Origin: Halobacteria archaeon HArc-gm2 | GTDB taxonomy: Archaea; Halobacteriota; Halobacteria; Halobacteriales; Haloarculaceae | DNA length: 64,000 bases | Assembly: GCA_025517465.1 (NCBI GenBank) | Contig: JAOPKE010000004.1 | Location: forward strand, 76,165 to 140,164 | Reading direction: 5' to 3' | Shown: in pieces, positions 1-64,000 of the stretch | Numbering within the stretch: the stretch's first letter is position 1 | Layout of the letters: the number at the start of each line of letters is the position of its first letter | Notes under the pieces: model-generated | Told to the model about the DNA's origin: nothing | What the model saw: the letters and a program-made list of their open reading frames with translations, nothing else | The model's database searches: none | Translations under genes and position numbers: made by a program

Positions 1-364
1 CGCGCAGCGATAGCGAGCACGTCTGGTTCCGGTTCAACTCCCTCTCGGCCCGCTTCTGCGAGGAACGGACGTGACGAGCGAAGCGGAAAGAGGGAGTTGA
101 ACCCTACCAGTCGCGCGCAGCGATAGCGAGCACGTCTGGTTCCGGTTCAACTCCCTCTCGGCCCGCTTTTGCTGCGAGCAAGTACGCGAGCCGCTGGTGA
201 ACGTAGCCGGAGGAGTTGAACCCTGGAAGTCCCAGCCCGCACAACGGAGTGAGCAGGAACGTCTCCACTCGGTTCAACTTCCGATGGACTCGCTCCGCGA
301 GCCATCGACGTTCGCGAACGTGTAGCGTTCGTTCACTCCCTCTCGGCCCGCTTTTGCTGCGAGC
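1..364. repeat. tandem repeats containing tRNA T-arm-like sequence
   Basis: Bases 1-55 are repeated exactly at 114-168 (period 113). A shorter copy at 335-364 matches 150-179. Each full unit contains GGTTCAACTCCCTCT, and its reverse complement AGAGGGAGTTGAACC lies about 45 bases downstream, so a unit could fold into a long hairpin. GGTTCAA(N)TCC is the T-arm consensus of tRNAs, and no complete tRNA is present here, so the copies look like tRNA 3'-end fragments. A donor tRNA may lie left of the window. A similar arrangement occurs at 37268-37518. Confidence 0.75.
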
Positions 365-398
365 GATTGCGGTGTGTGGCGACGACCAAAATGCGACG

Positions 399-1157
399 CT
401 ACTGACTCCGCGCCAGCCGAACCGCCTCGTCCATCTCCCCGCGCCAGGGACGGCCGTGGCCGGGCAGTAGCGTCACCCGGCCGAGGTCGGCGAAGCGGTC
501 GAGCGAGGCGCGGGCGCGGTCCGCGTCGGCGTTGAACAGCGACATGATCTGGGGGCCGCGCTCGCGGCCGGTCGTCAGGTCGAGCGTGGCGAGCGCGTCG
601 CCACAGAGGAGGACCTCGCGGTCGGGCAGGAAGAAGACACACGAGCCGGGGGAGTGGCCCGGAACGTGGATCACTTTCGGCGACCCGGGCAGGTCGAGGA
701 CGTCGCCGTCGGCGAACGTCCGGACCTCCTCGACCGGCGGGATCGACAGCCCGCCGTTGCGGCCGAGTTCGAACAGGAGCGCCAGCACGGCCGGTCGCCA
801 GAGATTCACGAGAGCGTCGCCCACAGAGACGTCCTCGGTCCCCTGCGCAAGCCCGACGTCGGCCTCGTGGACGAACACCGGAACGGCGGCGGTCTCGCGC
901 AGGCGTTCGGCGAAGCCGACGTGGTCGGCGTGGCCGTGGGTCAGGACCAGCGCCGCCACGTCGTCGAGACCGTATCCTCGGTCGGCGAGCGCCGAGAGCA
1001 GTTGTGGCCAGTGGCCCGGGACGCCCGCGTCGACGACGAGGACGCCGTCGTCGCCCTCGACGAGGTACCAGTTGACACGCTTCGTGCCGAAGCGAGAGAC
1101 GCCCGGAGCGATGGCGGTCTCGTCGGCCTCGACGGCCGCGGGAGAGGGTTCGTTCAC
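399..1157 (-). CDS. MBL-fold metallo-hydrolase
   Basis: This is a 252-residue metallo-beta-lactamase-fold protein, probably cytoplasmic because no signal or membrane segment is visible. It carries the family zinc motif THGHADH at residues 73-79, then PGHSPGS (166-172), CGDAL (185-189) and a C-terminal LPGHGRPW (231-238), so all metal-binding elements are present. Length and motif spacing fit glyoxalase-II-like or lactonase-like members, but the substrate cannot be told from sequence. It stands alone. The next gene upstream (1253-1597) is on the same strand about 95 bases away, and the repeat array begins just past its stop. Confidence 0.85.
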   Translation of the reverse strand: MNEPSPAAVEADETAIAPGVSRFGTKRVNWYLVEGDDGVLVVDAGVPGHWPQLLSALADRGYGLDDVAALVLTHGHADHVGFAERLRETAAVPVFVHEADVGLAQGTEDVSVGDALVNLWRPAVLALLFELGRNGGLSIPPVEEVRTFADGDVLDLPGSPKVIHVPGHSPGSCVFFLPDREVLLCGDALATLDLTTGRERGPQIMSLFNADADRARASLDRFADLGRVTLLPGHGRPWRGEMDEAVRLARSQ

Positions 1158-1252
1158 GCTCGGTGATAGGATTGCCGCGGGGATAAATACCAGGCGACGG
1201 CGGGCGTCGAGAACGGCAGTTTCGGCCCGCGTCGTGTCCGAACGCGAGCAAA

Positions 1253-1597
1253 CTACTCGATCTCCTGGATCTTCGCGTACGCCGCTTCGATCAGGGGATC
1301 ACCCCGGTATCGGACTTCGAGGTGGCGGGTGTCGTACTCGAGGACGTTGGCGTCGGCGAACTTCGGGAGATGGACGTGAAACATGGTAGACGCCACCGCG
1401 TCGTGGCCGGGGCGTTCCCCGGTGCGACTCGCTTCCTCGTTGACAATCTCGGATATCAGTTCGTCTACCGAGGCGTGGTTCGTCTCCGAATCGAGAAAGA
1501 ACTGCAAGATGACGCGCCGCTGCCGGTTCGACAGCAACTCGAGGCACGCGTCGAGGGAGAGCGTACCGACGTCGTGAACCGGATCGTCGGGACTCAT
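1253..1597 (-). CDS. DUF7344-like winged-helix protein
   Basis: This 114-residue acidic protein belongs to the haloarchaeal family usually labelled DUF7344. It starts with LDACLELLSNRQRRVILQFF, the typical first helix of a winged helix, and continues with a recognition region around TMFHVHLPKFADANVLEYD. Such small proteins are thought to be DNA-binding regulators, and many genomes hold dozens of paralogues. No sensor domain is present. The gene is monocistronic, so its target cannot be inferred. The start at 1597 gives the standard family N-terminus. Confidence 0.75.
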   Translation of the reverse strand: MSPDDPVHDVGTLSLDACLELLSNRQRRVILQFFLDSETNHASVDELISEIVNEEASRTGERPGHDAVASTMFHVHLPKFADANVLEYDTRHLEVRYRGDPLIEAAYAKIQEIE

Positions 1598-1774
1598 CCG
1601 TGGTTTGTGCTACCGAATAGCATTTCCGCAGTTGTAACGTTTCGGATGGAGAACACGAGCGGAACGAGATGAATTAACGGCCCGAGTCGGGGAGCGCAGC
1701 CACTGTTCGTCGGAGACCGTCGGCTGGCGGGCTGGACCAATTGATTTACCACGGTGAGCGCCGAGGCGACGTGT

Positions 1775-1996
1775 ATGAACACGAACGCTCTCACGGAGCG
1801 ATTCGACGACGCACTCGAACCGATCGGCATCGCCGTCGGTGCGTTCCTCGTGCTGGTGGGGTTGTCCACCGTCGTGGGGACGCCCTGGACGACGAACCCA
1901 GACACGCTGGCGGTGGCGCTCAAGCTCGTGGGTGCGCTCGCGACCGTCGCGCTGGGCGCCGGCCTGGCGTACCTGAGCTGGAACGGACGAGCGTAA
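1775..1996 (+). CDS. small two-helix membrane protein, conserved in haloarchaea
   Basis: The likely product is 73 residues starting MNTNALTERFDD. An in-frame GTG at 1754 would add seven residues, but the ATG at 1775 gives a more natural start. There are two hydrophobic stretches, IGIAVGAFLVLVGLSTVVG and VALKLVGALATVALGAGLAYL, separated by a short loop TPWTTNPD. This predicts a helical hairpin in the cytoplasmic membrane. It resembles short haloarchaeal proteins of unknown function. Neighbours give no clue to its role. Confidence 0.6.
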   Translation: MNTNALTERFDDALEPIGIAVGAFLVLVGLSTVVGTPWTTNPDTLAVALKLVGALATVALGAGLAYLSWNGRA

Positions 1997-2156
1997 CGCC
2001 CGCGCCGTCGCGAATCCGGTTTTTCGAAGCGAAAGACAACTGTCGCGGAGCTGCCGCTCCGTTTCACGTAGCAGCGGCGGCGAGAAACAGCGTCGATGGG
2101 GAGCGAGTCGAGCCGAATCGGTCGCGTCCGTCGGAGAAACGAAGCGGCGGGTCGAG

Positions 2157-3032
2157 TCAGCCGCGGTTGGGCATGTACGCCATCGAGAGGATGAGGAAGG
2201 CCGCGGAGCCGCTGATGATGACGATGCCCCAGAGGCCGTTGACCCGCTCGTCGAGGTAGTCGCGCTGGGAGATGGTGGCCTGGTAGCTCTCGAACTGGTC
2301 GACGGAGACGAGCATGACCTCCTGGTCCTGGCCGTCGGGGAAGTGAGCGAAGTACTGCTCGCCGTTGGCGAGCGTGACGTTGGTCCCCTCCTGGAGTTCC
2401 TCGGAGTTGGCCATCGGACCGGTCCACTCGAGGGTCACGCCGCTGGAGGCCACCTCGGCGACGGTGGTCTCGTTGCCCTCGTACTGGTAGCTGTCGCCGG
2501 TCGAGAACTCGCGGGTGTCGGGTTCGGGGAGGTACTCCGCGAGCGGATGCAGCGAGTCGTTCTGGCGGTAGACCACGTACTCGGTGTCGTTCCGCGTGGC
2601 GACGGTGTTTTCGACCGCGTCGTCGTTCGCGAGGATGGCCGAGACGTTCAGCTCTTCGCGCAGGGTGAACGAAGAGACGTCCGACCCGTTTGCGACGAGG
2701 ACGGTGTACGAGGTGTCCTGGTAGGTCACCGTCGACTCGTTCTCCAGGGTCGCGGTCTGGCGGGCGGAGTCGTTAGTCCATTCGAGTGTCGCGACCAGTG
2801 CTCCTTCCCCGCCGCCACCGCCGTGTCCGCCACCGTCGCTGGACTCGTGGCCGACCTCGGCGGCGGTGTACTCGGTCCCGTCGATCGTTGTACTCTCGTT
2901 GCCCGCGAGCGTGGGCCCGTTGACTGAGAACGCGGGCTGCTGGCTCGACTGGGCGACGCCGATGTAGGCGTAGGCCGCCGCACCGACGACGAGGAAGAAC
3001 ACGAAGTAAATCGCCGCGGCTCGTCGTTGCAT
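2157..3032 (-). CDS. membrane-anchored extracellular protein of unknown function
   Basis: This 291-residue protein has an N-terminal hydrophobic segment (AAIYFVFFLVVGAAAYAYIG, residues 5-24) and a C-terminal one (GIVIISGSAAFLILSMAYM). Between them lie about 230 acidic, Thr/Ser-rich residues with several NxT/S sites (for example GNEST, ENEST, NGSD), which would face outside. A His/Gly-rich stretch SSDGGGHGGGGG occurs near residue 68. No enzyme motif is recognised. The topology suggests a two-anchor surface protein. The downstream neighbour is the Tp34-like lipoprotein gene at 3151, which is upstream in reading direction and has a 118-base gap. Confidence 0.6.
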   Translation of the reverse strand: MQRRAAAIYFVFFLVVGAAAYAYIGVAQSSQQPAFSVNGPTLAGNESTTIDGTEYTAAEVGHESSDGGGHGGGGGEGALVATLEWTNDSARQTATLENESTVTYQDTSYTVLVANGSDVSSFTLREELNVSAILANDDAVENTVATRNDTEYVVYRQNDSLHPLAEYLPEPDTREFSTGDSYQYEGNETTVAEVASSGVTLEWTGPMANSEELQEGTNVTLANGEQYFAHFPDGQDQEVMLVSVDQFESYQATISQRDYLDERVNGLWGIVIISGSAAFLILSMAYMPNRG

Positions 3033-3150
3033 GATCGGAGGATGGGGAGCCCCGACGTTTAACGATTACTTTTCGGTGGGCGCGGGAGGAAACAGCGAGG
3101 AGGGCCAGATCCGCTCCTGTCGACGGCTTCGCCAGTGACGCGACGGCTGT

Positions 3151-4206
3151 CTAGTCCGCGGTAATCGAGACGTCCGGGACGTCCGTGAACGCCGTCTCGT
3201 AGCCTTCGTGACGGGAGACCTGGGGGCCCGAGTCGGTCGTGATCGTCAGTTCGTCGCCGGATTCGACGGCGTCCACGCTGGCCCGGTAGTGATACCCCAG
3301 GTCCGGCCCGACGGCCTGGGTGAGGAGGTCGTCGAACGCCGTCGATCCGTCGCGGTCGAGGGTCGCCGACAGCGACATCGCCGGGAGGACGTAGCCGTTG
3401 TAGCGCGTCCGGGGCGAGACGGCGATAGCGTCGCCGTCGTCGCCGGACACGACGGTGGCGGCGAAGTGCACGTCGCCGGCCTCGGCGCTGCCGAGTACCT
3501 GCCCCGGCAGCTCGTCCGTCGACGGGGCGAACGAGAGGGGCATCATGTCCATCTCCATCGGGTCGAGTGCACCGGGGTCGCCCGCGTCGTCGAGGGTCCG
3601 GAAGGGTATCTCGCTCCGGGCCGCTTCGCTGTACTCCCACTCGAACTGGGCGGTCGCAGACTCACCGAAGCTGTCGGCGAAGTCGCCGACGCGTTCGGTG
3701 CCGACGGCGCCCGTTTCGACGGTGACCGTGTACGTCCCCTCGCCGTCGAGCGCGAAGTTGTCGCCGTAGTGAAATCCCATGTTCTGGGAGAGCATCGTCC
3801 ACGGGGAGCGCCGGTGGAGGCGTTCCCCGTCCGTGCGGATCTCGACCGAGAGGCCCGTCCCGACCGGCAGGACGGTGCCCGAGTCGGGGTCCCAGACGCT
3901 GGCCATCAGGTGGACGTCGCCGCCCGGCTGGACGAGCTCCGTGACGCTCCCGGTGACGGTCCAGAAGCGGTGGGCATAGGCGTACATCAGCCCGACCATC
4001 CGACCGCCCGCCTCCTGCATCCCGATCATCTCCATCCCCTCGACGTGACTCGGACGGTAGATCGCGTCCGGGCGGTTCTCCACGACCGACGGGTTCCGGT
4101 TCGTCGATTGCTCCTCCAGTAAGCCGCTACAGCCCGCGAGCGCTCCAACGCCGACAGCGCCCGAGGCGCACAACAGATCTCGTCTGGTCCACTGGCGCGA
4201 GTCCAT
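3151..4206 (-). CDS. Tat-exported lipoprotein, Tp34/P19-like iron or copper-binding family (DUF7350-like)
   Basis: This 351-residue protein starts MDSRQWTRRDLLCASG, a twin-arginine signal, and ends the signal with the lipobox LAGC, so it is probably a lipid-anchored protein on the outer face of the membrane. The mature part is rich in Met and His (VEGMEMIGMQEAGGRM; PMEMDMMPLS), which recalls the P19/Tp34 family of periplasmic metal-binding proteins; I believe haloarchaeal members carry the label DUF7350. It lies immediately downstream of a Dyp-peroxidase-like gene (4296-5570), and P19-like and DyP (EfeB) proteins occur together in iron uptake systems. The metal assignment is inference. Confidence 0.6.
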   Translation of the reverse strand: MDSRQWTRRDLLCASGAVGVGALAGCSGLLEEQSTNRNPSVVENRPDAIYRPSHVEGMEMIGMQEAGGRMVGLMYAYAHRFWTVTGSVTELVQPGGDVHLMASVWDPDSGTVLPVGTGLSVEIRTDGERLHRRSPWTMLSQNMGFHYGDNFALDGEGTYTVTVETGAVGTERVGDFADSFGESATAQFEWEYSEAARSEIPFRTLDDAGDPGALDPMEMDMMPLSFAPSTDELPGQVLGSAEAGDVHFAATVVSGDDGDAIAVSPRTRYNGYVLPAMSLSATLDRDGSTAFDDLLTQAVGPDLGYHYRASVDAVESGDELTITTDSGPQVSRHEGYETAFTDVPDVSITAD

Positions 4207-4295
4207 AGCGGTGGTTACTCACTCGCCCTCAAGAGGGATCTGGTGCACCTCTAGAAAGGGAGAAACGAGCGACAGTGACGGCGCCCGCGGCCGGT

Positions 4296-5570
4296 TCAGG
4301 GGTCGGGTCGGGGCAGGGATCGGTGGTCGCGGGGCGGCATCAGGTAGTTCCCCCGCCGGTCGACGGTCAGGTACTGGAGGATGCCGTTGTTGTTGCGGGT
4401 GCCGACCGCCGACTGGTCGGCCACGTCGGTGCCGTTCATCGCCTCGCGGGTCTCGACGAAGTCCGAAATGGTTCGCTGGAGCGAGAGGAAGTGCAGGCCG
4501 GCCTCGCCGCCGTCGGTCGAGTCGAAGTCCCGGCGGAGGATGAGCGGGGAGTCGTTCTCGTCACGCGCGCGTGCGGACTTCTGCGTGTGGCCCACCATCC
4601 CCTTCGTCCGGGCGTCCTCGAGCGTCCGGTCCTGGTCGCCGTCCAGGCCGCTGTCGGTGCCGAGGTTGTTCCCGACGCCCTCGACTTTCTCCTCGTCGGC
4701 GTGGGCCGGGCTGAACATCTTGCCGACGCGCTGGTACCGGCTGTCCTGTTCGTACCACTGGTCGAGGTGCAACTGGATCTTCGAGAGGTGAGCCGTCGTC
4801 CCCTCGGCGAATGGACCTTCCTGGATGGTGACCCGGTCCTCGCTGGCCTGGTTCGCCTCGAAGCCGGACTTGAACCCCATGAACAGCGGCGCGTCCTCGT
4901 CGACGGGTTCGGAGTCGGGGATGCCGTCGACGTCCTGGTTCTCGGCGGGGAGGCCGGCGCCGACGAAGCCCGTCCGGCGGTCCACTCGCTCGAAGACGTC
5001 GCCGAACGACGAGACGTCGACGTCGTTCAGCGTCTCGCGCTTGCCGCGCAGCGCCTCGTCGGCGCCCAGTACGACCTGGCCGTAGTCGCTGGCGAGGTGG
5101 ACGAGCGCGTCGGGTTCGTCCGGTTTCGGGTCCTCGAACGGCGCCAGCGCCCCGGGTCGGGGGAGGTCGACGCTCTCCGGTAGCGAGGCGTCGTACCGGT
5201 CGAAGTAGGCCGGCGTGTAGCCCACCGTGAACAGTAGCCCCTCGTTGCTTCGCGGGTACGCGCGTTCGAGTCCCCGGAGCGCCTGCTCGACCGTCTCGCG
5301 GTCGTCCTCGCTCGGCGTCCCCTCGCCGGCGTACTCCAGCAGGAGGAGGACGTGGTGGCGCGCCGCGGTGACGTTCCCGGCATCGTCCCGCGAGAGCGAC
5401 TCGTTCCAGGCGTGCTGGCGAGCGGGGAGCGCGGAGAGGTCCTCGGGTCCGGTGTCGAGGTCCGGCGCCCCCTCGCGGTCCAGGCAGGCCGAGAGCGCGC
5501 TGGTTCCGCCGATGGCCACCGCCGCCTTGACGAAGTCGCGGCGCGAGACGCCGCGGTCGGTTCGTCCCAT
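4296..5570 (-). CDS. Tat-exported Dyp-type peroxidase relative (DUF7405-like) with altered distal motif
   Basis: The 424-residue product has a Tat signal (VSRRDFVKAAVAIGG) ending near the lipobox-like SACL. The C-terminal half aligns by eye with Dyp-type heme peroxidases: GTTAHLSKIQLHLDQW (257-272), a proximal-histidine region GHTQKSAR with H328, ILRRDF (344-349) and GLHFLSLQRTISDF (358-371). The canonical distal GxxDG motif should fall near residues 232-236, but GFKSG is found there, so the catalytic aspartate appears to be replaced. It may be a heme-binding or deferrochelatase-like protein rather than a true peroxidase. It sits upstream of the Tp34-like lipoprotein gene, 89 bases apart and on the same strand, so co-transcription is likely. 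Confidence 0.7.
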   Translation of the reverse strand: MGRTDRGVSRRDFVKAAVAIGGTSALSACLDREGAPDLDTGPEDLSALPARQHAWNESLSRDDAGNVTAARHHVLLLLEYAGEGTPSEDDRETVEQALRGLERAYPRSNEGLLFTVGYTPAYFDRYDASLPESVDLPRPGALAPFEDPKPDEPDALVHLASDYGQVVLGADEALRGKRETLNDVDVSSFGDVFERVDRRTGFVGAGLPAENQDVDGIPDSEPVDEDAPLFMGFKSGFEANQASEDRVTIQEGPFAEGTTAHLSKIQLHLDQWYEQDSRYQRVGKMFSPAHADEEKVEGVGNNLGTDSGLDGDQDRTLEDARTKGMVGHTQKSARARDENDSPLILRRDFDSTDGGEAGLHFLSLQRTISDFVETREAMNGTDVADQSAVGTRNNNGILQYLTVDRRGNYLMPPRDHRSLPRPDP

Positions 5571-5672
5571 CAGGTCACCTGTAGCCTACTGCGAGAAAAG
5601 ACCCTTCTGGTACAGCCGTCGAACGGCGGACCAGCGGACCATGACCGGACGGCTCAGCGCTCGCCGACCCCG

Positions 5673-6197
5673 CTACGCGTCCTCGACGAGCGCGTCGAAG
5701 AGCCGTTCGAACCGGTCGACGAGGCGGCCGGCCAGCGAGGGCGCGACCCGGGCCAGGAGTTCGCCCGTCTCTGCGGGCCGGGTCAGCACGAGCGTCACGC
5801 GGCCCCCGTCGTCGCGGCGCTTCTCGACGAGGTCCGCCTCGACGAGGGTGTCGAGGTGCCACTCCAGGGTGCTGCGCGCGACGCCGACCGAGTCGGCGAC
5901 GTCCGCCGGGCGCCGCTCGTCGCGTTCGAGGAGGGTGGCGACGGCGTCCCGGGCCGTCTCCCGGCGCAGAACAGCTATCGCTCGCCGCTCCCACGGAGCG
6001 TACGTCGGCAGGTAGTAGTGGGTCCGCCCGCGGTGGTCCTCGTCGACGACCGCGTCCGCCCCGAGCAGCTCCCGGACGTGGTACTGCACCTGGCCGGGCG
6101 CCAGGTCCAGCGAGCGGGCCAGCCCCCGGAAGTGGATGCCCGGGTCCGCCTCGATGGCGGCCAGGATCCGCTCGCGGGTCTCACTCACGGACGCCAC
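5673..6197 (-). CDS. two-domain winged-helix transcriptional regulator
   Basis: This 174-residue protein shows two successive winged-helix units. The first is ERILAAIEADPGIHFRGLARSLDLAPGQVQYHVRELLGADAV and the second is AVATLLERDERRPADVADSVGVARSTLEWHLDTLVEADLVEKRR. Both match the haloarchaeal ArsR/MarR-like double-HTH family. It has no ligand domain. Its start overlaps the end of the membrane-protein gene at 6181-6531 by 17 bases, so the two are co-transcribed. Membrane-protein/HTH pairs of this kind recur in haloarchaea; the target is unknown. Confidence 0.8.
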   Translation of the reverse strand: MASVSETRERILAAIEADPGIHFRGLARSLDLAPGQVQYHVRELLGADAVVDEDHRGRTHYYLPTYAPWERRAIAVLRRETARDAVATLLERDERRPADVADSVGVARSTLEWHLDTLVEADLVEKRRDDGGRVTLVLTRPAETGELLARVAPSLAGRLVDRFERLFDALVEDA

Positions 6198-6531
6198 CTC
6201 CGCGCTCGACCCGCCGGGCCGAGTAGACGGCCGCGACGACCAGCGCCACCATCGCGACGTCGAGGCCGTGTTCTGCCAGGTGGTGCGTGCCCGGACTCAA
6301 CGTCCCGTTCAGCGACAGGGAGGCGACCACCGTCCGGGCCAGCAGCGTCGCCACCGCTAGCGTCACCAGCAGGTAGGACTGGGAGCGGCGGCGGACGAAC
6401 ACCGCGAGCGCGAGACCGAGGACGGCGCTGGCACCTAGTCCCGCGACGGCCAGGACGAGGAGGAGGAGCGGGTCCGCGACGACCAGGTCCCTCGCCGCGT
6501 GGAGGGGAACGAGACGCCGTACCGGCGACAT
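6181..6531 (-). CDS. three- to four-helix membrane protein (DUF7471-like)
   Basis: The preferred start is the ATG at 6531 (MSPVRRLVPLHAARDL), giving 116 residues; a longer in-frame reading to 6618 adds a non-hydrophobic, non-conserved-looking tail. Three or more hydrophobic helices are visible: LLLLVLAVAGLGASAVLGLALAVFV, SYLLVTLAVATLLARTVVASL and LDVAMVALVVAAVYSA. No catalytic residues stand out. The gene overlaps the downstream winged-helix regulator and probably acts with it, for instance as a membrane partner, but that is inference. It is divergent from the iron-box-controlled FAD gene. Confidence 0.65.
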   Translation of the reverse strand: MSPVRRLVPLHAARDLVVADPLLLLVLAVAGLGASAVLGLALAVFVRRRSQSYLLVTLAVATLLARTVVASLSLNGTLSPGTHHLAEHGLDVAMVALVVAAVYSARRVERGGGVRE

Positions 6532-6638
6532 GTGACCAGGTACCGGCTCGGTGGGTATGGCCGTTGCGGAATCGCGATTGGCGGGCCCGCTCGCCTGGAC
6601 GTTCCTTGGGGGACCCACGTCCGAAACGACTTTGTTCT

Positions 6639-6654
6639 TTTAGGTTTGCCTAAA
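6639..6654. promoter_or_regulatory. palindromic iron box 1 (DtxR/SirR-type operator candidate)
   Basis: TTTAGGTTTGCCTAAA is a near-perfect palindrome (TTTAGG-N4-CCTAAA). The same arms recur at 7624-7639 and 7659-7674, next to a siderophore-type binding-protein gene. Metal-dependent DtxR-family repressors bind TTAGG-type palindromes, and haloarchaea have such iron regulators. It ends four bases before an ATG at 6658. Confidence 0.7.
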
Positions 6655-6657
6655 CCC

Positions 6658-6732
6658 ATGGGAGAGACGACGCTACGCAGTCGCACCGGGGAGGACGTGC
6701 ACCGTCGCGACCGGAGGCCACTGGATGATTGA
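6658..6732 (+). CDS. possible 24-residue leader peptide
   Basis: An ATG three bases after iron box 1 opens a 24-codon frame (MGETTLRSRTGEDV...) that ends with TGA at 6730-6732, overlapping the ATG of the FAD enzyme at 6725. The sequence GGAGG at 6713-6717 would serve as ribosome site for the FAD gene. The box-to-ATG distance is almost the same as at 7659/7680, where the ATG is certainly a gene start, which suggests a leaderless transcript beginning here. Translation of the peptide is unproven. Confidence 0.3.
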   Translation: MGETTLRSRTGEDVHRRDRRPLDD

Positions 6733-7612
6733 CTGCGACGTGGTCGTCGTCGGCGGCGGCCCCGCCGGCTGTTCGGCCGGCGTGTTCACGGCCCGCTACG
6801 GCCTCGACACGGTCGTCTTCGACTGCGGCCGGTCGTCGCTCAAGCAGTGCGCCTACCTCGAGAACTACCTCGGCTTCCCCGCCGGCGTCGACGTCGACAC
6901 GCTGTACGCACTCATGCACGACCACGCCGAGGAGTCCGGTTGCGAGTTCGTCACGGACCTCGTCGAGTCTGTCGTACGGGCCGACGATGGCGAGGGCTTT
7001 CTCGTGACGACGCAGGAGGGCAGAGAGCGGACCGCTGACTACGTCGTCGCAGCCACGCGGTACGACGGGGAGTACCTCCGGCCGCTCGGCGGCGACGCGA
7101 TGTTCGACGTCCACGAGCACGGCGGCGAGGAACACGAACACTTCGCCCGTGACTACGCCGACTCCGGCGGGACGACACCGGTCGACGGGCTCTACGTCGC
7201 CTCGCCGTCGGCCGAAACCGACCGGCAGGCCATCGTCGCGGCCGGCCGGGGCGCGCGGGTCAGCCTCGCCGTCGTCGGCGCCGTTCGGCGCGAGCAGGGC
7301 TTCCCGGACGAATTCGTCGACCACTACGACTGGGTCCGGCGGGAGACCCAGCGCGACGACGAGTGGGCGGACCGCGACCGCTGGCGCGAGTGGTTCGCCG
7401 AGCGGCTACCGGCGGACCACGACCTCGACGAAGACCGACTGGCCGAACTGCGCGAGCGGGAGATCGACCGACGGCTCGACACCTACGTCACCGAATCTGA
7501 GGTATCGACCCGCGCCGAACGGGGACAGCGACGATTGCTGACCCACCTCGACGACGACCTCGTCCTCGAACGCGCACGCGAGATCCGCGACGAGGACACC
7601 GCGGGGGAGTGA
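6725..7612 (+). CDS. thioredoxin-reductase-like FAD protein lacking the NADPH domain
   Basis: The 295-residue protein begins with an FAD-binding Rossmann motif VVVVGGGPAGCSAGVFTARYG. The C-terminal half of the FAD domain, TPVDGLYVASP...RQAIVAAGRGARVSLAVV, follows near residues 150-190. In thioredoxin reductase a complete NADPH domain with a CxxC lies between these halves. Here only about 35 residues (YDGEYLRPLGGDAMFDVHEHGG...) connect them, and no CxxC is present. A charged tail of about 100 residues follows. It lies between iron boxes and just upstream of the siderophore-type binding protein, so a role in releasing or reducing ferric chelates is possible but not shown. The start is chosen from GGAGG eight bases upstream. 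Confidence 0.75.
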   Translation: MIDCDVVVVGGGPAGCSAGVFTARYGLDTVVFDCGRSSLKQCAYLENYLGFPAGVDVDTLYALMHDHAEESGCEFVTDLVESVVRADDGEGFLVTTQEGRERTADYVVAATRYDGEYLRPLGGDAMFDVHEHGGEEHEHFARDYADSGGTTPVDGLYVASPSAETDRQAIVAAGRGARVSLAVVGAVRREQGFPDEFVDHYDWVRRETQRDDEWADRDRWREWFAERLPADHDLDEDRLAELREREIDRRLDTYVTESEVSTRAERGQRRLLTHLDDDLVLERAREIRDEDTAGE

Positions 7613-7623
7613 ACGGGAGTGGT

Positions 7624-7639
7624 TTTAGGCTCGCCAAAA
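7624..7639. promoter_or_regulatory. iron box 2 (imperfect)
   Basis: TTTAGGCTCGCCAAAA matches the boxes at 6639 and 7659 with one mismatch in the right arm. It lies 35 bases upstream of box 3 centre-to-centre, in the 67-base gap before the binding-protein gene. Two boxes 35 bases apart may bind repressor dimers on nearly the same face of the helix. Confidence 0.6.
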
Positions 7640-7658
7640 GATCGAAGCGGTTATGGGT

Positions 7659-7674
7659 TTTAGGCGTGCCTAAA
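7659..7674. promoter_or_regulatory. iron box 3 (perfect palindromic arms)
   Basis: TTTTAGGCGTGCCTAAAA at 7658-7675 is the best copy of the box; its arms are exact. It ends five bases before the ATG at 7680, so a bound repressor would cover the transcription start of a leaderless message. This is the strongest operator candidate in the window. Confidence 0.75.
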
Positions 7675-7679
7675 ACAGT

Positions 7680-8903
7680 ATGGCAACAGAGCGAAACGAT
7701 CGGACGGCGCCGACTCGCAGGCAGTGCCTCCGCTACGGGGGTACTGTCGCCGGCGGCTTGCTCGCCGGCTGTACGGGTCGATCAGACGGAGGAAGCGACG
7801 GGACGACCACGGCGGCCGACGGGTCTGCGGTCACCGACGCGTCGACTGACGCGTCCACTACCACCACCACCGAGTCGGCGACCGTCGACGAGTCGTACTC
7901 GGTGACCATGGAACCGGCCGGCGAGGTCACGTTCGACTCGGTTCCCGAGCAGTGGGTCGCCTACTGCGGGGCGTTCGCCGACATGGCCGTCGCGCTCGGC
8001 CAGGCCGACGGACTGGCCGGCATCGGCGGTAGGGACCGCTACTACACGGACGTCTACGACGAACTCCCCGGCGTCGACGTCGACGAGGAACAGCTAGCGC
8101 AGTACCCGGAGGTCCGAACCAAGGAGGAGTTCTACGAACTCGACTGCGACGTCCACCTCTACGACACGCAGATGCTGGTCAACTGGTTCGACTGGTCCCG
8201 GGACGACGTCGACGAGATCGCCGAGAACGTCGCGCCGTTCGTCGGAAACCTCATCTTCCGCCGGTCCGACGAGTGGCACGACTACCGGTACTACTCGCTA
8301 TACGAGGCCTTCGAGACGGTCGCGACGGTGTTCCAGGAACGCGATCGCTACCGAGCGTTCGAAGCGCTCCACGAGGAGTTCGTCGCCGAAATCCAGTCGG
8401 AGATGCCTCCTGCCGGCGAGCGCCCGGACGTCTTCCTCACGTTCGAGGGCACCGACGAGCCCTCGACGTTCTCGCCGTACCGGCTCGACGACGCGGGGAC
8501 GAGCAAGAAGCAGTGGCGCGATCTGGGCGTGAAGGACGCGCTCGCGGGGACCGATATCGACCAGTTGAGCACCACCAACCGCGGCGAGCTCGACTACGAG
8601 AACCTGCTGGAGATCGATCCCGACGTACTCCTCGTCCGCGGCCACGAGCGCAAGTCGCCCCAGGAATTCCGCGACGTGGTCCTCGATTACATGCGAAACC
8701 ACCCCGTCGGGAGCGAACTCACCGCCGTCCGGAACGACCGCGTCTACCGCGGCGGCTACCTCCACCAGGGACCGATCCACAACCTCTTCCTCACCGAGCG
8801 GGCTGCCAAACAGATCTATCCCGACGTGTTCGGCGAGGTGACCGGCGACGCCGAACTGTTCGACCGCCAGGCAGTCGCGGACGTGGTCACTGGGAACTAC
8901 TGA
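7680..8903 (+). CDS. ABC transporter substrate-binding lipoprotein, iron-siderophore (FepB/TroA-like) family
   Basis: This 407-residue protein carries a Tat-like signal (PTRRQCLRYGG) and the lipobox LLAGC near residues 26-30, followed by a Ser/Thr/Asp-rich linker (about residues 32-75) typical of haloarchaeal surface lipoproteins. The rest resembles the periplasmic iron-siderophore binding fold: EQWVAYCGAFADMAVALGQADGLAGIG, the DVLLVRG strand, and a C-terminal NDRVYRGGYLHQGPIHNLF region. It captures an iron chelate at the cell surface for an ABC permease that is not encoded nearby. Two iron boxes precede it. It is followed 43 bases later by an unknown gene on the same strand. Confidence 0.85.
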   Translation: MATERNDRTAPTRRQCLRYGGTVAGGLLAGCTGRSDGGSDGTTTAADGSAVTDASTDASTTTTTESATVDESYSVTMEPAGEVTFDSVPEQWVAYCGAFADMAVALGQADGLAGIGGRDRYYTDVYDELPGVDVDEEQLAQYPEVRTKEEFYELDCDVHLYDTQMLVNWFDWSRDDVDEIAENVAPFVGNLIFRRSDEWHDYRYYSLYEAFETVATVFQERDRYRAFEALHEEFVAEIQSEMPPAGERPDVFLTFEGTDEPSTFSPYRLDDAGTSKKQWRDLGVKDALAGTDIDQLSTTNRGELDYENLLEIDPDVLLVRGHERKSPQEFRDVVLDYMRNHPVGSELTAVRNDRVYRGGYLHQGPIHNLFLTERAAKQIYPDVFGEVTGDAELFDRQAVADVVTGNY

Positions 8904-8946
8904 CCCGACAGTCGATCACGACAGCGAACACCGAACCCACGATACG

Positions 8947-9864
8947 ATGGTCGGAACCACGCTCACAGAGATCCGCCAACACATCGAAGCCCTCGCCAGT
9001 GCGGACGGCGACTACTACCTCGTCTGCGGCCGGACAGGCGACCGGCCGGTCCCCGCCGAGACTGCCCGGTTCGAGAACCGGGGAACGGCACGGGCCGCCG
9101 CCCGCGCCACCGAACAGTACCGGGCCGCACTCCGCCGGTACGACCCGCGGTTCCCCTACTACGACCTGATCGTCTGCCAGGACAACGGCCCGTTACACCG
9201 GCCGAGAGACGTCGACGGGAACGGCGAGAGCGCCGATCGGGCGGCGTCCGCCTCCGAACGCGCCCGGAGCGTGGACGCGCCCGACCACCGACTGCTCGTC
9301 GAGTTCTGTCACCGCGTCGCGGCCGCCGTGTTCGAGACGCTCTCCGAGAAGGGGTACGACGGCGTCGAGAGCGCCGTTATGGACGCCTACTTCGACCTCG
9401 CGGAGACCGTCTCCGACCCCGACGACCTCTGCCTCCGGCTGCTCGAGAGCATGGCCGCAGCGCTGGACGAACGGCTCTCGCCCACCGACCAGGCCGACGT
9501 CCTCGCAGACGCCGCGACGCGATACGCCCCGGTCGAGTCGGCGGTCGATCCCGTCGCGTCGACGATGTCGGCGCTCCGTGACCGCGGACTGCTCGCCGAC
9601 TACGTCTGCGAACCGACCGCGACCGACCGCCCCGACCGGACCCGTTCCGTCGCCGTCGACGTCACCGACTACGCGCTCTCGCCGCGGAACGGCAGACTCC
9701 CCGTTCTCCCCGTCGTCGTCGAGCTGTTCCGCCGCCGACCCGACTGGCCGCTGTCGCGCGTCCGCGTCGTCGGTCGCGAGGACCGCTGGCACGTGACCCT
9801 CGAACTCGCCAGCGACGCCGGCCCGGACGGGCTGGCGAGCGCGCCCATCCGGTCCGAGACGTAG
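8947..9864 (+). CDS. conserved haloarchaeal protein of unknown function, linked to iron uptake
   Basis: The 305-residue product is soluble, with no signal or membrane segment. The N-terminal 80 residues (TLTEIRQHIEALASADGDYYLVCGRTGDRPVPAETARF... YYDLIVCQD) form one compact-looking domain, a spacer rich in Ala/Asp/Ser follows, and the middle part (LVEFCHRVAAAVFETLSEKGYDGVESAVMDAYFDLAE) is helical. A C-terminal part ends with RVRVVGREDRWHVTLEL. I do not recognise a catalytic motif. Its position 43 bases after the iron-regulated binding protein suggests the same operon and a role in iron physiology. Confidence 0.65.
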   Translation: MVGTTLTEIRQHIEALASADGDYYLVCGRTGDRPVPAETARFENRGTARAAARATEQYRAALRRYDPRFPYYDLIVCQDNGPLHRPRDVDGNGESADRAASASERARSVDAPDHRLLVEFCHRVAAAVFETLSEKGYDGVESAVMDAYFDLAETVSDPDDLCLRLLESMAAALDERLSPTDQADVLADAATRYAPVESAVDPVASTMSALRDRGLLADYVCEPTATDRPDRTRSVAVDVTDYALSPRNGRLPVLPVVVELFRRRPDWPLSRVRVVGREDRWHVTLELASDAGPDGLASAPIRSET

Positions 9865-10583
9865 CCCGTGGAACCAGTTAGTGACCGGCCGACTCCGGCG
9901 GCCGAGCGATCGGACTGCCACATACGTAATTCATCAATAACATACGTTTTCCTGACGGAATAATTATCTATTCAGCGACGTTCCGACTTTCGCGCGGCCG
10001 GTGATGAAATCGGCGGTCGAGCAGTGGCGCGCGGCCCGAAGTAACGGTGCGCCGTCGACGAGAACCGCGGCGTCGTGGACGCCGTATTTTGTACGGAGCG
10101 GCCGAAGGAATCGCTCGGTCGACGCGGCAATTCGCCGGCACACAATCGAATTCTTCGGAATTCGATCATTTCGGGGTCGACGGCAGAATCCGGTCAGAAC
10201 CGGTCGTCCTCGAGTTGGATCACGGCTTCTTCGACCGCAGCGTGAGTCCGCGATCTCCGTCCGGGAGCGGTAAATCGGTTTCGCGAGACCAATTACGCAC
10301 GGGGAGCCGGCAGGTATCGGCGCCGAAATTATAGATATTTTTATTAGTATTCGAAGTTGATGGTTCTGTCAGGTACAGGTGGATGCTGAACTCGACCGGC
10401 GGCTGTGGCGTCGGCCGTCGCCACGCAAAATATAAGGCAGTCCAACCCACCGAGCTAGCCGAGCGGCCGGGTTCGATCACTGGTACCGAGCGCCAGCCCG
10501 CTCTCGTTCTGCGGGCCGAACCCGAACAGTGGCCGGCGTCGCAACCAAAATAGCTAACACGTGGCAACTGTAACACAGTCCCA
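9865..10583. other. intergenic region with a UUCG-capped hairpin
   Basis: No gene is supported in these 719 bases. 9923-9975 is notably AT-rich (ATAATTATCTATTC). At 10145-10166 a 9-base-pair perfect stem (ATCGAATTC/GAATTCGAT) closes the loop TTCG, giving the extra-stable c(UUCG)g form when read on the plus strand. A second AT-rich block lies at 10328-10352, and a TATA-like AAATATAAGG at 10427-10436. ORFs here have poor codon use. Confidence 0.6.
10547..10579 (+). promoter_or_regulatory. promoter and inverted repeat before the flavin monooxygenase
   Basis: AAAATAGC at 10547-10554 lies about 30 bases before the ATG at 10584, the usual haloarchaeal TATA position. Between them ACTGT-AAC-ACAGT (10567-10579) is a perfect short inverted repeat. 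Its left part, CAACTGT, recurs just upstream of the gentisate dioxygenase start. Confidence 0.45.
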
Positions 10584-11813
10584 ATGAGTACTGACTCTAG
10601 CGACCAGCCAGTCCTCGTCGTCGGGGCCGGACCAGTCGGGATGACCACGGCCCTCGCGCTGCACGCGCGGAACGTGCCGGTGACGATCCTCGAAGCTGAA
10701 TCGAAGGACCGAGACAGGTCGGGAAGTCGAGCGATCTACGTTCACGGCTCGACGCTCCGAACGCTCGAACGCGTCCACCCGGGCCTCGGAATGGACCTCG
10801 TCGACGAAGGGATGGTCTGGCCGACCCGCCGGACCTGCTGGCGGGGGAAGGAAGTGTTCTCCCGGACGTACGACTCCCCCGGTGGCCACGGCGACATTCC
10901 GCACTTCACGAGCGTGCCGCAGGTCCGCACCGAGGCGTACATGCACGCGGCGCTCGAGGAGTGCGGGATAGACATCCACTGGGACACCGAGGTCGAGACG
11001 GTCGACGCCGACGCGGACGGCGTTCGCGTCGAGACGACGGACGGGCGGGAGTGGGAGACCGAGTATCTCGTCGGCGCCGACGGCGGTGGATCCACCGTCC
11101 GGAACGAGATAGGCGCGAACTTCGACGGAGACGAGTCGGCGAACTCGTTCATCGTCGCCGACGTCGAAGAGATCGATGGCGATGGATACCCGACCGAACG
11201 GCTGTTCCACTACGACCACCCCGAAGTCGGCGGTCGAAACGTATTGCTCGTGCCGTTCACCGGCGGCTGGCGCCTCGACATCCAGTGCCTCCCGGACGAC
11301 GACCCCGAGGAGCTCTGTAGCGACGAGAACATGCGGGAGTTCATCCGCACCGTACTGGGCGAATCGTACGAGGACAACCTCACGTGGATATCGACCTACA
11401 AGTTCCTCCAGGTGCACGCCGATAGCTTCGTCGACGAACACCGTCGCGTGCTGCTGGCGGGCGAGGCCGCACACTTGCTGGCGCCCTTCGGCGCGCGCGG
11501 GATGAACTCTGGCATCGCGGACGCGGACGAGGCCGCGTCCGCCATCGCGGTCGCGAACCGTGCGCGCTCCGACGCGGTCGCCAGGGACGAGATAGAACTG
11601 TTCGCCGCACGTCGGGAGAGAGCCGCCCAGTACAACATCGACGCCGCGGGGCAGGCCCTGGAGTACCTCCAGGGAGACGACCCGAAGACGGTCCTCCGCA
11701 AGGAGGCGGCCGCGTCGCTGGCCGACCACTTCGAGGTCGCCGGGGAGTACCTCGACGACGCGCCCTACGGCCCCCACGGCGCGCCGCCGATCGTGTCGAC
11801 CGGCAACTACTGA
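10584..11813 (+). CDS. FAD-dependent aromatic monooxygenase (class A, FAD_binding_3 family)
   Basis: The 409-residue protein has the dinucleotide motif GAGPVG (14-19), the second flavin motif YLVGADGGGSTVR (161-173), and the third motif GEAAHLLAPFGARGMNSG (293-310). The third motif matches phenylpropionate and hydroxybenzoate hydroxylases except that the usual GDAAH has Glu for Asp. It would hydroxylate an aromatic ring using NAD(P)H and oxygen. The same locus encodes gentisate dioxygenase and a ring-cleavage hydrolase, so it may form gentisate or gentisyl-CoA from a 3-hydroxybenzoate-level precursor; the exact substrate is inference. Confidence 0.85.
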   Translation: MSTDSSDQPVLVVGAGPVGMTTALALHARNVPVTILEAESKDRDRSGSRAIYVHGSTLRTLERVHPGLGMDLVDEGMVWPTRRTCWRGKEVFSRTYDSPGGHGDIPHFTSVPQVRTEAYMHAALEECGIDIHWDTEVETVDADADGVRVETTDGREWETEYLVGADGGGSTVRNEIGANFDGDESANSFIVADVEEIDGDGYPTERLFHYDHPEVGGRNVLLVPFTGGWRLDIQCLPDDDPEELCSDENMREFIRTVLGESYEDNLTWISTYKFLQVHADSFVDEHRRVLLAGEAAHLLAPFGARGMNSGIADADEAASAIAVANRARSDAVARDEIELFAARRERAAQYNIDAAGQALEYLQGDDPKTVLRKEAAASLADHFEVAGEYLDDAPYGPHGAPPIVSTGNY

Positions 11814-11964
11814 GTCGAAGGCCGCCCTCTCTCTACTGCTCCGTCGATACGTCTCGGTATCGGATCGCTCGTTCGCCGACCGGAGCGATCGGCACCGGGA
11901 GACCAGCCGCAACGATAGTGGTTCGCCCGAATAGACGACCGTCCGGAACGACGATACGCTGCAC

Positions 11965-12285
11965 CTAGACGCCGAGTCGCTTCGCGACCCAGTGGTCGCG
12001 GGCCGCGAACACCATCGCTTCCTCGTCCTCGAAGTCGGTTCGTTCCGCGACGAATTCGTCCCAGGCGCCGTCGAGAACCCTGTCGAGTTCGTCGGCCGAC
12101 GTCGCATCGGCGGGACTGGCGGCCACGAGTTCGTCGAACGTGTCGAAGTCAGTGTGTGCCGCCACGAAGTCGTCGTCGAACACGTCCTTGACGGAGATGT
12201 CCGCCGCCGCCTCGTAGACGTCAGACGCGGTCGGTACGTCGTCGGCGGCCTCTACTGCCGTCTCCAGATCTGTCTGCAACACCAT
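11965..12285 (-). CDS. small acidic protein of unknown function
   Basis: The chosen start, ATG at 12285, gives 106 residues beginning MVLQTDLETAVEAADD. A TTTATTA sequence at 12309-12315 (minus strand) lies about 25 bases upstream and supports this start over the longer in-frame reading to 12414. The product is very acidic and helical, with no signal, cysteines or membrane segment. It ends FEDEEAMVFAARDHWVAKRLGV. No family is recognised. It is divergent from the large FAD/Fe-S gene and lies inside the aromatic locus. Confidence 0.6.
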   Translation of the reverse strand: MVLQTDLETAVEAADDVPTASDVYEAAADISVKDVFDDDFVAAHTDFDTFDELVAASPADATSADELDRVLDGAWDEFVAERTDFEDEEAMVFAARDHWVAKRLGV

Positions 12286-12515
12286 GCGTGGTACTGTCCC
12301 CCGGACCGTAATAAATCCACGTTTCGACCGCTCGCGACGGCGGAGGGAACCGGCGACGTCCACGGACAGTCGTGGTCGCGGTCCGCTTCGGGGCGTGGCG
12401 ACGGGGAACGCCACTCCGGATCAGTATTTCGGTCCCGGAATCGGGACGGACGGTGGGCATCGTCGCAGTCGCCGAACAGGGGGTATAAGTTCCTCCTTGC
12501 CAGAGAGACACGTAC

Positions 12516-15500
12516 ATGCCCAACAGCGACGAGGGTGCGGTCAGCGACGGCGACGTCCGCCGCGCGCCGTCCGCGACGGACGATCGGTCGAACTACGACT
12601 ACGTCGCCGACGAGGTCGAGCGTCCAGACCTCGTCGCGGCCTTGCGACGGCGCGTCGACGGGGAAGTCCGGTTCGACACCTACACGCGCGAGCTCTACGC
12701 CACGGACGCCTCGGCGTACGAGGTGACGCCGGTCGGCGTCGTCTTCCCGACGTCGACGGCGGACGTCGCCGCCGTCGTGGCGTACTGCGCCGACGAAGGG
12801 ATCGCGGTGCTCCCGCGCGGTGGCGGCACCTCCCTGGCCGGCCAGGCCGTCAACGAGGCCGTCGTCCTCGATTTCACGCGCCACATGGACCAGATCCTGG
12901 GCCTGGACCGGGAAGCGGAGACGGCCAGGGTCCAGGCCGGGACGGTGCTGGCCGACCTGAACGACCGCGCCGCCGAGGCCGGCCTGACCTTCGGACCGGA
13001 CCCCGCTGCCGGCGACCGGAGCGCCGTCGGCGGGGCCATCGGAAACAACTCCACGGGCGCCCACTCGCTCGTCTACGAGAAGACCGACCACTACGTCGAG
13101 GAATGCGAGGTGGTTCTGGCAGACGGGACGGTGACGACCCTGGGCTCGGAGCGCGTCGAAGACCTTCGCACACGGGCCGACCCGGAGAGCGACGACCTGC
13201 TGGATCGTATCGCCGCGGGCGTCGTCACCGTCGTCGACGACCACGCGGCGGCGGTCCACGAGCGCTTCCCCGACCTCAAGCGCAACGTCTCGGGCTACAA
13301 CCTCGACCGCCTCGTCGCCGAGGCCGAGGGCGAGTACGGGGAGTCCGGACGGGTCAATCTCGCGCGCTTGCTCGCCGGGAGCGAGGGAACGCTCGCCGTC
13401 GTCACCGAAGCGACCGTCTCGCTCGAACCGCTCCCCGAGACGAAGGCCGTCGCCCTGCTCACGTACGATAGCGTCGTCGACGCGGTCAGCGACGTGCCTG
13501 CCGTCCTGGACCACGACCCCGCAGCGGTCGAACTCGTCGACGACACCCTCATCGACCTCGCGGCCGACACCAGCGAGTTCGCCGACACGGTCGCGAAACT
13601 CCCGTCGGGGACTCGCGCCGCGCTCCTCGTCGAGTTCTACGCCGACGACCGGTCCCACGGCCGCCGACAGGTGAAAGCGCTCCGTGGCGAGCGGGTCGCA
13701 GACGAAGCGGATGGATCGGACGGAGCGGACGAGGCGGGCGAAGGGGACGACGCTGCTGGGAGCGCCGATACCGAATCGGACGAGGAACGCCGCGCCTTCG
13801 ACGTGCTGGTGGCCCACGACGCCGACGAACGGGCCGGGCTCTGGAAGCTCCGGAAGGCCGGCCAGCCGATTCTCCTGGGACGGACGAGCGACGCGAAACA
13901 CATCTCCTTCCTCGAAGACTGCGCGATTCCGCCCGAACACCTCCCGGAGTTCGTCACGGAGTTTCAATCCACCCTGGCCGAGCACGGCACGAGCGCGGCG
14001 TTCTACGCCCACGCCGGTCCGGGCGTCCTCCACGTCCGCCCGCTGGTCAACACGAAATCACAGACCGATCTCGACGCGATGGCGGCCATCGGCGAGACGG
14101 TGACCGACCTGGTCGTGGAACTCGGCGGCTCCGTCTCCGGCGAACACGGCGACGGTCGGGCCCGGACCCAGTGGAACCGCAAACTCTACGGGGAGACGCT
14201 CTGGCAGGCGTTCCGCGACCTCAAGACGGCCTTCGATCCGGAGTGGCGACTCAACCCCGGTCAGGTCTGTGGCGACGTCTCGATGACCGAGAACCTCCGC
14301 TTCGACCCGGACTACGAGTTCGAGGCCGGCTTCGACGCCGCGCTGGCGTGGGACAACGAGAACGGGATGCAGGGCATGGTCGAACTGTGCCACGGCTGTG
14401 CCGGCTGTCGGACCGACCAGTCCGAGGGCGGCGTCATGTGCCCGACGTTCCGCGCGGCCGACGAGGAGATCACGTCCACCCGCGGGCGGGCGAACCTCCT
14501 CCGCCAGGCGATGAGCGGCGACCTGCCGGACGACCCGACCGACGACCAGTTCGTCACCGAAGTGATGGACCTGTGCATCGGCTGCAAGGGGTGCGCGAAC
14601 GACTGTCCGAGCGAGGTCGACATGGCGAAGCTCAAAGCGGAAGTGACCCACGCCCACCACCAGGACCACGGTGCCGGCCTCCGTGAGCGACTGTTCGCGA
14701 ACGTCGACACGCTCGCTCGCGTCGGCAGCGCGCTCGCGCCGGTCTCGAACTGGGCCGCGGCGGTACCCGGCGCACGCACCGTTCTGGAACGGACCGTTGG
14801 CATCGCGACCGACAGGTCGCTCCCGACGTTCGAGCGCGAGAGTTTGCAGGACTGGTTCGCCGACCGCGGCCCGCAGATCGACCCGGGCGACGCCGAGCGC
14901 CGGGCCGTCCTGTTCCCGGACACGTACACGAACTACAGCCACCCCGCCGTCGGGAAGGCGGCCGTGGCGATCCTGGAGGCCGCGGGAGTGCACGTCGATC
15001 TCGCACCAGTAACCGACAGCGGCCGACCGGCCTTTTCGAAGGGATTCCTCGACGCCGCGCGCGACACCGCCCGGGAAACCGTGGACGCGCTCGCGCCGAG
15101 GGTCGCGGACGGCTGGGACGTCGTCGTCGTCGAACCGAGCGACGCGGTCATGCTCCAGTCCGACTACCGCGACCTCCTGACCGGGTCGGCTGTCGAGGCA
15201 GTGAGCGCGAACACGTACGGCGTCTGCGAGTACCTCGACACGTTCCGTCTCGACGAACAGATCGACTTCGACGCGCCCGCCCGATCGCTGGCCTACCACG
15301 GCCATTGTCACCAGAAGGCGACGAAGAAGGACCACCACGCCGTCGGCGTCCTCCGGCGCGCGGGCTACGCCGTGGACCCGCTCGACTCCGGCTGCTGCGG
15401 GATGGCCGGGAGCTTCGGCTACGAAGCCGAACATCACGCGATGAGTCGGGCCATCGGTGACCGACTCGACGATCAGATATCGGCCAGCGACGCCGACGCG

Positions 15501-15635
15501 GTCGTCGCTCCCGGTGCGTCCTGTCGGACCCAGCTCTCGGACATGGACGTGACCGCGGACGGAACGCTGCTCCCGAACGGCGACCGGGAAGCGCCACCGA
15601 CGCCCGTCGAGGCGCTCGCGCTCGCCGTTCGCTGA
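12516..15635 (+). CDS. FAD-linked oxidase and Fe-S fusion protein (D-lactate/glycolate dehydrogenase-like)
   Basis: This 1039-residue protein joins three modules. Residues 30-580 form a PCMH-type FAD domain (PRGGGTSLAGQ at 100-110, GAIGNNSTGAHS near 175) with an FAD-oxidase C-terminal domain. Next come cysteine clusters for Fe-S centres (CHGCAGC near 624, CIGCKGCANDCP near 687). Last is a CCG-type domain (GHCHQKATKK near 928 and SGCCGMAGSFG near 956). An acidic low-complexity insert lies near residues 392-425. This architecture oxidises a 2-hydroxyacid such as D-lactate and passes electrons to the membrane. TATAAGT at 12484-12490 is a well-placed TATA box. Its role in the aromatic locus is unclear. 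Confidence 0.85.
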   Translation: MPNSDEGAVSDGDVRRAPSATDDRSNYDYVADEVERPDLVAALRRRVDGEVRFDTYTRELYATDASAYEVTPVGVVFPTSTADVAAVVAYCADEGIAVLPRGGGTSLAGQAVNEAVVLDFTRHMDQILGLDREAETARVQAGTVLADLNDRAAEAGLTFGPDPAAGDRSAVGGAIGNNSTGAHSLVYEKTDHYVEECEVVLADGTVTTLGSERVEDLRTRADPESDDLLDRIAAGVVTVVDDHAAAVHERFPDLKRNVSGYNLDRLVAEAEGEYGESGRVNLARLLAGSEGTLAVVTEATVSLEPLPETKAVALLTYDSVVDAVSDVPAVLDHDPAAVELVDDTLIDLAADTSEFADTVAKLPSGTRAALLVEFYADDRSHGRRQVKALRGERVADEADGSDGADEAGEGDDAAGSADTESDEERRAFDVLVAHDADERAGLWKLRKAGQPILLGRTSDAKHISFLEDCAIPPEHLPEFVTEFQSTLAEHGTSAAFYAHAGPGVLHVRPLVNTKSQTDLDAMAAIGETVTDLVVELGGSVSGEHGDGRARTQWNRKLYGETLWQAFRDLKTAFDPEWRLNPGQVCGDVSMTENLRFDPDYEFEAGFDAALAWDNENGMQGMVELCHGCAGCRTDQSEGGVMCPTFRAADEEITSTRGRANLLRQAMSGDLPDDPTDDQFVTEVMDLCIGCKGCANDCPSEVDMAKLKAEVTHAHHQDHGAGLRERLFANVDTLARVGSALAPVSNWAAAVPGARTVLERTVGIATDRSLPTFERESLQDWFADRGPQIDPGDAERRAVLFPDTYTNYSHPAVGKAAVAILEAAGVHVDLAPVTDSGRPAFSKGFLDAARDTARETVDALAPRVADGWDVVVVEPSDAVMLQSDYRDLLTGSAVEAVSANTYGVCEYLDTFRLDEQIDFDAPARSLAYHGHCHQKATKKDHHAVGVLRRAGYAVDPLDSGCCGMAGSFGYEAEHHAMSRAIGDRLDDQISASDADAVVAPGASCRTQLSDMDVTADGTLLPNGDREAPPTPVEALALAVR

Positions 15636-15722
15636 ACAGAGTGGCCCGACGGTCGGTGACTGGGTGCCGCCCATCTCCGGCAACCAACACCATTTATGAG
15701 GACTTCGACCCCACGTGTTCCC

Positions 15723-16601
15723 ATGCGATTCGTCCGCTACGACGGCGACCAGCTTGGACTGTTGACAGACGACGGAACCGGCGTCATCGACCTCACGGAG
15801 CGACTCGGCCTCGACGGCGACGAACCGCTCGTCGAGTACATCGACGGGGACTACGACGCGAGCGAGTACGTCGACGCGGACCCCGACTACGACCGCGCCG
15901 ACGTCGAACTCGGCTCCCCCGTCGGGCGCCCCGGCAAGGTCATCGCCGCGCCGCTCAACTACGAGAACCACATCGAGGAAGCGCTCGCCGACAGGGACAT
16001 CACCACCGACGAGTGGTTCTCGATCAAGGACAAGGGGTACTTCCTGAAAGCGCCCTCCAGCGTCGTCGGCCCGGACCACGGCATCGAACTGCCGTTCTCC
16101 GACCGTCGAACCGACCACGAGGTCGAACTCGCGTTCGTGATGAAAGACGACGTCAAGGACGTCTCCGCGGCGGAGGCGTGGGACCACATCTTCGGGTACA
16201 CGATCCTGCTTGACATCTCGCTGCGGGGCGACCAGGACCGTTCGAACCGGAAGTCCTACGACACGTTCACCGTCGTCGGTCCGTGCGTGACGACGGCGGA
16301 CGAGATCGACGACCCCCAGGACCTCCAGATGGAACTCGAACTCAACGGCGAGCGACGCCAGTACGAGAACACCGGCGACATGGTGTACACGTGCGCCGAC
16401 GTCGTGCAGTACGCCTCGCTGGGGGCGACGCTCGAAACGGGCGACGTCGTCACGACGGGCACGCCGGAAGGCGTCAGCGAACTCTCCGACGGCGATACGA
16501 TCGACGCCGAGATCGAGGACGTCGGCTCGATGACCGTCGACGTCACGGGGCGTGACGTCAGCTACGCGGAGGCAGACGTCAGCAAGGGCGGACAGAACTA
16601 A
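15723..16601 (+). CDS. fumarylacetoacetate hydrolase family protein, probable fumarylpyruvate (or maleylpyruvate) hydrolase
   Basis: Starting at the ATG at 15723 (MRFVRYDGDQ) the product has 292 residues; TTTATG at 15693-15698 is a suitably placed TATA box, so the longer reading from 15696 is unlikely. It shows the family core: GKVIAAPLNYENHIEEA, FLKAPSSVVGPD, the metal-binding acidic run DHEVELAFVM, KSYDTFTVVGPC and DVVTTGTPEGV. FAH-family enzymes cleave the C-C bond of acylpyruvates. With gentisate 1,2-dioxygenase encoded 1.6 kb away, the fitting substrate is fumarylpyruvate, giving fumarate and pyruvate. If no isomerase exists it may instead take maleylpyruvate. Confidence 0.85.
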   Translation: MRFVRYDGDQLGLLTDDGTGVIDLTERLGLDGDEPLVEYIDGDYDASEYVDADPDYDRADVELGSPVGRPGKVIAAPLNYENHIEEALADRDITTDEWFSIKDKGYFLKAPSSVVGPDHGIELPFSDRRTDHEVELAFVMKDDVKDVSAAEAWDHIFGYTILLDISLRGDQDRSNRKSYDTFTVVGPCVTTADEIDDPQDLQMELELNGERRQYENTGDMVYTCADVVQYASLGATLETGDVVTTGTPEGVSELSDGDTIDAEIEDVGSMTVDVTGRDVSYAEADVSKGGQN

Positions 16602-16735
16602 CGGCCCACGAGCACCGCGGCGTCGAAGACGGTCGTTCTTCCCGCAGGTCGTCGAACCCGACGTCGACGCGGCCGGCCGTGTCTGTTTTCGAACTAATAC
16701 ATAGGGTTAAGAGGATCGAGAGGTGGCTAGCATGC

Positions 16736-18118
16736 ATGAGTTCACCAGGCACGCCCTCGCGGACGGGGAGCGACGGGCTATTCGACTCACCGACGGACGT
16801 CGACGAGACCGAGCGACTCAGGCGGGAGCGGGACTTCTGGCGGGGGGTCTTCGAGGACTTCGTCGCAGAGTTCCCCGAGGCCGTCTTCGTCGTCGACGAC
16901 GACGGGCAGATCACCCACTGGAACGAGAAGAACGAGGACATCGGCGGTCTGACCAGCGAGGAGGCGATCGGCGAGGTGGCCCACGACCTCGTCGGCACGG
17001 AAGACGTCCAGGAAACGCTCGCGGAGACGGTCGTCCGAACCGACGAGTCCGTCCGCGAGGAAGACATACGGACTGGAACGGACCCGAACGGGAATCGGTG
17101 GCACATCCGTGCGTCCGCCGTGCCGCTCCACGCACCTGACGGACGGGTGGCCGGGAGCCTGGAGCTCATCACCCAGGTCACGGAGCTCGTCGAGAGCCGC
17201 CGCGCCGTCGAGGCGGCCCAGACCAGGATCAGTGACGAGGTCGAGACCGCGGTGGTGGAGTTACTCGACGCGTCGGAGGAAGTCGCAGACAGCAGTCAGT
17301 ACATCGAGTCGACCGCCCTCGACAAGGTGGACTCGCTCGAAACGATCCACGGGGAGATCGAATCACTGAGCGCGACAGTCGAAGAGATCGCGGCCCAGAC
17401 CGACGACGTGGCCAACCAGAGCGAACGGGTGGTCGAACACGCTGCGGCGTCGGTCGAGGCCACCGACGACGCGCTCGAGTTGATGGACGAGGTGGCCGAC
17501 CTCGCCGACGACCTCGAGGGGAACCGCCGCGCGCTCGAAGGACAGGTCGACGATATCACCGACGTCTTCACCACGATCAGCGACATCGTCTCCCAGATCA
17601 ACATCCTTGCGTTGAACGCCAACATCGAGGCCGCACGAAGCGGCGGAGACGCCGACGGATTCGGCGTGGTCGCAGACGAGATCAAGGAACTCGCCGACCA
17701 GTCCAGAACGGAGGTGGACGCCATCGAGGAGACGGTCGAGACGGTCACCGAGATCGTCGGCCAGACGGCCGAGAGCATCGACCACACCGGCGACCGCGTC
17801 GAGCGGGCCGTCGCGCGGACCGAGGACGTTCGGGCCAGGCAGAGCGACATCGCCACGGCAGCGAACGAAACCGTCGACGGAATGAGGGAGATCGGCGTGG
17901 CGACGGACCAACAGGCCGCCGGCGCCGAGGAGGTCACCACGATGGTCGAAGACGCCGTCACGGACCTCCGCGCAGTCGTCGACGAGATCGGAGAGCTAAC
18001 GGACGCAAACGAGCGCCACGCCGACCGTGTTCGAGAGGTTCGGCAACGAGTACGTGACGTCGAGGGGCAACTCGACACGGCGGGCGGGATCGGTGGGACA
18101 TCGACCGACGGCGACTGA
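16736..18118 (+). CDS. soluble methyl-accepting chemotaxis transducer with PAS domain
   Basis: Taken from the ATG at 16736 (MSSPGTPSRTG; AGGTGG upstream at 16720-16725) the protein has 460 residues and no membrane helix. Residues 30-150 form a PAS domain (EFPEAVFVVDDDGQITHWNEKNEDIGGL). The C-terminal part is a long coiled coil with the signalling hairpin tip DIVSQINILALNANIEAARSG followed by GFGVVADEIKELADQS. This is the CheA/CheW-contacting core of chemoreceptors. Such cytosolic transducers sense an internal ligand or redox state. Its place between aromatic genes suggests taxis toward the substrate or the energy it yields; this is inference. Confidence 0.85.
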   Translation: MSSPGTPSRTGSDGLFDSPTDVDETERLRRERDFWRGVFEDFVAEFPEAVFVVDDDGQITHWNEKNEDIGGLTSEEAIGEVAHDLVGTEDVQETLAETVVRTDESVREEDIRTGTDPNGNRWHIRASAVPLHAPDGRVAGSLELITQVTELVESRRAVEAAQTRISDEVETAVVELLDASEEVADSSQYIESTALDKVDSLETIHGEIESLSATVEEIAAQTDDVANQSERVVEHAAASVEATDDALELMDEVADLADDLEGNRRALEGQVDDITDVFTTISDIVSQINILALNANIEAARSGGDADGFGVVADEIKELADQSRTEVDAIEETVETVTEIVGQTAESIDHTGDRVERAVARTEDVRARQSDIATAANETVDGMREIGVATDQQAAGAEEVTTMVEDAVTDLRAVVDEIGELTDANERHADRVREVRQRVRDVEGQLDTAGGIGGTSTDGD

Positions 18119-18234
18119 ACGCGCGGCGAACCGACCGGCGGCCGTTCGATGGACGTTTCTCGGGAGTCGGGTGAGCGCGTACCTGTCGAAGCGGTTCGAA
18201 CGACGGTCAGTACCCCTCCCCGGCGAGCGGGCGC

Positions 18235-19314
18235 CTACGACGGTTCCGCCTCGGCGTAGAAGTTGAACGCCTCGAAGACGGGCCGGTCCGTCATGCCCAG
18301 GAGGATCGCCTCGTCGTCCGGTTCGTGGTGGTGGATGGCGTCCGGCGGCACGACGAAGATATCCCACTGGCCCCACTCGAGGGCCTCGTCGCCGACGTGG
18401 GTCGCGCCTTCGCCCTCGATGACGAAGTAGACCTCTGTCGCGTTGTGGAAGTGCGGGTCGGTCGCCTCCTGGAGCAGCTGGGCCCGGAAGGACATGGTCG
18501 GGAACAGCGGCGGTTTGCCCGCCGCGGGGTTGACGTACGAGAGACTGTAGCCGTCGTTGGGGTCCGGTTCGTCGTTTTCGGCCCGCTGTCGGAGCGTCTC
18601 CAGCGTCTCCGCCCACTTGAACCGGTACGGCGGTGTCGCCTCGCGGATCCCCTCGAAGGGGCCCGGGATGCCGTCTCTTTTGGCGTCGTCCTCGGAGCGC
18701 GCGCGACCGTACTGGGAGTCCCAGTAGCCCTGCGTCTTGGTGACGGGCTGGCGTTCGAGTTCGTGGTTTTCGAAGGTGTTCCGGGCGTTCAGCGAGTCGA
18801 GCACGAGGGGCAGGTCGAGGACGTCGAGCCACGCCGCGGTTTCGTCGGAGTCGTTGACGTGGTCGTGCCACTCCCACTGGGGCGTCGTGATCAGGTCGTT
18901 GTCGTGCATCGGGAACTCCTCGCCCGCGACGACCGTCTTCATGTCCTCGTGCCCGTCGATGGTAAAGCGCAGGGCGTTAGCCCCGTGTCGATGTGCGGGC
19001 GCCGTCTCGCCCGGTGAGACGGTCTGGACGCCGACGTAGATCGTGTTCGAGATAGCGTTTCCGAGCGCCGTGTTGATGGGGACCGCAACGCGCCGCTGGA
19101 ATCCCGGCGGGAGGTCGGCGATCGGCACGTCGTCCTCGATACCGTCGATGGCGGTCTGGATGTCGTCCCACTTCCAGATGTTCGCCTGGAGGTCGTCGTA
19201 GACGTTGCCCATGTCGTCCTCGACCTCCCACAGGGGCCGGAGGTCGTGTCTCTCGAGGATGCTCCGCGTGTCGGTACTCAGCTCTAGGAGGTCCTCGGGC
19301 TCTTGCTGTCCCAT
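18235..19314 (-). CDS. gentisate 1,2-dioxygenase
   Basis: The 359-residue bicupin protein (ATG at 19314) has the gentisate dioxygenase signature: an N-terminal cupin with PAHRHGANALRFTIDG (HRH at 108-110, the iron ligands), GEEFPMHDNDLITTPQWEWHDH (WHDH at 149-152), and a second cupin with DPHFHNATEVYFVIEGEG and IFVVPPDAIHHH. It inserts O2 between C1 and C2 of gentisate to make maleylpyruvate, using Fe(II). The length is normal for the family. It reads away from the FAH-family gene. The first gene of its strand run upstream is a 58-residue zinc ribbon 111 bases away, but it has its own TATA box. Confidence 0.92.
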   Translation of the reverse strand: MGQQEPEDLLELSTDTRSILERHDLRPLWEVEDDMGNVYDDLQANIWKWDDIQTAIDGIEDDVPIADLPPGFQRRVAVPINTALGNAISNTIYVGVQTVSPGETAPAHRHGANALRFTIDGHEDMKTVVAGEEFPMHDNDLITTPQWEWHDHVNDSDETAAWLDVLDLPLVLDSLNARNTFENHELERQPVTKTQGYWDSQYGRARSEDDAKRDGIPGPFEGIREATPPYRFKWAETLETLRQRAENDEPDPNDGYSLSYVNPAAGKPPLFPTMSFRAQLLQEATDPHFHNATEVYFVIEGEGATHVGDEALEWGQWDIFVVPPDAIHHHEPDDEAILLGMTDRPVFEAFNFYAEAEPS

Positions 19315-19345
19315 AGTGAACAGTTGGCACACGAATTTTATAAGT
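19315..19345 (-). promoter_or_regulatory. gentisate dioxygenase promoter
   Basis: On the minus strand CTTATAAA (19336-19343) sits about 25 bases before the ATG at 19314, which predicts a very short leader or none. Between TATA and start lies GCCAACTGTTCAC, close to GGCAACTGTAACAC before the flavin monooxygenase at 10584. Confidence 0.55.
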
Positions 19346-19425
19346 GTATTGGACCCCGGGCTACCGACAGCCGCGTTGGCACCAGTTGGGATCGCATCGT
19401 GGCGGCGAGAGGGTGGCGACGGGGA

Positions 19426-19602
19426 CTACGCCTCGGCCTGGGCCGCGAAGACTTCGTCCGACGGGAAGACGGACCGGCAGTCCTCGCAGACCATCTGTCC
19501 CTGGATCGCGTACTCCCAGAGCTTCCCGCCACAGTTCAGGCAATCGAAGTGCGCTCGGACGAACGGGTTTGCCTCGGCGTAGATGTTCTCGAAGTCGGCC
19601 AT
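19426..19602 (-). CDS. 58-residue zinc-ribbon protein
   Basis: A short gene on the minus strand, ATG at 19600-19602 and TAG at 19426-19428. It encodes 58 residues beginning MADFENIYAEANPFVRAHFD with two CxxC pairs, C21-x2-C24 (CLNC) and C39-x2-C42 (CEDC), in the spacing of a zinc ribbon. Codon use is strongly GC-rich at third positions, like its neighbours, and the reading frame is clean. It lies between gentisate dioxygenase and the hotdog thioesterase on the same strand, so it belongs to the catabolic locus. Its function is unknown; adaptor, regulator or metal chaperone are possible. Confidence 0.75.
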   Translation of the reverse strand: MADFENIYAEANPFVRAHFDCLNCGGKLWEYAIQGQMVCEDCRSVFPSDEVFAAQAEA

Positions 19603-19723
19603 ATCGATCCGTGGTATCGGAACTCAATTAAGCGTATCGTCCGGCTGAACCGCTGCAGTTCGTCGCGTCACCCAGCGGGACCTCCTGTCCGAGGAACGCC
19701 TCAGTTCTCCGTCCGACGAACGC

Positions 19724-20131
19724 TCAATCTTCGACGTACTCCTCGAGTGCCACGCGAAGGTCGTCGGGGAGCTCGATAGCTCCGCCGCCGTCCGTCCGGG
19801 CGCACACTCGCTGTTCGTACCCCGAGAACGCGACGTCCCCGTCGTTGCGCGCGACGTACTCGAAGCGGACGCTCCGGGTCCCCGGTACCGGCGTCAGTTC
19901 GACGGTGACGTCGTCACCGGCCTCTACCGGGTTCTCGAACTCGAAGTTCATCTCGACGAGTGGCAGTCCGTATCCCTCCTCCTGTGAGATCTCCCAGAAC
20001 GGGAACCCGATCTCCTGCATGAACATGTCCGAGGTCTCGTGCAGCGCGTCGACGATGCGCGGGTAGTGGGCGATTCCGAACGGGTCCGTGTCCGAAAACC
20101 GGACGGTCCAGGTGCGTTCGTACATCGTCAC
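19724..20131 (-). CDS. 4-hydroxybenzoyl-CoA-thioesterase-like hotdog protein
   Basis: The 135-residue protein has the 4HBT-type N-terminal motif WTVRFSDTDPFGIAHYPRIVDALHE, in which the second Asp of SDTD and the following GI/AHY correspond to the catalytic loop of the family. Length fits one hotdog domain. Its start overlaps the stop of the ATP-grasp gene by four bases (ATGA), so it is translated with the acyl-CoA synthetase genes. Within a gentisate locus that also has CoA ligases, release of gentisate from gentisyl-CoA is an attractive role, but clearing other acyl-CoAs is equally possible. Confidence 0.8.
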   Translation of the reverse strand: MTMYERTWTVRFSDTDPFGIAHYPRIVDALHETSDMFMQEIGFPFWEISQEEGYGLPLVEMNFEFENPVEAGDDVTVELTPVPGTRSVRFEYVARNDGDVAFSGYEQRVCARTDGGGAIELPDDLRVALEEYVED

Positions 20132-20826
20132 GCACCGTCCTCGAGCACGACCAGTGCGTCGAGTGCGACCGCGCCGTCGGCGGTTGCGAGCACCGGATTC
20201 ACGTCCAGTTCCGCGATAGAATGCTCGGTGACGAGGTCGCCGACCGCCTCGACGACGGCAGCGAGGGCATCGACGTCGACCGGATCGCTCCCACGGTATC
20301 CCTCGAGGAGGCGCGCGGTCTGCAACTCCTCGATCGCGGCCCGCGCTTCTCGTCGATCGACCGGTGCGAGGCGGTGGCTCGTATCCTCGAAGACCTCGGT
20401 GAACACGCCGCCCAGACCGGTCAGGACGACCGGCCCGAACGACGGGTCGCGGAGCCCGCCGACGATGACCTCCGTCCCCGCGTCGACGTCCTTAGCCTGC
20501 TCGACGAGGACCTCGGCGTCGACGCCGCGCTCGGCGGCTGCCTCGAAGATCCGGGTCGCGGCGTCGGCGACGGCGGCGGGCGAATCGAGGCCGACTGCGA
20601 CGCCCGCGCCGTCGGCCCACTCGCTCTTGTGCGTGACCGCCGGGGAGGACACTTTGACGACGACCGGGAATCCGATCGCTTCCGCCGCCTCGACGGCCGC
20701 GTCCGCGCTCGCGCACTCCTCGAACGACGGGACCGCGACGCCGGCGTCGGCGAGTAACCGCTTCCCCTCCGCCTCGGTCAGCGTCTGCCGTCCATCGGCG
20801 CGTGCGTCGGCTATCTGGTCAGACAT
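20128..20826 (-). CDS. ADP-forming acyl-CoA synthetase, beta (ATP-grasp) chain
   Basis: The 232-residue protein is an ATP-grasp subunit: LTEAEGKRLLADAGVAVPSFEECASADAAVEAAEAIGFPVVVKVSSPAVTHKSEWADGAGV, then GTEVIVGGLRDPSFGPVVLTGLGGVFTEVFED and HSIAELDVNPVL. This is the beta chain of acetate/acyl-CoA ligase (ADP-forming), which interconverts acyl-CoA plus ADP and phosphate with acid, CoA and ATP. It overlaps the alpha-chain gene by eight bases and the thioesterase by four, so the three form a tight operon. Archaea often use such enzymes to harvest ATP from acyl-CoAs; here it may instead activate or release an aromatic acid. Confidence 0.85.
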   Translation of the reverse strand: MSDQIADARADGRQTLTEAEGKRLLADAGVAVPSFEECASADAAVEAAEAIGFPVVVKVSSPAVTHKSEWADGAGVAVGLDSPAAVADAATRIFEAAAERGVDAEVLVEQAKDVDAGTEVIVGGLRDPSFGPVVLTGLGGVFTEVFEDTSHRLAPVDRREARAAIEELQTARLLEGYRGSDPVDVDALAAVVEAVGDLVTEHSIAELDVNPVLATADGAVALDALVVLEDGA

Positions 20827-22180
20827 CGGCGCTCACCTCCGCGTCGACGCCCGCAGCGTGAAACCGGGCGTACCTCGCGAGGACTGCGGCAGCCTGTGCG
20901 GCCCGCTCCGGCGTCTCGAACACCGGGACGCCGGCTTCCTCCAGCGCCGCTCTGTCCTCGGCGAGATCCGCCTCGATCCCCTCCGTGGCGAACAGGACCG
21001 GCTTGTCGACGCGCTCGGCCAGGCCGTCCAGTTCCTCGACGGGGAACCCGAGCGCCTGCTCGAACAGTTCGTAGACGAGAACGATGTCGACGTTGTCGTC
21101 CTCGGCGACGGCGGTCACGACCTCGCCGAACGCCGGCATCGGACGGCCCGTGTCGACGGGATTGTCGGCGTAGGTGATGCCAGGCAGGATTTCCCCGACC
21201 CGGTCCCGCGTTTCGGCGGTCAGTTCCGGCAGGACGCCGCCGGCGCGCTGGATGCGGTCCGTGATGATGATGCCTGGACCGGCCTGCGCGGTGACGACGC
21301 CGACGTTCGGACCGTCGGGGGTCGGGGAGTCGCCGAGCGCCGCTGCGGCGTCGAGCAGGTGGTCCGTGGCGTCGACCGTCGGGACGCCGTACTGCGCGAA
21401 ACCGGCCTCGTACAGCGCGTGGTCGCCGGTGAGCGCGCCGGTGTGGGACGCCGCGAACTCGCCGACGTCGGACTGGCCGACCTTGTAGGCGACCACCGGC
21501 GTGTCGACGTTTCTGCACGTCTCCAGTAGCGCGCGGCCGTCGTCTGTCCCCTCGACGTGGAGAACGATCGCGTCGGTTCCCTCGTGCCCGTCGAAGTACT
21601 CGATCGCCTCGACGAAGCCGACGTTGGCCCGGTTGCCGAGGCCCACCGTCGCGGAGACGCCGCGGCCCTGGCGGCGGGTCTGGAACGCGAGCACCAGGGC
21701 GACGCCACCGCTCTGTGCGACGACCGCCGTGTTCCCGGTCGGTATCTCGTCGACTCCGCTCGCGAACGAACAGAGCAGACTCGTCTCCGGCACGACGAAG
21801 CCGCTCGTGTTCGGGCCGAGCAAGGCGATCTCGTGTTCGTTCGCGCGCTCGACGACCGTCGCCTGCAGCTGTTCGCCCTCCTCGCCGGCCTCGGCGAACC
21901 CGCTCGCGTAGATGACGGCGGCACCGACGCCGGCCGCTCCGCACTCGTCCAGTACCTCGGGCACGGCCGGGCCCGGAAGGCACAGCAACGCGAGGTCCAC
22001 CGCGTCGTCGACGTCGGCGACGGAGTCGACGAACGGCTCACCGAACATCGTCCCGGACCCAGACGGATTGACCGGATAGGCTGGGCCGTCGAACGCGGCG
22101 GCGTTCACCATCGCTTCGTAGCCGACTTTCCCTTCGGTTTGCGACGCCCCGACGACGGCCACTGCCGTCGGGTCGAACAT
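20819..22180 (-). CDS. ADP-forming acyl-CoA synthetase, alpha (CoA-binding) chain
   Basis: Read from ATG 22180 the protein has 453 residues and begins directly with the CoA-binding domain MFDPTAVAVVGASQTEGKVG; in-frame GTG (22195) or TTG (22222) starts would add up to 14 residues. It contains GPNTSGFVVPET, NTAVVAQSGGVALVLAF and a region SHTGALTGDHALYEAGFAQYGV that carries the phosphorylated histidine seen in succinyl-CoA-synthetase relatives. It pairs with the ATP-grasp chain downstream (8-base overlap). The two chains are separate here, whereas many archaea have them fused. Confidence 0.85.
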   Translation of the reverse strand: MFDPTAVAVVGASQTEGKVGYEAMVNAAAFDGPAYPVNPSGSGTMFGEPFVDSVADVDDAVDLALLCLPGPAVPEVLDECGAAGVGAAVIYASGFAEAGEEGEQLQATVVERANEHEIALLGPNTSGFVVPETSLLCSFASGVDEIPTGNTAVVAQSGGVALVLAFQTRRQGRGVSATVGLGNRANVGFVEAIEYFDGHEGTDAIVLHVEGTDDGRALLETCRNVDTPVVAYKVGQSDVGEFAASHTGALTGDHALYEAGFAQYGVPTVDATDHLLDAAAALGDSPTPDGPNVGVVTAQAGPGIIITDRIQRAGGVLPELTAETRDRVGEILPGITYADNPVDTGRPMPAFGEVVTAVAEDDNVDIVLVYELFEQALGFPVEELDGLAERVDKPVLFATEGIEADLAEDRAALEEAGVPVFETPERAAQAAAVLARYARFHAAGVDAEVSADV

Positions 22181-22349
22181 GGGTGTGAGGTTCACGGTAC
22201 CATATTGCTCGAACGAGGGCAAAGTGCTTTCGCTGCGCGTCAGGCAGCGACCGCGGCGAACGCGTGCGGTAGCGCCCTGTCGCGTCGTTCGACCGAGTGA
22301 CAGTGAACGACAGGTGCGAGGTGTTCGGACACCGGCGTCGGCGTCGGCG

Positions 22350-22790
22350 TCAGTCGTTTCGCCGTTCGACGAGGGCGATCCCCTCGAAAGAGATGATCAT
22401 CTCCCCGGATCCGGTCCACCCCTCGACACGGGTGGTGACGTATCCCCGGTCGTCGCGCCGGTCGGACGGACGCTTGTCCACGACTTCCGTCTCGAGGTGG
22501 AGTTCGTCCCCGGGGGTCAATGGCGCGTGCCACCGGAGGTTGTCGACGCCGATGCCAGCGAGCGTGGCGATATCCCGCTGTCGTTCGACGGTCAACCGCA
22601 TACAGATGGCCCCCGTATGCCAGCCCGACGCCACGAGCTCGCCGAAGATGGACCGTTTCGCCGCCTCCTCGTCGACGTGGAACGGCTGGGGATCGTACTT
22701 CTCCGCGAACTCGAGTATCTCCTCCTTCGTGACCTGGTACTCCCCCACGCGGTCGGTCTCCCCGACGTCGATGTCCTCGTAGAATCGCAT
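22350..22790 (-). CDS. MaoC-like enoyl-CoA hydratase
   Basis: The 146-residue hotdog protein carries the MaoC/R-hydratase signature YDPQPFHVDEEAAKRSIFGELVASGWHT, including the Asp and His that hydrate trans-2-enoyl-CoA in this family. It lacks a signal or membrane helix. It lies between the acyl-CoA dehydrogenase gene and the synthetase genes, all on the minus strand, so it would add water to the double bond made by the dehydrogenase during side-chain beta-oxidation. A close paralogue occurs at 54194-54625. Confidence 0.85.
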   Translation of the reverse strand: MRFYEDIDVGETDRVGEYQVTKEEILEFAEKYDPQPFHVDEEAAKRSIFGELVASGWHTGAICMRLTVERQRDIATLAGIGVDNLRWHAPLTPGDELHLETEVVDKRPSDRRDDRGYVTTRVEGWTGSGEMIISFEGIALVERRND

Positions 22791-22951
22791 ACCTGATCAC
22801 TGGCGTACGAGCAGTAAAACGACACCGATTGGCGTGGCACTCCCCCGCACGCCACTGCTCCCGTCGTGAACGCGCTCTGGATCGGATCGACGCCGGTCCC
22901 GGGAGTCTGGACACCGTGGCGGTCGACTCGGCAAACCTGTTCTGCCACCGA

Positions 22952-24097
22952 TCAGTAGTTTCGGTAGATGATATCGCGCTGAACGGCGCTCACGCCTTCG
23001 TACGTCATCGGCATGCGGACGTCCCGGTACACGCGAGCGACCCGCTCCTGGTCGAGTACCCCCCGACCGCCGTGGAGCTTCATCGCCATTTCCGCACAGT
23101 CGGCGGCGACTTCGGTCGCCTTCGTCTTGGCCATCGACGCCCAGAGAGTGGCGTCTTCACCGGCCTCGATCCGTTCGACGGTCCGCCAGAGCAACGACCG
23201 GGCGCTCTCGAACTCGATCCGCAGATCCGCCAGATCGTGCTGGACCGACTGAAAGTCGGCGACGGAGCGACCGAACTCCTCGCGGTCGTGGACGAAGTCC
23301 CAGGCCTCCTCGATGGCAGCAGCGGCGAGTCCGATCCCGTGACCCGCGACGCGGACGCGCCCGTGATCGAAGAACTTCGCGAGCATCCTGAACCCCGCAC
23401 CGCGCTCGCCGATGCGATTCTCGGCGGGGACCCGGCACTCGTCGAACGTGATGTGGGCCTGTTCGGAGGCGCGCATTCCGATCTTCTCCGGAACGTGTTC
23501 GGCGTGGTAGCCGTCGCTGTCGGTCGGGACGATCAACAGCGAGTGGTTCCCGTGTCGGTCTTCGCCGTCTTCCGTGCGGACGTAGACGGTTATCCAGTCC
23601 GCCTCGACGCCGTTGCCGATCCAGTATTTCTCCCCGTCGATGACCCACTCGTCACCCTCCAGCCGGGCGCTCGTCTCCATCCCCGCCAGATCGCTCCCGG
23701 TATCGGGTTCCGTTATCGCCATGCCCGTGATCTGTTCGCCCGCCGCCACGGGCCGGAGGTACGACTCTTTCTGTCGCTCCGAGCCGAACGCCTGGAGGAC
23801 GCGCGTCCCGAAGCTCTGTCCGAGGAGCGCGAGGCCGATGCCCGCATCTGCCCGGAAGAACTCCTCGATGGTCGCGACGACCTGGGCCAGCGATCGGCCC
23901 TGCCCGCCGTACGCGGGGTCGATCTCCTGTGCGACCAGCCCTTCCGCTCTCGCGGCGCGGACCACGTCCATGGGGTACTCACCCGACGCGAAGTACTCGC
24001 CCGCGACGGGTTCGACGTGGTCACGTGCGAACGAACGGGCTCGCTGTTTCGGTGCCTGTGCCTCTGCCGGTATCACTGACGCTTCCAGTAGTTCCAT
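22952..24097 (-). CDS. acyl-CoA dehydrogenase
   Basis: Starting at ATG 24097 (MELLEASVIPAEAQAPKQRARSF) the protein has 381 residues, the normal length; the longer in-frame reading to 24301 overlaps the CoA ligase gene and looks non-coding. Signatures are ITGMAITEPDTGSDLAGMETSARL, EKYWIGNGVEADWITVYVRT, a second signature FGRSVADFQSVQHDLADLRIE, and the C-terminal MKLHGGRGVLDQERVARVYRDVRMPMTYEGVSAVQRDII. It introduces the alpha-beta double bond with FAD. In this locus a phenylpropionyl-CoA-type substrate is likely but not proven. Confidence 0.88.
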   Translation of the reverse strand: MELLEASVIPAEAQAPKQRARSFARDHVEPVAGEYFASGEYPMDVVRAARAEGLVAQEIDPAYGGQGRSLAQVVATIEEFFRADAGIGLALLGQSFGTRVLQAFGSERQKESYLRPVAAGEQITGMAITEPDTGSDLAGMETSARLEGDEWVIDGEKYWIGNGVEADWITVYVRTEDGEDRHGNHSLLIVPTDSDGYHAEHVPEKIGMRASEQAHITFDECRVPAENRIGERGAGFRMLAKFFDHGRVRVAGHGIGLAAAAIEEAWDFVHDREEFGRSVADFQSVQHDLADLRIEFESARSLLWRTVERIEAGEDATLWASMAKTKATEVAADCAEMAMKLHGGRGVLDQERVARVYRDVRMPMTYEGVSAVQRDIIYRNY

Positions 24098-24174
24098 CGG
24101 TGTCTCGAATACGCAGGGCCGGGAGTGTTCAGTTGCAGTTTCGACCGCCGTTCGACCCGACGTCGAACGCGCGG

Positions 24175-25800
24175 TCAGGCGTCGTGGGGAAGTTCCCCGT
24201 GCTCGTCGAGGAACTGGTCCCGGAGCTTTTTCTTGTCGAACTTGTGGGTCGTCGTCTTCGGAACCTCGTCGATGAACCGGAACTGGTCCGGGAGCCACCA
24301 CTTCGGGAACTTCGACAGCAGGTGGTCACGGAGCGACGCCTCGTCGACGGCGGAGTCGTCGGTGACGACGAACGCGACCGGTCGTTCCTGCCACTTCTCG
24401 TGGGGAACACTGATAACTGCCGCCTCGGCCACGCCGCTGGCGTCGATGAGCGAGTTCTCCAGTTCGACGGAGGAGATCCACTCGCCGCCGCTCTTGATGG
24501 CGTCGTCCAGCCGGTCGACGACGTCGAGATAGCCGTACTCGTCGATGGTGGCGATGTCGCCCGTCTTGAACCACCCGTCCGCCGTGAACGAGCGCTCGTT
24601 CGCCTCGGGCCGCTTGAAGTACCCGTCGGTGAGCCACGGCGAGCGGGCCTGTATCTCGCCCTTCGACTCGCCGTCGCTGGGCACGGGTTCGCCGTTCGTA
24701 TCCCGGAGACGGATGCGTGCGCCCGGTGCCGGGATGCCCGCCTTGCGCATGAGTTCGTAGTGTTCGTCCTGCGGGAGGTCCCGCGTCTCGGTCGTTTCGA
24801 AGGTGTTGACGAGGTGCGGCGAGGCCTCCGTCATGCCGTATCCCTGGTAGATCGGTGCCTCGTACACTTCCTCGAACTTCTGCATGAGCGAGGCCGGCGG
24901 GGCGCTCCCGCCGGTGAGCACGCGGTCGAGGCTCTCGAGCGTCAGGTCGTCGCTCGATTCGAGATACGCGTCCATCTCGATCCACACCGTCGGCACGGCA
25001 GCAGCGACGGTCACGCCCGCCTCGTGAATGAGGTCCGCGACGCCGGGCGGGTCGGTGTGCTCGCCGGGAAGGACCAGTTTCGACCCGTAGAAGGTGGCCG
25101 TGTAGGGGAACCCCCACCCGTTGACGTGGAACATCGGGACGACGGGCATCACCGCGTCGTTCTCCCCGACGCCGAACACGTCGACGTGGCCGTGGACGAG
25201 CGTGTGCAGGAACATCCGCCGGTGGTAGTACTGCACGCCCTTCGGCATGCCAGTCGTCCCGGACGTGTAGCAGAGCGCGAACTCCGTGTTCTCGTCGAGT
25301 TGGGGCCAGTCGTACTCCGTCTCGTATCCCTCGATGAACGACTCGTAGTCGACGACCGATTCCAGATCGGTCTGGGGCACCTCGTCGGCCAGGACGACGT
25401 ACTGCTCGACCGTTTCGAGGTCGTCCGCGATGGCCTCGACGGTCCCCATGAACGCCGGGTCGACGAACAACAGCCGGTCCTCGGCCTCGTTGATCATCTG
25501 CGTGAGGTGGTGATCCGGGAGCCGGTGATTCGTCGTGTGGATGCTCCGGCCACTGCAGGAGGGGCCGAAGTACAGTTCGTAGTGGCGGAAGTGGTTGACG
25601 GCCATCACCGACACTCGCTCGCCCCGGTCGAGGCCGAAGTCGTCGAGTGCGTGGGCGAGTTGACAGATCCGTTCGTACGCGTCCCCGTACGTGTACCGGT
25701 GCAGCGTTCCGTCGGGTAGTTTCGTGACGATCTCCTTGTGGTCGAACAGCTCGACCGCGCGTTGCAGGAATTTCGTGATGGTAAGCTCGTAATCTTGCAC
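24175..25800 (-). CDS. AMP-forming acyl/aryl-CoA ligase
   Basis: The 541-residue ANL-family enzyme has the P-loop YTSGTTGMPKG (178-188), VPMFHVNGWGFPYTATFYGSKLVLPGEH, the adenine motif YQGYGMTEASP, GWFKTGDIATIDEYGYLDVVDRLDDAIKSGGEWIS and the C-terminal lysine region TTTHKFDKKKLRDQF. It activates a carboxylic acid to its CoA thioester with ATP. It resembles medium/long-chain acyl and cinnamate-type ligases. As the only AMP-forming ligase in the locus it probably makes the entry step. It precedes the acyl-CoA dehydrogenase and follows the DUF35 gene by six bases. Confidence 0.88.
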   Translation of the reverse strand: MQDYELTITKFLQRAVELFDHKEIVTKLPDGTLHRYTYGDAYERICQLAHALDDFGLDRGERVSVMAVNHFRHYELYFGPSCSGRSIHTTNHRLPDHHLTQMINEAEDRLLFVDPAFMGTVEAIADDLETVEQYVVLADEVPQTDLESVVDYESFIEGYETEYDWPQLDENTEFALCYTSGTTGMPKGVQYYHRRMFLHTLVHGHVDVFGVGENDAVMPVVPMFHVNGWGFPYTATFYGSKLVLPGEHTDPPGVADLIHEAGVTVAAAVPTVWIEMDAYLESSDDLTLESLDRVLTGGSAPPASLMQKFEEVYEAPIYQGYGMTEASPHLVNTFETTETRDLPQDEHYELMRKAGIPAPGARIRLRDTNGEPVPSDGESKGEIQARSPWLTDGYFKRPEANERSFTADGWFKTGDIATIDEYGYLDVVDRLDDAIKSGGEWISSVELENSLIDASGVAEAAVISVPHEKWQERPVAFVVTDDSAVDEASLRDHLLSKFPKWWLPDQFRFIDEVPKTTTHKFDKKKLRDQFLDEHGELPHDA

Positions 25801-25806
25801 GTGTAG

Positions 25807-26277
25807 TCACCTCGGCTCGAATCGGTAGAAGACGCGTTCGTGGTCGGCGGGACCGTCTATCTCGACGACTTTCAGTTCGACGGGGTCACCGATGGCGAGG
25901 TCGTCGTATTCGGCCCCGTCGATGCGCGCCGACAGGCGAACGTCCCCGACCTCGACGATCCCGGTCACGAACGGAACCTCGTCCTCCATGCCAAGTGGCG
26001 CGCCCGCCCGGAGCATCGAGAACGCGAACAGTTCGCCCTCGCGTGGCAGGTCGACGTATTCGAGGTCGTCGCAGTGGCACTCCGGGCAGACGATACGTGG
26101 GGGGAACTGGACGTCGCCGCAGTCCGAACACCGCGTCGTCGAGAGTCGTCCCTCGTGGAGGCGCTCGTAGAACTCGTGAATACCGGTGTGCTCGGCCGTC
26201 TGGAGCTCGTAGAAATCCAGCAACCGCGGGAGCTCGATGGTGTCCGGAAGCTCGACCGCGTCGCGGTCGTCGCTCAT
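25807..26277 (-). CDS. DUF35 OB-fold zinc-ribbon protein, thiolase partner
   Basis: The 156-residue protein has an N-terminal zinc ribbon (TTRCSDCGDVQFPPRIVCPECHCDDL, four Cys in two CxxC pairs) and a C-terminal OB fold (EGELFAFSMLRAGAPLGMEDEVPFVTGIVEVGD). DUF35 proteins bind acyl-CoA and pair with thiolase-like enzymes in archaea. The gene overlaps the thiolase gene by four bases, which fits a complex. The zinc-ribbon cysteines are all present. Confidence 0.85.
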   Translation of the reverse strand: MSDDRDAVELPDTIELPRLLDFYELQTAEHTGIHEFYERLHEGRLSTTRCSDCGDVQFPPRIVCPECHCDDLEYVDLPREGELFAFSMLRAGAPLGMEDEVPFVTGIVEVGDVRLSARIDGAEYDDLAIGDPVELKVVEIDGPADHERVFYRFEPR

Positions 26278-27464
26278 GGTCGACCACGCGCCATGGTCAT
26301 GACGCTGTGGACAGAGGCGCTCCCACTGAGATTGTGTATCAGCCCGGTCTCCGGGTCGGGGACGCGCCGTTCGGCGGGAACGTCACCCCTGAACTGGTTG
26401 TATATCTCCAGCGCCTGGGAGACGCCAGTGGCCCCGAGCGGGTGACCACAGCCCAGCAACCCACCGCGCGGATTGACGGCGATATCACCGTCGAGGGCGC
26501 TTCGGCCGTCCTCGACGAACTGACCGCCCTCGCCTTTCTCGACCCAGCCCAGGTCCTCGTACTCGACGATCTCGCTGATCGAGAAGCAGTCGTGGACCTC
26601 GGCCACGTCGAGTTCCGCCACCGGGTCGTCGATACCGGCCTGGTCGTAGGCCTGCTCGGCTGCCGTCGTCGCCTGCGGCCACGCAGACATCGACGGGAGG
26701 TTGTTGACGGAGTTGCTGGCGAAACACGCCTGCCCGCTTCCGGTTATCCAGGCCGCTTCGTCGGTCACCTCGCGGGCCTTCTCCTCGCTCATGAGGATGA
26801 GCCCGGCGGCCCCGTCAGTGATACCGCTACAGTCGTAGAGGCACAAGGGGGGAGACAGCGGGAACGAGTCGATCACATCGTCGACGGAGACTTCCTCCTG
26901 GAACTGCGCGAACTCGTTGTGGGCCGCGTGGCTCTTGTTCTTCGCGCTGACCTGCGCGAGCTGTTCGCGCGTCGTCCCGTACTCGTGCATGTGTCGCTGG
27001 GCGACCATCGCGAAGTACGGGGGCGCGTTGAGGCCGTTGACACCGTCGAACTCGCGGTCCATGACGTTCGTCATCCCGGACTGCGCCTCGGCGGCGTGTT
27101 CGTCCGGCAGGTTCATCTTCTCGACGCCGAGGACGAGCGCGGTGTCCAGCTGGCCGGCCGCGATGGCGAGCCACGCGTACCGGAGTGCCGCCTGGCCGCT
27201 GGCACAGGCCAGTTCCGTCCGGGCGATCATGCTGTCGGGCGCGACGCCGAGAAGCTCGGCGACCATGGGCGCGACGTGGGTCTGGAAGGCGAACCGTTCG
27301 GGCTGCACCGAGCCGACGAACAGCCCCTCGATGTCCCCGGGACCCACGCCGGAGACGTCGTCGAACGTCGCCTTGCCGGCCTCCTGGATGAGGTCCTTGT
27401 AGGTCGCTTCGCGGTCTCCCCAGCGAGTGTGTCCGCCGCCGACGATGCCGACGGATCGCGTCAC
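26274..27464 (-). CDS. thiolase family protein (SCP2-type)
   Basis: The 396-residue protein has the nucleophile motif TELACASGQAAL with C87, the EVHDCFSISEI histidine-cysteine motif and the C-terminal GGLLGCGHPLGATG. It belongs to the archaeal thiolases that work with a DUF35 partner, whose gene overlaps it by four bases. In beta-oxidation it would cleave a 3-ketoacyl-CoA into acetyl-CoA and a shortened (here perhaps benzoyl-type) CoA ester. Some relatives act as aldolases, so the reaction is an inference from the neighbouring dehydrogenases. Confidence 0.87.
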   Translation of the reverse strand: MTRSVGIVGGGHTRWGDREATYKDLIQEAGKATFDDVSGVGPGDIEGLFVGSVQPERFAFQTHVAPMVAELLGVAPDSMIARTELACASGQAALRYAWLAIAAGQLDTALVLGVEKMNLPDEHAAEAQSGMTNVMDREFDGVNGLNAPPYFAMVAQRHMHEYGTTREQLAQVSAKNKSHAAHNEFAQFQEEVSVDDVIDSFPLSPPLCLYDCSGITDGAAGLILMSEEKAREVTDEAAWITGSGQACFASNSVNNLPSMSAWPQATTAAEQAYDQAGIDDPVAELDVAEVHDCFSISEIVEYEDLGWVEKGEGGQFVEDGRSALDGDIAVNPRGGLLGCGHPLGATGVSQALEIYNQFRGDVPAERRVPDPETGLIHNLSGSASVHSVMTMARGRP

Positions 27465-27572
27465 TGGGACACCGCCTCGCGTTCGGGACGGCCGCCGTCA
27501 GTTCGTCGTTCAGACATGGAATCAGACACTTGCGCACACGCACCACACCGTCTTGAACGTTCGTGGTCGCGG

Positions 27573-29519
27573 TCAGTCATCGCTGAACTCCGGCTCGCGG
27601 TCGTCGTTGAACGCGGCGACTCCCTCGAGCATGTCGTCGGTCGTGGTCAGGAGTCCGAAGCCCTGGCTCTCCAGCGAGAGCGCGGTCTCCAGGCTCGCGT
27701 TCTGTCCCTCGTTGATCACCTGTTTGGCGACTTCGAGCGCGGTTCGAGGACCGTCGACCAGATCCGAGACCACCTCGTCGACCGCCGCCTCGAACTCCTC
27801 GTCCGGGACGGCCCGGTTGAGGATGCCCCAGTCGGCCGCCTGTTCGGCGGAGATGTGCATCCCGCGGAAGACCAGTTCCTTCGCGCGCGGTTCGCCGACC
27901 AGGCGAACGAGCCGCTGGGTCCCGCCGCCGCCGGGAATGAGGCCGAGGTCGACCTCCGGACTGCCGAGGGTGGACCCCTCCGCCGCGAGGCGGATGTCAC
28001 AGGCCAGCGTCAGTTCCAGGCCGGCCCCGAGGCAGAACCCGTCTATCTTCGCGATCGTCGGTCGCGGGAACTCGTAGACGGTCTCGATGGACTCGTCGAC
28101 GTGCATCAGGTCCGTCGGATCGGCCGTCGTGAAGCCAGTGATGTCCGCGCCCGCGCTGAACGCGCGGTCGCCGGCGCCCTCGAAGACGACGCAGGCGACG
28201 TCGTCCTGGTCGACGGTCTCGAGGAGACGCTGGACTTCGTTGAACATGTCCGTCGAGAAGGCGTTGAGCCGCTCCTCGCGGTCGAAGACGACCGAGAGGA
28301 CGCCGTCGTCGGTGAGTTCGTGACTGACGTAGTGGTACGGGCCGCCGTCGCGGTAGTCGTAGAACCCCCGTCCAGCCGCTTCGCCGGTGTGGCCCGATTC
28401 GACGCGCTCGACGAGATAGTCGGCCGGTTCGTACCGCTGGGCCCCCGTGGCATCGTGGAGTTCCCTGAGCTTTTCGAGGGCGACGTCGAGGCCGAGCTTG
28501 TCCGCGGTACGGCACGTCCCCTCGGGGAGGCCGCCTCCGAGGCGCATTCCGACGTCGATGTCTTCCGGAGTTGCGACGTCCTGCCCGACGAGCCGCGCCG
28601 CCTCGTTTATCATTCGCGCCTCGATGCGCAGCGTATCGACGCCGTCGCCCTGTGTCGGTCCGTAATCCGCTCCGGGACCGTCCTCGTACTCGTAGAAGCC
28701 CGCGCCGGCCTTCCGCCCGAGGTCACCGTCCTCGACCCGGGAACTGATCGACTCGGGGACCGGGTCGTCCCACTGCTCTCGCGTGTGGGCGAACACGTCG
28801 AGCCCGCCGAAGTCGTTGAGTTCGAAGGGACCCATCGGGTAGCCGCGCCGGAACACCATCGCCGCGTCGACCGCCCGAATGTCGTCCGTTCCCTCGTCGA
28901 GCATGAAGCCGGCCTCGCCCATGTACGGCGTCAATACGTTGTTGACGACGAACTGTGGGACGTCCTTGCGGACGCGGATCGGTGTCTTGTCCAGCGACTC
29001 GACGAACTCGTAGGCCGCGTCGACGACGTCGTCCGCCGTCGCTTCGCCGCCGACGACCTCGACGAGGTCCATCTTCACCGGTGGGTTGAAAAAGTGCATC
29101 CCGCAGCACCGCTCGGGCCGGTCCGTCGCCGTCGCGACGTCGCCGATTCGGAGGCTCGACGTGTTCGTCGCGATGATAGCGTCGGCGGGCGCGGCCTCGT
29201 CGACTTCGGCGAAGATAGTCTGTTTCAGATCGAGGTCTTCCGGTGCGGCCTCGATGACGAGGTCGGCGTCCGCGACGGCCGCCTCCAGTTCGACGGCCGT
29301 CGAGACGCGTCCGAGCACGTCGTCCGGGTCGGCGTCGAGCTGGCCCTTCTCGGCGAGTTTGTTGAGACTCCACTCTATCTGGTCGTACCCGTCTTGCACG
29401 AGGTCGTCCTCGACGTCGCGGAGGACGACGTCGTAGCCAGCCATGGCGGCAACTTCCGCGATGCCGTGACCCATACTGCCGGCTCCGAGGACCGCGAGAC
29501 TGTCGATTTCGATATCCAT
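27573..29519 (-). CDS. 3-hydroxyacyl-CoA dehydrogenase / enoyl-CoA hydratase fusion
   Basis: The 648-residue protein has an N-terminal NAD-binding domain (LGAGSMGHGIAEVAAMAGYDVVLRD, GAGSMG 12-17), then the HCDH C-terminal domain (GPFELNDFGGLDVFAHTREQW and a second half). A crotonase domain starts near residue 400, with AFSAGADITGF (oxyanion region) and GSPEVDLGLIPGGGGTQRLVRLVG. It catalyses hydration and NAD-dependent oxidation in beta-oxidation. The order dehydrogenase-then-hydratase is usual in archaea. TTAAATAC at 29544-29551 (minus strand) is a TATA box about 27 bases before the ATG. Confidence 0.9.
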   Translation of the reverse strand: MDIEIDSLAVLGAGSMGHGIAEVAAMAGYDVVLRDVEDDLVQDGYDQIEWSLNKLAEKGQLDADPDDVLGRVSTAVELEAAVADADLVIEAAPEDLDLKQTIFAEVDEAAPADAIIATNTSSLRIGDVATATDRPERCCGMHFFNPPVKMDLVEVVGGEATADDVVDAAYEFVESLDKTPIRVRKDVPQFVVNNVLTPYMGEAGFMLDEGTDDIRAVDAAMVFRRGYPMGPFELNDFGGLDVFAHTREQWDDPVPESISSRVEDGDLGRKAGAGFYEYEDGPGADYGPTQGDGVDTLRIEARMINEAARLVGQDVATPEDIDVGMRLGGGLPEGTCRTADKLGLDVALEKLRELHDATGAQRYEPADYLVERVESGHTGEAAGRGFYDYRDGGPYHYVSHELTDDGVLSVVFDREERLNAFSTDMFNEVQRLLETVDQDDVACVVFEGAGDRAFSAGADITGFTTADPTDLMHVDESIETVYEFPRPTIAKIDGFCLGAGLELTLACDIRLAAEGSTLGSPEVDLGLIPGGGGTQRLVRLVGEPRAKELVFRGMHISAEQAADWGILNRAVPDEEFEAAVDEVVSDLVDGPRTALEVAKQVINEGQNASLETALSLESQGFGLLTTTDDMLEGVAAFNDDREPEFSDD

Positions 29520-29662
29520 CGATCGATACGTCTCCGTCGGCCGTATTTAATCTGGCGGTATGTTACCAAGGAACAAGGGGCGGCGTGCCGACGGCTATGC
29601 GGCGGCGCGCCGGGTGAACCGGGCGAAACTGGTCAACGAGGGATCGTCACGGATCCCGACTC

Positions 29663-29744
29663 ATAGTGTGGTTGTAAGCCCGTACCGGCGTCCGACCGAA
29701 CTGCGTGAGGCCAGGCACCGGTAAACAGGTACAACCACCACTAT
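29663..29744. repeat. inverted repeat between livF and the hydroxyacyl-CoA dehydrogenase gene
   Basis: ATAGTGTGGTTGTA (29663-29676) and TACAACCACCACTAT (29730-29744) are inverted copies with one extra base on the right. Inner arms TACCGG and CCGGTA lie inside. It could be a transcript hairpin after the livF stop, or an operator. It is located 144 bases before the dehydrogenase start. Confidence 0.5.
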
Positions 29745-29750
29745 CAGACG

Positions 29751-30458
29751 TTACACACCGAGGTACTCCTGTCGTAACGTTTCGTCCTCCCGAAGTCGTT
29801 CCGTCGAGACGACCTCGACGATCCGGCCTTCGTCGAGGATGTAGTGACGGTCCGCGACCGCGAGCGCGACGGCGACGTTCTGTTCGACCAGCAACACGGT
29901 GACGTTCCGCTCCTGGCTGATCTCTTCGATTATCGATTCGATACGCCGGACGATGTACGGAGCGAGTCCCTCGCAGGGCTCGTCGAGCAGTATCATCTGC
30001 GGATTCGCCACGAGGCTGCGAGCGATGGCGAGCATCTGTTTCTCACCACCACTCAGGTTCCGCGCGGGCCGGTCCCGCATCTCGTCGAGTTCCGGGAACT
30101 GGTCGAAGACGGACGCCATCGGGAGCGGGTCGTCGACGTGGTTCGCCCCGAGTCGGATGTTCTCCTCGATGGTGAGGTCCTCGAAGCAGCGTCGGCCCTC
30201 GGGAACGATGGTGAGTCCGAGCCGCGGGATCTGATAGTTCGGCGTCGCCAGGAGGTCGTGCCCATCGAACGTGATCGAACCACTGCGGACGTTCGGGACG
30301 TCCGCGCCGACGACGGCGCGCATGGTGGTCGTCTTGCCGGCGCCGTTCCGGCCGAGCAGCGAGACGACTTCGTCGCGCTCCACGTCGATGTCGACGCCGA
30401 ACAGTACCTGTCCCGTCTCGTATCCCGCCTCGACTCCGTCGATCTCCAGTAGTGTCAT
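29751..30458 (-). CDS. livF: branched-chain-type ABC transporter ATPase LivF
   Basis: The 235-residue ATPase has Walker A GRNGAGKTT, the signature NLSGGEKQMLAIARSL, Walker B MILLDEPCEGLAP and the LivF-specific LLVEQNVAVALAVADRHYILDEGRIV. It is the last gene of a five-gene importer operon (livK-livH-livM-livG-livF) and overlaps livG by four bases. LivFGMHK-type systems import branched-chain amino acids, but also benzoate- and phenylacid-type substrates in aromatic degraders. With an IclR gene and catabolic genes alongside, an aromatic acid is a reasonable guess. Confidence 0.9.
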   Translation of the reverse strand: MTLLEIDGVEAGYETGQVLFGVDIDVERDEVVSLLGRNGAGKTTTMRAVVGADVPNVRSGSITFDGHDLLATPNYQIPRLGLTIVPEGRRCFEDLTIEENIRLGANHVDDPLPMASVFDQFPELDEMRDRPARNLSGGEKQMLAIARSLVANPQMILLDEPCEGLAPYIVRRIESIIEEISQERNVTVLLVEQNVAVALAVADRHYILDEGRIVEVVSTERLREDETLRQEYLGV

Positions 30459-31246
30459 AGTTCCTCCCGCATGCCGCCGAGATAGGCGTTCTGGACGTCT
30501 TCGTTCTCCTGTATCGCCCCGGGACTGTCCGTGGCGAGGACCTCTCCCTGGTTGAGAACGGTGATGCGGTCGCTCATCGAGAGCACGATGTCCATGTCGT
30601 GTTCGATCAGCAGGACCGTGAGGTCGAGGTCCTGTTGCAGTTCGTCGATCATGTCCGCCGTCTCCTGAGTCTCGGTCGGGCCCATGCCGCTGGTGGGCTC
30701 GTCGAGGAGGAGAACCGACGGGTCCGTCGCCAGCGAAATGGCGATGCCGAGTCGGCGCTGGTCCCCGTGCGAGAGGTTCTTTGCCAGCGTAGTGCGCTCT
30801 CCGTCGAGCCCGACCCGCTCGAGATACTCGAACGCCGCGTCGCGGTACTTCGCCCGCCCGTTCCCGAGCAGGTCGAGCCCGAAACGTCCGGAACGAGCCG
30901 TCTGAACGACGATGCGGACGTTCTCGAGCACACTGAGGTCTGCGAACAGCTGGTTCGACTGGAACGACCGAGCGAGGCCGCGGTGGGGGCGCTTCTCCTG
31001 TGCCATCTCCGTCACGTCCTCGCCGTCGAACCAGACGGTTCCCGCCGTCGGATCGAGCGCACCGGTGATGGTGTTGAACAGCGTGGTCTTTCCGGCACCG
31101 TTCGGGCCGATGATGGCGTGAAGTTCGCCCCGTTCGACGGCCAGGTCGACGTGTTCGAGCGCCGTCAGGCCGCCGAACTGCTTGGTCAGCCCTTCGGTCT
31201 CTAGCACGACGTCGGCGGACCGAGCGGTCGTCGCAGTGTCACTCAT
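30455..31246 (-). CDS. livG: branched-chain-type ABC transporter ATPase LivG
   Basis: The 263-residue ATPase shows Walker [10 protein letters not shown], the LivG-typical QSNQLFADLSVLENVRI, signature NLSHGDQRRLGIAISLA (an H replaces the second G of LSGGD) and Walker B VLLLDEPTSGMGPTETQE. Four-base overlaps with livM upstream and livF downstream indicate translational coupling. It forms the heterodimeric ATPase with LivF. Confidence 0.9.
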   Translation of the reverse strand: MSDTATTARSADVVLETEGLTKQFGGLTALEHVDLAVERGELHAIIGPNGAGKTTLFNTITGALDPTAGTVWFDGEDVTEMAQEKRPHRGLARSFQSNQLFADLSVLENVRIVVQTARSGRFGLDLLGNGRAKYRDAAFEYLERVGLDGERTTLAKNLSHGDQRRLGIAISLATDPSVLLLDEPTSGMGPTETQETADMIDELQQDLDLTVLLIEHDMDIVLSMSDRITVLNQGEVLATDSPGAIQENEDVQNAYLGGMREEL

Positions 31247-32358
31247 TCACGAACACCCCTGACACGGTCGTACAGTCCACCGATCCCGCTCCTGAACAGG
31301 CCCCACAGGCCCTCCCGCGGCGCGACGAGCACGGAGATGACGAACAGGAGCCCGAGGAAGAACTGCCAGTACGAGAGCAGGCCGCCGAGTTCGATGCGGA
31401 CGAGCGGGTACTCCGCGAGCGGTAACACGAGCGTCTCGAACTCGATGAGGAACTCCTCGGAGAACAGCCAGACGAACACGCCGGCCAGCGGGCCGAAGAA
31501 GTAGTTCGCCCCGCCGAGGACCGTCATCAAGATGATGTCGCCGCTCGTTTCGACCGTGAGTGTCGACAGCGAGGAGCCCTGATTGTTGATCGCGTACAGG
31601 ACGCCGGCCAGTGCCGCAAACACGCCGCTAAACGTGAACGACCAGATCTTGTACCGCTTGTCGTCGATGCCGACTGCACGGGCCAGCTCCTCGTTCTCGC
31701 GGACGGCGACGAGCGAGCGACCGAACGGCGACCGCGCGATCTGCCAGATCGCCAGCGCCGCGAGGACGAAAACCGCCCCGAGGAGGTAGTACCAGTCGAA
31801 CTGGAACCCCCCGGCGGCGACGTACTTCACCCCACGCTCGGTCTCTATCCAGGACGGGAGCACCCCGACGATGCCCGTCGAACCGCCCGTGAGGCCGCCG
31901 TAGTTCTGGTTCGCGATGAAGTGAGCGGCCTTGGCGAACGCGAGCGTCAGCATCGCGAAGTAGATCTCGCCCCGCTGGGCGATGATCCGTCCGATGAGGT
32001 AGGCGACCACGGCCGCGACGGCGAGCCCGATCACGGCGGAGACGGTGAACGGGAGGTCGAACCGCGTCAACCCGATCGCGGCACCGTACGCCCCGAACCC
32101 GAGGAACATGCCGTGGCCGAACGACAGCAGGCCGGTGTACCCCAGGAGGACGTTGAACGACGCGGCGAACAACATCCAGACGAGGATGGTGTTCGCGAAC
32201 GGTGGATAGTTGAGCAGGAACTCGTGACCGATGACCGGGCGCAGGAAGACGACGAGGGCGAGCAGGCCGAGTGGGACCCGCCACTGTTCGAGCCTCCCGT
32301 CGGCCAGTGCGTCCCGCAATCGCTGGGTAGATTCGGTCTGCGAGGCGTCACCGCTCAT
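31243..32358 (-). CDS. livM: branched-chain-type ABC transporter permease LivM
   Basis: The 371-residue membrane protein has about nine to ten hydrophobic segments. It carries the BPD_transp_2 family pattern GYTGLLSFGHGMFLGFGAYGAAIGLT, and GRSLVAVRENEELARAVGIDDKRYKIWSFTFSGVFAALAGVLYA, the coupling region for the ATPases. It overlaps livH and livG by four bases each. The N-terminal 30 residues (SGDASQTESTQRLRDALADG) are polar and cytoplasmic. Confidence 0.9.
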   Translation of the reverse strand: MSGDASQTESTQRLRDALADGRLEQWRVPLGLLALVVFLRPVIGHEFLLNYPPFANTILVWMLFAASFNVLLGYTGLLSFGHGMFLGFGAYGAAIGLTRFDLPFTVSAVIGLAVAAVVAYLIGRIIAQRGEIYFAMLTLAFAKAAHFIANQNYGGLTGGSTGIVGVLPSWIETERGVKYVAAGGFQFDWYYLLGAVFVLAALAIWQIARSPFGRSLVAVRENEELARAVGIDDKRYKIWSFTFSGVFAALAGVLYAINNQGSSLSTLTVETSGDIILMTVLGGANYFFGPLAGVFVWLFSEEFLIEFETLVLPLAEYPLVRIELGGLLSYWQFFLGLLFVISVLVAPREGLWGLFRSGIGGLYDRVRGVRE

Positions 32359-33383
32359 TCCATGAACCCCTCCTGTCCGAACAGTCCACGCGGTCGGACG
32401 AGCAACACGACGATCATCACGAGGAACGGCATGAGACCGCCGATTCCGGAGACGTTGAGGGCCGCGACGTTCGTCGTCTCCGAGAGCGTTCGCAGGACGA
32501 GCGGCGTCAGGAACGTCGCTTCACCGATGAGGATGCCGGAGACGACGCTACCGAAGAGGCTCCCGACGCCACCGACGACGACGACGACGAACGCGAGAAT
32601 GATGAACTGGTTGCCCATGCTGAGGTCCATCCCCAATTCTGCTCCCCGAAGGACGCCACCGAGGCCGGCGATGGCGGCCCCGATAAAGAACATCACGACG
32701 AAGCGGAGGGGGATGTTCACGCCGACGAACTCGGCCATCTCGCGGTCGAGCACACCCGCCCGGACAGAGAGTCCGAAGTCGGTCCGCTCGATCAGCAGGT
32801 AGACGGCGACGATGACGACGACGCTTACGAGGACGGAGAACAGCCGCATCCTGGCGATCGTCGTGACACCGATACCGATACTGCTGTCGAGTATTTGTGG
32901 CGTCGTGACGCTCAGTGGACTCCCGCCCCAGATGGCACGGGTCGCCTCGTCGATCATCAGGGCGATGCCGAAGGTCGCGAGCAGTCCGATGAGCGGGTCC
33001 TCGTCGTAGACGAACTGGAGGACACCCCGTTCGATCACGATGCCGACGAGGCCGACCACCACCGGCACGACGAACAGCGTCGCCCAGAACGGCAGTCCCC
33101 ACACGGTCAGCACCTGAAACGTCAGGTACGCCCCCATCATAAAGAAGGCACCGTGAGCGAAGTTGACGACCCCGAGCAGCCCGAGGATGATCGAGAGGCC
33201 GAGGGCAACCAGCACCAGGATCAGTCCGTACACGAGCCCGCCGACGAGCTGGTCGACGAACAGTCCCGGTCGCACGGCAAACGCGTGCGCGAGCAAGACA
33301 AACAGCACCAACGATGTCACTAGTTCCCCCGGAGAGATGGGCAGTGCATCCCGGTCTAACGTCTGAATACCGATTCCGTCCAT
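32355..33383 (-). CDS. livH: branched-chain-type ABC transporter permease LivH
   Basis: Using the ATG at 33383 (MDGIGIQTLDRDALPISPGEL) the protein has 342 residues and starts four bases after the livK stop; the longer reading to 33440 would run into livK. It shows GLIVLVALGLSIILGLLGVVNFAHGAFFMMGAYL-like sequence, the LivH hallmark of NFAHG, and GLSVRAGVLDREMAEFVGVNI in the coupling loop. About eight membrane helices are visible. It is the second permease of the importer. Confidence 0.9.
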   Translation of the reverse strand: MDGIGIQTLDRDALPISPGELVTSLVLFVLLAHAFAVRPGLFVDQLVGGLVYGLILVLVALGLSIILGLLGVVNFAHGAFFMMGAYLTFQVLTVWGLPFWATLFVVPVVVGLVGIVIERGVLQFVYDEDPLIGLLATFGIALMIDEATRAIWGGSPLSVTTPQILDSSIGIGVTTIARMRLFSVLVSVVVIVAVYLLIERTDFGLSVRAGVLDREMAEFVGVNIPLRFVVMFFIGAAIAGLGGVLRGAELGMDLSMGNQFIILAFVVVVVGGVGSLFGSVVSGILIGEATFLTPLVLRTLSETTNVAALNVSGIGGLMPFLVMIVVLLVRPRGLFGQEGFME

Positions 33384-33387
33384 GGAG

Positions 33388-34689
33388 TTAGAAGCTACAG
33401 CCGGTTTCTTCGCAGCTCCTGGCGACCTGGTCGCCAGCAACAGTCTTCGAAACCTCGAACCACTGCTTGTACGGGTCGTTCGTCATCTCGCTCTCGTCGC
33501 GGGCCTGCACGACGTGGGTCGGCTGGATGAGCTGATGGTCGCACGCGCGCCATTTGAGGGTCGAGTTCGGCACGATATCGTTGACGGGACTGTCGGTTAT
33601 CTCGTGGCCCTCGAGCGCCGCCCGGACGTCCTCCCCGTTCGCACTGCCGGCGCGCATCGCCGCGCGGACGGCCTGGTCCGTGGAAACGTACGCCATGTAC
33701 TGTCGCGAGAACGGATCCGTCTCCCCCTGCTCGGTGACGCGCTGTTTGAAGTCCTCGCCGCCCTCGACGGTGTTGATCCATCCGGTCGGACCCAGATCGA
33801 CCATCGAGGCGGCCTCCTGGTTGAGGCCCCACATGACCTGGTCCTCGAACTGGTGGAACATGACCGACAACTCCTCGTGGAGGCCGCGGTTCTGAAGCTG
33901 GCTCGCGGCCGCACGCGCGTCGAGGCCAGGGATGATCATGGCCACCCCATCCGCGTCGGAGTTCTCCACGTTGTTGATGTACTGCGTGAAGTCCTGATTA
34001 CCCGGGCCGGGAACCGCGTCCGTGCCGGCGACCGTCGCACCGTTCTCCTCGAGAACGCTCCCGATGATCTCCTGGGCGGTCTGTCCCCAGACGTAGTCGG
34101 TGTACAGGAGGTACCAGCTGTCTGCCTCCTCGGCCATCGGCTGGCCGACGGCGCGGGCCATCATCGTGTTCGACGGGTACGCCCTGAACATGTACGGCTG
34201 GCAACTCTCCCCGGTAAGCGTGTCCGAAGCGCCCTGTGTGATGAACGGGACGCCGTTGTCGGAGGCCCACGATCCGATGGACCCACAGACTGCCGACGAG
34301 ATGCCGCCGTGAGCCATGTCGATCCCGTCCGAGGTGACGGCCCGCTGGATCCGTTCCTGGGCCGCGCTGGGGTTCGTCTCGGTGTCGTACTCGCTCAGGG
34401 TTATCGAGACGTCGAACTCCGCCTCGAGGTCCTGTTTCGCGAGTTCCGACCCGGTCGTTAGCGCACTCCCCCACGGGGCGAACGGCCCCGTATAGGGCGC
34501 GAAGACGCCGATGTGGAGTTCGTCGGGACCGCTGCTACCCGCGGTACCGACGTCGGTAGTGTCCCCGTCAGTGGTCTGTTGGCCGCCCGAATCGTCGGAG
34601 TCGCTACTACATCCCGCGATCATAACGCTACCGAGACCGGACGTTGCGCCAACACGTTTGAGTATCTCTCGCCTGGTAGTTCGTGGCAT
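33388..34689 (-). CDS. livK: branched-chain-type ABC substrate-binding lipoprotein LivK
   Basis: Taken from ATG 34689 the protein has 433 residues, with a Tat signal (TTRREILKRVGATSG) and lipobox IAGC near residue 25, followed by a Ser/Asp/Thr-rich linker. The mature domain is a type I periplasmic binding fold: LHIGVFAPYTGPFAPWGSALTTGSELAKQDLEAE, MAHGGISSAVCGSIGSWASDNGVPFITQGAS and WYLLYTDYVWGQTAQEI. It would capture the ligand at the cell surface for LivHM. It is the first gene of the operon and has its own promoter. Confidence 0.9.
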   Translation of the reverse strand: MPRTTRREILKRVGATSGLGSVMIAGCSSDSDDSGGQQTTDGDTTDVGTAGSSGPDELHIGVFAPYTGPFAPWGSALTTGSELAKQDLEAEFDVSITLSEYDTETNPSAAQERIQRAVTSDGIDMAHGGISSAVCGSIGSWASDNGVPFITQGASDTLTGESCQPYMFRAYPSNTMMARAVGQPMAEEADSWYLLYTDYVWGQTAQEIIGSVLEENGATVAGTDAVPGPGNQDFTQYINNVENSDADGVAMIIPGLDARAAASQLQNRGLHEELSVMFHQFEDQVMWGLNQEAASMVDLGPTGWINTVEGGEDFKQRVTEQGETDPFSRQYMAYVSTDQAVRAAMRAGSANGEDVRAALEGHEITDSPVNDIVPNSTLKWRACDHQLIQPTHVVQARDESEMTNDPYKQWFEVSKTVAGDQVARSCEETGCSF

Positions 34690-34707
34690 GGAACGAGAAT
34701 TGTGATC

Positions 34708-34724
34708 GGGGATGATATACTTTT
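34708..34724 (-). promoter_or_regulatory. livKHMGF promoter
   Basis: On the minus strand CGAAAAGTATATCATC lies about 20-35 bases before the livK ATG. AGTATATC serves as TATA box and CGAAA as the purine-rich BRE. The spacing implies a short leader or a leaderless message. The window up to the IclR stop (34725-34876) could hold an IclR operator. Confidence 0.5.
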
Positions 34725-34876
34725 CGGAAGGCGGTAGCTCGGACGTGCTCCCCGGACACCGACAGGTCCGATCCCACCGCCAGGTATCGCTACGAGCGCA
34801 TTGCAGACCGTGACCCACCGTACTACCTGGAACGACGCCCACGGTCGCAAAGACCCGTCGTCGATGCGTCACCGCT

Positions 34877-35635
34877 CTACGAGTACTGGTAGTTGACGGA
34901 GATGATATTGGCGGACTTCTTGACCTCCTGGACGAGTTCCGCCCGGTAATCGGCGTCGTCGAGACGGTCGGTCGGACAGACGAGTCCGATAGCGCCTATC
35001 ACGCGACCGTCGATTTCGACGGGTGCTGCGACGACGCCCATGCCGACGATCTGCTCGTTCCAGTCCACGCCATACCCACGTTCACCGATGGCGTCCAGTT
35101 CGGCCGCGAGTTCGTCGCGGTCGGTGATCGTATGTTCTGTTCGCTGTTCGAGGCCGTGTTCGTCGAGGATGCGGTCGACCTTCTCGTCGGGAAATCCAGC
35201 CAGCATGACCTTCCCTGCAGCGTGGGTGTGTATCGGAATCGTCATCCCTGGATAGATACCGAGTTGCAGCGACTCGTCCCCGTACTTGGCGTGAAGGATG
35301 ACAAAGTGACCCCGCTCCTCGACGTTCACGCTCGCCAGCTCCCCGGTCTCCTCGACGAGCCGGTCCAGTTCCGGTTTGGCGACGTGGAACAGGCGATTGC
35401 TGTATTTCACCTGGCCGCCCAGTTCCAGGAGGCGGAAGCTGAGCTTGTACTCCTGTCCCTCGTTGACGACGTACCCCATCGTGTTGAGCGACCGTAGGTA
35501 ATCGTGAACGGTGCTCTTGGGCAGATCCATCCGCCGTGCGAGCTCCGCGACGCCGACCGACTTCCCCTCGCGTAACAGTTCGAGTATCTCGAACGCCCGT
35601 TGAATCGTCTTCAGCGGTGGCGCACCGTGTGACAT
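34877..35635 (-). CDS. IclR-family transcriptional regulator
   Basis: The 252-residue protein has the IclR winged helix at residues 1-65 (LKTIQRAFEILELLREGKSVGVAELARRMDLPKSTVHDYLRSLNTMGYVV) and an effector-binding domain (HTHAAGKVMLAGFPDEKVDRILDEHGLEQRTEHT, GYGVDWNEQIVGMGVVAAPV, IGAIGLVCPTDRL). IclR proteins commonly bind aromatic acids or their ring-cleavage products and switch catabolic operons. It is located just upstream of livK on the same strand, so it is the natural candidate regulator of the transporter and the aromatic genes. Confidence 0.88.
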   Translation of the reverse strand: MSHGAPPLKTIQRAFEILELLREGKSVGVAELARRMDLPKSTVHDYLRSLNTMGYVVNEGQEYKLSFRLLELGGQVKYSNRLFHVAKPELDRLVEETGELASVNVEERGHFVILHAKYGDESLQLGIYPGMTIPIHTHAAGKVMLAGFPDEKVDRILDEHGLEQRTEHTITDRDELAAELDAIGERGYGVDWNEQIVGMGVVAAPVEIDGRVIGAIGLVCPTDRLDDADYRAELVQEVKKSANIISVNYQYS

Positions 35636-36916
35636 ATTCGATCGTTATGGACGGTGCAGTCGTAAGCCCTTCGATTATTTCGGACGGTCGGGATCGGCGT
35701 CGCGAACCGGCTGACCGAGAACAACGGAGCCGCTGGTCGCCGTCGATAGCGGCTACGATTCGCGAGTGACCAGACGTGGTCTTTCCTCACTTCCTCGTCC
35801 GGCCGTTCGATTTTCACGGTCATTCCGCCTCCCGACCGTTCGATAGGTGCTTTCTGCATTTCCATCGATCCTGCGAGTATATCGAACGAACGTGTACGGC
35901 CATCAGGCGGGAAATCGACGGATCGACCCGTTCTCGCCGCCAATAAGAATAACAGCCTTAAATCTGTGATCCTAGTTCGAGGAGCGGGTCGTGCCCAGTA
36001 CCGCGCCAGTCCCGTATTTTCTTCGGTAGTGGGTTCTGACGGCGGGATCCTCTCGTCTCAGGGTCCACTACGAAGTACCCCCCACGACAGACCCAGCATA
36101 CCGTCCGAAATAACCGCAGGATAGTCGCAAACCACCGGACACAGAGAGCGTCGTAGCCCGGTACCGTCGCCACCAACCGGTGACGGTCGTGGTATCGTCG
36201 TCGAGTGAGAAGAGTGACGCTCGAACACTCAGGGAGTGTCGAGTAATCGTAGAAACCGTTCACCCATCCGCGTCGTATCTGATCAAAAGCGAGGGAGGAA
36301 GACAGCCGAATTTCACGAAACCGATGTCACAAATCTCGCCGCGGTAGTAATATCGACCGGATCGACCCGGGTCGTTGTATCGGGATACGACACCCCAATC
36401 GGTGGACTCCTGCGCCCACGTGAATTCACCATAGTATCAGTTTTCTTTACTACATTTGAAATAGATATCTCTGGTCCTCGCCAGCATAGCTCCCCGCCAC
36501 AACTGGGTACAATACACCGACCCCCCAATCCAGAGACACCAGGTCGTCGACTCACGTCGTGTTGAAAGACCATGATCGGCCAACCTCGTGAGCGATACGT
36601 GCTACTAACGGTGGGGTTCCCGTACCGAACGAATTCCCGCTCGTTCGATCGATTCCGCAGTGGATAGCCCCCCTCGAGACGAATTTCTCGGCCAACCCCG
36701 TGTAAAACAGGAGTTCATCGAGAGAACTCATTTTCGTTCGTGGTGCACCGCGGAATCAGGCCGTGTTCCACCGTTACAGTGTCCGATTTCCACGAATTCT
36801 ATATGTTCATCTGTGATCTCCCCGTATGAGTCAACATTAAAATAGGACACGTGATTCTACAGACATCATACAAATATCGAGACCCATTCAAACATCGGTC
36901 ACGACAGATCCCCGAG
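35636..36916. other. 1.3 kb region without a supported gene
   Basis: This stretch between the IclR gene and the rRNA operon flank is visibly less GC-rich than the rest and has stop codons in every frame at short intervals. The short ORFs in it do not show haloarchaeal codon or amino-acid use. No tRNA, IS end or tandem repeat was found by eye. It may be decayed sequence or a termination/buffer zone after the rRNA operon. Confidence 0.5.
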
Positions 36917-37234
36917 TTACCTGTCGACCCAATCAGGATCGTGGTCGACGCAACGTGCCGATGCGACTACGTCGGTGCCTTCGGAGAATCCGTAGCCTGG
37001 TGCGTCGGACGGAGAGTCGACGAGTTTCATCTCGTCGTCTCCTTCGCGGCGTCGGTAAGTCGAGGACTCGTGTATCCAGCAGTCGTACGCGAAACTCGTG
37101 ACGCAGATCGTTCTGAAGCTCTGACCTGTGACCTCCCACGTCGAATCGGTGACACCGCTCGACGCGGGCAGTGATCCGCCGTGAGAGCAGCCATCACAGC
37201 TCCAGGTGAGGGAAATCGATGTCGGCGTACGCAT
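36917..37234 (-). CDS. small cysteine-containing protein of unknown function
   Basis: A 105-residue frame from ATG 37234 (MRTPTSISLTWSCDGCSHGG) to TAA at 36917. The composition is that of a real haloarchaeal protein, acidic with GC-rich third codon positions, unlike the surrounding sequence. It has one CxxC (CDGC) near residue 13 and further single cysteines (TICVTSFAYDCWIHESSTYRR; SARCVDHDPDWVDR). The frame stays open upstream through the tRNA-fragment array, but that extension looks non-coding. It ends with an acidic, Trp-containing tail. No function is recognised. Confidence 0.55.
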   Translation of the reverse strand: MRTPTSISLTWSCDGCSHGGSLPASSGVTDSTWEVTGQSFRTICVTSFAYDCWIHESSTYRRREGDDEMKLVDSPSDAPGYGFSEGTDVVASARCVDHDPDWVDR

Positions 37235-37267
37235 GCGTGGCTTCCGCTCCTCACGTTCGGTCGTCAC

Positions 37268-37518
37268 AGAAAGCCAAGGGCCGGATTTGAACCGGAGGAA
37301 GACGGTCGCCCTCGCTTCACTCGGGCGCTGCGACTTCCAGGGTTCAAACCGGCGAAGCATTCGCTGCTCGCGGTATTGCTCGCAGCAGAAAGCCAAGGGC
37401 CGGATTTGAACCGGAGCCGCTTCGCTCTCGCTCGCGGCAGAGTTCAAATCCACCCATTTGGTGCTCGCCGCTCACGAATTGTTCGCGGCAAAGAAGCCAA
37501 GGGCCGGATTTGAACCGG
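37268..37518. repeat. tandem partial copies of the tRNA-Cys 3' end
   Basis: A 23-base block GCCAAGGGCCGGATTTGAACC-GG, identical to the 3' acceptor strand and T-arm of tRNA-Cys (37496-37518), recurs at 37273-37295 and 37392-37414. Copies are 119 and 104 bases apart. The spacers hold T-arm-like sequence in the opposite orientation (GGTTCAAACCGG near 37341-37352; AGTTCAAATCC near 37441-37451) and Ala/Arg-type GC runs. Only the last copy is a complete tRNA. Confidence 0.8.
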
Positions 37519-37570
37519 CGATGGGCGGCTCTGCAGGCCGCTGCGTTCGGCCGGACTCTGCCACCTTGGC
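37495..37570 (-). tRNA. tRNA-Cys (anticodon GCA)
   Basis: On the minus strand GCCAAGG opens and CCTTGGC closes a perfect seven-base acceptor stem. The anticodon arm is GCGGC-ctGCAga-GCCGC, giving anticodon GCA, and the T-arm is GCCGG-TTCAAAT-CCGGC. The base after the acceptor (37495) gives U73, the cysteine discriminator. It is the terminal tRNA of the rRNA operon, as in other Halobacteria. Here it is separated from 5S by a protein gene and followed by partial copies of its own 3' end. Confidence 0.93.
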
Positions 37571-37621
37571 GCGGGTGAAATTCCTCGGTGGGCGGATTTA
37601 TGCGTTGCGATACCCGCGGGG

Positions 37622-37879
37622 CTATCCCTCACCCTCCGACTGGCCGGGTTCGCCCACGGCCTCTACCGGCAGCGTGTTGTAGATCTCGTTTTCCAGTTCG
37701 TCGCGGTCGCCGAAGGACCGGGCCCCGACGCGGTCGAGTACGTCCGGAAGCGGTTCCTCACCGTCGGCGTAGCGAAGGACCACGTCGTCGAGTTCGGTTG
37801 CGACCGTTTCCCGCTCGACGGGGAACTGGAGTCCTTCGAACGCGACGCCGAGTTCGTTGAGTTTGACCTCTCTCGTCAT
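37622..37879 (-). CDS. DUF5789 family protein
   Basis: The 85-residue acidic protein begins MTREVKLNELGVAFEGLQFPV (ATG 37879) and ends EAVGEPGQSEGEG, the hallmark tail of haloarchaeal DUF5789 proteins. The N-terminal third resembles DUF2795-type small domains. Function is unknown. CTATACT about 27 bases upstream on the minus strand may be its own TATA box, and TACCGGCCGGTA (37928-37939) is a perfect palindrome before it. It lies between 5S rRNA and tRNA-Cys in the same orientation, so it may also be read from the rRNA operon. Confidence 0.8.
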   Translation of the reverse strand: MTREVKLNELGVAFEGLQFPVERETVATELDDVVLRYADGEEPLPDVLDRVGARSFGDRDELENEIYNTLPVEAVGEPGQSEGEG

Positions 37880-38000
37880 GGCTACCGCTACGCGGTCAGC
37901 GAGTATAGATGTTGGCCGAGCGATAACTACCGGCCGGTAATAAACGACGAAAACCCCCGAACAGCGCAGTAGCTGCTCGAGGGTTGAAAGTGGTATAAGT

Positions 38001-38123
38001 GGCAGGCGGCGAATCGAGTTTCCCAGAGGTTCGCACACTCCAGTACTCACCGAAACGCAGGCGGGCTTATCTTCCGTGTTCGGGATGGGTACGGGAGTCG
38101 CCCCGCCGCTATGGCCGCCTTAA
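38001..38123 (-). rRNA. 5S ribosomal RNA
   Basis: The minus strand reads TTAAGGCGGCCATAGCGG at the 5' end and ...CGATTCGCCGCCTGCC at the 3' end, which pair to form helix I. The middle shows the conserved CCCGTACCCATCCCGAACACGG and GTGAGTACTGGAGTG segments of archaeal 5S. End positions are accurate to a few bases. It follows 23S by about 130 bases. Confidence 0.92.
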
Positions 38124-38253
38124 CGCCGATTCGTGGAATCGAACCACGCTCCAGACAGGCTGGAGACCAGTATCGGTCGGTCGATGTGACCGTGTCGTAC
38201 GTGCGATCCAGATTGCGCCTGGACTCGTTCAAATGAGTCACAATGCGGTATAA

Positions 38254-41168
<2,915 letters not shown>

Positions 41169-41669
41169 GTTGCACGGTGGTCGGGTGAACGATCACCGTG
41201 ACTAACAATGAGCTGCAACTGTAACCGCTTCGGGTCCTCTCCGGCCGAAGCCGGAGAGATCCATCAGTGCGTTACAGTTGCAGCGACGTTCGGATACACG
41301 TTCCACGATGAAACGGATCCAGTTGACGTCTGGATTGCACGTACACACGGTCGTCATCGTAACACTCCCGTGGTGAACGGGAGCGACGGTCTTACCCTTC
41401 CCAACCACGCTTTCGCGGGATGGTGCATCGGTTTCGCGTGACGGCACGGTGCCGTCCGCGGTAGTGATCGACCCGGAATCGAACCGGGGCCGCCTCCGGA
41501 AGGAGGTGCTCTTCCACTGAGCTATCGATCGCCCCTCGAAGAGGGGTGAACTGCAAGTAAGCCCTGACAGTTCGGTGCCCGGCCGGTACGGCCGTGGTGT
41601 CACCATCGCCTGCCACAATGGCTGGCGAAGTAAAGGTGGGCCAGGCGCGTCGGCCTGGTCCCGGTCATT
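41169..41669 (-). other. 16S-23S internal transcribed spacer with a structured hairpin
   Basis: This 500-base spacer holds the degenerate tRNA (41464-41531), the 3' arm of the 16S processing stem (41559-41577) and a compact folded element. In the folded element GCTGCAACTGTAAC (41212-41225) pairs with GTTACAGTTGCAGC (41271-41284). Inside it CTCTCCGGC/GCCGGAGAG (41237-41258) closes a loop that reads c(UUCG)g on the transcribed minus strand. No protein gene is present. Confidence 0.75.
41464..41531 (-). tRNA. degenerate spacer tRNA (tRNA-Ala position), anticodon loop truncated
   Basis: The minus strand folds as a tRNA: acceptor CGATCGA/TCGATCA, D-arm GCTC-AGTGGAA-GAGC, T-arm CCCGG-TTCGATT-CCGGG. 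The anticodon stem CCTCC/GGAGG encloses only four bases, TTCC, instead of seven, so no anticodon can be assigned. Total length is 68 bases. Position 1-72 is a C-A mismatch and the alanine G3-U70 pair is absent. The spacer of halobacterial rRNA operons normally carries tRNA-Ala(UGC), so this looks like a decayed copy. A GC-rich hairpin (41532-41547) directly precedes it. Reading the anticodon as CCG would need a one-base variable loop and a mismatch. Confidence 0.65.
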
Positions 41670-43143
<1,474 letters not shown>

Positions 43144-43892
43144 GGGTTTCCTGACTCAAGGTCAGGATCTGGCGGAGACACGCTATCATACGTTGTCTCG
43201 TCGTCAGTCGGCGACACCGCGTCGGTCGTACCGAACCAGGTATCACCGAACTGTCAGGGCTTGCATCATATCTCATCTGTACGGCGGACCGCAGGGGTGA
43301 GATACTCATAGCTTTCGAATCCCATCATCGACGAGAAGCACTCGTCTAAGGTGGACGGCGTAGCAGGCAGATTCCCGCTGGGCGCCATCCTTCGAACGGA
43401 TATAGTTGTAGAGGACTACCCCACATAAAGCCACCGATTGTTGTCCGTGTGTGATAGTCGAAATCACACGACGGAACCGGCCTGACGGATCAGGCATTGA
43501 GTGGCTTTATGTGGAAGCCCGCTACTCCGTTCGAGCTCGATTGCCGCCCTGACGGACGGCGTCACCGAACTGTCAGGGCTCACATCAGATCCCGCCTGTA
43601 CGGCGGACCGCAGGGCTGGGATCCTCATCTTTCGCGGGAGCAGGTGCTTGCACAGAGGCGAGCACGCTGAACTCTCGCTTCGCGGCAGGAAGTCACGTCG
43701 ACTTCTCCGCACCGTGCCGGGGCGTCCCGGCGCGGCGTTCACATAACATTCCGATGGGAGGGTAACGGATAAACCCTCCGTCTCGAACCTGCCGTGAGAC
43801 GGCGACACAGGCCACGTGACGGGTGATACGCAATCACAAGTTGTGTCGTACTGACTGGACTCGTCGGCGGATCCGTTTCGAGCTTCCCCGGA
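43144..43892 (-). promoter_or_regulatory. rRNA operon leader and promoter region with duplicated processing arm
   Basis: No protein gene is seen. A segment of about 75 bases occurs twice (43243-43317 and 43562-43634); each copy starts with CACCGAACTGTCAGGGCT, which is complementary to 41559-41577 beyond 16S and so forms the 16S processing stem. Promoter-like elements on the minus strand are GGGTTTATCC (near 43770-43780) and GGCTTTATGTGG (43421-43432). CCACATAAAGCCAC (43421-43434) and GTGGCTTTATGTGG (43501-43514) are exact inverted copies. FEN-1 lies immediately upstream in the same direction. Confidence 0.7.
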
Positions 43893-44873
43893 TCAGGTCC
43901 ACTCATCGAGGCCGGTCTGGACGAGCGAGTCCTCGATGCGTTCGAACCCCCGTTCCACCTCGTCTGCAGCGATCTCCCACTCCCCGGTGACGTAGTCCCT
44001 CGCCGCCTCGACGTCGGGGTTCATCGTCAGGTCCAGGTCGTAGTCGTCGGTCACCGCCGGTGTCAGGAACATGTCACGGATCCGGTCGGCGTTGTCGACG
44101 TGGGCGTCTCTGGCCTCCAGGGCGCCCCAGAGGTCGCCGTGTTCTTTCACGAGTTTGACGGCCGTCTTGGGGCCGACGCCGTCGATGCCCGCGTTGAAGT
44201 CGGTCCCCATGAGGATGGCGGCGTCGACGAGCTGTTCCCAGGTGATGGCGTGGGCGTCCAGGGTCGCCTCGAAGTCCATCAGTTCGGGGTCCCCGCTGCT
44301 CGTTAGCTGGCGGAGCGTGAGCGGTGCACCGAGCAGAAGCGCGTCGTAGTCCTCCGTCCCGACGTAGTCGACGTCGCCCTGGCGAGCCATGTGTGCCGCC
44401 TGTGCCTCCCCCTCGGCCGGGGCCTCGATGACGGGAACGTCCAGCAGTTCGAGCGCCCGCCGCGTCGTCCGAAGGATCGCGTCCGTGAGCCGCTGGGTCT
44501 GTGAGTCCAGCCTGGCTACCTCGGTCACGTCCCCCGCTTCGCGTGCGTCCGCGAGTTTCTCCTCCCGCTGCTCCCGCTGCTCACGCCGTTCCTGGATTTC
44601 GTCGTCCTTCATGTCCGTCACCGCGCCGTCGAAGACGAACACCGGCGTCAGGTCGTGTTCGAAGAACTTCGGGAGGCCCTGGACGACGCCGATCAGGTTC
44701 GCGACTTCGGTCCCATCCGTGGTCGTGTACGCGCCGTCCCGGGTGAACCGCACCGTCGTCGTCAGGTAGCGATAGAGCCAGTTGTGCGCGTCGACGGCCA
44801 CGACGCTTCCCGAGACGTCCTCGAAGGAGACGTCCTCGATCGCGGCGAGGGATCGGAGGTCTGAATTACCCAT
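43893..44873 (-). CDS. fen: flap endonuclease FEN-1
   Basis: From ATG 44873 ([37 protein letters not shown]) the protein has 326 residues, usual for archaeal FEN-1; the in-frame extension to 45218 lacks conservation. It shows the XPG N region ([20 protein letters not shown]), the XPG I catalytic acids in [33 protein letters not shown], and the helix-hairpin-helix [24 protein letters not shown]. The C-terminus QTGLDEWT is a PCNA-binding box. It removes 5' flaps in Okazaki fragment processing and repair. Confidence 0.92.
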
Positions 44874-45015
44874 TGACCGGCCGTAGGACAGTGCAGGGCT
44901 TGATACTGTCGGCTGCCAGGCAGCCGCAAGATGGGGTCGACCGTCAGACCGACACGGCGTCACGGAAATCGTCGGAACGAGAAGGTTCTTTGGCGTTTGA
45001 TCCGACGACACACGT

Positions 45016-45882
45016 ATGGAATCCGGGGACGGTCGCATCGCGCGATTCAGACACGGCCAGTACACGGGCGAGAACCGCTGTCTCCCGTGTACCGTCGTGA
45101 ACGTCTGCATCGCGTTCGGTCTCGCGGTCACCGTCCAGGCCGCGACGTTCCGACTGGACGTGCCGGCACTCGCGGTGCCCGGAAGCGCCGCCGTCCTCGT
45201 CGTCGGACTCGGAACCATCTACCTGCGTGGCTACCTCGTGCCCGGCACGCCGACGCTGACCGAGCGGTACTTCCCGGACTGGCTGCTGGCCGCGTTCGGG
45301 AAGGAACACGACACCACCGGCCTCGTGGGAACCGGCGTCTCTGAGCAGTCCGTCCAACACGAACAGGAATCGGTAGTCGACGTCGAGTCGACGCTCCTCG
45401 ATGGGGGAGTACTGACCGAGTCCGAAGACGGCACTGAGCTCCGACTGACGGCCGAGGCCGATCGGTCCATCGACGAAGCGGTGACAGTCCTCCGGACGGA
45501 TGACGTGACCCGGGCACGACTGCTGGACGTCCTCGCCGTCACCCGGGGGGACGTCGCGTTCGAGGAACACGGCGCCGCGTTCCGGGTGTACTGTGACGGG
45601 ACCCCTGTCGGGACGTGGGAGTCTCGGCCGGCCTTCCTCGCCGACGTGGCCGGCGCCGTCGTCCTCGCGGACTGCCTCCCGAAGTGGGACGACCTGCCGG
45701 TCGACCAGCGCGGAGAGTTACTCAACGGTCTCAGGCTGTACCTGACGACGTGTCCCGCCTGCAGCGGGCCGCTCTCGTTCGGCACCGACACGGTCGAGTC
45801 CTGCTGTACCACACGCGAGGTCGCGGCCGTCTCCTGTGACGACTGTGGCGCGCGCGTGTACGAGTCAGACCCGGTCGAGTGA
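45016..45882 (+). CDS. haloarchaeal membrane protein with C-terminal cysteine ribbon
   Basis: The 288-residue protein begins with a CLPC motif ([12 protein letters not shown]) leading into two hydrophobic segments ([39 protein letters not shown]). A soluble acidic middle part follows. It ends with [38 protein letters not shown], a zinc-ribbon-like arrangement. Function is unknown. It is divergent from FEN-1 with a 142-base gap. Confidence 0.65.
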
Positions 45883-45918
45883 GTCGGTGGCGAAAGAAGG
45901 AACGGACAGTCCGGGCGG

Positions 45919-46458
45919 TCACTCGGCGTTCGAGGCGCCGTTCGGTGACGGCCGTTCCGTGCGCTCGGCGAGAAACGCTTCCTCTTCGTCAGACAGGTCT
46001 CGGTCGCAGAACCGGTCCAGTCCGTCACGATAGCGCTCGGCGTCGCCGCCGGGATCGCCTGCCGTCGTCCAGACGAGCACGAGTTCCGCGATGCCAGTGG
46101 TCTCGCCGGTGAACGCGAAGCCGGCGCGGTAGCAGGCCTCGTAGGCGAACGGGTTGTTGACGGCCATCTTCACCCTCTCGTACGCGCGCTCGCTCGCGCG
46201 ACCCAGTGCGAAATCGAGCAACTTCGGACCGATTCCCTCGCCCCGACGGTCGTCCCGGACGGTGACGTAGCGAAACCAGAGCGTGTCCGGGTCGGTCCGG
46301 TCCTCGTTGAACGCGAGCGCCGCGACGACGGTGCCGCCGTCTCTCGCTACGACCTTCCCCGTCGAGGACATGACGAACTTCCCGGCGTAACTGAACCGCC
46401 GCCAGTCGAGTTCGAGCGTGGGGCCGTCCGACGGCCAGCCGAGGAGTTCGAACTCCAT
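45919..46458 (-). CDS. GNAT family N-acetyltransferase
   Basis: The 179-residue protein matches the GNAT fold. It has ARDGGTVVAALAFNEDRTDPDTLWFRYVTVRDDRRGEGIGPKLLDFALGRASE with the acetyl-CoA loop RRGEGIG, then VKMAVNNPFAYEACYRAGFAFTGETTGIAELVLVW. It transfers an acetyl group to an unknown amine. The start at 46458 (MEFELLGWPSDGP) is supported by the N-terminal strand. Neighbours are unrelated. Confidence 0.85.
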   Translation of the reverse strand: MEFELLGWPSDGPTLELDWRRFSYAGKFVMSSTGKVVARDGGTVVAALAFNEDRTDPDTLWFRYVTVRDDRRGEGIGPKLLDFALGRASERAYERVKMAVNNPFAYEACYRAGFAFTGETTGIAELVLVWTTAGDPGGDAERYRDGLDRFCDRDLSDEEEAFLAERTERPSPNGASNAE

Positions 46459-46596
46459 ACCAGCGGTTCGACGCGCACCGAAAAGTAGGTGGCGCAGTGT
46501 CAGCGGGACGTCGTCGGCCCCGGACAGTCGAGCGTCGTGTCACTCTCCCGAACGTCGAGTCGGGAGAGCCAAGTCGGTCGCGTTCGATGCGGAGAT

Positions 46597-47010
46597 ATGA
46601 ACCAGGCGTGGTCGCTCAGACGGCGAGTCGAACCGACGTCGCTGACGGCACTGGTTGCCGTCGGTGACCTCCTCGCGATCGCAACGTTCGTCGTCGCTGG
46701 CGAGCTCTCCCACGGATACACCCTCCCCGAGCACGCCGGGCGCTTCGTCGGGACGTTCGTCCCGTTCGCGCTGAGCTGGGTCCTCGTCGCCGTCGCCGGG
46801 ACTCTCTACACCCGGGAAGCGGTCGCGAACCTCCGAACCTCCGTGAGTCGGACCCTGCTCGCGTGGGGACTCGCCGTCGTCATCGCGCAGGCACTCCGGA
46901 GTACGTCGGTCTTTCCCGGTGGGGCGGCCGTGACGTTCGCGCTGGTATCCTTTGGCGTCGGTGGCGCCCTGCTCGTCGGGTGGCGAGCGCTCGTCTCGAT
47001 CGTCAGGTGA
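46597..47010 (+). CDS. DUF3054 membrane protein
   Basis: From ATG 46597 (MNQAWSLRRRVEPTSLTALVAVGDLLAIATFVVAGEL) the protein has 137 residues with four hydrophobic helices: LTALVAVGDLLAIATFVVAG, FVPFALSWVLVAVAGTLY, LLAWGLAVVIAQALRST and VTFALVSFGVGGALLVGWRAL. These match the DUF3054 family of small integral membrane proteins, function unknown. The in-frame region before 46597 is not hydrophobic and overlaps the acetyltransferase promoter area. Confidence 0.8.
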   Translation: MNQAWSLRRRVEPTSLTALVAVGDLLAIATFVVAGELSHGYTLPEHAGRFVGTFVPFALSWVLVAVAGTLYTREAVANLRTSVSRTLLAWGLAVVIAQALRSTSVFPGGAAVTFALVSFGVGGALLVGWRALVSIVR

Positions 47011-47162
47011 CGGCACACGTCGTCGGAAAGGAAGTATTCCGTCGAAGAGAGAGGAAAGGGTCGTCGCCGGAATAAAGCGGGAGACGGTCTGTCAGAACGG
47101 CCGAACCCGCGTACCGCCGGCCATCTCGAATTTCTATGGGTTCCGTACCACGCCGTCGGGGC

Positions 47163-47327
47163 TCATCGCATCGAACCGACGTCGATGGCCACTGTCGACT
47201 GAATCCACGACTGGTGATTCTGTCGGTCGTAGATGACGAACTCGTCGTCGCCGATGTTCAGTTCGGCGAATCGCGTCTGCTCGCCGTCCGTGGCCTCGTT
47301 CGTATCGTCCGTGGCGTTCGTGCTCAT
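47163..47327 (-). CDS. 54-residue acidic protein (DUF7331-like)
   Basis: The product MSTNATDDTNEATDGEQTRFAELNIGDDEFVIYDRQNHQSWIQS... begins at ATG 47327. It has the pattern FAELNIGDDEFVIYDRQNHQSWIQSTVAIDV, which fits the tiny haloarchaeal DUF7331 family. It is soluble, with a disordered acidic start and a short beta-rich end. Longer in-frame readings upstream are Arg/Ser-rich and not convincing. Function is unknown. Confidence 0.65.
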   Translation of the reverse strand: MSTNATDDTNEATDGEQTRFAELNIGDDEFVIYDRQNHQSWIQSTVAIDVGSMR

Positions 47328-47675
47328 AGATTTCGAGGAACGGGGGTCGGGTGTCCCTCTACTACGTGATATCCAAGTTCCCCCCAATAAGCGCTCCTCC
47401 TCGATTATCAAACAGCATAATCGGCATTAGATGGTCAGTAAGTAACGTCCCACTCGTTATCAATCGGCATATTTTGGGAATATATCACACACGTGTTCGG
47501 TGAGCGGTTCGCGAGCGACCGTTGCTCGATCGGTTCGGGAGCGCTGAAGCGATCTGAGCGATAGCGCACGCTGGCGCCGTCGACAGAGCGCGCGCGAGAT
47601 ATATTCCGGATAAATACGTCGCCTATAACTTATGAATTTGTTTTTAATAACCCACGCCGTGACTACACAGGACCA
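47328..47675. other. AT-rich intergenic region
   Basis: These 348 bases contain no supported gene. They are AT-rich in two blocks, 47330-47475 and 47595-47655. TTTTTAATAACC at 47641-47652 lies about 28 bases before the ATG at 47676 and is a good TATA box for it. Nothing else is recognised. Confidence 0.55.
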
Positions 47676-47954
47676 ATGTCCAACCATACGAGAGATTTAC
47701 GGGAAACACTTATATGGGTATTTATCGTAATTACGAGTATATTCATGACGGGCTACTACGACATCGTCCTTGGACTCATTCCGCTCGCACTCGCAGGTAT
47801 CACCGGTGTTCTGGTCCTCGCCGGATTCGCGCTGACGACCGCCATCCCGCTGGCATCCGTCGTCGCCGTCGGCCTCATCGGACACGCGATGTTCGTCCGA
47901 ACCCCGGTCGACTCGCCGCCCGCTCGCCGCGAACCGGGCAAGACAGCCGACTGA
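47676..47954 (+). CDS. small hydrophobic membrane protein
   Basis: The 92-residue protein has a short polar start (MSNHTRDLRET) and three hydrophobic segments: LIWVFIVITSIFMTGYY, IVLGLIPLALAGITGVLVLAGFAL and TTAIPLASVVAVGLIGHAMF. A polar, Pro/Arg-rich tail follows. The first codons use more A/T-ending triplets than neighbouring genes (ACTTATATGGGTATTTATCGTAATT region), which may mark recent origin or a translation ramp. Function unknown. Confidence 0.6.
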   Translation: MSNHTRDLRETLIWVFIVITSIFMTGYYDIVLGLIPLALAGITGVLVLAGFALTTAIPLASVVAVGLIGHAMFVRTPVDSPPARREPGKTAD

Positions 47955-48056
47955 GCCACCAGCCCGTCATCCCGTCGTGCGATTTTAGCGTTCGATCTCT
48001 CCGTCGACCAGTGCGGACAGGAGTACGCCTAAGGGACGGCGAAGCGAACGACCGGT

Positions 48057-49067
48057 ATGAGCGACGCCGAATCGACGGCACTGTTTCTGACGAGTGCGGA
48101 CGTGACCGGACTGGCGACGCCAGAAGAGTACGTCGACGCCGTCCGCGAGGGGTACCGAGAACGCGGGCGAGGCGCTCCGGCCGCGCCCCGGACCGCCCTC
48201 TTCAACGACGTCCCGGCGGGAATGGTGACCAGTTACACGGCTATCCTCCCGGAGACCGGCGCGATGGGCGGCTACGTCTACACCGCCGGCTTCGGCGAAC
48301 GCGACGCCTACTTCTCCCTGCCGCTGTTCGACGCCGACACCGGTGCGCCCCTGGCCGTGTTCGACGGCGCATCACTCAACCCCTTCAAGACCGGTGCTGC
48401 CGGCGCCGTCGGCTTCGACGCTCTCGCCCGCCGAAACGCGTCGGACCTCGCGCTGTTCGGGAGCGGCCCGCAGGCCCGCGGACAGCTCCGGGCGACGGCG
48501 ACAGTCCGGAACCTCGACCGCGTCGAGGTGTATTCGCCAACGAAGGACCACCGGGAGAGCTTCGTCGCCGAGATGAACGACGAACTCGACGCCAGCGTCG
48601 CCGCCGTCGCGACCTCGGACGCCGCTATCGAGGGCGCCGACGTCGTCGTCACCGCGACGAACGCGGACGAGCCGGTGTTCGACGGCGACCTCCTGGAACC
48701 GGGGACCCACGTCACCGCGATGGGCCAGTACAATCCCGAAAAGCGCGAACTCGACGCCGCGACGATACGGCGGTCCACGTACGTCCCGGACCTGCGCGAG
48801 CGCGTCACGCAGGACGCCGGGTCCTTCATCGGAGCCCTCGAGGAGGGAGCTATCGACGAGGACCACGTGCACGCCGAACTCGGCGATGTCGTCGCTGGCG
48901 AGGCAGAGGGGCGCACGGACGAGGACGAGATCACCGTCTTCGACAGCGGTGGGACGGCCATAGAAACAGTCGCGGCGGCCCACATGCTGTACGAGCGGGC
49001 GAGTGAGCAGGGGCTGGGGAGAGAGATCGAGTTCTCGCCGGCGAGTCAGGCGCTCACGGGACGGTAG
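48057..49067 (+). CDS. ornithine cyclodeaminase / mu-crystallin family protein
   Basis: The 336-residue protein shows the family Rossmann motif LALFGSGPQARGQLRATATVRNLDRVEVYS and the substrate-side NPFKTGAAGAVGFDALARRNA. Further motifs are VVVTATNADEPVFDGDLLEPGTHVTAMGQYNPEKRELD and the C-terminal FDSGGTAIETVAAAHMLYERA. Members include ornithine cyclodeaminase, alanine dehydrogenase and ketimine reductases, which all use NAD(P)H. The specific substrate cannot be told. The archaeal alanine-dehydrogenase-like branch is plausible. Confidence 0.85.
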   Translation: MSDAESTALFLTSADVTGLATPEEYVDAVREGYRERGRGAPAAPRTALFNDVPAGMVTSYTAILPETGAMGGYVYTAGFGERDAYFSLPLFDADTGAPLAVFDGASLNPFKTGAAGAVGFDALARRNASDLALFGSGPQARGQLRATATVRNLDRVEVYSPTKDHRESFVAEMNDELDASVAAVATSDAAIEGADVVVTATNADEPVFDGDLLEPGTHVTAMGQYNPEKRELDAATIRRSTYVPDLRERVTQDAGSFIGALEEGAIDEDHVHAELGDVVAGEAEGRTDEDEITVFDSGGTAIETVAAAHMLYERASEQGLGREIEFSPASQALTGR

Positions 49068-49079
49068 ACTGACGGGTCT

Positions 49080-50150
49080 CTAAAGGTACGCGTCGAGTCC
49101 GAGCGCCTGAACGAGCGTCAGGCCGCTCACGAGCGCTCCCAGGACGTAACCGGCTATCGTCCCACCGTTGAGCAGCGGGAGCCCCGCGTGGGCGCGCCCC
49201 TTCATCACCATCCACAGCAGGACGGCCAGTCCGGCGAACGTCCCGACCATCGCCGTAAGCGCGGGCAGGGCGACACCGCCCAGCGTCGGCACGCTCTCCG
49301 GCGCGAAGAAGGCGGCGCTGGCGACCAGCACCGTCGGGATGACGGCGTCGCCGAGGCCGATGAACATGGCTTCCCGTTCGAGCGGGTCTGCGGCCTCCGT
49401 CTCGTCGATCTGGCCGTCACTGCCACCGCGCGTGAAGTCGGTGGTCGGTTCGCCGTCCGCGCCGGACTCCGCGTCGACCGACGACTCGGAAATCGCCGAC
49501 TGCTCGGCCGAGTCCGCGTCGTCCGCCATCGGGTCCGGCATGTCGGCGTCGAGGAACGAGTAGTCCGCCGTCATCGGGATGACGAGGACGACCGGTACTT
49601 TGAGGTCCATCACACCGGACGCCAGGGTCAGCATGTGCTCGGTGCCGTACACGCTGATGGCGTCGTAGACGGCCAGGACGGTCAGCAGTATCAGCGCCGG
49701 GAGGACGCCGAAGCCGATGCCGAACAGGCCAGCGGCGGCGGCGCCCATGAAGGCCCCCGCGATGTCGATGACGTACCACTCCGGATGGACGTACAGCGCG
49801 ACGCCCAGCGCGATGGCGAACGGGATAGCGACGACGTCGGCGAGGGGAGCCGGCGCGACGAACCGCATCAGGACGCGGAAGACGTACAGGGAGAGCCACG
49901 CCCCGGAGGCGACGATAATCAGCCGGATCAGCGCGTCGACGTTCAGCTTGAACGCGGCGAGCATGAACGCCGTCGCGACGAGGATTGCACCGACGTAGAC
50001 GAGGCTGTTCGTCGGGTCCTCGGGGTTCTCGACGGGCTGGTACCCCGCCGCCTCGAACGGCTCCACGAGCGCTATCGCGGACAGCTGGATGAACAGGAAG
50101 ATGGCGACGATGATGCCGACGCCGAACGCGACCCGCCTTCGCTCTGTCAT
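49080..50150 (-). CDS. presenilin-like intramembrane aspartyl protease (PSH)
   Basis: The 356-residue protein has about nine membrane helices. Both catalytic aspartates are in place: AVYDAISVYGTEHM (YD at 162-163) and MFIGLGDAVIPTVL (GLGD at 265-268). The PAL motif region reads GLPLLN (323-328). Between helices 6 and 7 lies an acidic hydrophilic loop (about residues 198-258), comparable with the autocleavage loop of presenilins. It cleaves single-pass membrane segments; archaeal homologues have been studied as presenilin models. Adjacent genes give no substrate clue. Confidence 0.9.
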   Translation of the reverse strand: MTERRRVAFGVGIIVAIFLFIQLSAIALVEPFEAAGYQPVENPEDPTNSLVYVGAILVATAFMLAAFKLNVDALIRLIIVASGAWLSLYVFRVLMRFVAPAPLADVVAIPFAIALGVALYVHPEWYVIDIAGAFMGAAAAGLFGIGFGVLPALILLTVLAVYDAISVYGTEHMLTLASGVMDLKVPVVLVIPMTADYSFLDADMPDPMADDADSAEQSAISESSVDAESGADGEPTTDFTRGGSDGQIDETEAADPLEREAMFIGLGDAVIPTVLVASAAFFAPESVPTLGGVALPALTAMVGTFAGLAVLLWMVMKGRAHAGLPLLNGGTIAGYVLGALVSGLTLVQALGLDAYL

Positions 50151-50252
50151 TGTCCGGTGGTCCGGTGGGAAGGGTTTGAGCGTTACGGGAGGCGGGCGGC
50201 GACCCTATCACGAGGACTACAGAAAATTGGTGCCCGAAATCTGACCACCGCG

Positions 50253-50480
50253 TCAGCGCGCGTACAGCGGTTTGCCCACGAGCGACGCGAGTCGGACGTC
50301 GTCGTCGGGCGTCACGGCCACGTAGGGGCGCTCGACGGGGCCGAACACGTCGACGACGCGGCCGGCGTCTTCAAGGTCGTCCGTGAGGACGGCGCGCCCG
50401 ATGTCGGGGTGGTCGTCGTCCGGGCAGCGGGCGACGGCCAGGCCCTGGGCCACGCGGACGACGTCGCCGACGCGTTTCAT
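50253..50480 (-). CDS. gar1: H/ACA RNP protein Gar1 homologue
   Basis: The 75-residue protein starts [56 protein letters not shown], matching the short beta-barrel of archaeal Gar1 (GxVxDVFGPV motif). It joins Cbf5, Nop10 and L7Ae to guide pseudouridylation. Its start overlaps the SRP19 stop by four bases, so the two RNA-protein genes are co-translated, a pairing common in haloarchaea. The glycine-rich tails of eukaryotic Gar1 are absent. Confidence 0.88.
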
Positions 50481-50755
50481 GCCCGGATGGCCTGGAGGTA
50501 CGCCGCGACGGCGCCCAGGAGGTCCGACTTCGTCGCGTCGTCGGCGTTCTTCACGAGCACGCGCCCGCGCTGTTCGTACTCGCGGGGGTACGTCTTGTCG
50601 CGTTCGATGACCGCGTCGTAGCCGACCTGCTGAACCGCCGTGGCTATCTCGTCGACCGTGGGGTCGGGGATGGCCTGGTCCAGCGAGACCCGGCGTCCCT
50701 CGTTGCGCGAGCGGTCGGCGTCCAGAAACGCCGGCCAGATGACGTTCTCGACCAT
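50477..50755 (-). CDS. srp19: signal recognition particle protein SRP19
   Basis: From ATG 50755 ([24 protein letters not shown]) the product has 92 residues. It shows the SRP19 signature [62 protein letters not shown]. It binds 7S RNA and helps assemble SRP54 for protein targeting. The longer in-frame start at 50833 lacks family residues. It overlaps gar1 by four bases. Confidence 0.92.
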
Positions 50756-50915
50756 ACCGGAAGTGGCCGCCCCTGGCTTATACGCCTTTATGATGGCGGG
50801 GGAGACGTGCGCTATCCGCCGCCCCACAGGCACGGCCTCCCCACCCCTCGCTCAGACCTGTCGGCGAGCGACCGTATACAATAAGTATTGGGCTAGAGTA
50901 ACCGTAGTTGATACA

Positions 50916-52007
50916 GTGGAGTCACCGCCACGCGCGCCCGTACTCCTGGGCCTGGGGGCAGCGCTCGTCGCGACAGTACTGGCGAGTGCGACGGTCGGCC
51001 CGGTGAGCATCGACCTGCTCACGGTGTCGAAGGCGGCGCTGAACGCGGTGGGGGTCCCGGCCGGCCTCTCCGTCGGCGTCGGGACGACGCGGATCTTCGG
51101 GGCTTCCGTGCCCCTTCCCAGCGTCTCGCTCCGGTACGCCTATCCGTTCTCCTTCGCGGTCGCGGACTCGAGTGAGACCATCGTCCGCCAGATCCGGCTC
51201 CCCCGCATCGTCCTCGGCGCCATCGTGGGCTTCGCGCTCGCCGCGGCGGGAACGGTCATGCAGGGGTTCTTCCGGAACCCGCTGGCCGACCCGTCGATCA
51301 TCGGCGTCTCGTCTGGCGCCGCCGTCGGCGCGGTGGCGGCCATCGTCTTCGCCGTCGGCCTCCCGCTCCAGGCGATGGCCTTCGCCGGGGCGATACTGGC
51401 TGCCTTCGCCGTCTACCTCGTCGCGACGCGCGACGGCGAGACGCCCGTCGCCACCCTGTTGCTGGCAGGCGTCGCCATCCAGACGTTCCTCGGCGCGGTC
51501 ATCTCGTACATGCTCGTCCACGCCGGCGAGAGCCTCGAACGGGCGGTCTACTGGCTGATGGGGCACCTCCAGAACAGCACCTGGAGCGAGGTGGAGGTGA
51601 CCCTGCCCGCCGCGTTCCTCGCCTTCGCCGTCTTGCACGCCTACGCCCACGACCTGAACGTCCTCCTGATGGGCGAAGAGGACGCCCACGCGCTCGGTAT
51701 CGAGGTCGAGCGGACCAAGCGCATCCTGCTCGCCGTCGCGAGCGTCATCACCGCCGCCGCCGTCGCCGTCGCCGGCGTCATCGGCTTCGTCGGCCTGGTC
51801 GTCCCCCACGTCCTCCGCCTGATCGTCGGTCCGGACCACCGGATCCTCCTCCCCGCGAGCGCACTCGCGGGCGCGACGTTCCTGGTCGCCGCCGATACGC
51901 TCGCACGCTCCGGACCCGCGGAGGTGCCGGTCGGCATCGTCACCGCGGCAGTCGGCGCGCCCTTCTTCCTCTACCTCTTGCGGCGCAAGGAGGTGCACAC
52001 GGTGTGA
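50916..52007 (+). CDS. btuC: FecCD/BtuC-type ABC transporter permease
   Basis: A GTG start at 50916 gives 363 residues ([28 protein letters not shown]), supported by TATACAATAAGTA about 30 bases upstream; ATG codons further left lie inside the opposite-strand SRP19 gene. Family motifs are [65 protein letters not shown] and [23 protein letters not shown]. It forms the channel of a B12, heme or ferric-chelate importer. Its stop overlaps the ATPase start by four bases. No iron box precedes it, which favours B12. The symbol is by analogy. Confidence 0.85.
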
Positions 52008-53242
52008 TCCGCGTCGACGACGTCCACGTCGCGTTCGGCGACGTCGAGGTGCTCGACGGCGTCGACCTCACGGTCGAGGCAGGGGAGTTCGTGGGCCTCG
52101 TCGGCCCCAACGGCGCCGGCAAGACGACGCTGCTGCGCACGGTCAACGGCGCGCTGACCCCCGATTCGGGTGACGTGTTCGTCGGCGAGGACCGGATCCA
52201 CGACCTGTCCTCGCGGGCAGCGAGTCGCCGCGTCGCGACAGTCCCCCAGGACACGAGCGTCCGGTTCGCCTTCGACGTCGCGGACGTCGTCGCGATGGGG
52301 CGGACACCTCACCGCTCACGGTTTTCGAGTGACCCAGACCGGGGGGCCCGCGTCGACGCGGCGCTCGAACGGACGGAGACCACGCACCTGCGTGACAGGC
52401 GGGTCGACACGCTGAGCGGCGGCGAGCGCCAGCGCGTGTTCGTCGCCCGCGCGCTCGCTCAGGACGCCCCCACGCTCGTGCTCGACGAACCGACGGCGAG
52501 CCTCGACGTGAACCACGCGACGCAGACGCTCGCGCTCGTTCGCGAACTCGCCGACGAGAGCCGGGCGGTGCTGGCGGCGATCCACGACCTCGAATCGGCC
52601 GCTCGCTTCTGTGACCGACTCGCACTCGTCCACGACGGGCGAATCGTCGACCAGGGGGAGCCTGCGGACGTGTTGACCACCGAGGCCCTGGAGACAGCCT
52701 TCGACGCGCGCGGCGTGGTGACGACGAATCCGGTGACGGACTCGCCGGCGGTGACGACGCTCCCGTCGACGACTGGTGGGGGGCGTCGGGTCCACGTCCT
52801 CGGCGGCGGCGAGACCGGTGCCAGCGTCGTCGGGTCGTGCTGGGCGGCGGGCCACCAGGTGAGTGCGGGCCCCTTCTCCCACGACGACGCCGCCCGGTCC
52901 GTCGCGCGGACGCTCGACGTCCCGGTCGAGACGACGCCGCCGTTCGCGGCTATCGATCGAGCCACGGTCGAGGCGGTCAGCGAGCAAATCGCGGCCGCCG
53001 ACGTGACGGTACTCGCGGATCCGGTCATCGACCCGGCTGCGACCGTCTGCCGACTCGCCGACGACGCCGAACGGCTGGTCGTCGTCGAATCGCGACCCCT
53101 CGCCGAGCGCAACTACGGGGGTGAGCGAGGGCGCGAGCGGTACGAGTCGCTGCGGCGGCGAGCGACTGTCGTCGACGCCGACCGAATCCCGGCCGTTCTC
53201 GACGAAAAACCGGGCCCCGGGAGGGTACTGGCGGACGATTGA
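52004..53242 (+). CDS. btuD: BtuD-type ABC transporter ATPase with C-terminal extension
   Basis: The 412-residue protein starts with GTG at 52004, coupled to the permease stop (GTGA). Residues 1-255 are a standard ATPase: [39 protein letters not shown] further 150 residues follow: [44 protein letters not shown]... and [20 protein letters not shown]. These resemble a Rossmann-like domain seen in haloarchaeal BtuD proteins but absent from bacterial ones. The gene for a binding protein is not in the neighbourhood. Confidence 0.85.
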
Positions 53243-53286
53243 CATACGGAAGGTTCAACTGATTCGATCGCAACCGTGGGATCAAG

Positions 53287-54018
53287 ATGGTAAACAAGAC
53301 CGCGATCGGGATACTGGGGGTCGTCGTCATGGCGTCCCTCGGCGTCGGCGTCCTGATCGGAATGCAACTGGGTGGTGGAACGAGCGCGCCGGTCACGACG
53401 AGTCCGGCAGCCGACGGCGGGACGGCGACGACGACCAGCGACCAGACGAGCGGCGACGACGGGGCAGCGACCCCTTCGGAGTCGACGAGTGAGCGCCAGA
53501 CGACGATTCCAGCCCGGCAGTTCGACGAAGCCGAGATAGCGAATCACATCGCCAAGTTCGTCAACCAGGAGCGCGAGGCGCAGAATCGGACGCAGCTGGG
53601 CACCGGCGACGCCACGGCGACCCGCGTCTCTCGCATGGCGAGCAACCACAGCGTGGCGATGGCGAACCACGGCAGCGCCGCCCACAAGGTGGACGGTGTC
53701 TCGACCACCAATCGGTACCGGAATCACGACCTCTACGAGCGCTGCAAGTTCAAATCCCACGAGGGGAGCTACATCGACACGCCCGACGAGAAGTTCGAAC
53801 TCGTTGGCACGACCTACGCCGGAACGCACTACCAGGCCGACGGGCAGGAACGGTTCAACGGCGACGAACGAGCGGTCGCCCGCGCCATCGTCGATAACTG
53901 GAACGAGAGCTCGACCTACAGCGATCGACTCCTCGTCGGCGGGCCGACCCGGATGGGCGTCGGCGTCGAAGTGACCAGCACCGGGAAGGCGTACGCGACG
54001 GTCGACGTCTGCGCCTGA
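53287..54018 (+). CDS. secreted or membrane-anchored CAP-domain protein
   Basis: The 243-residue protein has an N-terminal hydrophobic segment (AIGILGVVVMASLGVGVLIGM), a Thr/Ser/Gly-rich linker (residues 30-75), and a CAP (SCP-like) domain. The domain starts with EIANHIAKFVNQEREAQNRTQLGTG and ASNHSVAMANHGSAAHKVDG and ends with RLLVGGPTRMGVGVEVTSTGKAYATVDVCA. CAP domains outside eukaryotes are often peptidase-like or lipid-binding. The usual His and Glu positions are partly kept (NHSVAMANH). Its role is unknown. Confidence 0.8.
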   Translation: MVNKTAIGILGVVVMASLGVGVLIGMQLGGGTSAPVTTSPAADGGTATTTSDQTSGDDGAATPSESTSERQTTIPARQFDEAEIANHIAKFVNQEREAQNRTQLGTGDATATRVSRMASNHSVAMANHGSAAHKVDGVSTTNRYRNHDLYERCKFKSHEGSYIDTPDEKFELVGTTYAGTHYQADGQERFNGDERAVARAIVDNWNESSTYSDRLLVGGPTRMGVGVEVTSTGKAYATVDVCA

Positions 54019-54193
54019 GCGATAGTTCTCGCGGCCGCTTTCCTCCTGTCCCGTTCTCCGCACATCCGTTCCGGTTGTCGAGGCGCTCTGCCGGCGAAAC
54101 GCCGTCGATCACCGGCCCGGAGTCGGGGTATCCTTCCGGGGACGATACCACACTCGGGAACCGAAGGGCAGTCGCGCCCGCCTTCGGAGGGAG

Positions 54194-54625
54194 TTACTCG
54201 CGCTCCCAGAGGACCAGGCCCACCATGGTCAACACGACGCCGTCAGCGTTCGACGTCTCGATGGCGCAGTGGACGAGCCCGCGGTCCTCGTCCCACACCT
54301 CCTTGTCGACGACCTCCGTCTCGACGCGCAACGCGTCGCCGGGCCTGACCGGGCTGGGGAATCGCAGGTCGTCGATGCCGACTGCGCCGAGCGCACGGGA
54401 GTCTGCGAGGAAGTTGTCCACGAGCAGTCGCATGGTCATCGACGCGGTATGCCAGCCGCTGGCGACGAGACCACCGAACATCGACTCCCGCGCGGCGTCT
54501 TCGTCGACGTGGAACGGCTGGGGGTCGAACTGCTCACCGAAGGAGACCACGTCCTCCTCGGTGACCTCGTACGTGCCGAAGGCGTCGGTCTCGCCGATCT
54601 CGATCTTCTCGAAGTAGTCGGACAT
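54194..54625 (-). CDS. MaoC-like hotdog dehydratase
   Basis: From ATG 54625 (MSDYFEKIEIGETDAFGTYEV) the product has 143 residues. It contains the MaoC signature FDPQPFHVDEDAARESMFGGLVASGWHTASMTMRLLV with the catalytic Asp/His pair. It is a close paralogue of the 22350-22790 protein, with the same GELV/GGLVASGWHT core. It likely hydrates an enoyl-CoA. It lies apart from other catabolic genes, next to coxB. Confidence 0.83.
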   Translation of the reverse strand: MSDYFEKIEIGETDAFGTYEVTEEDVVSFGEQFDPQPFHVDEDAARESMFGGLVASGWHTASMTMRLLVDNFLADSRALGAVGIDDLRFPSPVRPGDALRVETEVVDKEVWDEDRGLVHCAIETSNADGVVLTMVGLVLWERE

Positions 54626-54668
54626 GTCACTACCTGCGACGGGCGAGCGCAAAAAGAACGTGACCGCC

Positions 54669-55397
54669 TCAGGCGGACTGCTGTTCGTCGAGCCAGCTCT
54701 GGTACTCGTCTTCGGAGACGACCTCGATCTGACCGAGCATGTCGGAGTGGCCAGTGCCACAGTACTCCGCACAGTAGAGCTGGTAGGTTCCCGTCTCGGT
54801 TATCTCGGTCTTGATGACGTTGTGGTTCCCCGGAATTGCGTCGCTCTTCAACCCGAGACCGGGCGCGTGGAACGCGTGGATCCAGTCCGTGGAGGTGATG
54901 TGTAACACGACGGGCCTGTCGGCCGGGAGCACGAGCGTGTTACTGGAACTGACGCGGTCGTCTCCCTGCCCGCTGTCGTTGTAGTTGAACGTCCAGCTGT
55001 AGCGCTGACCGACGACTTCGACCTCGGCAGGCTCCTGGTCGGACTCGATCTGCTGGTCCGCGGTGGCCGTGACGTACGGTTCGGCCATCACCTGGTAGGA
55101 AGCGATACCGACGACGAGGAGGATGATCGCCGTCGCGATGGTCCAGGTTATCTCGAGACGCCGGTTCTCCATCGTCGGCAGGGGATCCTCGTTGTTACGG
55201 AACTTCCAGACGGTGTAGATGAGGATGCCCTCCACGAGCACCGTGATGGGGACGGCGATGTACAGCAGGTTCATGTTGAGGTCCCAGATCAGTTCCGCCG
55301 TCTCCGACGTCGACACCTGGGCTGCTGCCGGCTCGACGGCGAGCGCGAGAAGAGCTCCAGTGAAGACCGTGAGGAGCCCGACGCGTTTCCCATTCAT
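54669..55397 (-). CDS. coxB: cytochrome c oxidase subunit II
   Basis: The 242-residue protein has a cleavable or anchoring signal (MNGKRVGLLTVFTGALLALAVEPAAAQ), two membrane helices (IAVPITVLVEGILIYTVW; WTIATAIILLVVGIASYQV) and a CuA cupredoxin domain. CuA ligands are visible: H174 in DWIHAF, C209 and C213 in YCAEYCGTGHSDM, H217 and M220. It accepts electrons for the heme-copper oxidase from a copper protein or cytochrome. Subunit I is not in the window. It is divergent from the heme O synthase gene, which is in line with shared control. Confidence 0.92.
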   Translation of the reverse strand: MNGKRVGLLTVFTGALLALAVEPAAAQVSTSETAELIWDLNMNLLYIAVPITVLVEGILIYTVWKFRNNEDPLPTMENRRLEITWTIATAIILLVVGIASYQVMAEPYVTATADQQIESDQEPAEVEVVGQRYSWTFNYNDSGQGDDRVSSSNTLVLPADRPVVLHITSTDWIHAFHAPGLGLKSDAIPGNHNVIKTEITETGTYQLYCAEYCGTGHSDMLGQIEVVSEDEYQSWLDEQQSA

Positions 55398-55618
55398 GCG
55401 TGTTCGGGAGTTCGGAAGTCGGGAATAAATAGCTGCTGTCTTGCCCTCAGGGGCGCGCGACGGCGTGGGACGCCCACCCGACCATGTTCGGCGACAGATT
55501 CAGGAGGTGAACGAATCGTGCCGGGCGCCGTGCCGTCCGAACCACGAGGTGCCGAGGCGTCCGAAGCGCGGGGTCTAAGTGCGATGGAACGAAGGGTCTA
55601 GGAAAGAGGCCTCCCGGG

Positions 55619-57019
55619 ATGAACTCACGTCGCCCACGGTTCACGACGCTGCTCGCCGCGAGCGCTGTCGGTGTGTACCTGCTGGTCGTCCTCGGTGCGA
55701 CGGCCGACGTCGCTCACGCCGTCAACTCCTGTTCCACCTGGCCGGTCTGTCAGGGGCCAGTGCTCGAAGACACGGGTCTCCTCGTCGCGTGGAGTCACCG
55801 TCTCACCGCCGCCGTCGTCGGACTGCTCGTCCTCGCGACGGCGGTCGCCGGCGCCCGGTCCGCCGCCAGGCGCCGCGTCACTGCGCTGGCGGTCACGGCA
55901 CTGATCCTCTACCCCGTCCAGATCGGGCTCGGCGCGCTCGTCGCGACGTCGGGCGCGACGGCTCCGTTCCCGGGCGCTCACCTCGCCACGGGCATGGCCA
56001 TCTTCACGACGCTCGTCCTCGCTCTCGCCTGGCAACTCGAGTCCGAGACGCGGACGCCGGACGACGCGCCCGTCGTCGATCCTGTCGACCTGGACGCCGG
56101 CGATTCGGCGACCGGCGGACCGTCACCGGGCTCCGCTTCGCTGTCGACGCGAGAGCGAATCACCGCGACCGCTGGCGCCTACTTCCGGCTCACGAAGCCG
56201 CGCCTGATGTGGCTGCTCTGTCTCGTCGCGGCGGCCGGGATGGCGCTGGCCGCCGGTCCGGACCTCACGACGCCGACGGTCCTCTTCACCCTGACCGGCG
56301 GCGTGCTCGCCATCGGCGCTTCGGGGACGTTCAACCACGTCATCGAGCGCGACGTCGACCAGCGGATGGAGCGGACCTCGGACCGTCCGGTGGCGACCCA
56401 CCAGATCCCCGTCCGAAACGCGCTCGCGTTCGGCGGGCTCCTCTCGGTCACGTCGGTGTGGCTGTTCTGGCAGGTCAACGCCCTCGCCGCGGCGCTTGGC
56501 TTCGCGGCCATCCTGTTCTACAGCGTCGTCTACACCGTCGTGCTGAAGCCGAACACGGTCCAGAACACAGTCATCGGCGGGTTCGCCGGGTCGCTGCCCG
56601 CGCTCATCGGCTGGGCCGCCGTCACCGGCGAGATCGGCCTGCCCGGACTTGCCCTGGCCGGCGTCATCTTCCTCTGGACGCCCGCGCACTTCTACAACCT
56701 CGCGCTGGCGTACAAGGAGGACTACGCCCGCGGCGGCTTCCCGATGATGCCCGTCGTCCACGGCGAGACGGTGACCCGCAAACACATCGTCTTCTACCTC
56801 GGCGCGACGCTCGTCGCTGCGGGCGGGATGGCCGCGCTGACACCCCTCGGTCCCCTGTACGCCGGGACGACCGCGGTTCTGGGCGCGGTGTTCCTCTGGG
56901 CCGTGGTCCTACTCCACCGCGAACGGACCGAACAGGCAGCCTTCCGGGCGTTCCACGCCTCGAACGCTTACCTCGGGGCGCTCCTGGTCGCCATCGTCGT
57001 CGACTCCATCGCGCTATGA
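55619..57019 (+). CDS. ctaB: heme A synthase-like / heme O synthase fusion (CtaA-CtaB)
   Basis: The 466-residue protein joins two membrane modules. The first 145 residues resemble half of a CtaA/COX15 protein (VVLGATADVAHAVNSCSTWPVCQG; AWSHRLTAAVVG; GAHLATGMAIF, with conserved His). A polar linker of about 45 residues follows. The rest is a UbiA-type prenyltransferase: FRLTKPRLMWLLCLVAAAG, FNHVIERDVDQRMERTSDRPV (the DxxxDxxxxR motif), WTPAHFYNLALAYKEDYARGGFPMMP. It farnesylates heme B to heme O for the oxidase. It overlaps the next gene by four bases. Confidence 0.88.
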   Translation: MNSRRPRFTTLLAASAVGVYLLVVLGATADVAHAVNSCSTWPVCQGPVLEDTGLLVAWSHRLTAAVVGLLVLATAVAGARSAARRRVTALAVTALILYPVQIGLGALVATSGATAPFPGAHLATGMAIFTTLVLALAWQLESETRTPDDAPVVDPVDLDAGDSATGGPSPGSASLSTRERITATAGAYFRLTKPRLMWLLCLVAAAGMALAAGPDLTTPTVLFTLTGGVLAIGASGTFNHVIERDVDQRMERTSDRPVATHQIPVRNALAFGGLLSVTSVWLFWQVNALAAALGFAAILFYSVVYTVVLKPNTVQNTVIGGFAGSLPALIGWAAVTGEIGLPGLALAGVIFLWTPAHFYNLALAYKEDYARGGFPMMPVVHGETVTRKHIVFYLGATLVAAGGMAALTPLGPLYAGTTAVLGAVFLWAVVLLHRERTEQAAFRAFHASNAYLGALLVAIVVDSIAL

Positions 57020-57723
57020 GCACGACCTACAAGATCGACCGGTTCGAACTGCGCCGCGACACGCTCCTGCTGAGCGCGCTGCTCGTCAACACCCAGCTCC
57101 TCCTGTTCCTGGCGTACCACCTCCTCAGCCCCAACGACATCACCGGGCTGACCCCCGTCGCCGTCCCGCTCGTGTGGATAACCGTCGGCGCCTGGGCGCT
57201 GGTCAGGACGGAGCGACCGACCGCGTCACAGCGCCAGCGGACCGTCGGCGTGGCGGTCGCGGCGGCGTACTTCGGCGTCCTGGGCTACTTCGGTGGCGTC
57301 TGGGGACCCGGTGCCGACATGCTCCCGGCCGGCGTCGAGCTCACGGTGGCGTCGGCGCCACCGGGCTGGGCGCCCCGGCTGTTCGTCAACCTGCCCGCGA
57401 CCGGCCTCGCGCTCGGCTCGCTCCAGATCCCGTTCCAGGGCGTCCGGATCAACCTGATCCCCTGGCAAGTCGTCGGTTACGTCGCGCTGGCGTACCTGGT
57501 CTACGCCGCCGTCGTCGACGCCGCGGGGTCGGCCATCTCCGGCATCGTCGGCCTGCTGTCCTGCGTCTCGTGTACCTGGCCGGTCATCGCGACGATAGCG
57601 ACGAGCGTGTTCGGGGGGACCGCGGCCGTCGCCGGCGCCGTCTACGACCAGTCGTACCTCCTCTCGACCGTCGTCTTCGTCGCGACGGTGGCGCTGCTGT
57701 ACTGGCGTCCCGGCTGGCGCTAA
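57016..57723 (+). CDS. six-helix membrane protein (DUF7546-like)
   Basis: Starting at ATG 57016 (ATGA overlap with the heme synthase stop) the protein has 235 residues and about six hydrophobic helices. A conserved-looking loop GLLSCVSCTWPVIATIATSVFGG contains a CVSC pair just before a helix, reminiscent of redox or metal sites. The tight coupling to heme O synthase suggests a role in oxidase assembly or heme handling. I believe the family label is DUF7546, but no function is known to me. Confidence 0.7.
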   Translation: MSTTYKIDRFELRRDTLLLSALLVNTQLLLFLAYHLLSPNDITGLTPVAVPLVWITVGAWALVRTERPTASQRQRTVGVAVAAAYFGVLGYFGGVWGPGADMLPAGVELTVASAPPGWAPRLFVNLPATGLALGSLQIPFQGVRINLIPWQVVGYVALAYLVYAAVVDAAGSAISGIVGLLSCVSCTWPVIATIATSVFGGTAAVAGAVYDQSYLLSTVVFVATVALLYWRPGWR

Positions 57724-57756
57724 TTATTCCTGGCAGCTCGTCGATACTCGTCGTCG

Positions 57757-58485
57757 CTACGTCAGCGGCCGCGGCGTGATCAGCACTCGCGTGTACCAGC
57801 CCTGGATTCTCGCGAGCAGATTCAGGAGGTGGAGCGAGACGACAAACAGTAACACGCCGACGACCGCGACGCCGACCGCCTCGGAGAGCGACGTCACCTG
57901 CCATGACGTTATCGTGACGGGCAACGAGACGACCTCGACGCCGTCCCACTGCTGGACGGCGTAGGAGAGGGTGAGGTGGATGGGCTCCGGGATGGAGACC
58001 TGAATCGTCGCCTGGCGGTAGTACAGCGGCGCGAGGACGAACGACCCGGCGAGCGTACCGAGGAGCGTCATCAGGATGAAGGTGAACAGGCCGACGACGA
58101 ACTTCGACGCCAGATAGACCAGGCCCACCCACGTCCCCAGGTCGGCCAGGGGCGACCGCAGGTAGTCCCACACCTCGTCGTGTTCGGTCTCCCGGTCCAG
58201 CGGAACGTCGACGCCGAGGAGTCGGGCCGCGAGCCACCGCTCGAAGACGAGGATGCGGTCCGAGAGGAGGAGCACGCCGACGAGTATCGGGAGGCCGACG
58301 AGGAAGACCAGGAGGCTAAAGCCCACGGACAGCCCCGTCGTCAGCAGGACGAAGTAGCCGAGTCCGAGCGGAAAGGTCAACGCCAGGTAGACCAGGTTCC
58401 GGTACGTCTGTCGCCGCGAGAGGACGCCGACGAACCACCGAACCGGTCCGGGGACCCGAGCGGCCGGATGCGCGCGAACGCTCAT
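57757..58485 (-). CDS. four-helix membrane protein, sensor-domain-like (PF13796-type)
   Basis: From ATG 58485 (MSVRAHPAARVPGPVRWF) the product has 242 residues. A first hydrophobic pair (YRNLVYLALTFPLGLGYFVLLTTGLSVGFSLLVFLVGLPILVGVLLL) is followed by the amphipathic segment RILVFERWLAARLLGVDVP, then a second pair (LGTWVGLVYLASKFVVGLFTFILMTLLG) and a C-terminal helix SEAVGVAVVGVLLFVVSLHLLNLLARIQG. This layout matches the putative sensor domain of actinobacterial and haloarchaeal histidine kinases, but no kinase is attached. Its upstream region is shared with the divergent Rdx gene. Confidence 0.55.
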   Translation of the reverse strand: MSVRAHPAARVPGPVRWFVGVLSRRQTYRNLVYLALTFPLGLGYFVLLTTGLSVGFSLLVFLVGLPILVGVLLLSDRILVFERWLAARLLGVDVPLDRETEHDEVWDYLRSPLADLGTWVGLVYLASKFVVGLFTFILMTLLGTLAGSFVLAPLYYRQATIQVSIPEPIHLTLSYAVQQWDGVEVVSLPVTITSWQVTSLSEAVGVAVVGVLLFVVSLHLLNLLARIQGWYTRVLITPRPLT

Positions 58486-58561
58486 GTGTTTATACGCTAA
58501 CAGCACCGTCAAAAACGTATCGGGACGCGTCTTTTTGTTCGTGGCCGCTGACCGTCCACGT

Positions 58562-58792
58562 ATGTCCGACGTAACGATCGAATACTGCGTTCCCTGCGGC
58601 TTTCGTGAACGAGCCCTCGAAGTCCAGGAGGTCGTACTCAGTGGCCTCGAGGCCGAGCTCGATTCGCTCGAACTCGTGATGGGTGACCACGGCGTGTTCA
58701 CCGTCAGCGTGAACGGCCAGACCGTCTACGACAAGGAGGAGGACGCCTACGACCCCGACGAGATCGCCCGCAACGTTCGGGCGGCACTCTGA
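58562..58792 (+). CDS. Rdx family (SelT/SelW/SelH-like) redox protein
   Basis: The 76-residue protein from ATG 58562 reads MSDVTIEYCVPCGFRERALEVQEVVL..., with the family CxxC (CVPC) near the N-terminus followed by a thioredoxin-like fold of beta-alpha-beta-beta-alpha type. The second half is VMGDHGVFTVSVNGQTVYDKEEDAYDPDEIARNVRAAL, where GxFxVxVNG is typical of Rdx proteins. It probably exchanges thiols in the cytoplasm. Selenocysteine is not used. It has an AT-rich upstream stretch (TTTTTGTTCG, 58530-58539). Confidence 0.85.
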   Translation: MSDVTIEYCVPCGFRERALEVQEVVLSGLEAELDSLELVMGDHGVFTVSVNGQTVYDKEEDAYDPDEIARNVRAAL

Positions 58793-58892
58793 GCGGGTCG
58801 CGGCCATCGCCGGGGAGCGGCGGTGTGACGACCCGCGGCGACCCCGGCGACCGATCGGAGCGATTTTCGGTCGGGCCGACCGACCCACAGCC

Positions 58893-59837
58893 ATGGAGGA
58901 GGTACTCGTCGCCGAGAACGTTCGCCGTGCGTACGGCGACACCGTCGCCCTCGCCGACGTCTCGCTGACGCTCGGGGAGGGAGAGGTCGTGGCACTCGTC
59001 GGGCCGAACGGGGCCGGCAAAACCACGCTCGTCCGCGCGCTCACGGGCACGACCGACGCCGAGGGCCGCGTCGAACTGTTCGGGACGTCGCCCCGCGACG
59101 TCGACCGGGACCGGATCGGACTCCTGCCGCAGGACTTCTCGCCCCACGACCGGCTCACCGCTCGCGAACTGCTGGCGTACTACGCCGGCCTCTACGACGA
59201 GTCGCGCGACGTCGAGCGCGTCCTCGCCGACGTGGGCCTCGCCGACGACGCTGGGACGTGGTACGAGAACCTCTCAGGCGGCCAGCAGCGCCGGACCTGC
59301 GTCGGCGCGACGCTCGTCAACGACCCAGACCTCCTGTTTCTCGACGAGCCCACGACCGGCATCGACCCCGCCGGCCGTCACGACCTGTGGGAACTACTCG
59401 AAGGGCTGGCCGACGCAGGCGTCACGATCCTCGTGACCACCCACGACATGGAGGAGGCGCACCGACTCGCCGACCGGGTCGGACTGCTGGCCGACGGCGA
59501 GCTCGTCGCGATAGACGCCCCCGACGCGCTGATCGAGGCCTACGGCGGCGAGAGTCGACTCACCGTCTCCGGCGACGTCGACGAGTCCGTCGCGACGACG
59601 CTTCGGTATCCCGCGGCGTTCGACGGAGACGGGATGACCGTGTCCGGGGTCGCCCCGGAGGACATCGGCGGGGTCGTTCGGGAACTCGAGGACGCCGGCG
59701 TGGACTACGACGGCCTCAGCTGGGCCGAACCGGACCTGGAGGCGGTGTACATGGAACTGACGGGGAACCGCGTCGGACGAGGAGACCGGGGGACCGACCG
59801 GGAACCGACGGCCGCCCCGGCCGGAGGCGAGCGATGA
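58893..59837 (+). CDS. ABC transporter ATPase (ABC-2 export type)
   Basis: The 314-residue protein has [82 protein letters not shown] and DMEEAHRLADRVGLLADGELVAIDAP, the pattern of drug/nodulation-type exporters. The C-terminal 80 residues (GESRLTVSGDVDESVATTLRYPAAFDGDGMTVSG) form the usual small regulatory domain. It overlaps the permease gene by four bases (ATGA). The substrate is unknown. Confidence 0.87.
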   Translation: MEEVLVAENVRRAYGDTVALADVSLTLGEGEVVALVGPNGAGKTTLVRALTGTTDAEGRVELFGTSPRDVDRDRIGLLPQDFSPHDRLTARELLAYYAGLYDESRDVERVLADVGLADDAGTWYENLSGGQQRRTCVGATLVNDPDLLFLDEPTTGIDPAGRHDLWELLEGLADAGVTILVTTHDMEEAHRLADRVGLLADGELVAIDAPDALIEAYGGESRLTVSGDVDESVATTLRYPAAFDGDGMTVSGVAPEDIGGVVRELEDAGVDYDGLSWAEPDLEAVYMELTGNRVGRGDRGTDREPTAAPAGGER

Positions 59838-60592
59838 GCGCGATTCGACGCGTGCACGCCGAGTTCACGGGCGCCCGGAAGGCGTTCCTCCGCCGTCGCA
59901 CTGCCGTGTTCTTCACGTTCTTCTTCCCGCTCATCATCGTCGTCATCTTCGGCGCGCTCGTCCAGACGCGACCCGGTGGCGGTGGGCTGTTCACCGAGCC
60001 GCCCCGGTACTACGTCGCGGGCTACCTGGCCGTCGTCGTGCTGTTCACGCCGCTGTCCCGGGTCGGGAGCGAAGTCGCCCGCCACCGGGAGGGCAACCGG
60101 TTCGAGAAACTGGCGACGACGCCGCTGACCAGGCTGGAGTGGCTCGCCGCCCAGACGCTCGTCAATATCGTCGTCATCGGCCTCGCCGGGCTCCTGCTAC
60201 TCGGACTCGTCGTCGCCCTCACCGGCGCGGAGGTGGTCCTGACGGCGGTTTCGGTCGCCGCGCTGGTCGCCTTCGTCGTCGTCGGCGTCGCGCTGTTCTG
60301 CGGCGTCGGCGCACTGATCGGCAGTTTCGCCGACTCACAGGACGGCGTCATCGCGGCGTCGAACTCCATCGCGCTCCCGCTGCTCTTCCTCTCGGAGACG
60401 TTCGTCCCGCCGGCGCTCCTGCCGGCGTGGCTCCCCACCTGGCTGTCACCGCTGACCTTCTTCTCGCGGGGCGTCCGGGCGGTCACGACGTCCGGGCAGG
60501 CGGGTGACGCAGTCACTCCCCTCGCGATTCTCACCGTCGCCGGGCTGGTCGCGTTCGTCGCCGGTGCGGTGGCGCTCCCGAGAACTGATTGA
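59834..60592 (+). CDS. ABC-2 type transporter permease
   Basis: From ATG 59834 (MSAIRRVHAEFTGARKAFLRRRTAVFFTFFFPLIIVVIFGALV) the protein has 252 residues with six hydrophobic helices. The ABC-2 family loop LFLSETFVPPALLPAWLPTWLSPLTFFSRGVRAV is present near the C-terminus. It pairs with the ATPase encoded just upstream to export a drug, lipid or other compound. A longer in-frame reading from 59258 overlaps the ATPase and is spurious. Confidence 0.87.
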   Translation: MSAIRRVHAEFTGARKAFLRRRTAVFFTFFFPLIIVVIFGALVQTRPGGGGLFTEPPRYYVAGYLAVVVLFTPLSRVGSEVARHREGNRFEKLATTPLTRLEWLAAQTLVNIVVIGLAGLLLLGLVVALTGAEVVLTAVSVAALVAFVVVGVALFCGVGALIGSFADSQDGVIAASNSIALPLLFLSETFVPPALLPAWLPTWLSPLTFFSRGVRAVTTSGQAGDAVTPLAILTVAGLVAFVAGAVALPRTD

Positions 60593-60639
60593 GCCCGGAT
60601 GCCGTCGTCCCGAAGCGCGGCGGGACCGACGCAACCAGT

Positions 60640-61812
60640 TCACTCCGTCGCGACGGCGCAGTTGTTCGGGCCAAGTTCCAGTTCGAAGGCCTCCTCGTCC
60701 GAGACAGATTCGCGCCCGAGGTTCACCGTGACGACGCGCTCGAAGTTCGCAGGTCGGGCGCCCATCGAATCCATGACGCGTTCGACGAAGGCCGTCCGAT
60801 CCTCCGAGAACGCCGCCAGTCGGTCGCGGAGGTCGCCCAGCGTCGCCGCGTACGAGCCGTCAGTGGCGGGCGCGCGGCCCGGAACGTAGTGGCCGGGCGC
60901 GACGATAGCGTCGTCGGGCAGCGGTGCGAACCGGTCGGTGAGCGTCTCGTGGAGCGTCTCGGAGAGTTCCCGGGCGCCGTCCACTCCGCGTTCGAGATCC
61001 GGTCGTGGAGCGCCGTCGAGGAAGAGGGAGTCACCGGTGAACACGACGTCGTCGAGGACGAGCGAAATCGACCCCGTCGTGTGGCCAGGGGTCGCGAGGA
61101 CGGCGAGTTCGTGCTCGCCGACGCGGACGACGTCCCCGTCGTCGACTGTTCGTACGTCGCCGGTGACGCCGCGGTCCGCGGCAGCGGTCGACAGCACCGG
61201 CGTGGCACCGGTGGCCCCGGCCACTTCGTGGAGGCCGCTGAAGTGGTCCGCGTGGACGTGCGTGTCGACGACCGTCTCGATGGCGGCGTTCACGTCGGCG
61301 ACGTCGTCGCTGTAGCGCTCGGCGAACGCCAGCAGCGGGTCGACGGTGAGGGCCTCCCCGGCGGAGACGACGACGTACGCGAGACAGCCAGTGGCGGGGC
61401 GACGGTACTGGTAGACGGTCGCGTCCGTGGCGTCGCGAGCGATCCGCGTCCGCCGATAGACGCGCGCCCAGCCTTCCATCCCGCCCGCGAGGTTCACCGC
61501 CTCGACGCCTCCCTCGGCGAGCGACGCCGCGACCTCCGCGCTCTCGGCCCCGCGCGGACAGACGGCGACGTAGGACTCGTCGGGGTCGACCAGATCCGCC
61601 GGCTCACCGGTCGCCCTCGCGCTCACGAACCGCATGTACGGGACGTGGGTCAACTCGACCCCTGGCCCGTCGATCTGCCAGGCGTCGACCTCGTCGCGGT
61701 TGCGGACGTCCAGGAGCGCGATCCGTTCACCGTTCTCGATCCGGCTGGCGAGTTCCTCGGGGTCGATCTCGCGCACCGCGGTTCCGTCGCCCGCCGGGGC
61801 GTCTTCGGTCAT
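60640..61812 (-). CDS. rhodanese / MBL-fold hydrolase fusion (persulfide-dioxygenase-like)
   Basis: The 390-residue protein starts with a rhodanese domain (IALLDVRNRDEVDAWQIDGPGVELTHVPY; active-site loop VCPRGAES with C85; VNLAGGMEGWARVYRR). It continues with a metallo-beta-lactamase domain: VVDTHVHADHFSGLHEVA (HxHxDH at 185-190), VLATPGHTTGSISLVLDDVVFTGDSLFLDG and DAIVAPGHY. Fusions of this kind with ETHE1-like hydrolases handle sulfane sulfur and glutathione-like persulfides. Here the rhodanese comes first. Archaeal thiol is gamma-glutamylcysteine, so the substrate may differ. Confidence 0.88.
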   Translation of the reverse strand: MTEDAPAGDGTAVREIDPEELASRIENGERIALLDVRNRDEVDAWQIDGPGVELTHVPYMRFVSARATGEPADLVDPDESYVAVCPRGAESAEVAASLAEGGVEAVNLAGGMEGWARVYRRTRIARDATDATVYQYRRPATGCLAYVVVSAGEALTVDPLLAFAERYSDDVADVNAAIETVVDTHVHADHFSGLHEVAGATGATPVLSTAAADRGVTGDVRTVDDGDVVRVGEHELAVLATPGHTTGSISLVLDDVVFTGDSLFLDGAPRPDLERGVDGARELSETLHETLTDRFAPLPDDAIVAPGHYVPGRAPATDGSYAATLGDLRDRLAAFSEDRTAFVERVMDSMGARPANFERVVTVNLGRESVSDEEAFELELGPNNCAVATE

Positions 61813-61898
61813 GTCCTCCCGTAGGCCCGGGAGCGGTAAAACGACCCCGTCGAGTCAGGAGACCAACAGTATATGTGGCCGGCGTGCGAAACCATGGC

Positions 61899-62531
61899 AT
61901 GGACGGTTCGGAGTTCGTCGAGGAGGTACGATCGGCCAACGAAGGGCGCCTGGCCCGCCTCGGGTCGGAGAAAGCGCTCGTCGCGACGACGGCGGGCGAC
62001 CTCGACCGGGAGACGGTCCTCGAAACCGCAGTCGCGGCGGAGACCCGGGCAGTGGAGACGTTCGATCAGTGGGCCGGGGACGAGACGGACGACGACGCCA
62101 GGAGCGCGTTCGAGGCGGAACGGGCGCGCGAACGCGAGCACCGCGACCGCGTGCTCGAACTCACGGACCAATTGCCTGCCGAGACGAACCCCGACCCGCT
62201 GCACGAGCACTTCCGCGATCTCGACGAGACCGTCGAGAGGGTCGCCGCGGGCCTCGTCGCCCGCCCGCTGGTCGCCTCCCGGAGTCTCCTCCAGGTGATC
62301 AACTTCTTCGTCAACGAGGGCGACGAACGCGCGGCGGCCCTGTTCCGCGAACTGCGAGCCGAGACCGACGAGCAGGTCGAACGCGGCGGCGAGGTCGTCG
62401 CGACCGTCTGCGAGCGCGACGACGACCGAGAGCGGGCGGTGGCCGCTGCGAGTGCGGTCGTCGACCTGGCCTACGACGAGTACGCAGGCTCGCTCGAAGG
62501 GATGGGCATCGACCCGAAACCGGTCTGTTGA
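61899..62531 (+). CDS. rubrerythrin-like ferritin-superfamily protein
   Basis: From ATG 61899 (MDGSEFVEEVRSANEGRLARLGSEKALVATTAGDL) the protein has 210 residues; AGTATATG about 28 bases upstream is a TATA box and supports this start over 61875. It is almost all helical. Acidic/His positions of a diiron site are seen in VLETAVAAETRAVETFDQW and EREREHRDRVLELTDQL, and again in NFFVNEGDERAAALFRELRAETDEQVERGG. It lacks the rubredoxin tail. It could be an oxidative-stress or iron-binding protein. Confidence 0.7.
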   Translation: MDGSEFVEEVRSANEGRLARLGSEKALVATTAGDLDRETVLETAVAAETRAVETFDQWAGDETDDDARSAFEAERAREREHRDRVLELTDQLPAETNPDPLHEHFRDLDETVERVAAGLVARPLVASRSLLQVINFFVNEGDERAAALFRELRAETDEQVERGGEVVATVCERDDDRERAVAAASAVVDLAYDEYAGSLEGMGIDPKPVC

Positions 62532-62562
62532 CGCGTGCCCGTCGGCGGCGTTTACCCAGCCG

Positions 62563-63195
62563 TCACCAGTCGAGTGGAGTCCGGGTAGCGGCGAGCAACA
62601 GGAGGGCAGCGGTCCGGGGCTCCCACCCGTACACGTGGTTGAGCATGACGTAGGTCACGAGACCGAGGAACAGGCTGAGCGTCCAGGCGGCGACGGCGAT
62701 GCGGCCGACACGGGCGTGCGAAGTGTCCCTGAGTTCCGACGGCGAGTGAGTGAGTCCGAGGACGACGGCGTGGATGACGACGGGAACGGAGACGGCCGAG
62801 AGCAGGATGTGGATAGCCAGCATGACGAGGTACGCCCACCGAACCGGTCCTTCGACGAGAATCGCCTTCTCGAACCCGCCGCCGACCTTGAGAAGGTACA
62901 TGACGAGGAAGAGGAGGATGAGCCCGAACGCGGTGAGCATCGCGGCGCGGTGTTTCCGGACTTCGTCGCGGCGGATGTACCGGACGCCGGCGAGGATGGT
63001 GACCAGCGCCGTCGCGTTGACCACCGCGATGGCGTCGCTCAGGACGATGACCGTCTCGTTGGACAGCTCCGGGAAGAAGGGAAAGATCCGGGCGAACGTC
63101 CCGACGACGAGCGCGTAGCCGATCAGCGAGAGGACTGTCGTGACGAGAAGGGGCTTCGCCTTGGCGCGCGAGTGTATCCGGTCTACGGCGGCCAT
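62563..63195 (-). CDS. DUF420 membrane protein (cytochrome oxidase assembly-like)
   Basis: The 210-residue protein has five to six helices: LLVTTVLSLIGYALVVGTF, TVIVLSDAIAVVNATALVTILAG, HRAAMLTAFGLILLFLVMYLLK, WAYLVMLAIHILLSAVSVPVVIHAVVLGL and IAVAAWTLSLFLGLVTYVMLNHVYGW. Conserved His residues lie at RKHRAAM, AIHILLS and LNHVYG. DUF420 proteins relate to CtaM and aid heme-copper oxidase maturation. Nearby coxB and the heme synthase fusion agree with that role. Confidence 0.85.
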   Translation of the reverse strand: MAAVDRIHSRAKAKPLLVTTVLSLIGYALVVGTFARIFPFFPELSNETVIVLSDAIAVVNATALVTILAGVRYIRRDEVRKHRAAMLTAFGLILLFLVMYLLKVGGGFEKAILVEGPVRWAYLVMLAIHILLSAVSVPVVIHAVVLGLTHSPSELRDTSHARVGRIAVAAWTLSLFLGLVTYVMLNHVYGWEPRTAALLLLAATRTPLDW

Positions 63196-63330
63196 TATTG
63201 TCCGGAGTTCGTCGGCCCGCGTGTTTCCCCTTTCGGATCCGTTTCGCGCGTCGCGTCGTGGCCCGATAGTCGTTAATCATTATTCATCAACTCCGTTAGA
63301 GTCAAACGGTGGGGCGTGGTACACCGGTAC

Positions 63331-63756
63331 ATGAGCGCGGACCAGGAGCAGGCCGAGCGAACGATCCGGTGTCTCGTGGCGAAGGTGGGCCTCGACGGCC
63401 ACGACCGCGGGGCACACGTCATCGCCCGGGCGTTCCGTGACGCCGGGTTCGAAGTCGTCTACTCCGGCCTCCACCGGGCGCCGGAGGAAGTCGTCCAGGC
63501 AGCGGTCCAGGAGGACGTCGACGTGCTGGGAATCTCGATCCTCTCGGGCGCGCACAACACCCTCGTCCCGAAGATACTGGAGGGACTGAAAGAGTACGGC
63601 GCCTTCGAGGACACTCTCGTCCTCGTCGGCGGCATCGTTCCCGACGGCGACAAGGAGGAGTTGCGCTCGCTGGGCGTCGCGGAGATATTCGGCCCCGGCG
63701 CGTCGATGGACGAGATGATCGACTACGTCCACGAGCACGCGCCGGAGCGGAACTGA
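63331..63756 (+). CDS. mcmA2: methylmalonyl-CoA mutase B12-binding (small) subunit
   Basis: From ATG 63331 ([39 protein letters not shown]) the product has 141 residues. It has the cobalamin-binding signature GLDGHDRGA (DxHxxG) with the ligand His, then [22 protein letters not shown] and [27 protein letters not shown]. Archaeal mutases carry this domain as a separate subunit. It converts methylmalonyl-CoA to succinyl-CoA together with the large subunit, not in this window. MeaB follows 29 bases later. GTTAATCATTATTC near 63272-63285 may be promoter sequence. Confidence 0.92.
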
Positions 63757-63785
63757 CGTGATCCGGACGACCAGGAGGGCGAGCC

Positions 63786-64000
63786 GTGAGTGAACTCGTC
63801 GCTGACCTGCTGGCCGGCGAGCACCGCGCGCTGGCCCGCGTCATCTCGATGATCGAGGACCGGTCGCCAGGATACAGAGAGATCGTCTCCGAGTTGCACC
63901 GCCACAGCGGCACCGCCGACGTCGTCGGCGTCACGGGCTCACCGGGCGCGGGCAAGTCCACGCTGGTCGACAAGGTTGCGTCGACCTACCGGGACCGGGG
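63786..64000 (+). CDS. meaB: methylmalonyl-CoA mutase-associated GTPase MeaB (partial, cut by window end)
   Basis: A GTG start at 63786 gives MSELVADLLAGEHRALARVISMIEDRSPGYREIVSELHRHSG..., followed by VVGVTGSPGAGKSTLVDKVAS, the Walker A of MeaB/ArgK GTPases. Only about 71 codons fall inside the window. MeaB protects and reloads the B12 cofactor of methylmalonyl-CoA mutase. The spacing of 29 bases after the B12-binding subunit suggests one operon. Confidence 0.9.
   Translation, partial: MSELVADLLAGEHRALARVISMIEDRSPGYREIVSELHRHSGTADVVGVTGSPGAGKSTLVDKVASTYRDR

Follow-up and report, generated by a model that had tools for sequence, protein, structure and literature searches.

A conserved zinc-ribbon microprotein gene, ZR58, strictly paired with one clade of haloarchaeal gentisate 1,2-dioxygenases

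The window, that is, the whole 64,000-nt stretch of DNA from Halobacteria archaeon HArc-gm2 that was analysed, carries a gentisate locus with a very small gene in its midst. The first-pass annotation had reported a short frame bearing two CxxC pairs, and this was found exactly at 19426–19602 on the minus strand, where an intact frame for 58 residues runs from an ATG at 19602 to a stop at 19426. We named it ZR58, for zinc-ribbon microprotein; the encoded protein is MADFENIYAEANPFVRAHFDCLNCGGKLWEYAIQGQMVCEDCRSVFPSDEVFAAQAEA, and its Cys pairs, CLNC at residues 21–24 and CEDC at residues 39–42, are conserved. On one side lies the gene for a gentisate 1,2-dioxygenase-like protein (GDO; 18235–19314, minus, ATG at 19314), a bicupin of 359 residues, and on the other that for a 4HBT-type acyl-CoA thioesterase (19724–20131, minus). 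The same strand carries the genes for the ATP-grasp (beta-type; 20128–20826) and CoA-binding (alpha-type; 20819–22180, with a likely ATG start) subunits of an ADP-forming acyl-CoA synthetase. The plus strand codes for a fumarylacetoacetate-hydrolase-family (FAH) protein (15696–16601), which is probably the hydrolase of the ring-fission product, and for a 1039-residue FAD and Fe-S protein of the D-2-hydroxyglutarate dehydrogenase/glycolate oxidase type (12516–15635), which occurs in seven other GDO loci.

That so short a gene would be easily missed proved only partly right: 22 of the 24 plasmid records that contain ZR58 annotate it, as “hypothetical protein,” which is also its RefSeq label. No curated Pfam or NCBIfam family covers ZR58 above cut-off, and its weak matches are mostly to assorted zinc-binding domains.

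The dioxygenase itself, compared from residue 2 onward in profile and sequence searches, has as its best PDB match 2d40 [E 1.4e-46] and scores 209.7 bits against the equivalog TIGR02272, whose cut-off is 442.1. Both cupin domains keep their histidines (His 108, 110 and 150 in the N-terminal cupin; 288, 290 and 328 in the C-terminal one), which are invariant in all 63 copies of the clade described below. In the Escherichia coli enzyme 2d40 the C-terminal cupin, as aligned, is without the first His pair. A 2006 paper (Fairley) on Haloferax sp. D1227 and Haloarcula sp. D1 reportedly names the genes acdB, tieA and gdoA, which we take to be this locus without ZR58. The GDOs of both strains have been characterised (PMC4585797, PMC4005966).

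Searches of 391 genomes of the class Halobacteria returned 63 strong ZR58 matches [E ≤ 3.2e-24] in 62 genomes, followed by a gap to E 1.9e-5, beyond which the matches were to short segments of other frames, most of them larger. In 392 genomes sampled across the phylum there were 12 strong matches, counting the window's own genome, and all lay in Halobacteriales; a separate scan of genome contigs gave 31 loci, all haloarchaeal. With duplicate proteins left out, 61 distinct ZR58 proteins were kept; the other 60 are 66–91% identical to the window copy. Every one of the 63 GDO-linked copies starts with ATG and has the four Cys with 14 residues between the CxxC pairs, at lengths of 56–65 residues, a regularity well past what chance would give. 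Stops flagged within the matches of two genomes (G061 and G012) appear to be the normal stop codons at the gene ends, and the G061 copy is an open 56-residue frame.

Twenty residues are invariant in the 63 copies: M1, F4, N6, Y8, P13, A17, H18 and F19 in the N-terminal part, and C21, C24, G26, K27, L28, W29, E30, Y31, M37, C39, E40 and C42 in the rest. Mean pairwise identity is 0.82 over residues 1–46 (0.81 over residues 1–20), 0.80 for GDO and 0.42 for the ZR58 tail. Pairwise ZR58 and GDO identities correlate at 0.49, a value that shared descent alone could yield. Net charge ranges from -4 to -12 with a median of -9, the only well-conserved basic residues being K27 (63/63) and R43 (56/63). 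For the analysis of selection, 1,953 pairs were reduced to 1,802 usable ones by dropping the identical and saturated, and to 1,556 with dS of 0.2–1.5; over codons 1–46 these gave a median dN/dS of 0.14 and a maximum of 0.75. The closest pair, the window copy and that of locus L103, differs in these codons by 3 non-synonymous and 0 synonymous changes, numbers too small to be meaningful. ZR58 is therefore a real gene under purifying selection. Want of conservation in relatives, or disrupted frames there, had been named as grounds for giving the first-pass proposal up; the gene stands intact next to GDO in all 63 copies of the clade.

GDO was found in 64 copies in 63 of the 391 genomes. Sixty-three of these copies (76–100% identity) sit in exactly the 62 genomes that have ZR58, while the 64th (44–47% identity) belongs to a genome, G312, without it. 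This divergent haloarchaeal locus (L095; G312:C7:32000–46000) has CoA-synthetase subunits nearby (52–54% identity) and was left out of the 63-locus statistics, which lowered the CoA-ligase count from 55 to 54. It has one small frame with two CxxC pairs (339–512), about 6 kb from the divergent GDO and by eye unrelated to ZR58.

In all 63 loci ZR58 adjoins GDO on the same strand at a distance of at most 272 nt, lying upstream in 46 and downstream in 17. No other neighbour was as constant: the CoA-synthetase subunits were present in 54, the FAH protein in 47, and the thioesterase, a facultative neighbour, in 37. The placing of ZR58 between GDO and thioesterase in the first-pass annotation is thus correct for this window and does not hold as a general rule. 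The loci covered about 5 kb per side, three of them 6–7 kb, and the window's own ran from 12001 to 26000; since the stretches were limited and some were ended by contig ends, every neighbour count except that of ZR58 is a minimum. Clustering of all frames, a cruder count, placed ZR58 in 58 loci and the two CoA-synthetase subunits in 53 and 52, ranked ZR58 first once frames over GDO itself were set aside, and brought out no further universal neighbour of GDO and no constantly linked reductase gene. Natural ZR58-GDO fusions were absent from the 63 loci, where the gaps to the aligned GDO start were 62–265 nt.

Mapped on the GDO tree, the order of the two genes required four changes by parsimony, three of them forced by well-supported branches, as against 15 for shuffled labels. 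Gene order has switched about four times with the pair never separated. Genome G152 carries GDO twice, and a separate ZR58 accompanies each copy, upstream in one locus (L097) and downstream in the other (L096). In a set of 72,556 plasmid records, exactly the same 24, all haloarchaeal, contain ZR58 and a GDO of at least 78% identity; no ZR58 match was found outside the 24 at E ≤ 1, none in a bacterial record. A further 168 plasmid records have distant GDO relatives; those listed come from bacteria and reach no more than 37% identity. No frames of 30–130 residues with two CxxC pairs were found near the GDO genes of five bacterial loci (L170–L174). In the sampled genomes, then, ZR58 is inseparable from this GDO clade; it is a conserved, strictly paired gene of one haloarchaeal version of the enzyme, so far annotated only as hypothetical in the records examined.

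Each gene of the pair seems to be transcribed from its own start. A TATA-like box (CTTAA, 19628–19632, minus) stands 30 nt before the ATG of ZR58, and such a box lies 28–36 nt ahead of the ATG in all 63 copies, compared with 0.84% of 20,000 random 45-mers from the same loci, the pattern having been picked by eye once the sequences had been seen. Because the box precedes the ATG in every copy, ZR58 is probably transcribed without a leader from a promoter of its own. A promoter seems to precede GDO too. A 13-mer, CCARYACACTTAT, covers the BRE/TATA region of the GDO promoter (19340–19352, minus) in 46 of the 63 loci. It occurs once in the 4.25-Mb genome, and the exact pattern therefore shows no wider regulon. 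For a BRE/TATA region the 13-mer looks unusually conserved.

Two AlphaFold models of ZR58 both show four short strands and, at the C-terminus, a helix, at mean pLDDT values of 75.8 and 67.8, and we infer that the protein folds as a Cys4 zinc ribbon. Residues 1–20 are of low confidence in both runs (block means 64/64 and 51/63); that they are poorly modelled yet conserved might be expected of a segment folding on a partner. The fold search was uninformative as to function, in that Foldseek gave no match of the model to the PDB at E ≤ 0.001 and VIA-align a best Z of 4.2, most rows belonging to zinc ribbons within PriA, RNA polymerase subunits, ATCase regulatory chains and ribosomal proteins. A profile search of PDB sequences gave as its best match cytochrome c [E 0.059], which is not meaningful. 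Rubredoxin has two CxxCG knuckles some 29 residues apart that hold one Fe; the 14 residues between the CxxC pairs of ZR58 are zinc-ribbon-like and much fewer, and a G stands after its second knuckle, CE[DE]C, in no more than 2 of the 63 copies, so that by motif it does not fit that family. Nor do scores below cut-off admit it to Trm112 (PF03966, 15.5 versus 22 bits; NF038101, 12.9 versus 77 bits) or to the TFIIB zinc ribbons (PF08271, 15.7 versus 29 bits), although the latter is its top Pfam match.

The small CPxCG zinc-finger class was defined by Tarasov (2008) as proteins of less than 100 residues with two Cys/His patterns 7–40 residues apart, at least one of them CPxCG, CPxCx or CxxCG. With its 56–65 residues, a spacing of 14 in 63/63, CLNCG in the window copy and G after the second Cys in 61/63, ZR58 has these features and, judged by motif, fits the small CPxCG-related class of haloarchaea. 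Like Brz and the Haloferax volcanii sets of Nagel (2019) and Uresin (2024), it is a hypothetical protein which, in all copies, is shorter than 70 residues. Unlike that class, which is set by motif alone, it strictly accompanies a single enzyme clade, and its conservation extends far past the Cys motif.

A possible counterpart has already been deleted. Nagel et al. (2019; PMC6562870) describe HVO_A0089 of H. volcanii as a C(P)XCG microprotein of at most 70 residues, whose deletion caused growth loss on glycerol and left growth at wild-type level in the other conditions tested; six of the 16 such microprotein mutants had a severe glycerol defect. As its locus tag is next to HVO_A0090, annotated as gentisate 1,2-dioxygenase, HVO_A0089 is possibly the ZR58 orthologue, a proposal drawn from position. 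Only 2 of the 15 Haloferax genomes sampled have ZR58 and GDO, and this could count against the proposal: if H. volcanii is among the other 13, its GDO lies outside the clade and the link of HVO_A0089 to ZR58 falls. The word “dioxygenase” does not occur in the main text of Nagel et al. (PMC6562870), which was the only paper in the literature searched where the tag HVO_A0089 was found; nor did the search produce a paper joining gentisate, haloarchaea and zinc finger.

The strict co-occurrence of ZR58 with one version of GDO suggests that this enzyme has a dedicated helper. We give a probability of roughly 45% to the reading that ZR58 is a dedicated protein partner which assembles, stabilises or keeps iron in GDO. 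A narrower proposal, put forward tentatively, is that a cupin ring-cleavage dioxygenase has in ZR58 either an obligate small subunit of fixed stoichiometry or a factor that loads its iron. On the partner reading the conserved N-terminal segment (F4, N6, Y8, P13, A17, H18 and F19) and the aromatic knuckle K27-L28-W29-E30-Y31 would bind GDO, and the contact would either help the bicupin protein fold or assemble or hold ferrous iron in place; the conserved, aromatic and partly folded character of ZR58 may well reflect a protein-binding surface. Because GDO keeps its own His sites, ZR58 need not supply catalytic metal ligands. We know of no accessory protein of such kind for cupin dioxygenases. 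Trm112, a small zinc-binding protein which binds, stabilises and activates methyltransferases (PMC5372719), may work in a similar manner, though it serves several methyltransferases and ZR58 a single enzyme of another class.

In favour of a protein partner we count the pairing in 63 of 63 loci, the double pair in G152, the switches of order, the enzyme-like conservation and the plasmid co-occurrence, together with the conserved N-terminus of low model confidence, the net charge and the invariant His sets of GDO. Strong acidity is general in halophiles, which tempers the charge as evidence. A decayed extra copy counts on the same side. In Halocatena marina (NZ_CP109980; locus L177) there is an intact pair (GDO 17051–18136, ZR58 18208–18378, minus) and, about 6 kb from it, a second ZR58-like frame (12118–12297, minus) with no GDO beside it. 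This frame is open at 51% identity, but only one of the four motif Cys survives in it; it adjoins genes for an FAD/Fe-S protein and an FAH hydrolase, for which one may compare the order GDO-ZR58-FAD-FAH in L096. That would look like relaxed constraint following the loss of its own GDO, but redundancy with the intact pair would explain it too, and it is a single case. Two ZR58 places occur in another Halocatena record as well (NZ_CP110250).

Against a protein partner, adjacency and co-inheritance are also to be expected of a local regulator, and the structure models are of middling confidence. GDOs beyond the clade manage without ZR58, which is therefore not needed for the chemistry as such. 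Should HVO_A0089 be orthologous, its deletion phenotype, as reported, does not point to GDO (PMC6562870); the glycerol defect is made less telling by the proportion of such mutants that share it. The first-pass annotation had connected ZR58 with the dioxygenase as a chaperone, activator or regulator. As genetic linkage this is strongly supported, and the pairing is well established; the three roles are candidates.

The main rival, which we consider less likely, makes ZR58 a local regulator of gdo transcription, acting on the promoter of gdo or in concert with a larger regulator. A precedent exists in Halobacterium salinarum, whose brz gene immediately precedes bop on the same strand and whose Brz protein is required for high levels of bop mRNA (PMC2253796), and the layout of the genes recalls it, except that ZR58 lies downstream of GDO in 17 of the 63 loci. 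The fingers themselves differ, Brz being C3H, with one C(P)XCG and one CXXXH (PMC6562870), where ZR58 has Cys4 in every copy. Also in favour of a regulator are the 13-mer at the GDO promoter, the TFIIB ribbon as sub-threshold top Pfam match and the next-best matches of ZR58, which are short stretches of frames often of about 330–350 residues. These frames we take to be TFB. Growth loss on glycerol, as in the deletion mutant of HVO_A0089, possibly the orthologue (PMC6562870), also sits well with a regulator. On the other hand, a protein with so few conserved basic residues (K27, R43) and a net charge near -9, conserved to the level of the enzyme, argues against one, as does G152, which keeps one ZR58 per GDO though a single trans-acting regulator could serve both.

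XylT is a small [2Fe-2S] ferredoxin which re-reduces catechol 2,3-dioxygenase. By analogy, ZR58 might bind iron, not zinc, and act as a redox reactivator re-reducing GDO whose Fe(II) has become oxidised; both proteins are small and encoded beside an Fe(II) ring-cleavage dioxygenase, though XylT is a [2Fe-2S] ferredoxin and ZR58 has a Cys4 ribbon motif. We regard this as improbable. The Cys4 set is invariant, the enzyme depends on Fe(II), and the annotated GDO of H. volcanii, HVO_A0090, rose 13.4-fold on iron starvation (PMC11349517). Nine of 14 haloarchaeal C(P)XCG proteins are reported to have bound zinc and five not, three of these carrying another metal, although for the measured non-zinc proteins the authors judged iron unlikely (PMC11241148). 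The 14-residue spacing is that of a zinc ribbon, and there is no reductase gene constantly linked to the GDO loci.

That ZR58 is the missing maleylpyruvate isomerase or part of it, as had been proposed, is highly improbable. In favour of it, neither MDMPI_N (PF11716) nor maiA (TIGR01262) was found in the window's genome at E ≤ 0.001, and one bacterial gentisate locus examined has maiA next but one to GDO. Against it, a 58-residue ribbon that matches neither family in Pfam and NCBIfam searches up to E 10 makes a poor candidate, and its link to GDO is stricter than that to the FAH hydrolase (47/63), the next pathway enzyme. The FAH protein may hydrolyse maleylpyruvate directly, or an unrelated isomerase might be encoded elsewhere.

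Haloarchaea carry dozens of zinc-finger microproteins, and of the 43 in H. volcanii none had a known function in 2019, according to Nagel et al. (PMC6562870). The strict one-to-one pairing of ZR58 with a single simple enzyme therefore makes one such microprotein testable, with the help of the existing deletion of its possible orthologue HVO_A0089 (PMC6562870) and of a direct absorbance assay of GDO at 330 nm (PMC4585797). If it is a small subunit or iron-loading factor, one orphan haloarchaeal microprotein would gain a defined job. There is also a bearing on obtaining active haloarchaeal GDO for the degradation of aromatic compounds in brine, since GDO without its partner may do poorly. As a separate observation on the H. 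volcanii protein, HVO_A0090 is among the proteins most raised by iron starvation (PMC11349517), which is odd for an iron enzyme.

Follow-up and report, generated by a model that had tools for sequence, protein, structure and literature searches.

The 16S-23S spacer of the rRNA operon in the window (the whole stretch of 64,000 nt of DNA analysed here) contains an anticodon-less tRNA-like element, which is interpreted, with moderate confidence, as a processing element derived from the spacer tRNA-Ala and carried by a divergent, second-type rRNA operon of the Haloarculaceae. The observations behind this interpretation are the tRNA fold without an anticodon, the covariation of its acceptor and T arm, the replacement of tRNA-Ala and the absence of a bulge-helix-bulge (BHB) motif from the 16S processing stem. 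The element is real, conserved and more widespread than could be seen in the preliminary description, which was made from the window alone. It is tied to an open question of archaeal rRNA processing and, judged by its sequence, would belong with the tRNA-like processing elements, as a predicted site of cleavage.

Rfam models show that the minus strand of the window carries a complete rRNA operon of the haloarchaeal kind. The features of the operon and of its spacer are the following:

37495-37570, minus strand: tRNA-Cys(GCA), the distal gene of the operon (Rfam and ARAGORN)
38001-38122, minus strand: 5S rRNA (RF00001)
38124-38180, minus strand: stretch with a T arm GTGG-TTCGATT-CCAC just upstream of the 5S rRNA, the site of the Haloferax t-element
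38252-41173, minus strand: 23S rRNA, full length (RF02540, 2784.6 bits), with its own processing stem and BHB (BHB match in the flanks)
41464-41531, minus strand: anticodon-less tRNA-like element of the window type, class B, in the 16S-23S spacer (Rfam tRNA match, ARAGORN, fold and covariation)
41532-41546, minus strand: hairpin CCCCTC-TTC-GAGGGG adjoining the 5' side of the element, with a similar hairpin in most class B spacers
41560-41577, minus strand: 3' strand of the 16S processing stem (CACCGAACTGTCAGGGCT), without the 3-nt TAT bulge of the tRNA-Ala operons
41670-43143, minus strand: 16S rRNA, full length (RF01959, 1582.7 bits)
43244-43261, minus strand: 5' strand of the 16S processing stem in the leader (AGCCCTGACAGTTCGGTG), the exact 18-nt complement of 41560-41577

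The fold of a tRNA is complete in the element, as the preliminary description had stated. The Rfam tRNA model (RF00005) matches it with 50.4 bits (E 8e-8; gathering score 29), ARAGORN calls a tRNA with an unassignable anticodon ('tRNA-???'), and the minimum free energy fold of the element alone consists of four helices, namely a 6-bp acceptor, the D stem, the CCTCC-TTCC-GGAGG hairpin and the T arm. The parts of the element are:

41525-41530, minus strand: acceptor 5' strand GATCGA, paired with 41471-41466, with a two-sided change from C-G to T-A relative to relatives
41508-41522, minus strand: D arm GCTC AGTGGAA GAGC, reduced or gone in two related genera
41493-41506, minus strand: anticodon-arm remnant CCTCC-TTCC-GGAGG, of which the stem covaries and the loop length varies among relatives
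41472-41488, minus strand: T arm CCCGG-TTCGATT-CCGGG, with the T stem 100% paired and TTCGANT invariant among class B
41466-41471, minus strand: acceptor 3' strand TCGATC, followed at 41465 by an A in the discriminator position

In 5' to 3' order, a C precedes the acceptor strand, TA separates this strand from the D arm, a single A lies between the D and anticodon arms, CGGC lies between the latter and the T arm, and the A after the acceptor closes the element. The D, anticodon and T arms form the cloverleaf of a functional tRNA; the 7-nt anticodon loop and the 7-bp acceptor of such a tRNA are absent. The anticodon stem closes on only the four nucleotides TTCC, and the first acceptor position is a C1-A72 mismatch, both as read earlier from the letters. 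Position 1:72 is unpaired in 19 of the 20 class B elements and '72' is almost always A, so that an acceptor of 6 bp followed by an A is the more accurate description. The alanine identity was also correctly held to be gone: A:U takes the place of the G3:U70 pair in the window, as it does in most relatives, and a G-U occupies the 3:70 place in the class B elements of G004a and G144. The spacer tRNA-Ala(UGC) stands in the same position, and its D arm and first anticodon-arm half are nearly identical to those in the window (AGCTCAGYGG...AGAGCACCTCCTT). On the other hand, the element differs from it in the missing anticodon loop, the 6-bp acceptor, the A:U pair and the T loop, which reads TTCGATT instead of TTCAAAT.

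Searching relatives with the window spacer recovered further copies, both within the genus and in other Haloarculaceae genera. Stretches of 3 kb around the 16S genes were taken from Haloarculaceae genomes, and 106 operons with a full 16S were counted: 62 spacers hold tRNA-Ala(UGC), 20 hold class B and 24 hold a second, compact tRNA-like fold with a four-way junction at the same spacer position (class C). No spacer among these 106 family operons is without one of the three. Class B occurs in six genera (g1, g4, g14, g15, g19 and g21), and its exact pattern, which misses diverged members, gave five matches across 84,980 species, all of them halophilic archaea, the named ones being Halorientalis, Salinibaculum and Halapricum. 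Class C occurs in three genera (g1, g6 and g17), comprising Halomicrobium (Halomicrobium sp. LC1Hm, G002, and H. mukohataei, G003, are among the family genomes), Haloarcula-type genomes and one further genus, and is present in plasmid operons of Haloarcula sinaiiensis. The class C pattern matched 15 of 392 genomes of the taxonomic class, in three genera, all Haloarculaceae, and in nearly every member only 2-3 nt separate the fold from the 16S stem. The Rfam tRNA model detects neither class C nor the most shrunken class B members. The link of class C to tRNA-Ala, which is indicated by the position, a T-arm-like 7-nt loop and a shared GGGTCC acceptor strand, is less certain than that of class B because of this failure of detection. 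All three spacer types coexist in the genome G004, which has a single tRNA-Ala operon, two operons of class B and one of class C. Two tRNA-Ala operons are present in some genomes (G010 and G093), and extra operons therefore need not lose the tRNA.

Across the 19 distinct class B sequences, 93.9% of the cells are paired and nine pairs have changed on both sides, which was matched by none of 500 shuffles, and slid controls lowered the paired fraction to 25-50%. The acceptor and T stem are 100% paired and the anticodon stem 82%. The corresponding values for class C are 96.0% paired and seven pairs changed on both sides (0/500 shuffles). Conservation in class B reaches 0.89 in the acceptor 5' strand and 0.91 in the T arm and acceptor 3' strand, falls to 0.66 in the D arm and 0.49 in the anticodon arm, and is 0.37-0.62 in most of the neighbouring spacer, where only the two rRNA processing stems are comparable (0.85-0.86). 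The D arm is reduced in g14 and G125, with the acceptor and T arm retained, and the loops have about 3-5 nt or none, with sequences unrelated between relatives. An A directly follows the acceptor in 19 of the 20 elements. The acceptor/T-arm half of a tRNA is where RNase P and tRNase Z bind, and the part that varies freely is the one that a ribosome would read. Judged from the alignment, this pattern is what retention of the element for its acceptor/T-arm half would leave. The earlier suggestion that selection keeps the locus as a structural processing element after the loss of decoding is favoured by this comparison over six genera, in which the fully paired helices carry compensatory changes and the anticodon arm varies, the cleavage itself being predicted.

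The same data bear on the alternative that the element is a passive relic, that is, a copy that decayed while tRNA-Ala was supplied by the other operon and whose hairpins merely keep the spacer folded, uncut. We regard this as unlikely. The D and anticodon arms do shrink in several lineages, as a decay gradient, and the spacer is otherwise variable; however, the unconstrained decay of a tRNA pseudogene is not what the covariation and the part-wise conservation indicate, given that compensatory changes keep the acceptor and T stem paired over six genera, that this half is conserved above most of the surrounding spacer and that none of the 44 spacers without tRNA-Ala is empty. Slightly less likely still is a scaffold for folding or assembly, in which the fold and its hairpin would stack on the 16S stem and guide the folding of the pre-rRNA or bind a protein, uncut by the tRNA-processing enzymes. 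The constant distance of class C from the 16S stem (2-3 nt) and the hairpin adjoining class B fit such a role, whereas the conservation sits on the tRNA features of the processing enzymes, including TTCGANT and the A after the acceptor.

That the locus still yields a functional tRNA, serving some other role or bearing an unusual anticodon, is highly improbable: the Rfam score is good and ARAGORN reads two G004 copies as 'Glu(ttc)', but the loops are short or missing and unrelated between relatives, the acceptor has 6 bp and normal tRNA-Glu genes are present in the genome. The tRNA-Glu call in G004 was rejected as an artefact of the tool. An error of assembly or sequencing has next to no probability, even though the draft already breaks at the second 16S gene, since the same kind of element occurs in 19 other operons, several of them in genomes of one or two contigs. 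A sequencing error is ruled out by the relatives, notably by G006, whose near-identical spacer has its own 4-nt loop.

The preliminary description had reasoned that, if this were the only rRNA operon, tRNA-Ala(UGC) must be elsewhere. The premise does not apply, as the draft is missing a second operon of the tRNA-Ala type. The search for other rRNA operons was answered in part: only one full 16S is assembled, but the sequence that flanks the tRNA-Ala operon upstream in the sister genome G006 has its counterpart (93% identical) at the start of contig C18 of the same assembly, which continues through a tRNA-Ala-type leader and breaks off in the first bases of a second 16S (bases 1-60 of the contig). 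An rRNA operon is therefore missing from the assembly. Similarly, an intact tRNA-Ala(UGC) is absent from the assembly, where the tRNA-Ala genes found are only (GGC) and (CGC), but is present in the corresponding operon of the sister genome. Loss of the gene from the organism was rejected on the match of the C18 flank; in the window strain the gene probably lies in the assembly gap, as judged from this flank. Eight relatives were tested, and in these the tRNA-Ala operon holds the one gene that best matches tRNA-Ala(UGC), the other matches being 77-84% identical. This single gene explains why one operon per genome retains tRNA-Ala(UGC).

In tRNA-Ala operons, the leader (GTTC-GGTG-ACA) pairs with the spacer (CACC-TAT-GAAC), which gives the 16S stem a canonical BHB. 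The class B spacer is without TAT, and the 18-nt 16S helix is therefore continuous, with no BHB; the 16S stem of class C operons differs from that of class B. At the canonical place the BHB is found in 60 of 61 tRNA-Ala operons and in none of 45 class B or C operons, counts that are non-independent, with related operons entering many times and a 16S tree that needs only 8 class changes. BHB-like matches in six class B or C operons were discarded, being off the canonical place and no commoner than in shuffled sequence (7/60). The sole tRNA-Ala operon without a BHB, L179 (G111:C55), comes from a draft of 120 contigs; its leader and 16S are of class B and its spacer is that of a tRNA-Ala operon, and it is therefore a chimeric assembly or a recombinant.

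The window operon, with a 16S stem lacking a BHB and a 23S stem carrying one, has the arrangement of Haloarcula rrnB, from which tRNA-Ala is reportedly absent. The divergent operons of Haloarcula are the textbook example of ribosomal RNAs that diverge within a single cell. In the relatives, the 16S identity between the tRNA-Ala operon and the class B or C operon of one genome is 90.5-95.5% (92.5% in the sister genome G006). The BHB-less divergent Haloarcula operons, known from Dennis et al. 1998 as reported in PMC7038931, are likewise of a second type, with a divergent 16S and a 16S stem without BHB. Two of the three Haloarcula operons have no 16S BHB, and 16S processing there is left open in PMC7038931. 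In the 16S tree, the class B genes of g1, g4, g15, g19 and g21 and the class C gene of g17 share one part (SH-aLRT 99), and most 16S genes of tRNA-Ala operons lie outside it. This separation points to a second operon lineage of old standing or to transfer from genus to genus. The 16S genes of g14 class B, of most g1 class C and of all g6 class C operons group with the tRNA-Ala 16S of their own genus, as gene conversion would give.

In the proposed mechanism, the acceptor/T-arm half would be recognised in the precursor by RNase P and/or tRNase Z, and the spacer would be cut at the element, which would part the pre-16S from the pre-23S. The same parting is carried out in the ordinary operon by tRNA excision together with BHB cleavage. 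Decoding would be left to the other operon with its one intact gene for tRNA-Ala(UGC), and the spacer copy would consequently be free to lose this function. Since the half relevant to cleavage is strongly conserved, the element is probably a cutting signal in operons without a 16S BHB, and the window copy is a probable substrate of RNase P/tRNase Z. Several findings weigh against the processing interpretation: most class B elements have a hairpin immediately 5' of them, which is unusual for an RNase P leader; the window element is far from both mature ends, 138 nt from the 16S and 290 nt from the 23S; the acceptor is short by one pair; Rfam misses class C and the most shrunken class B members; and some genomes have two tRNA-Ala operons. 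More tentatively, the second-type operons may have swapped the release of 16S by splicing endonuclease at the BHB for tRNA-processing enzymes acting on a dedicated anticodon-less module, of which at least two forms, B and C, would have arisen. Such a swap, if true, would explain the release of 16S from archaeal precursors that have no BHB, and the conserved tRNA-like element in every BHB-less operon examined offers a concrete candidate for this release.

Plant mitochondrial t-elements are tRNA-like shapes that act as cutting signals without decoding, and they resemble the window element in principle only, belonging to different genomes and transcripts. A t-element is located upstream of the 5S rRNA in Haloferax volcanii, according to the accounts of Holzle et al. 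2008, 2012 given in PMC4326828 and PMC7714728, and haloarchaeal t-elements are cut by tRNase Z at the 5S rRNA and, in constructs, by RNase P together with tRNase Z (PMC4326828). Like the Haloferax t-element, the window element is a tRNA-like structure inside a haloarchaeal rRNA precursor, with a T arm and an acceptor-like stem. However, the Haloferax element abuts the 5S rRNA, whose mature 5' end is made by tRNase Z, whereas the window element abuts no mature RNA end, occupies the tRNA-Ala slot in mid-spacer, retains D and anticodon stems and is a predicted target of cutting. No tRNA-like elements in haloarchaeal 16S-23S spacers, nor their distribution in the family, were found in the literature searched. 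The elements would represent a tRNA gene stripped to the half seen by the processing enzymes, at several stages in different genera, and annotation tools either miss them or call odd tRNAs.

In the class B spacer of G006 (L109, L003, L035), about 78 additional bp with a long hairpin (GAGTGACGTAAGCC...GGCTTACGTCACTC) are inserted after the 16S stem and before the element. The segment of the 16S leader that holds the 5' strand of the processing stem is doubled in the window (43243-43309 and 43562-43628, 319 bp apart and 87% identical) and in the class B operons of G006 and G020; the second copy was not seen in the others scored. Between the two leader copies of the window, at 43421-43514, a perfect 14-bp inverted repeat (CCACATAAAGCCAC...GTGGCTTTATGTGG) surrounds 66 nt and is perhaps the remnant of a small mobile element or a hairpin.
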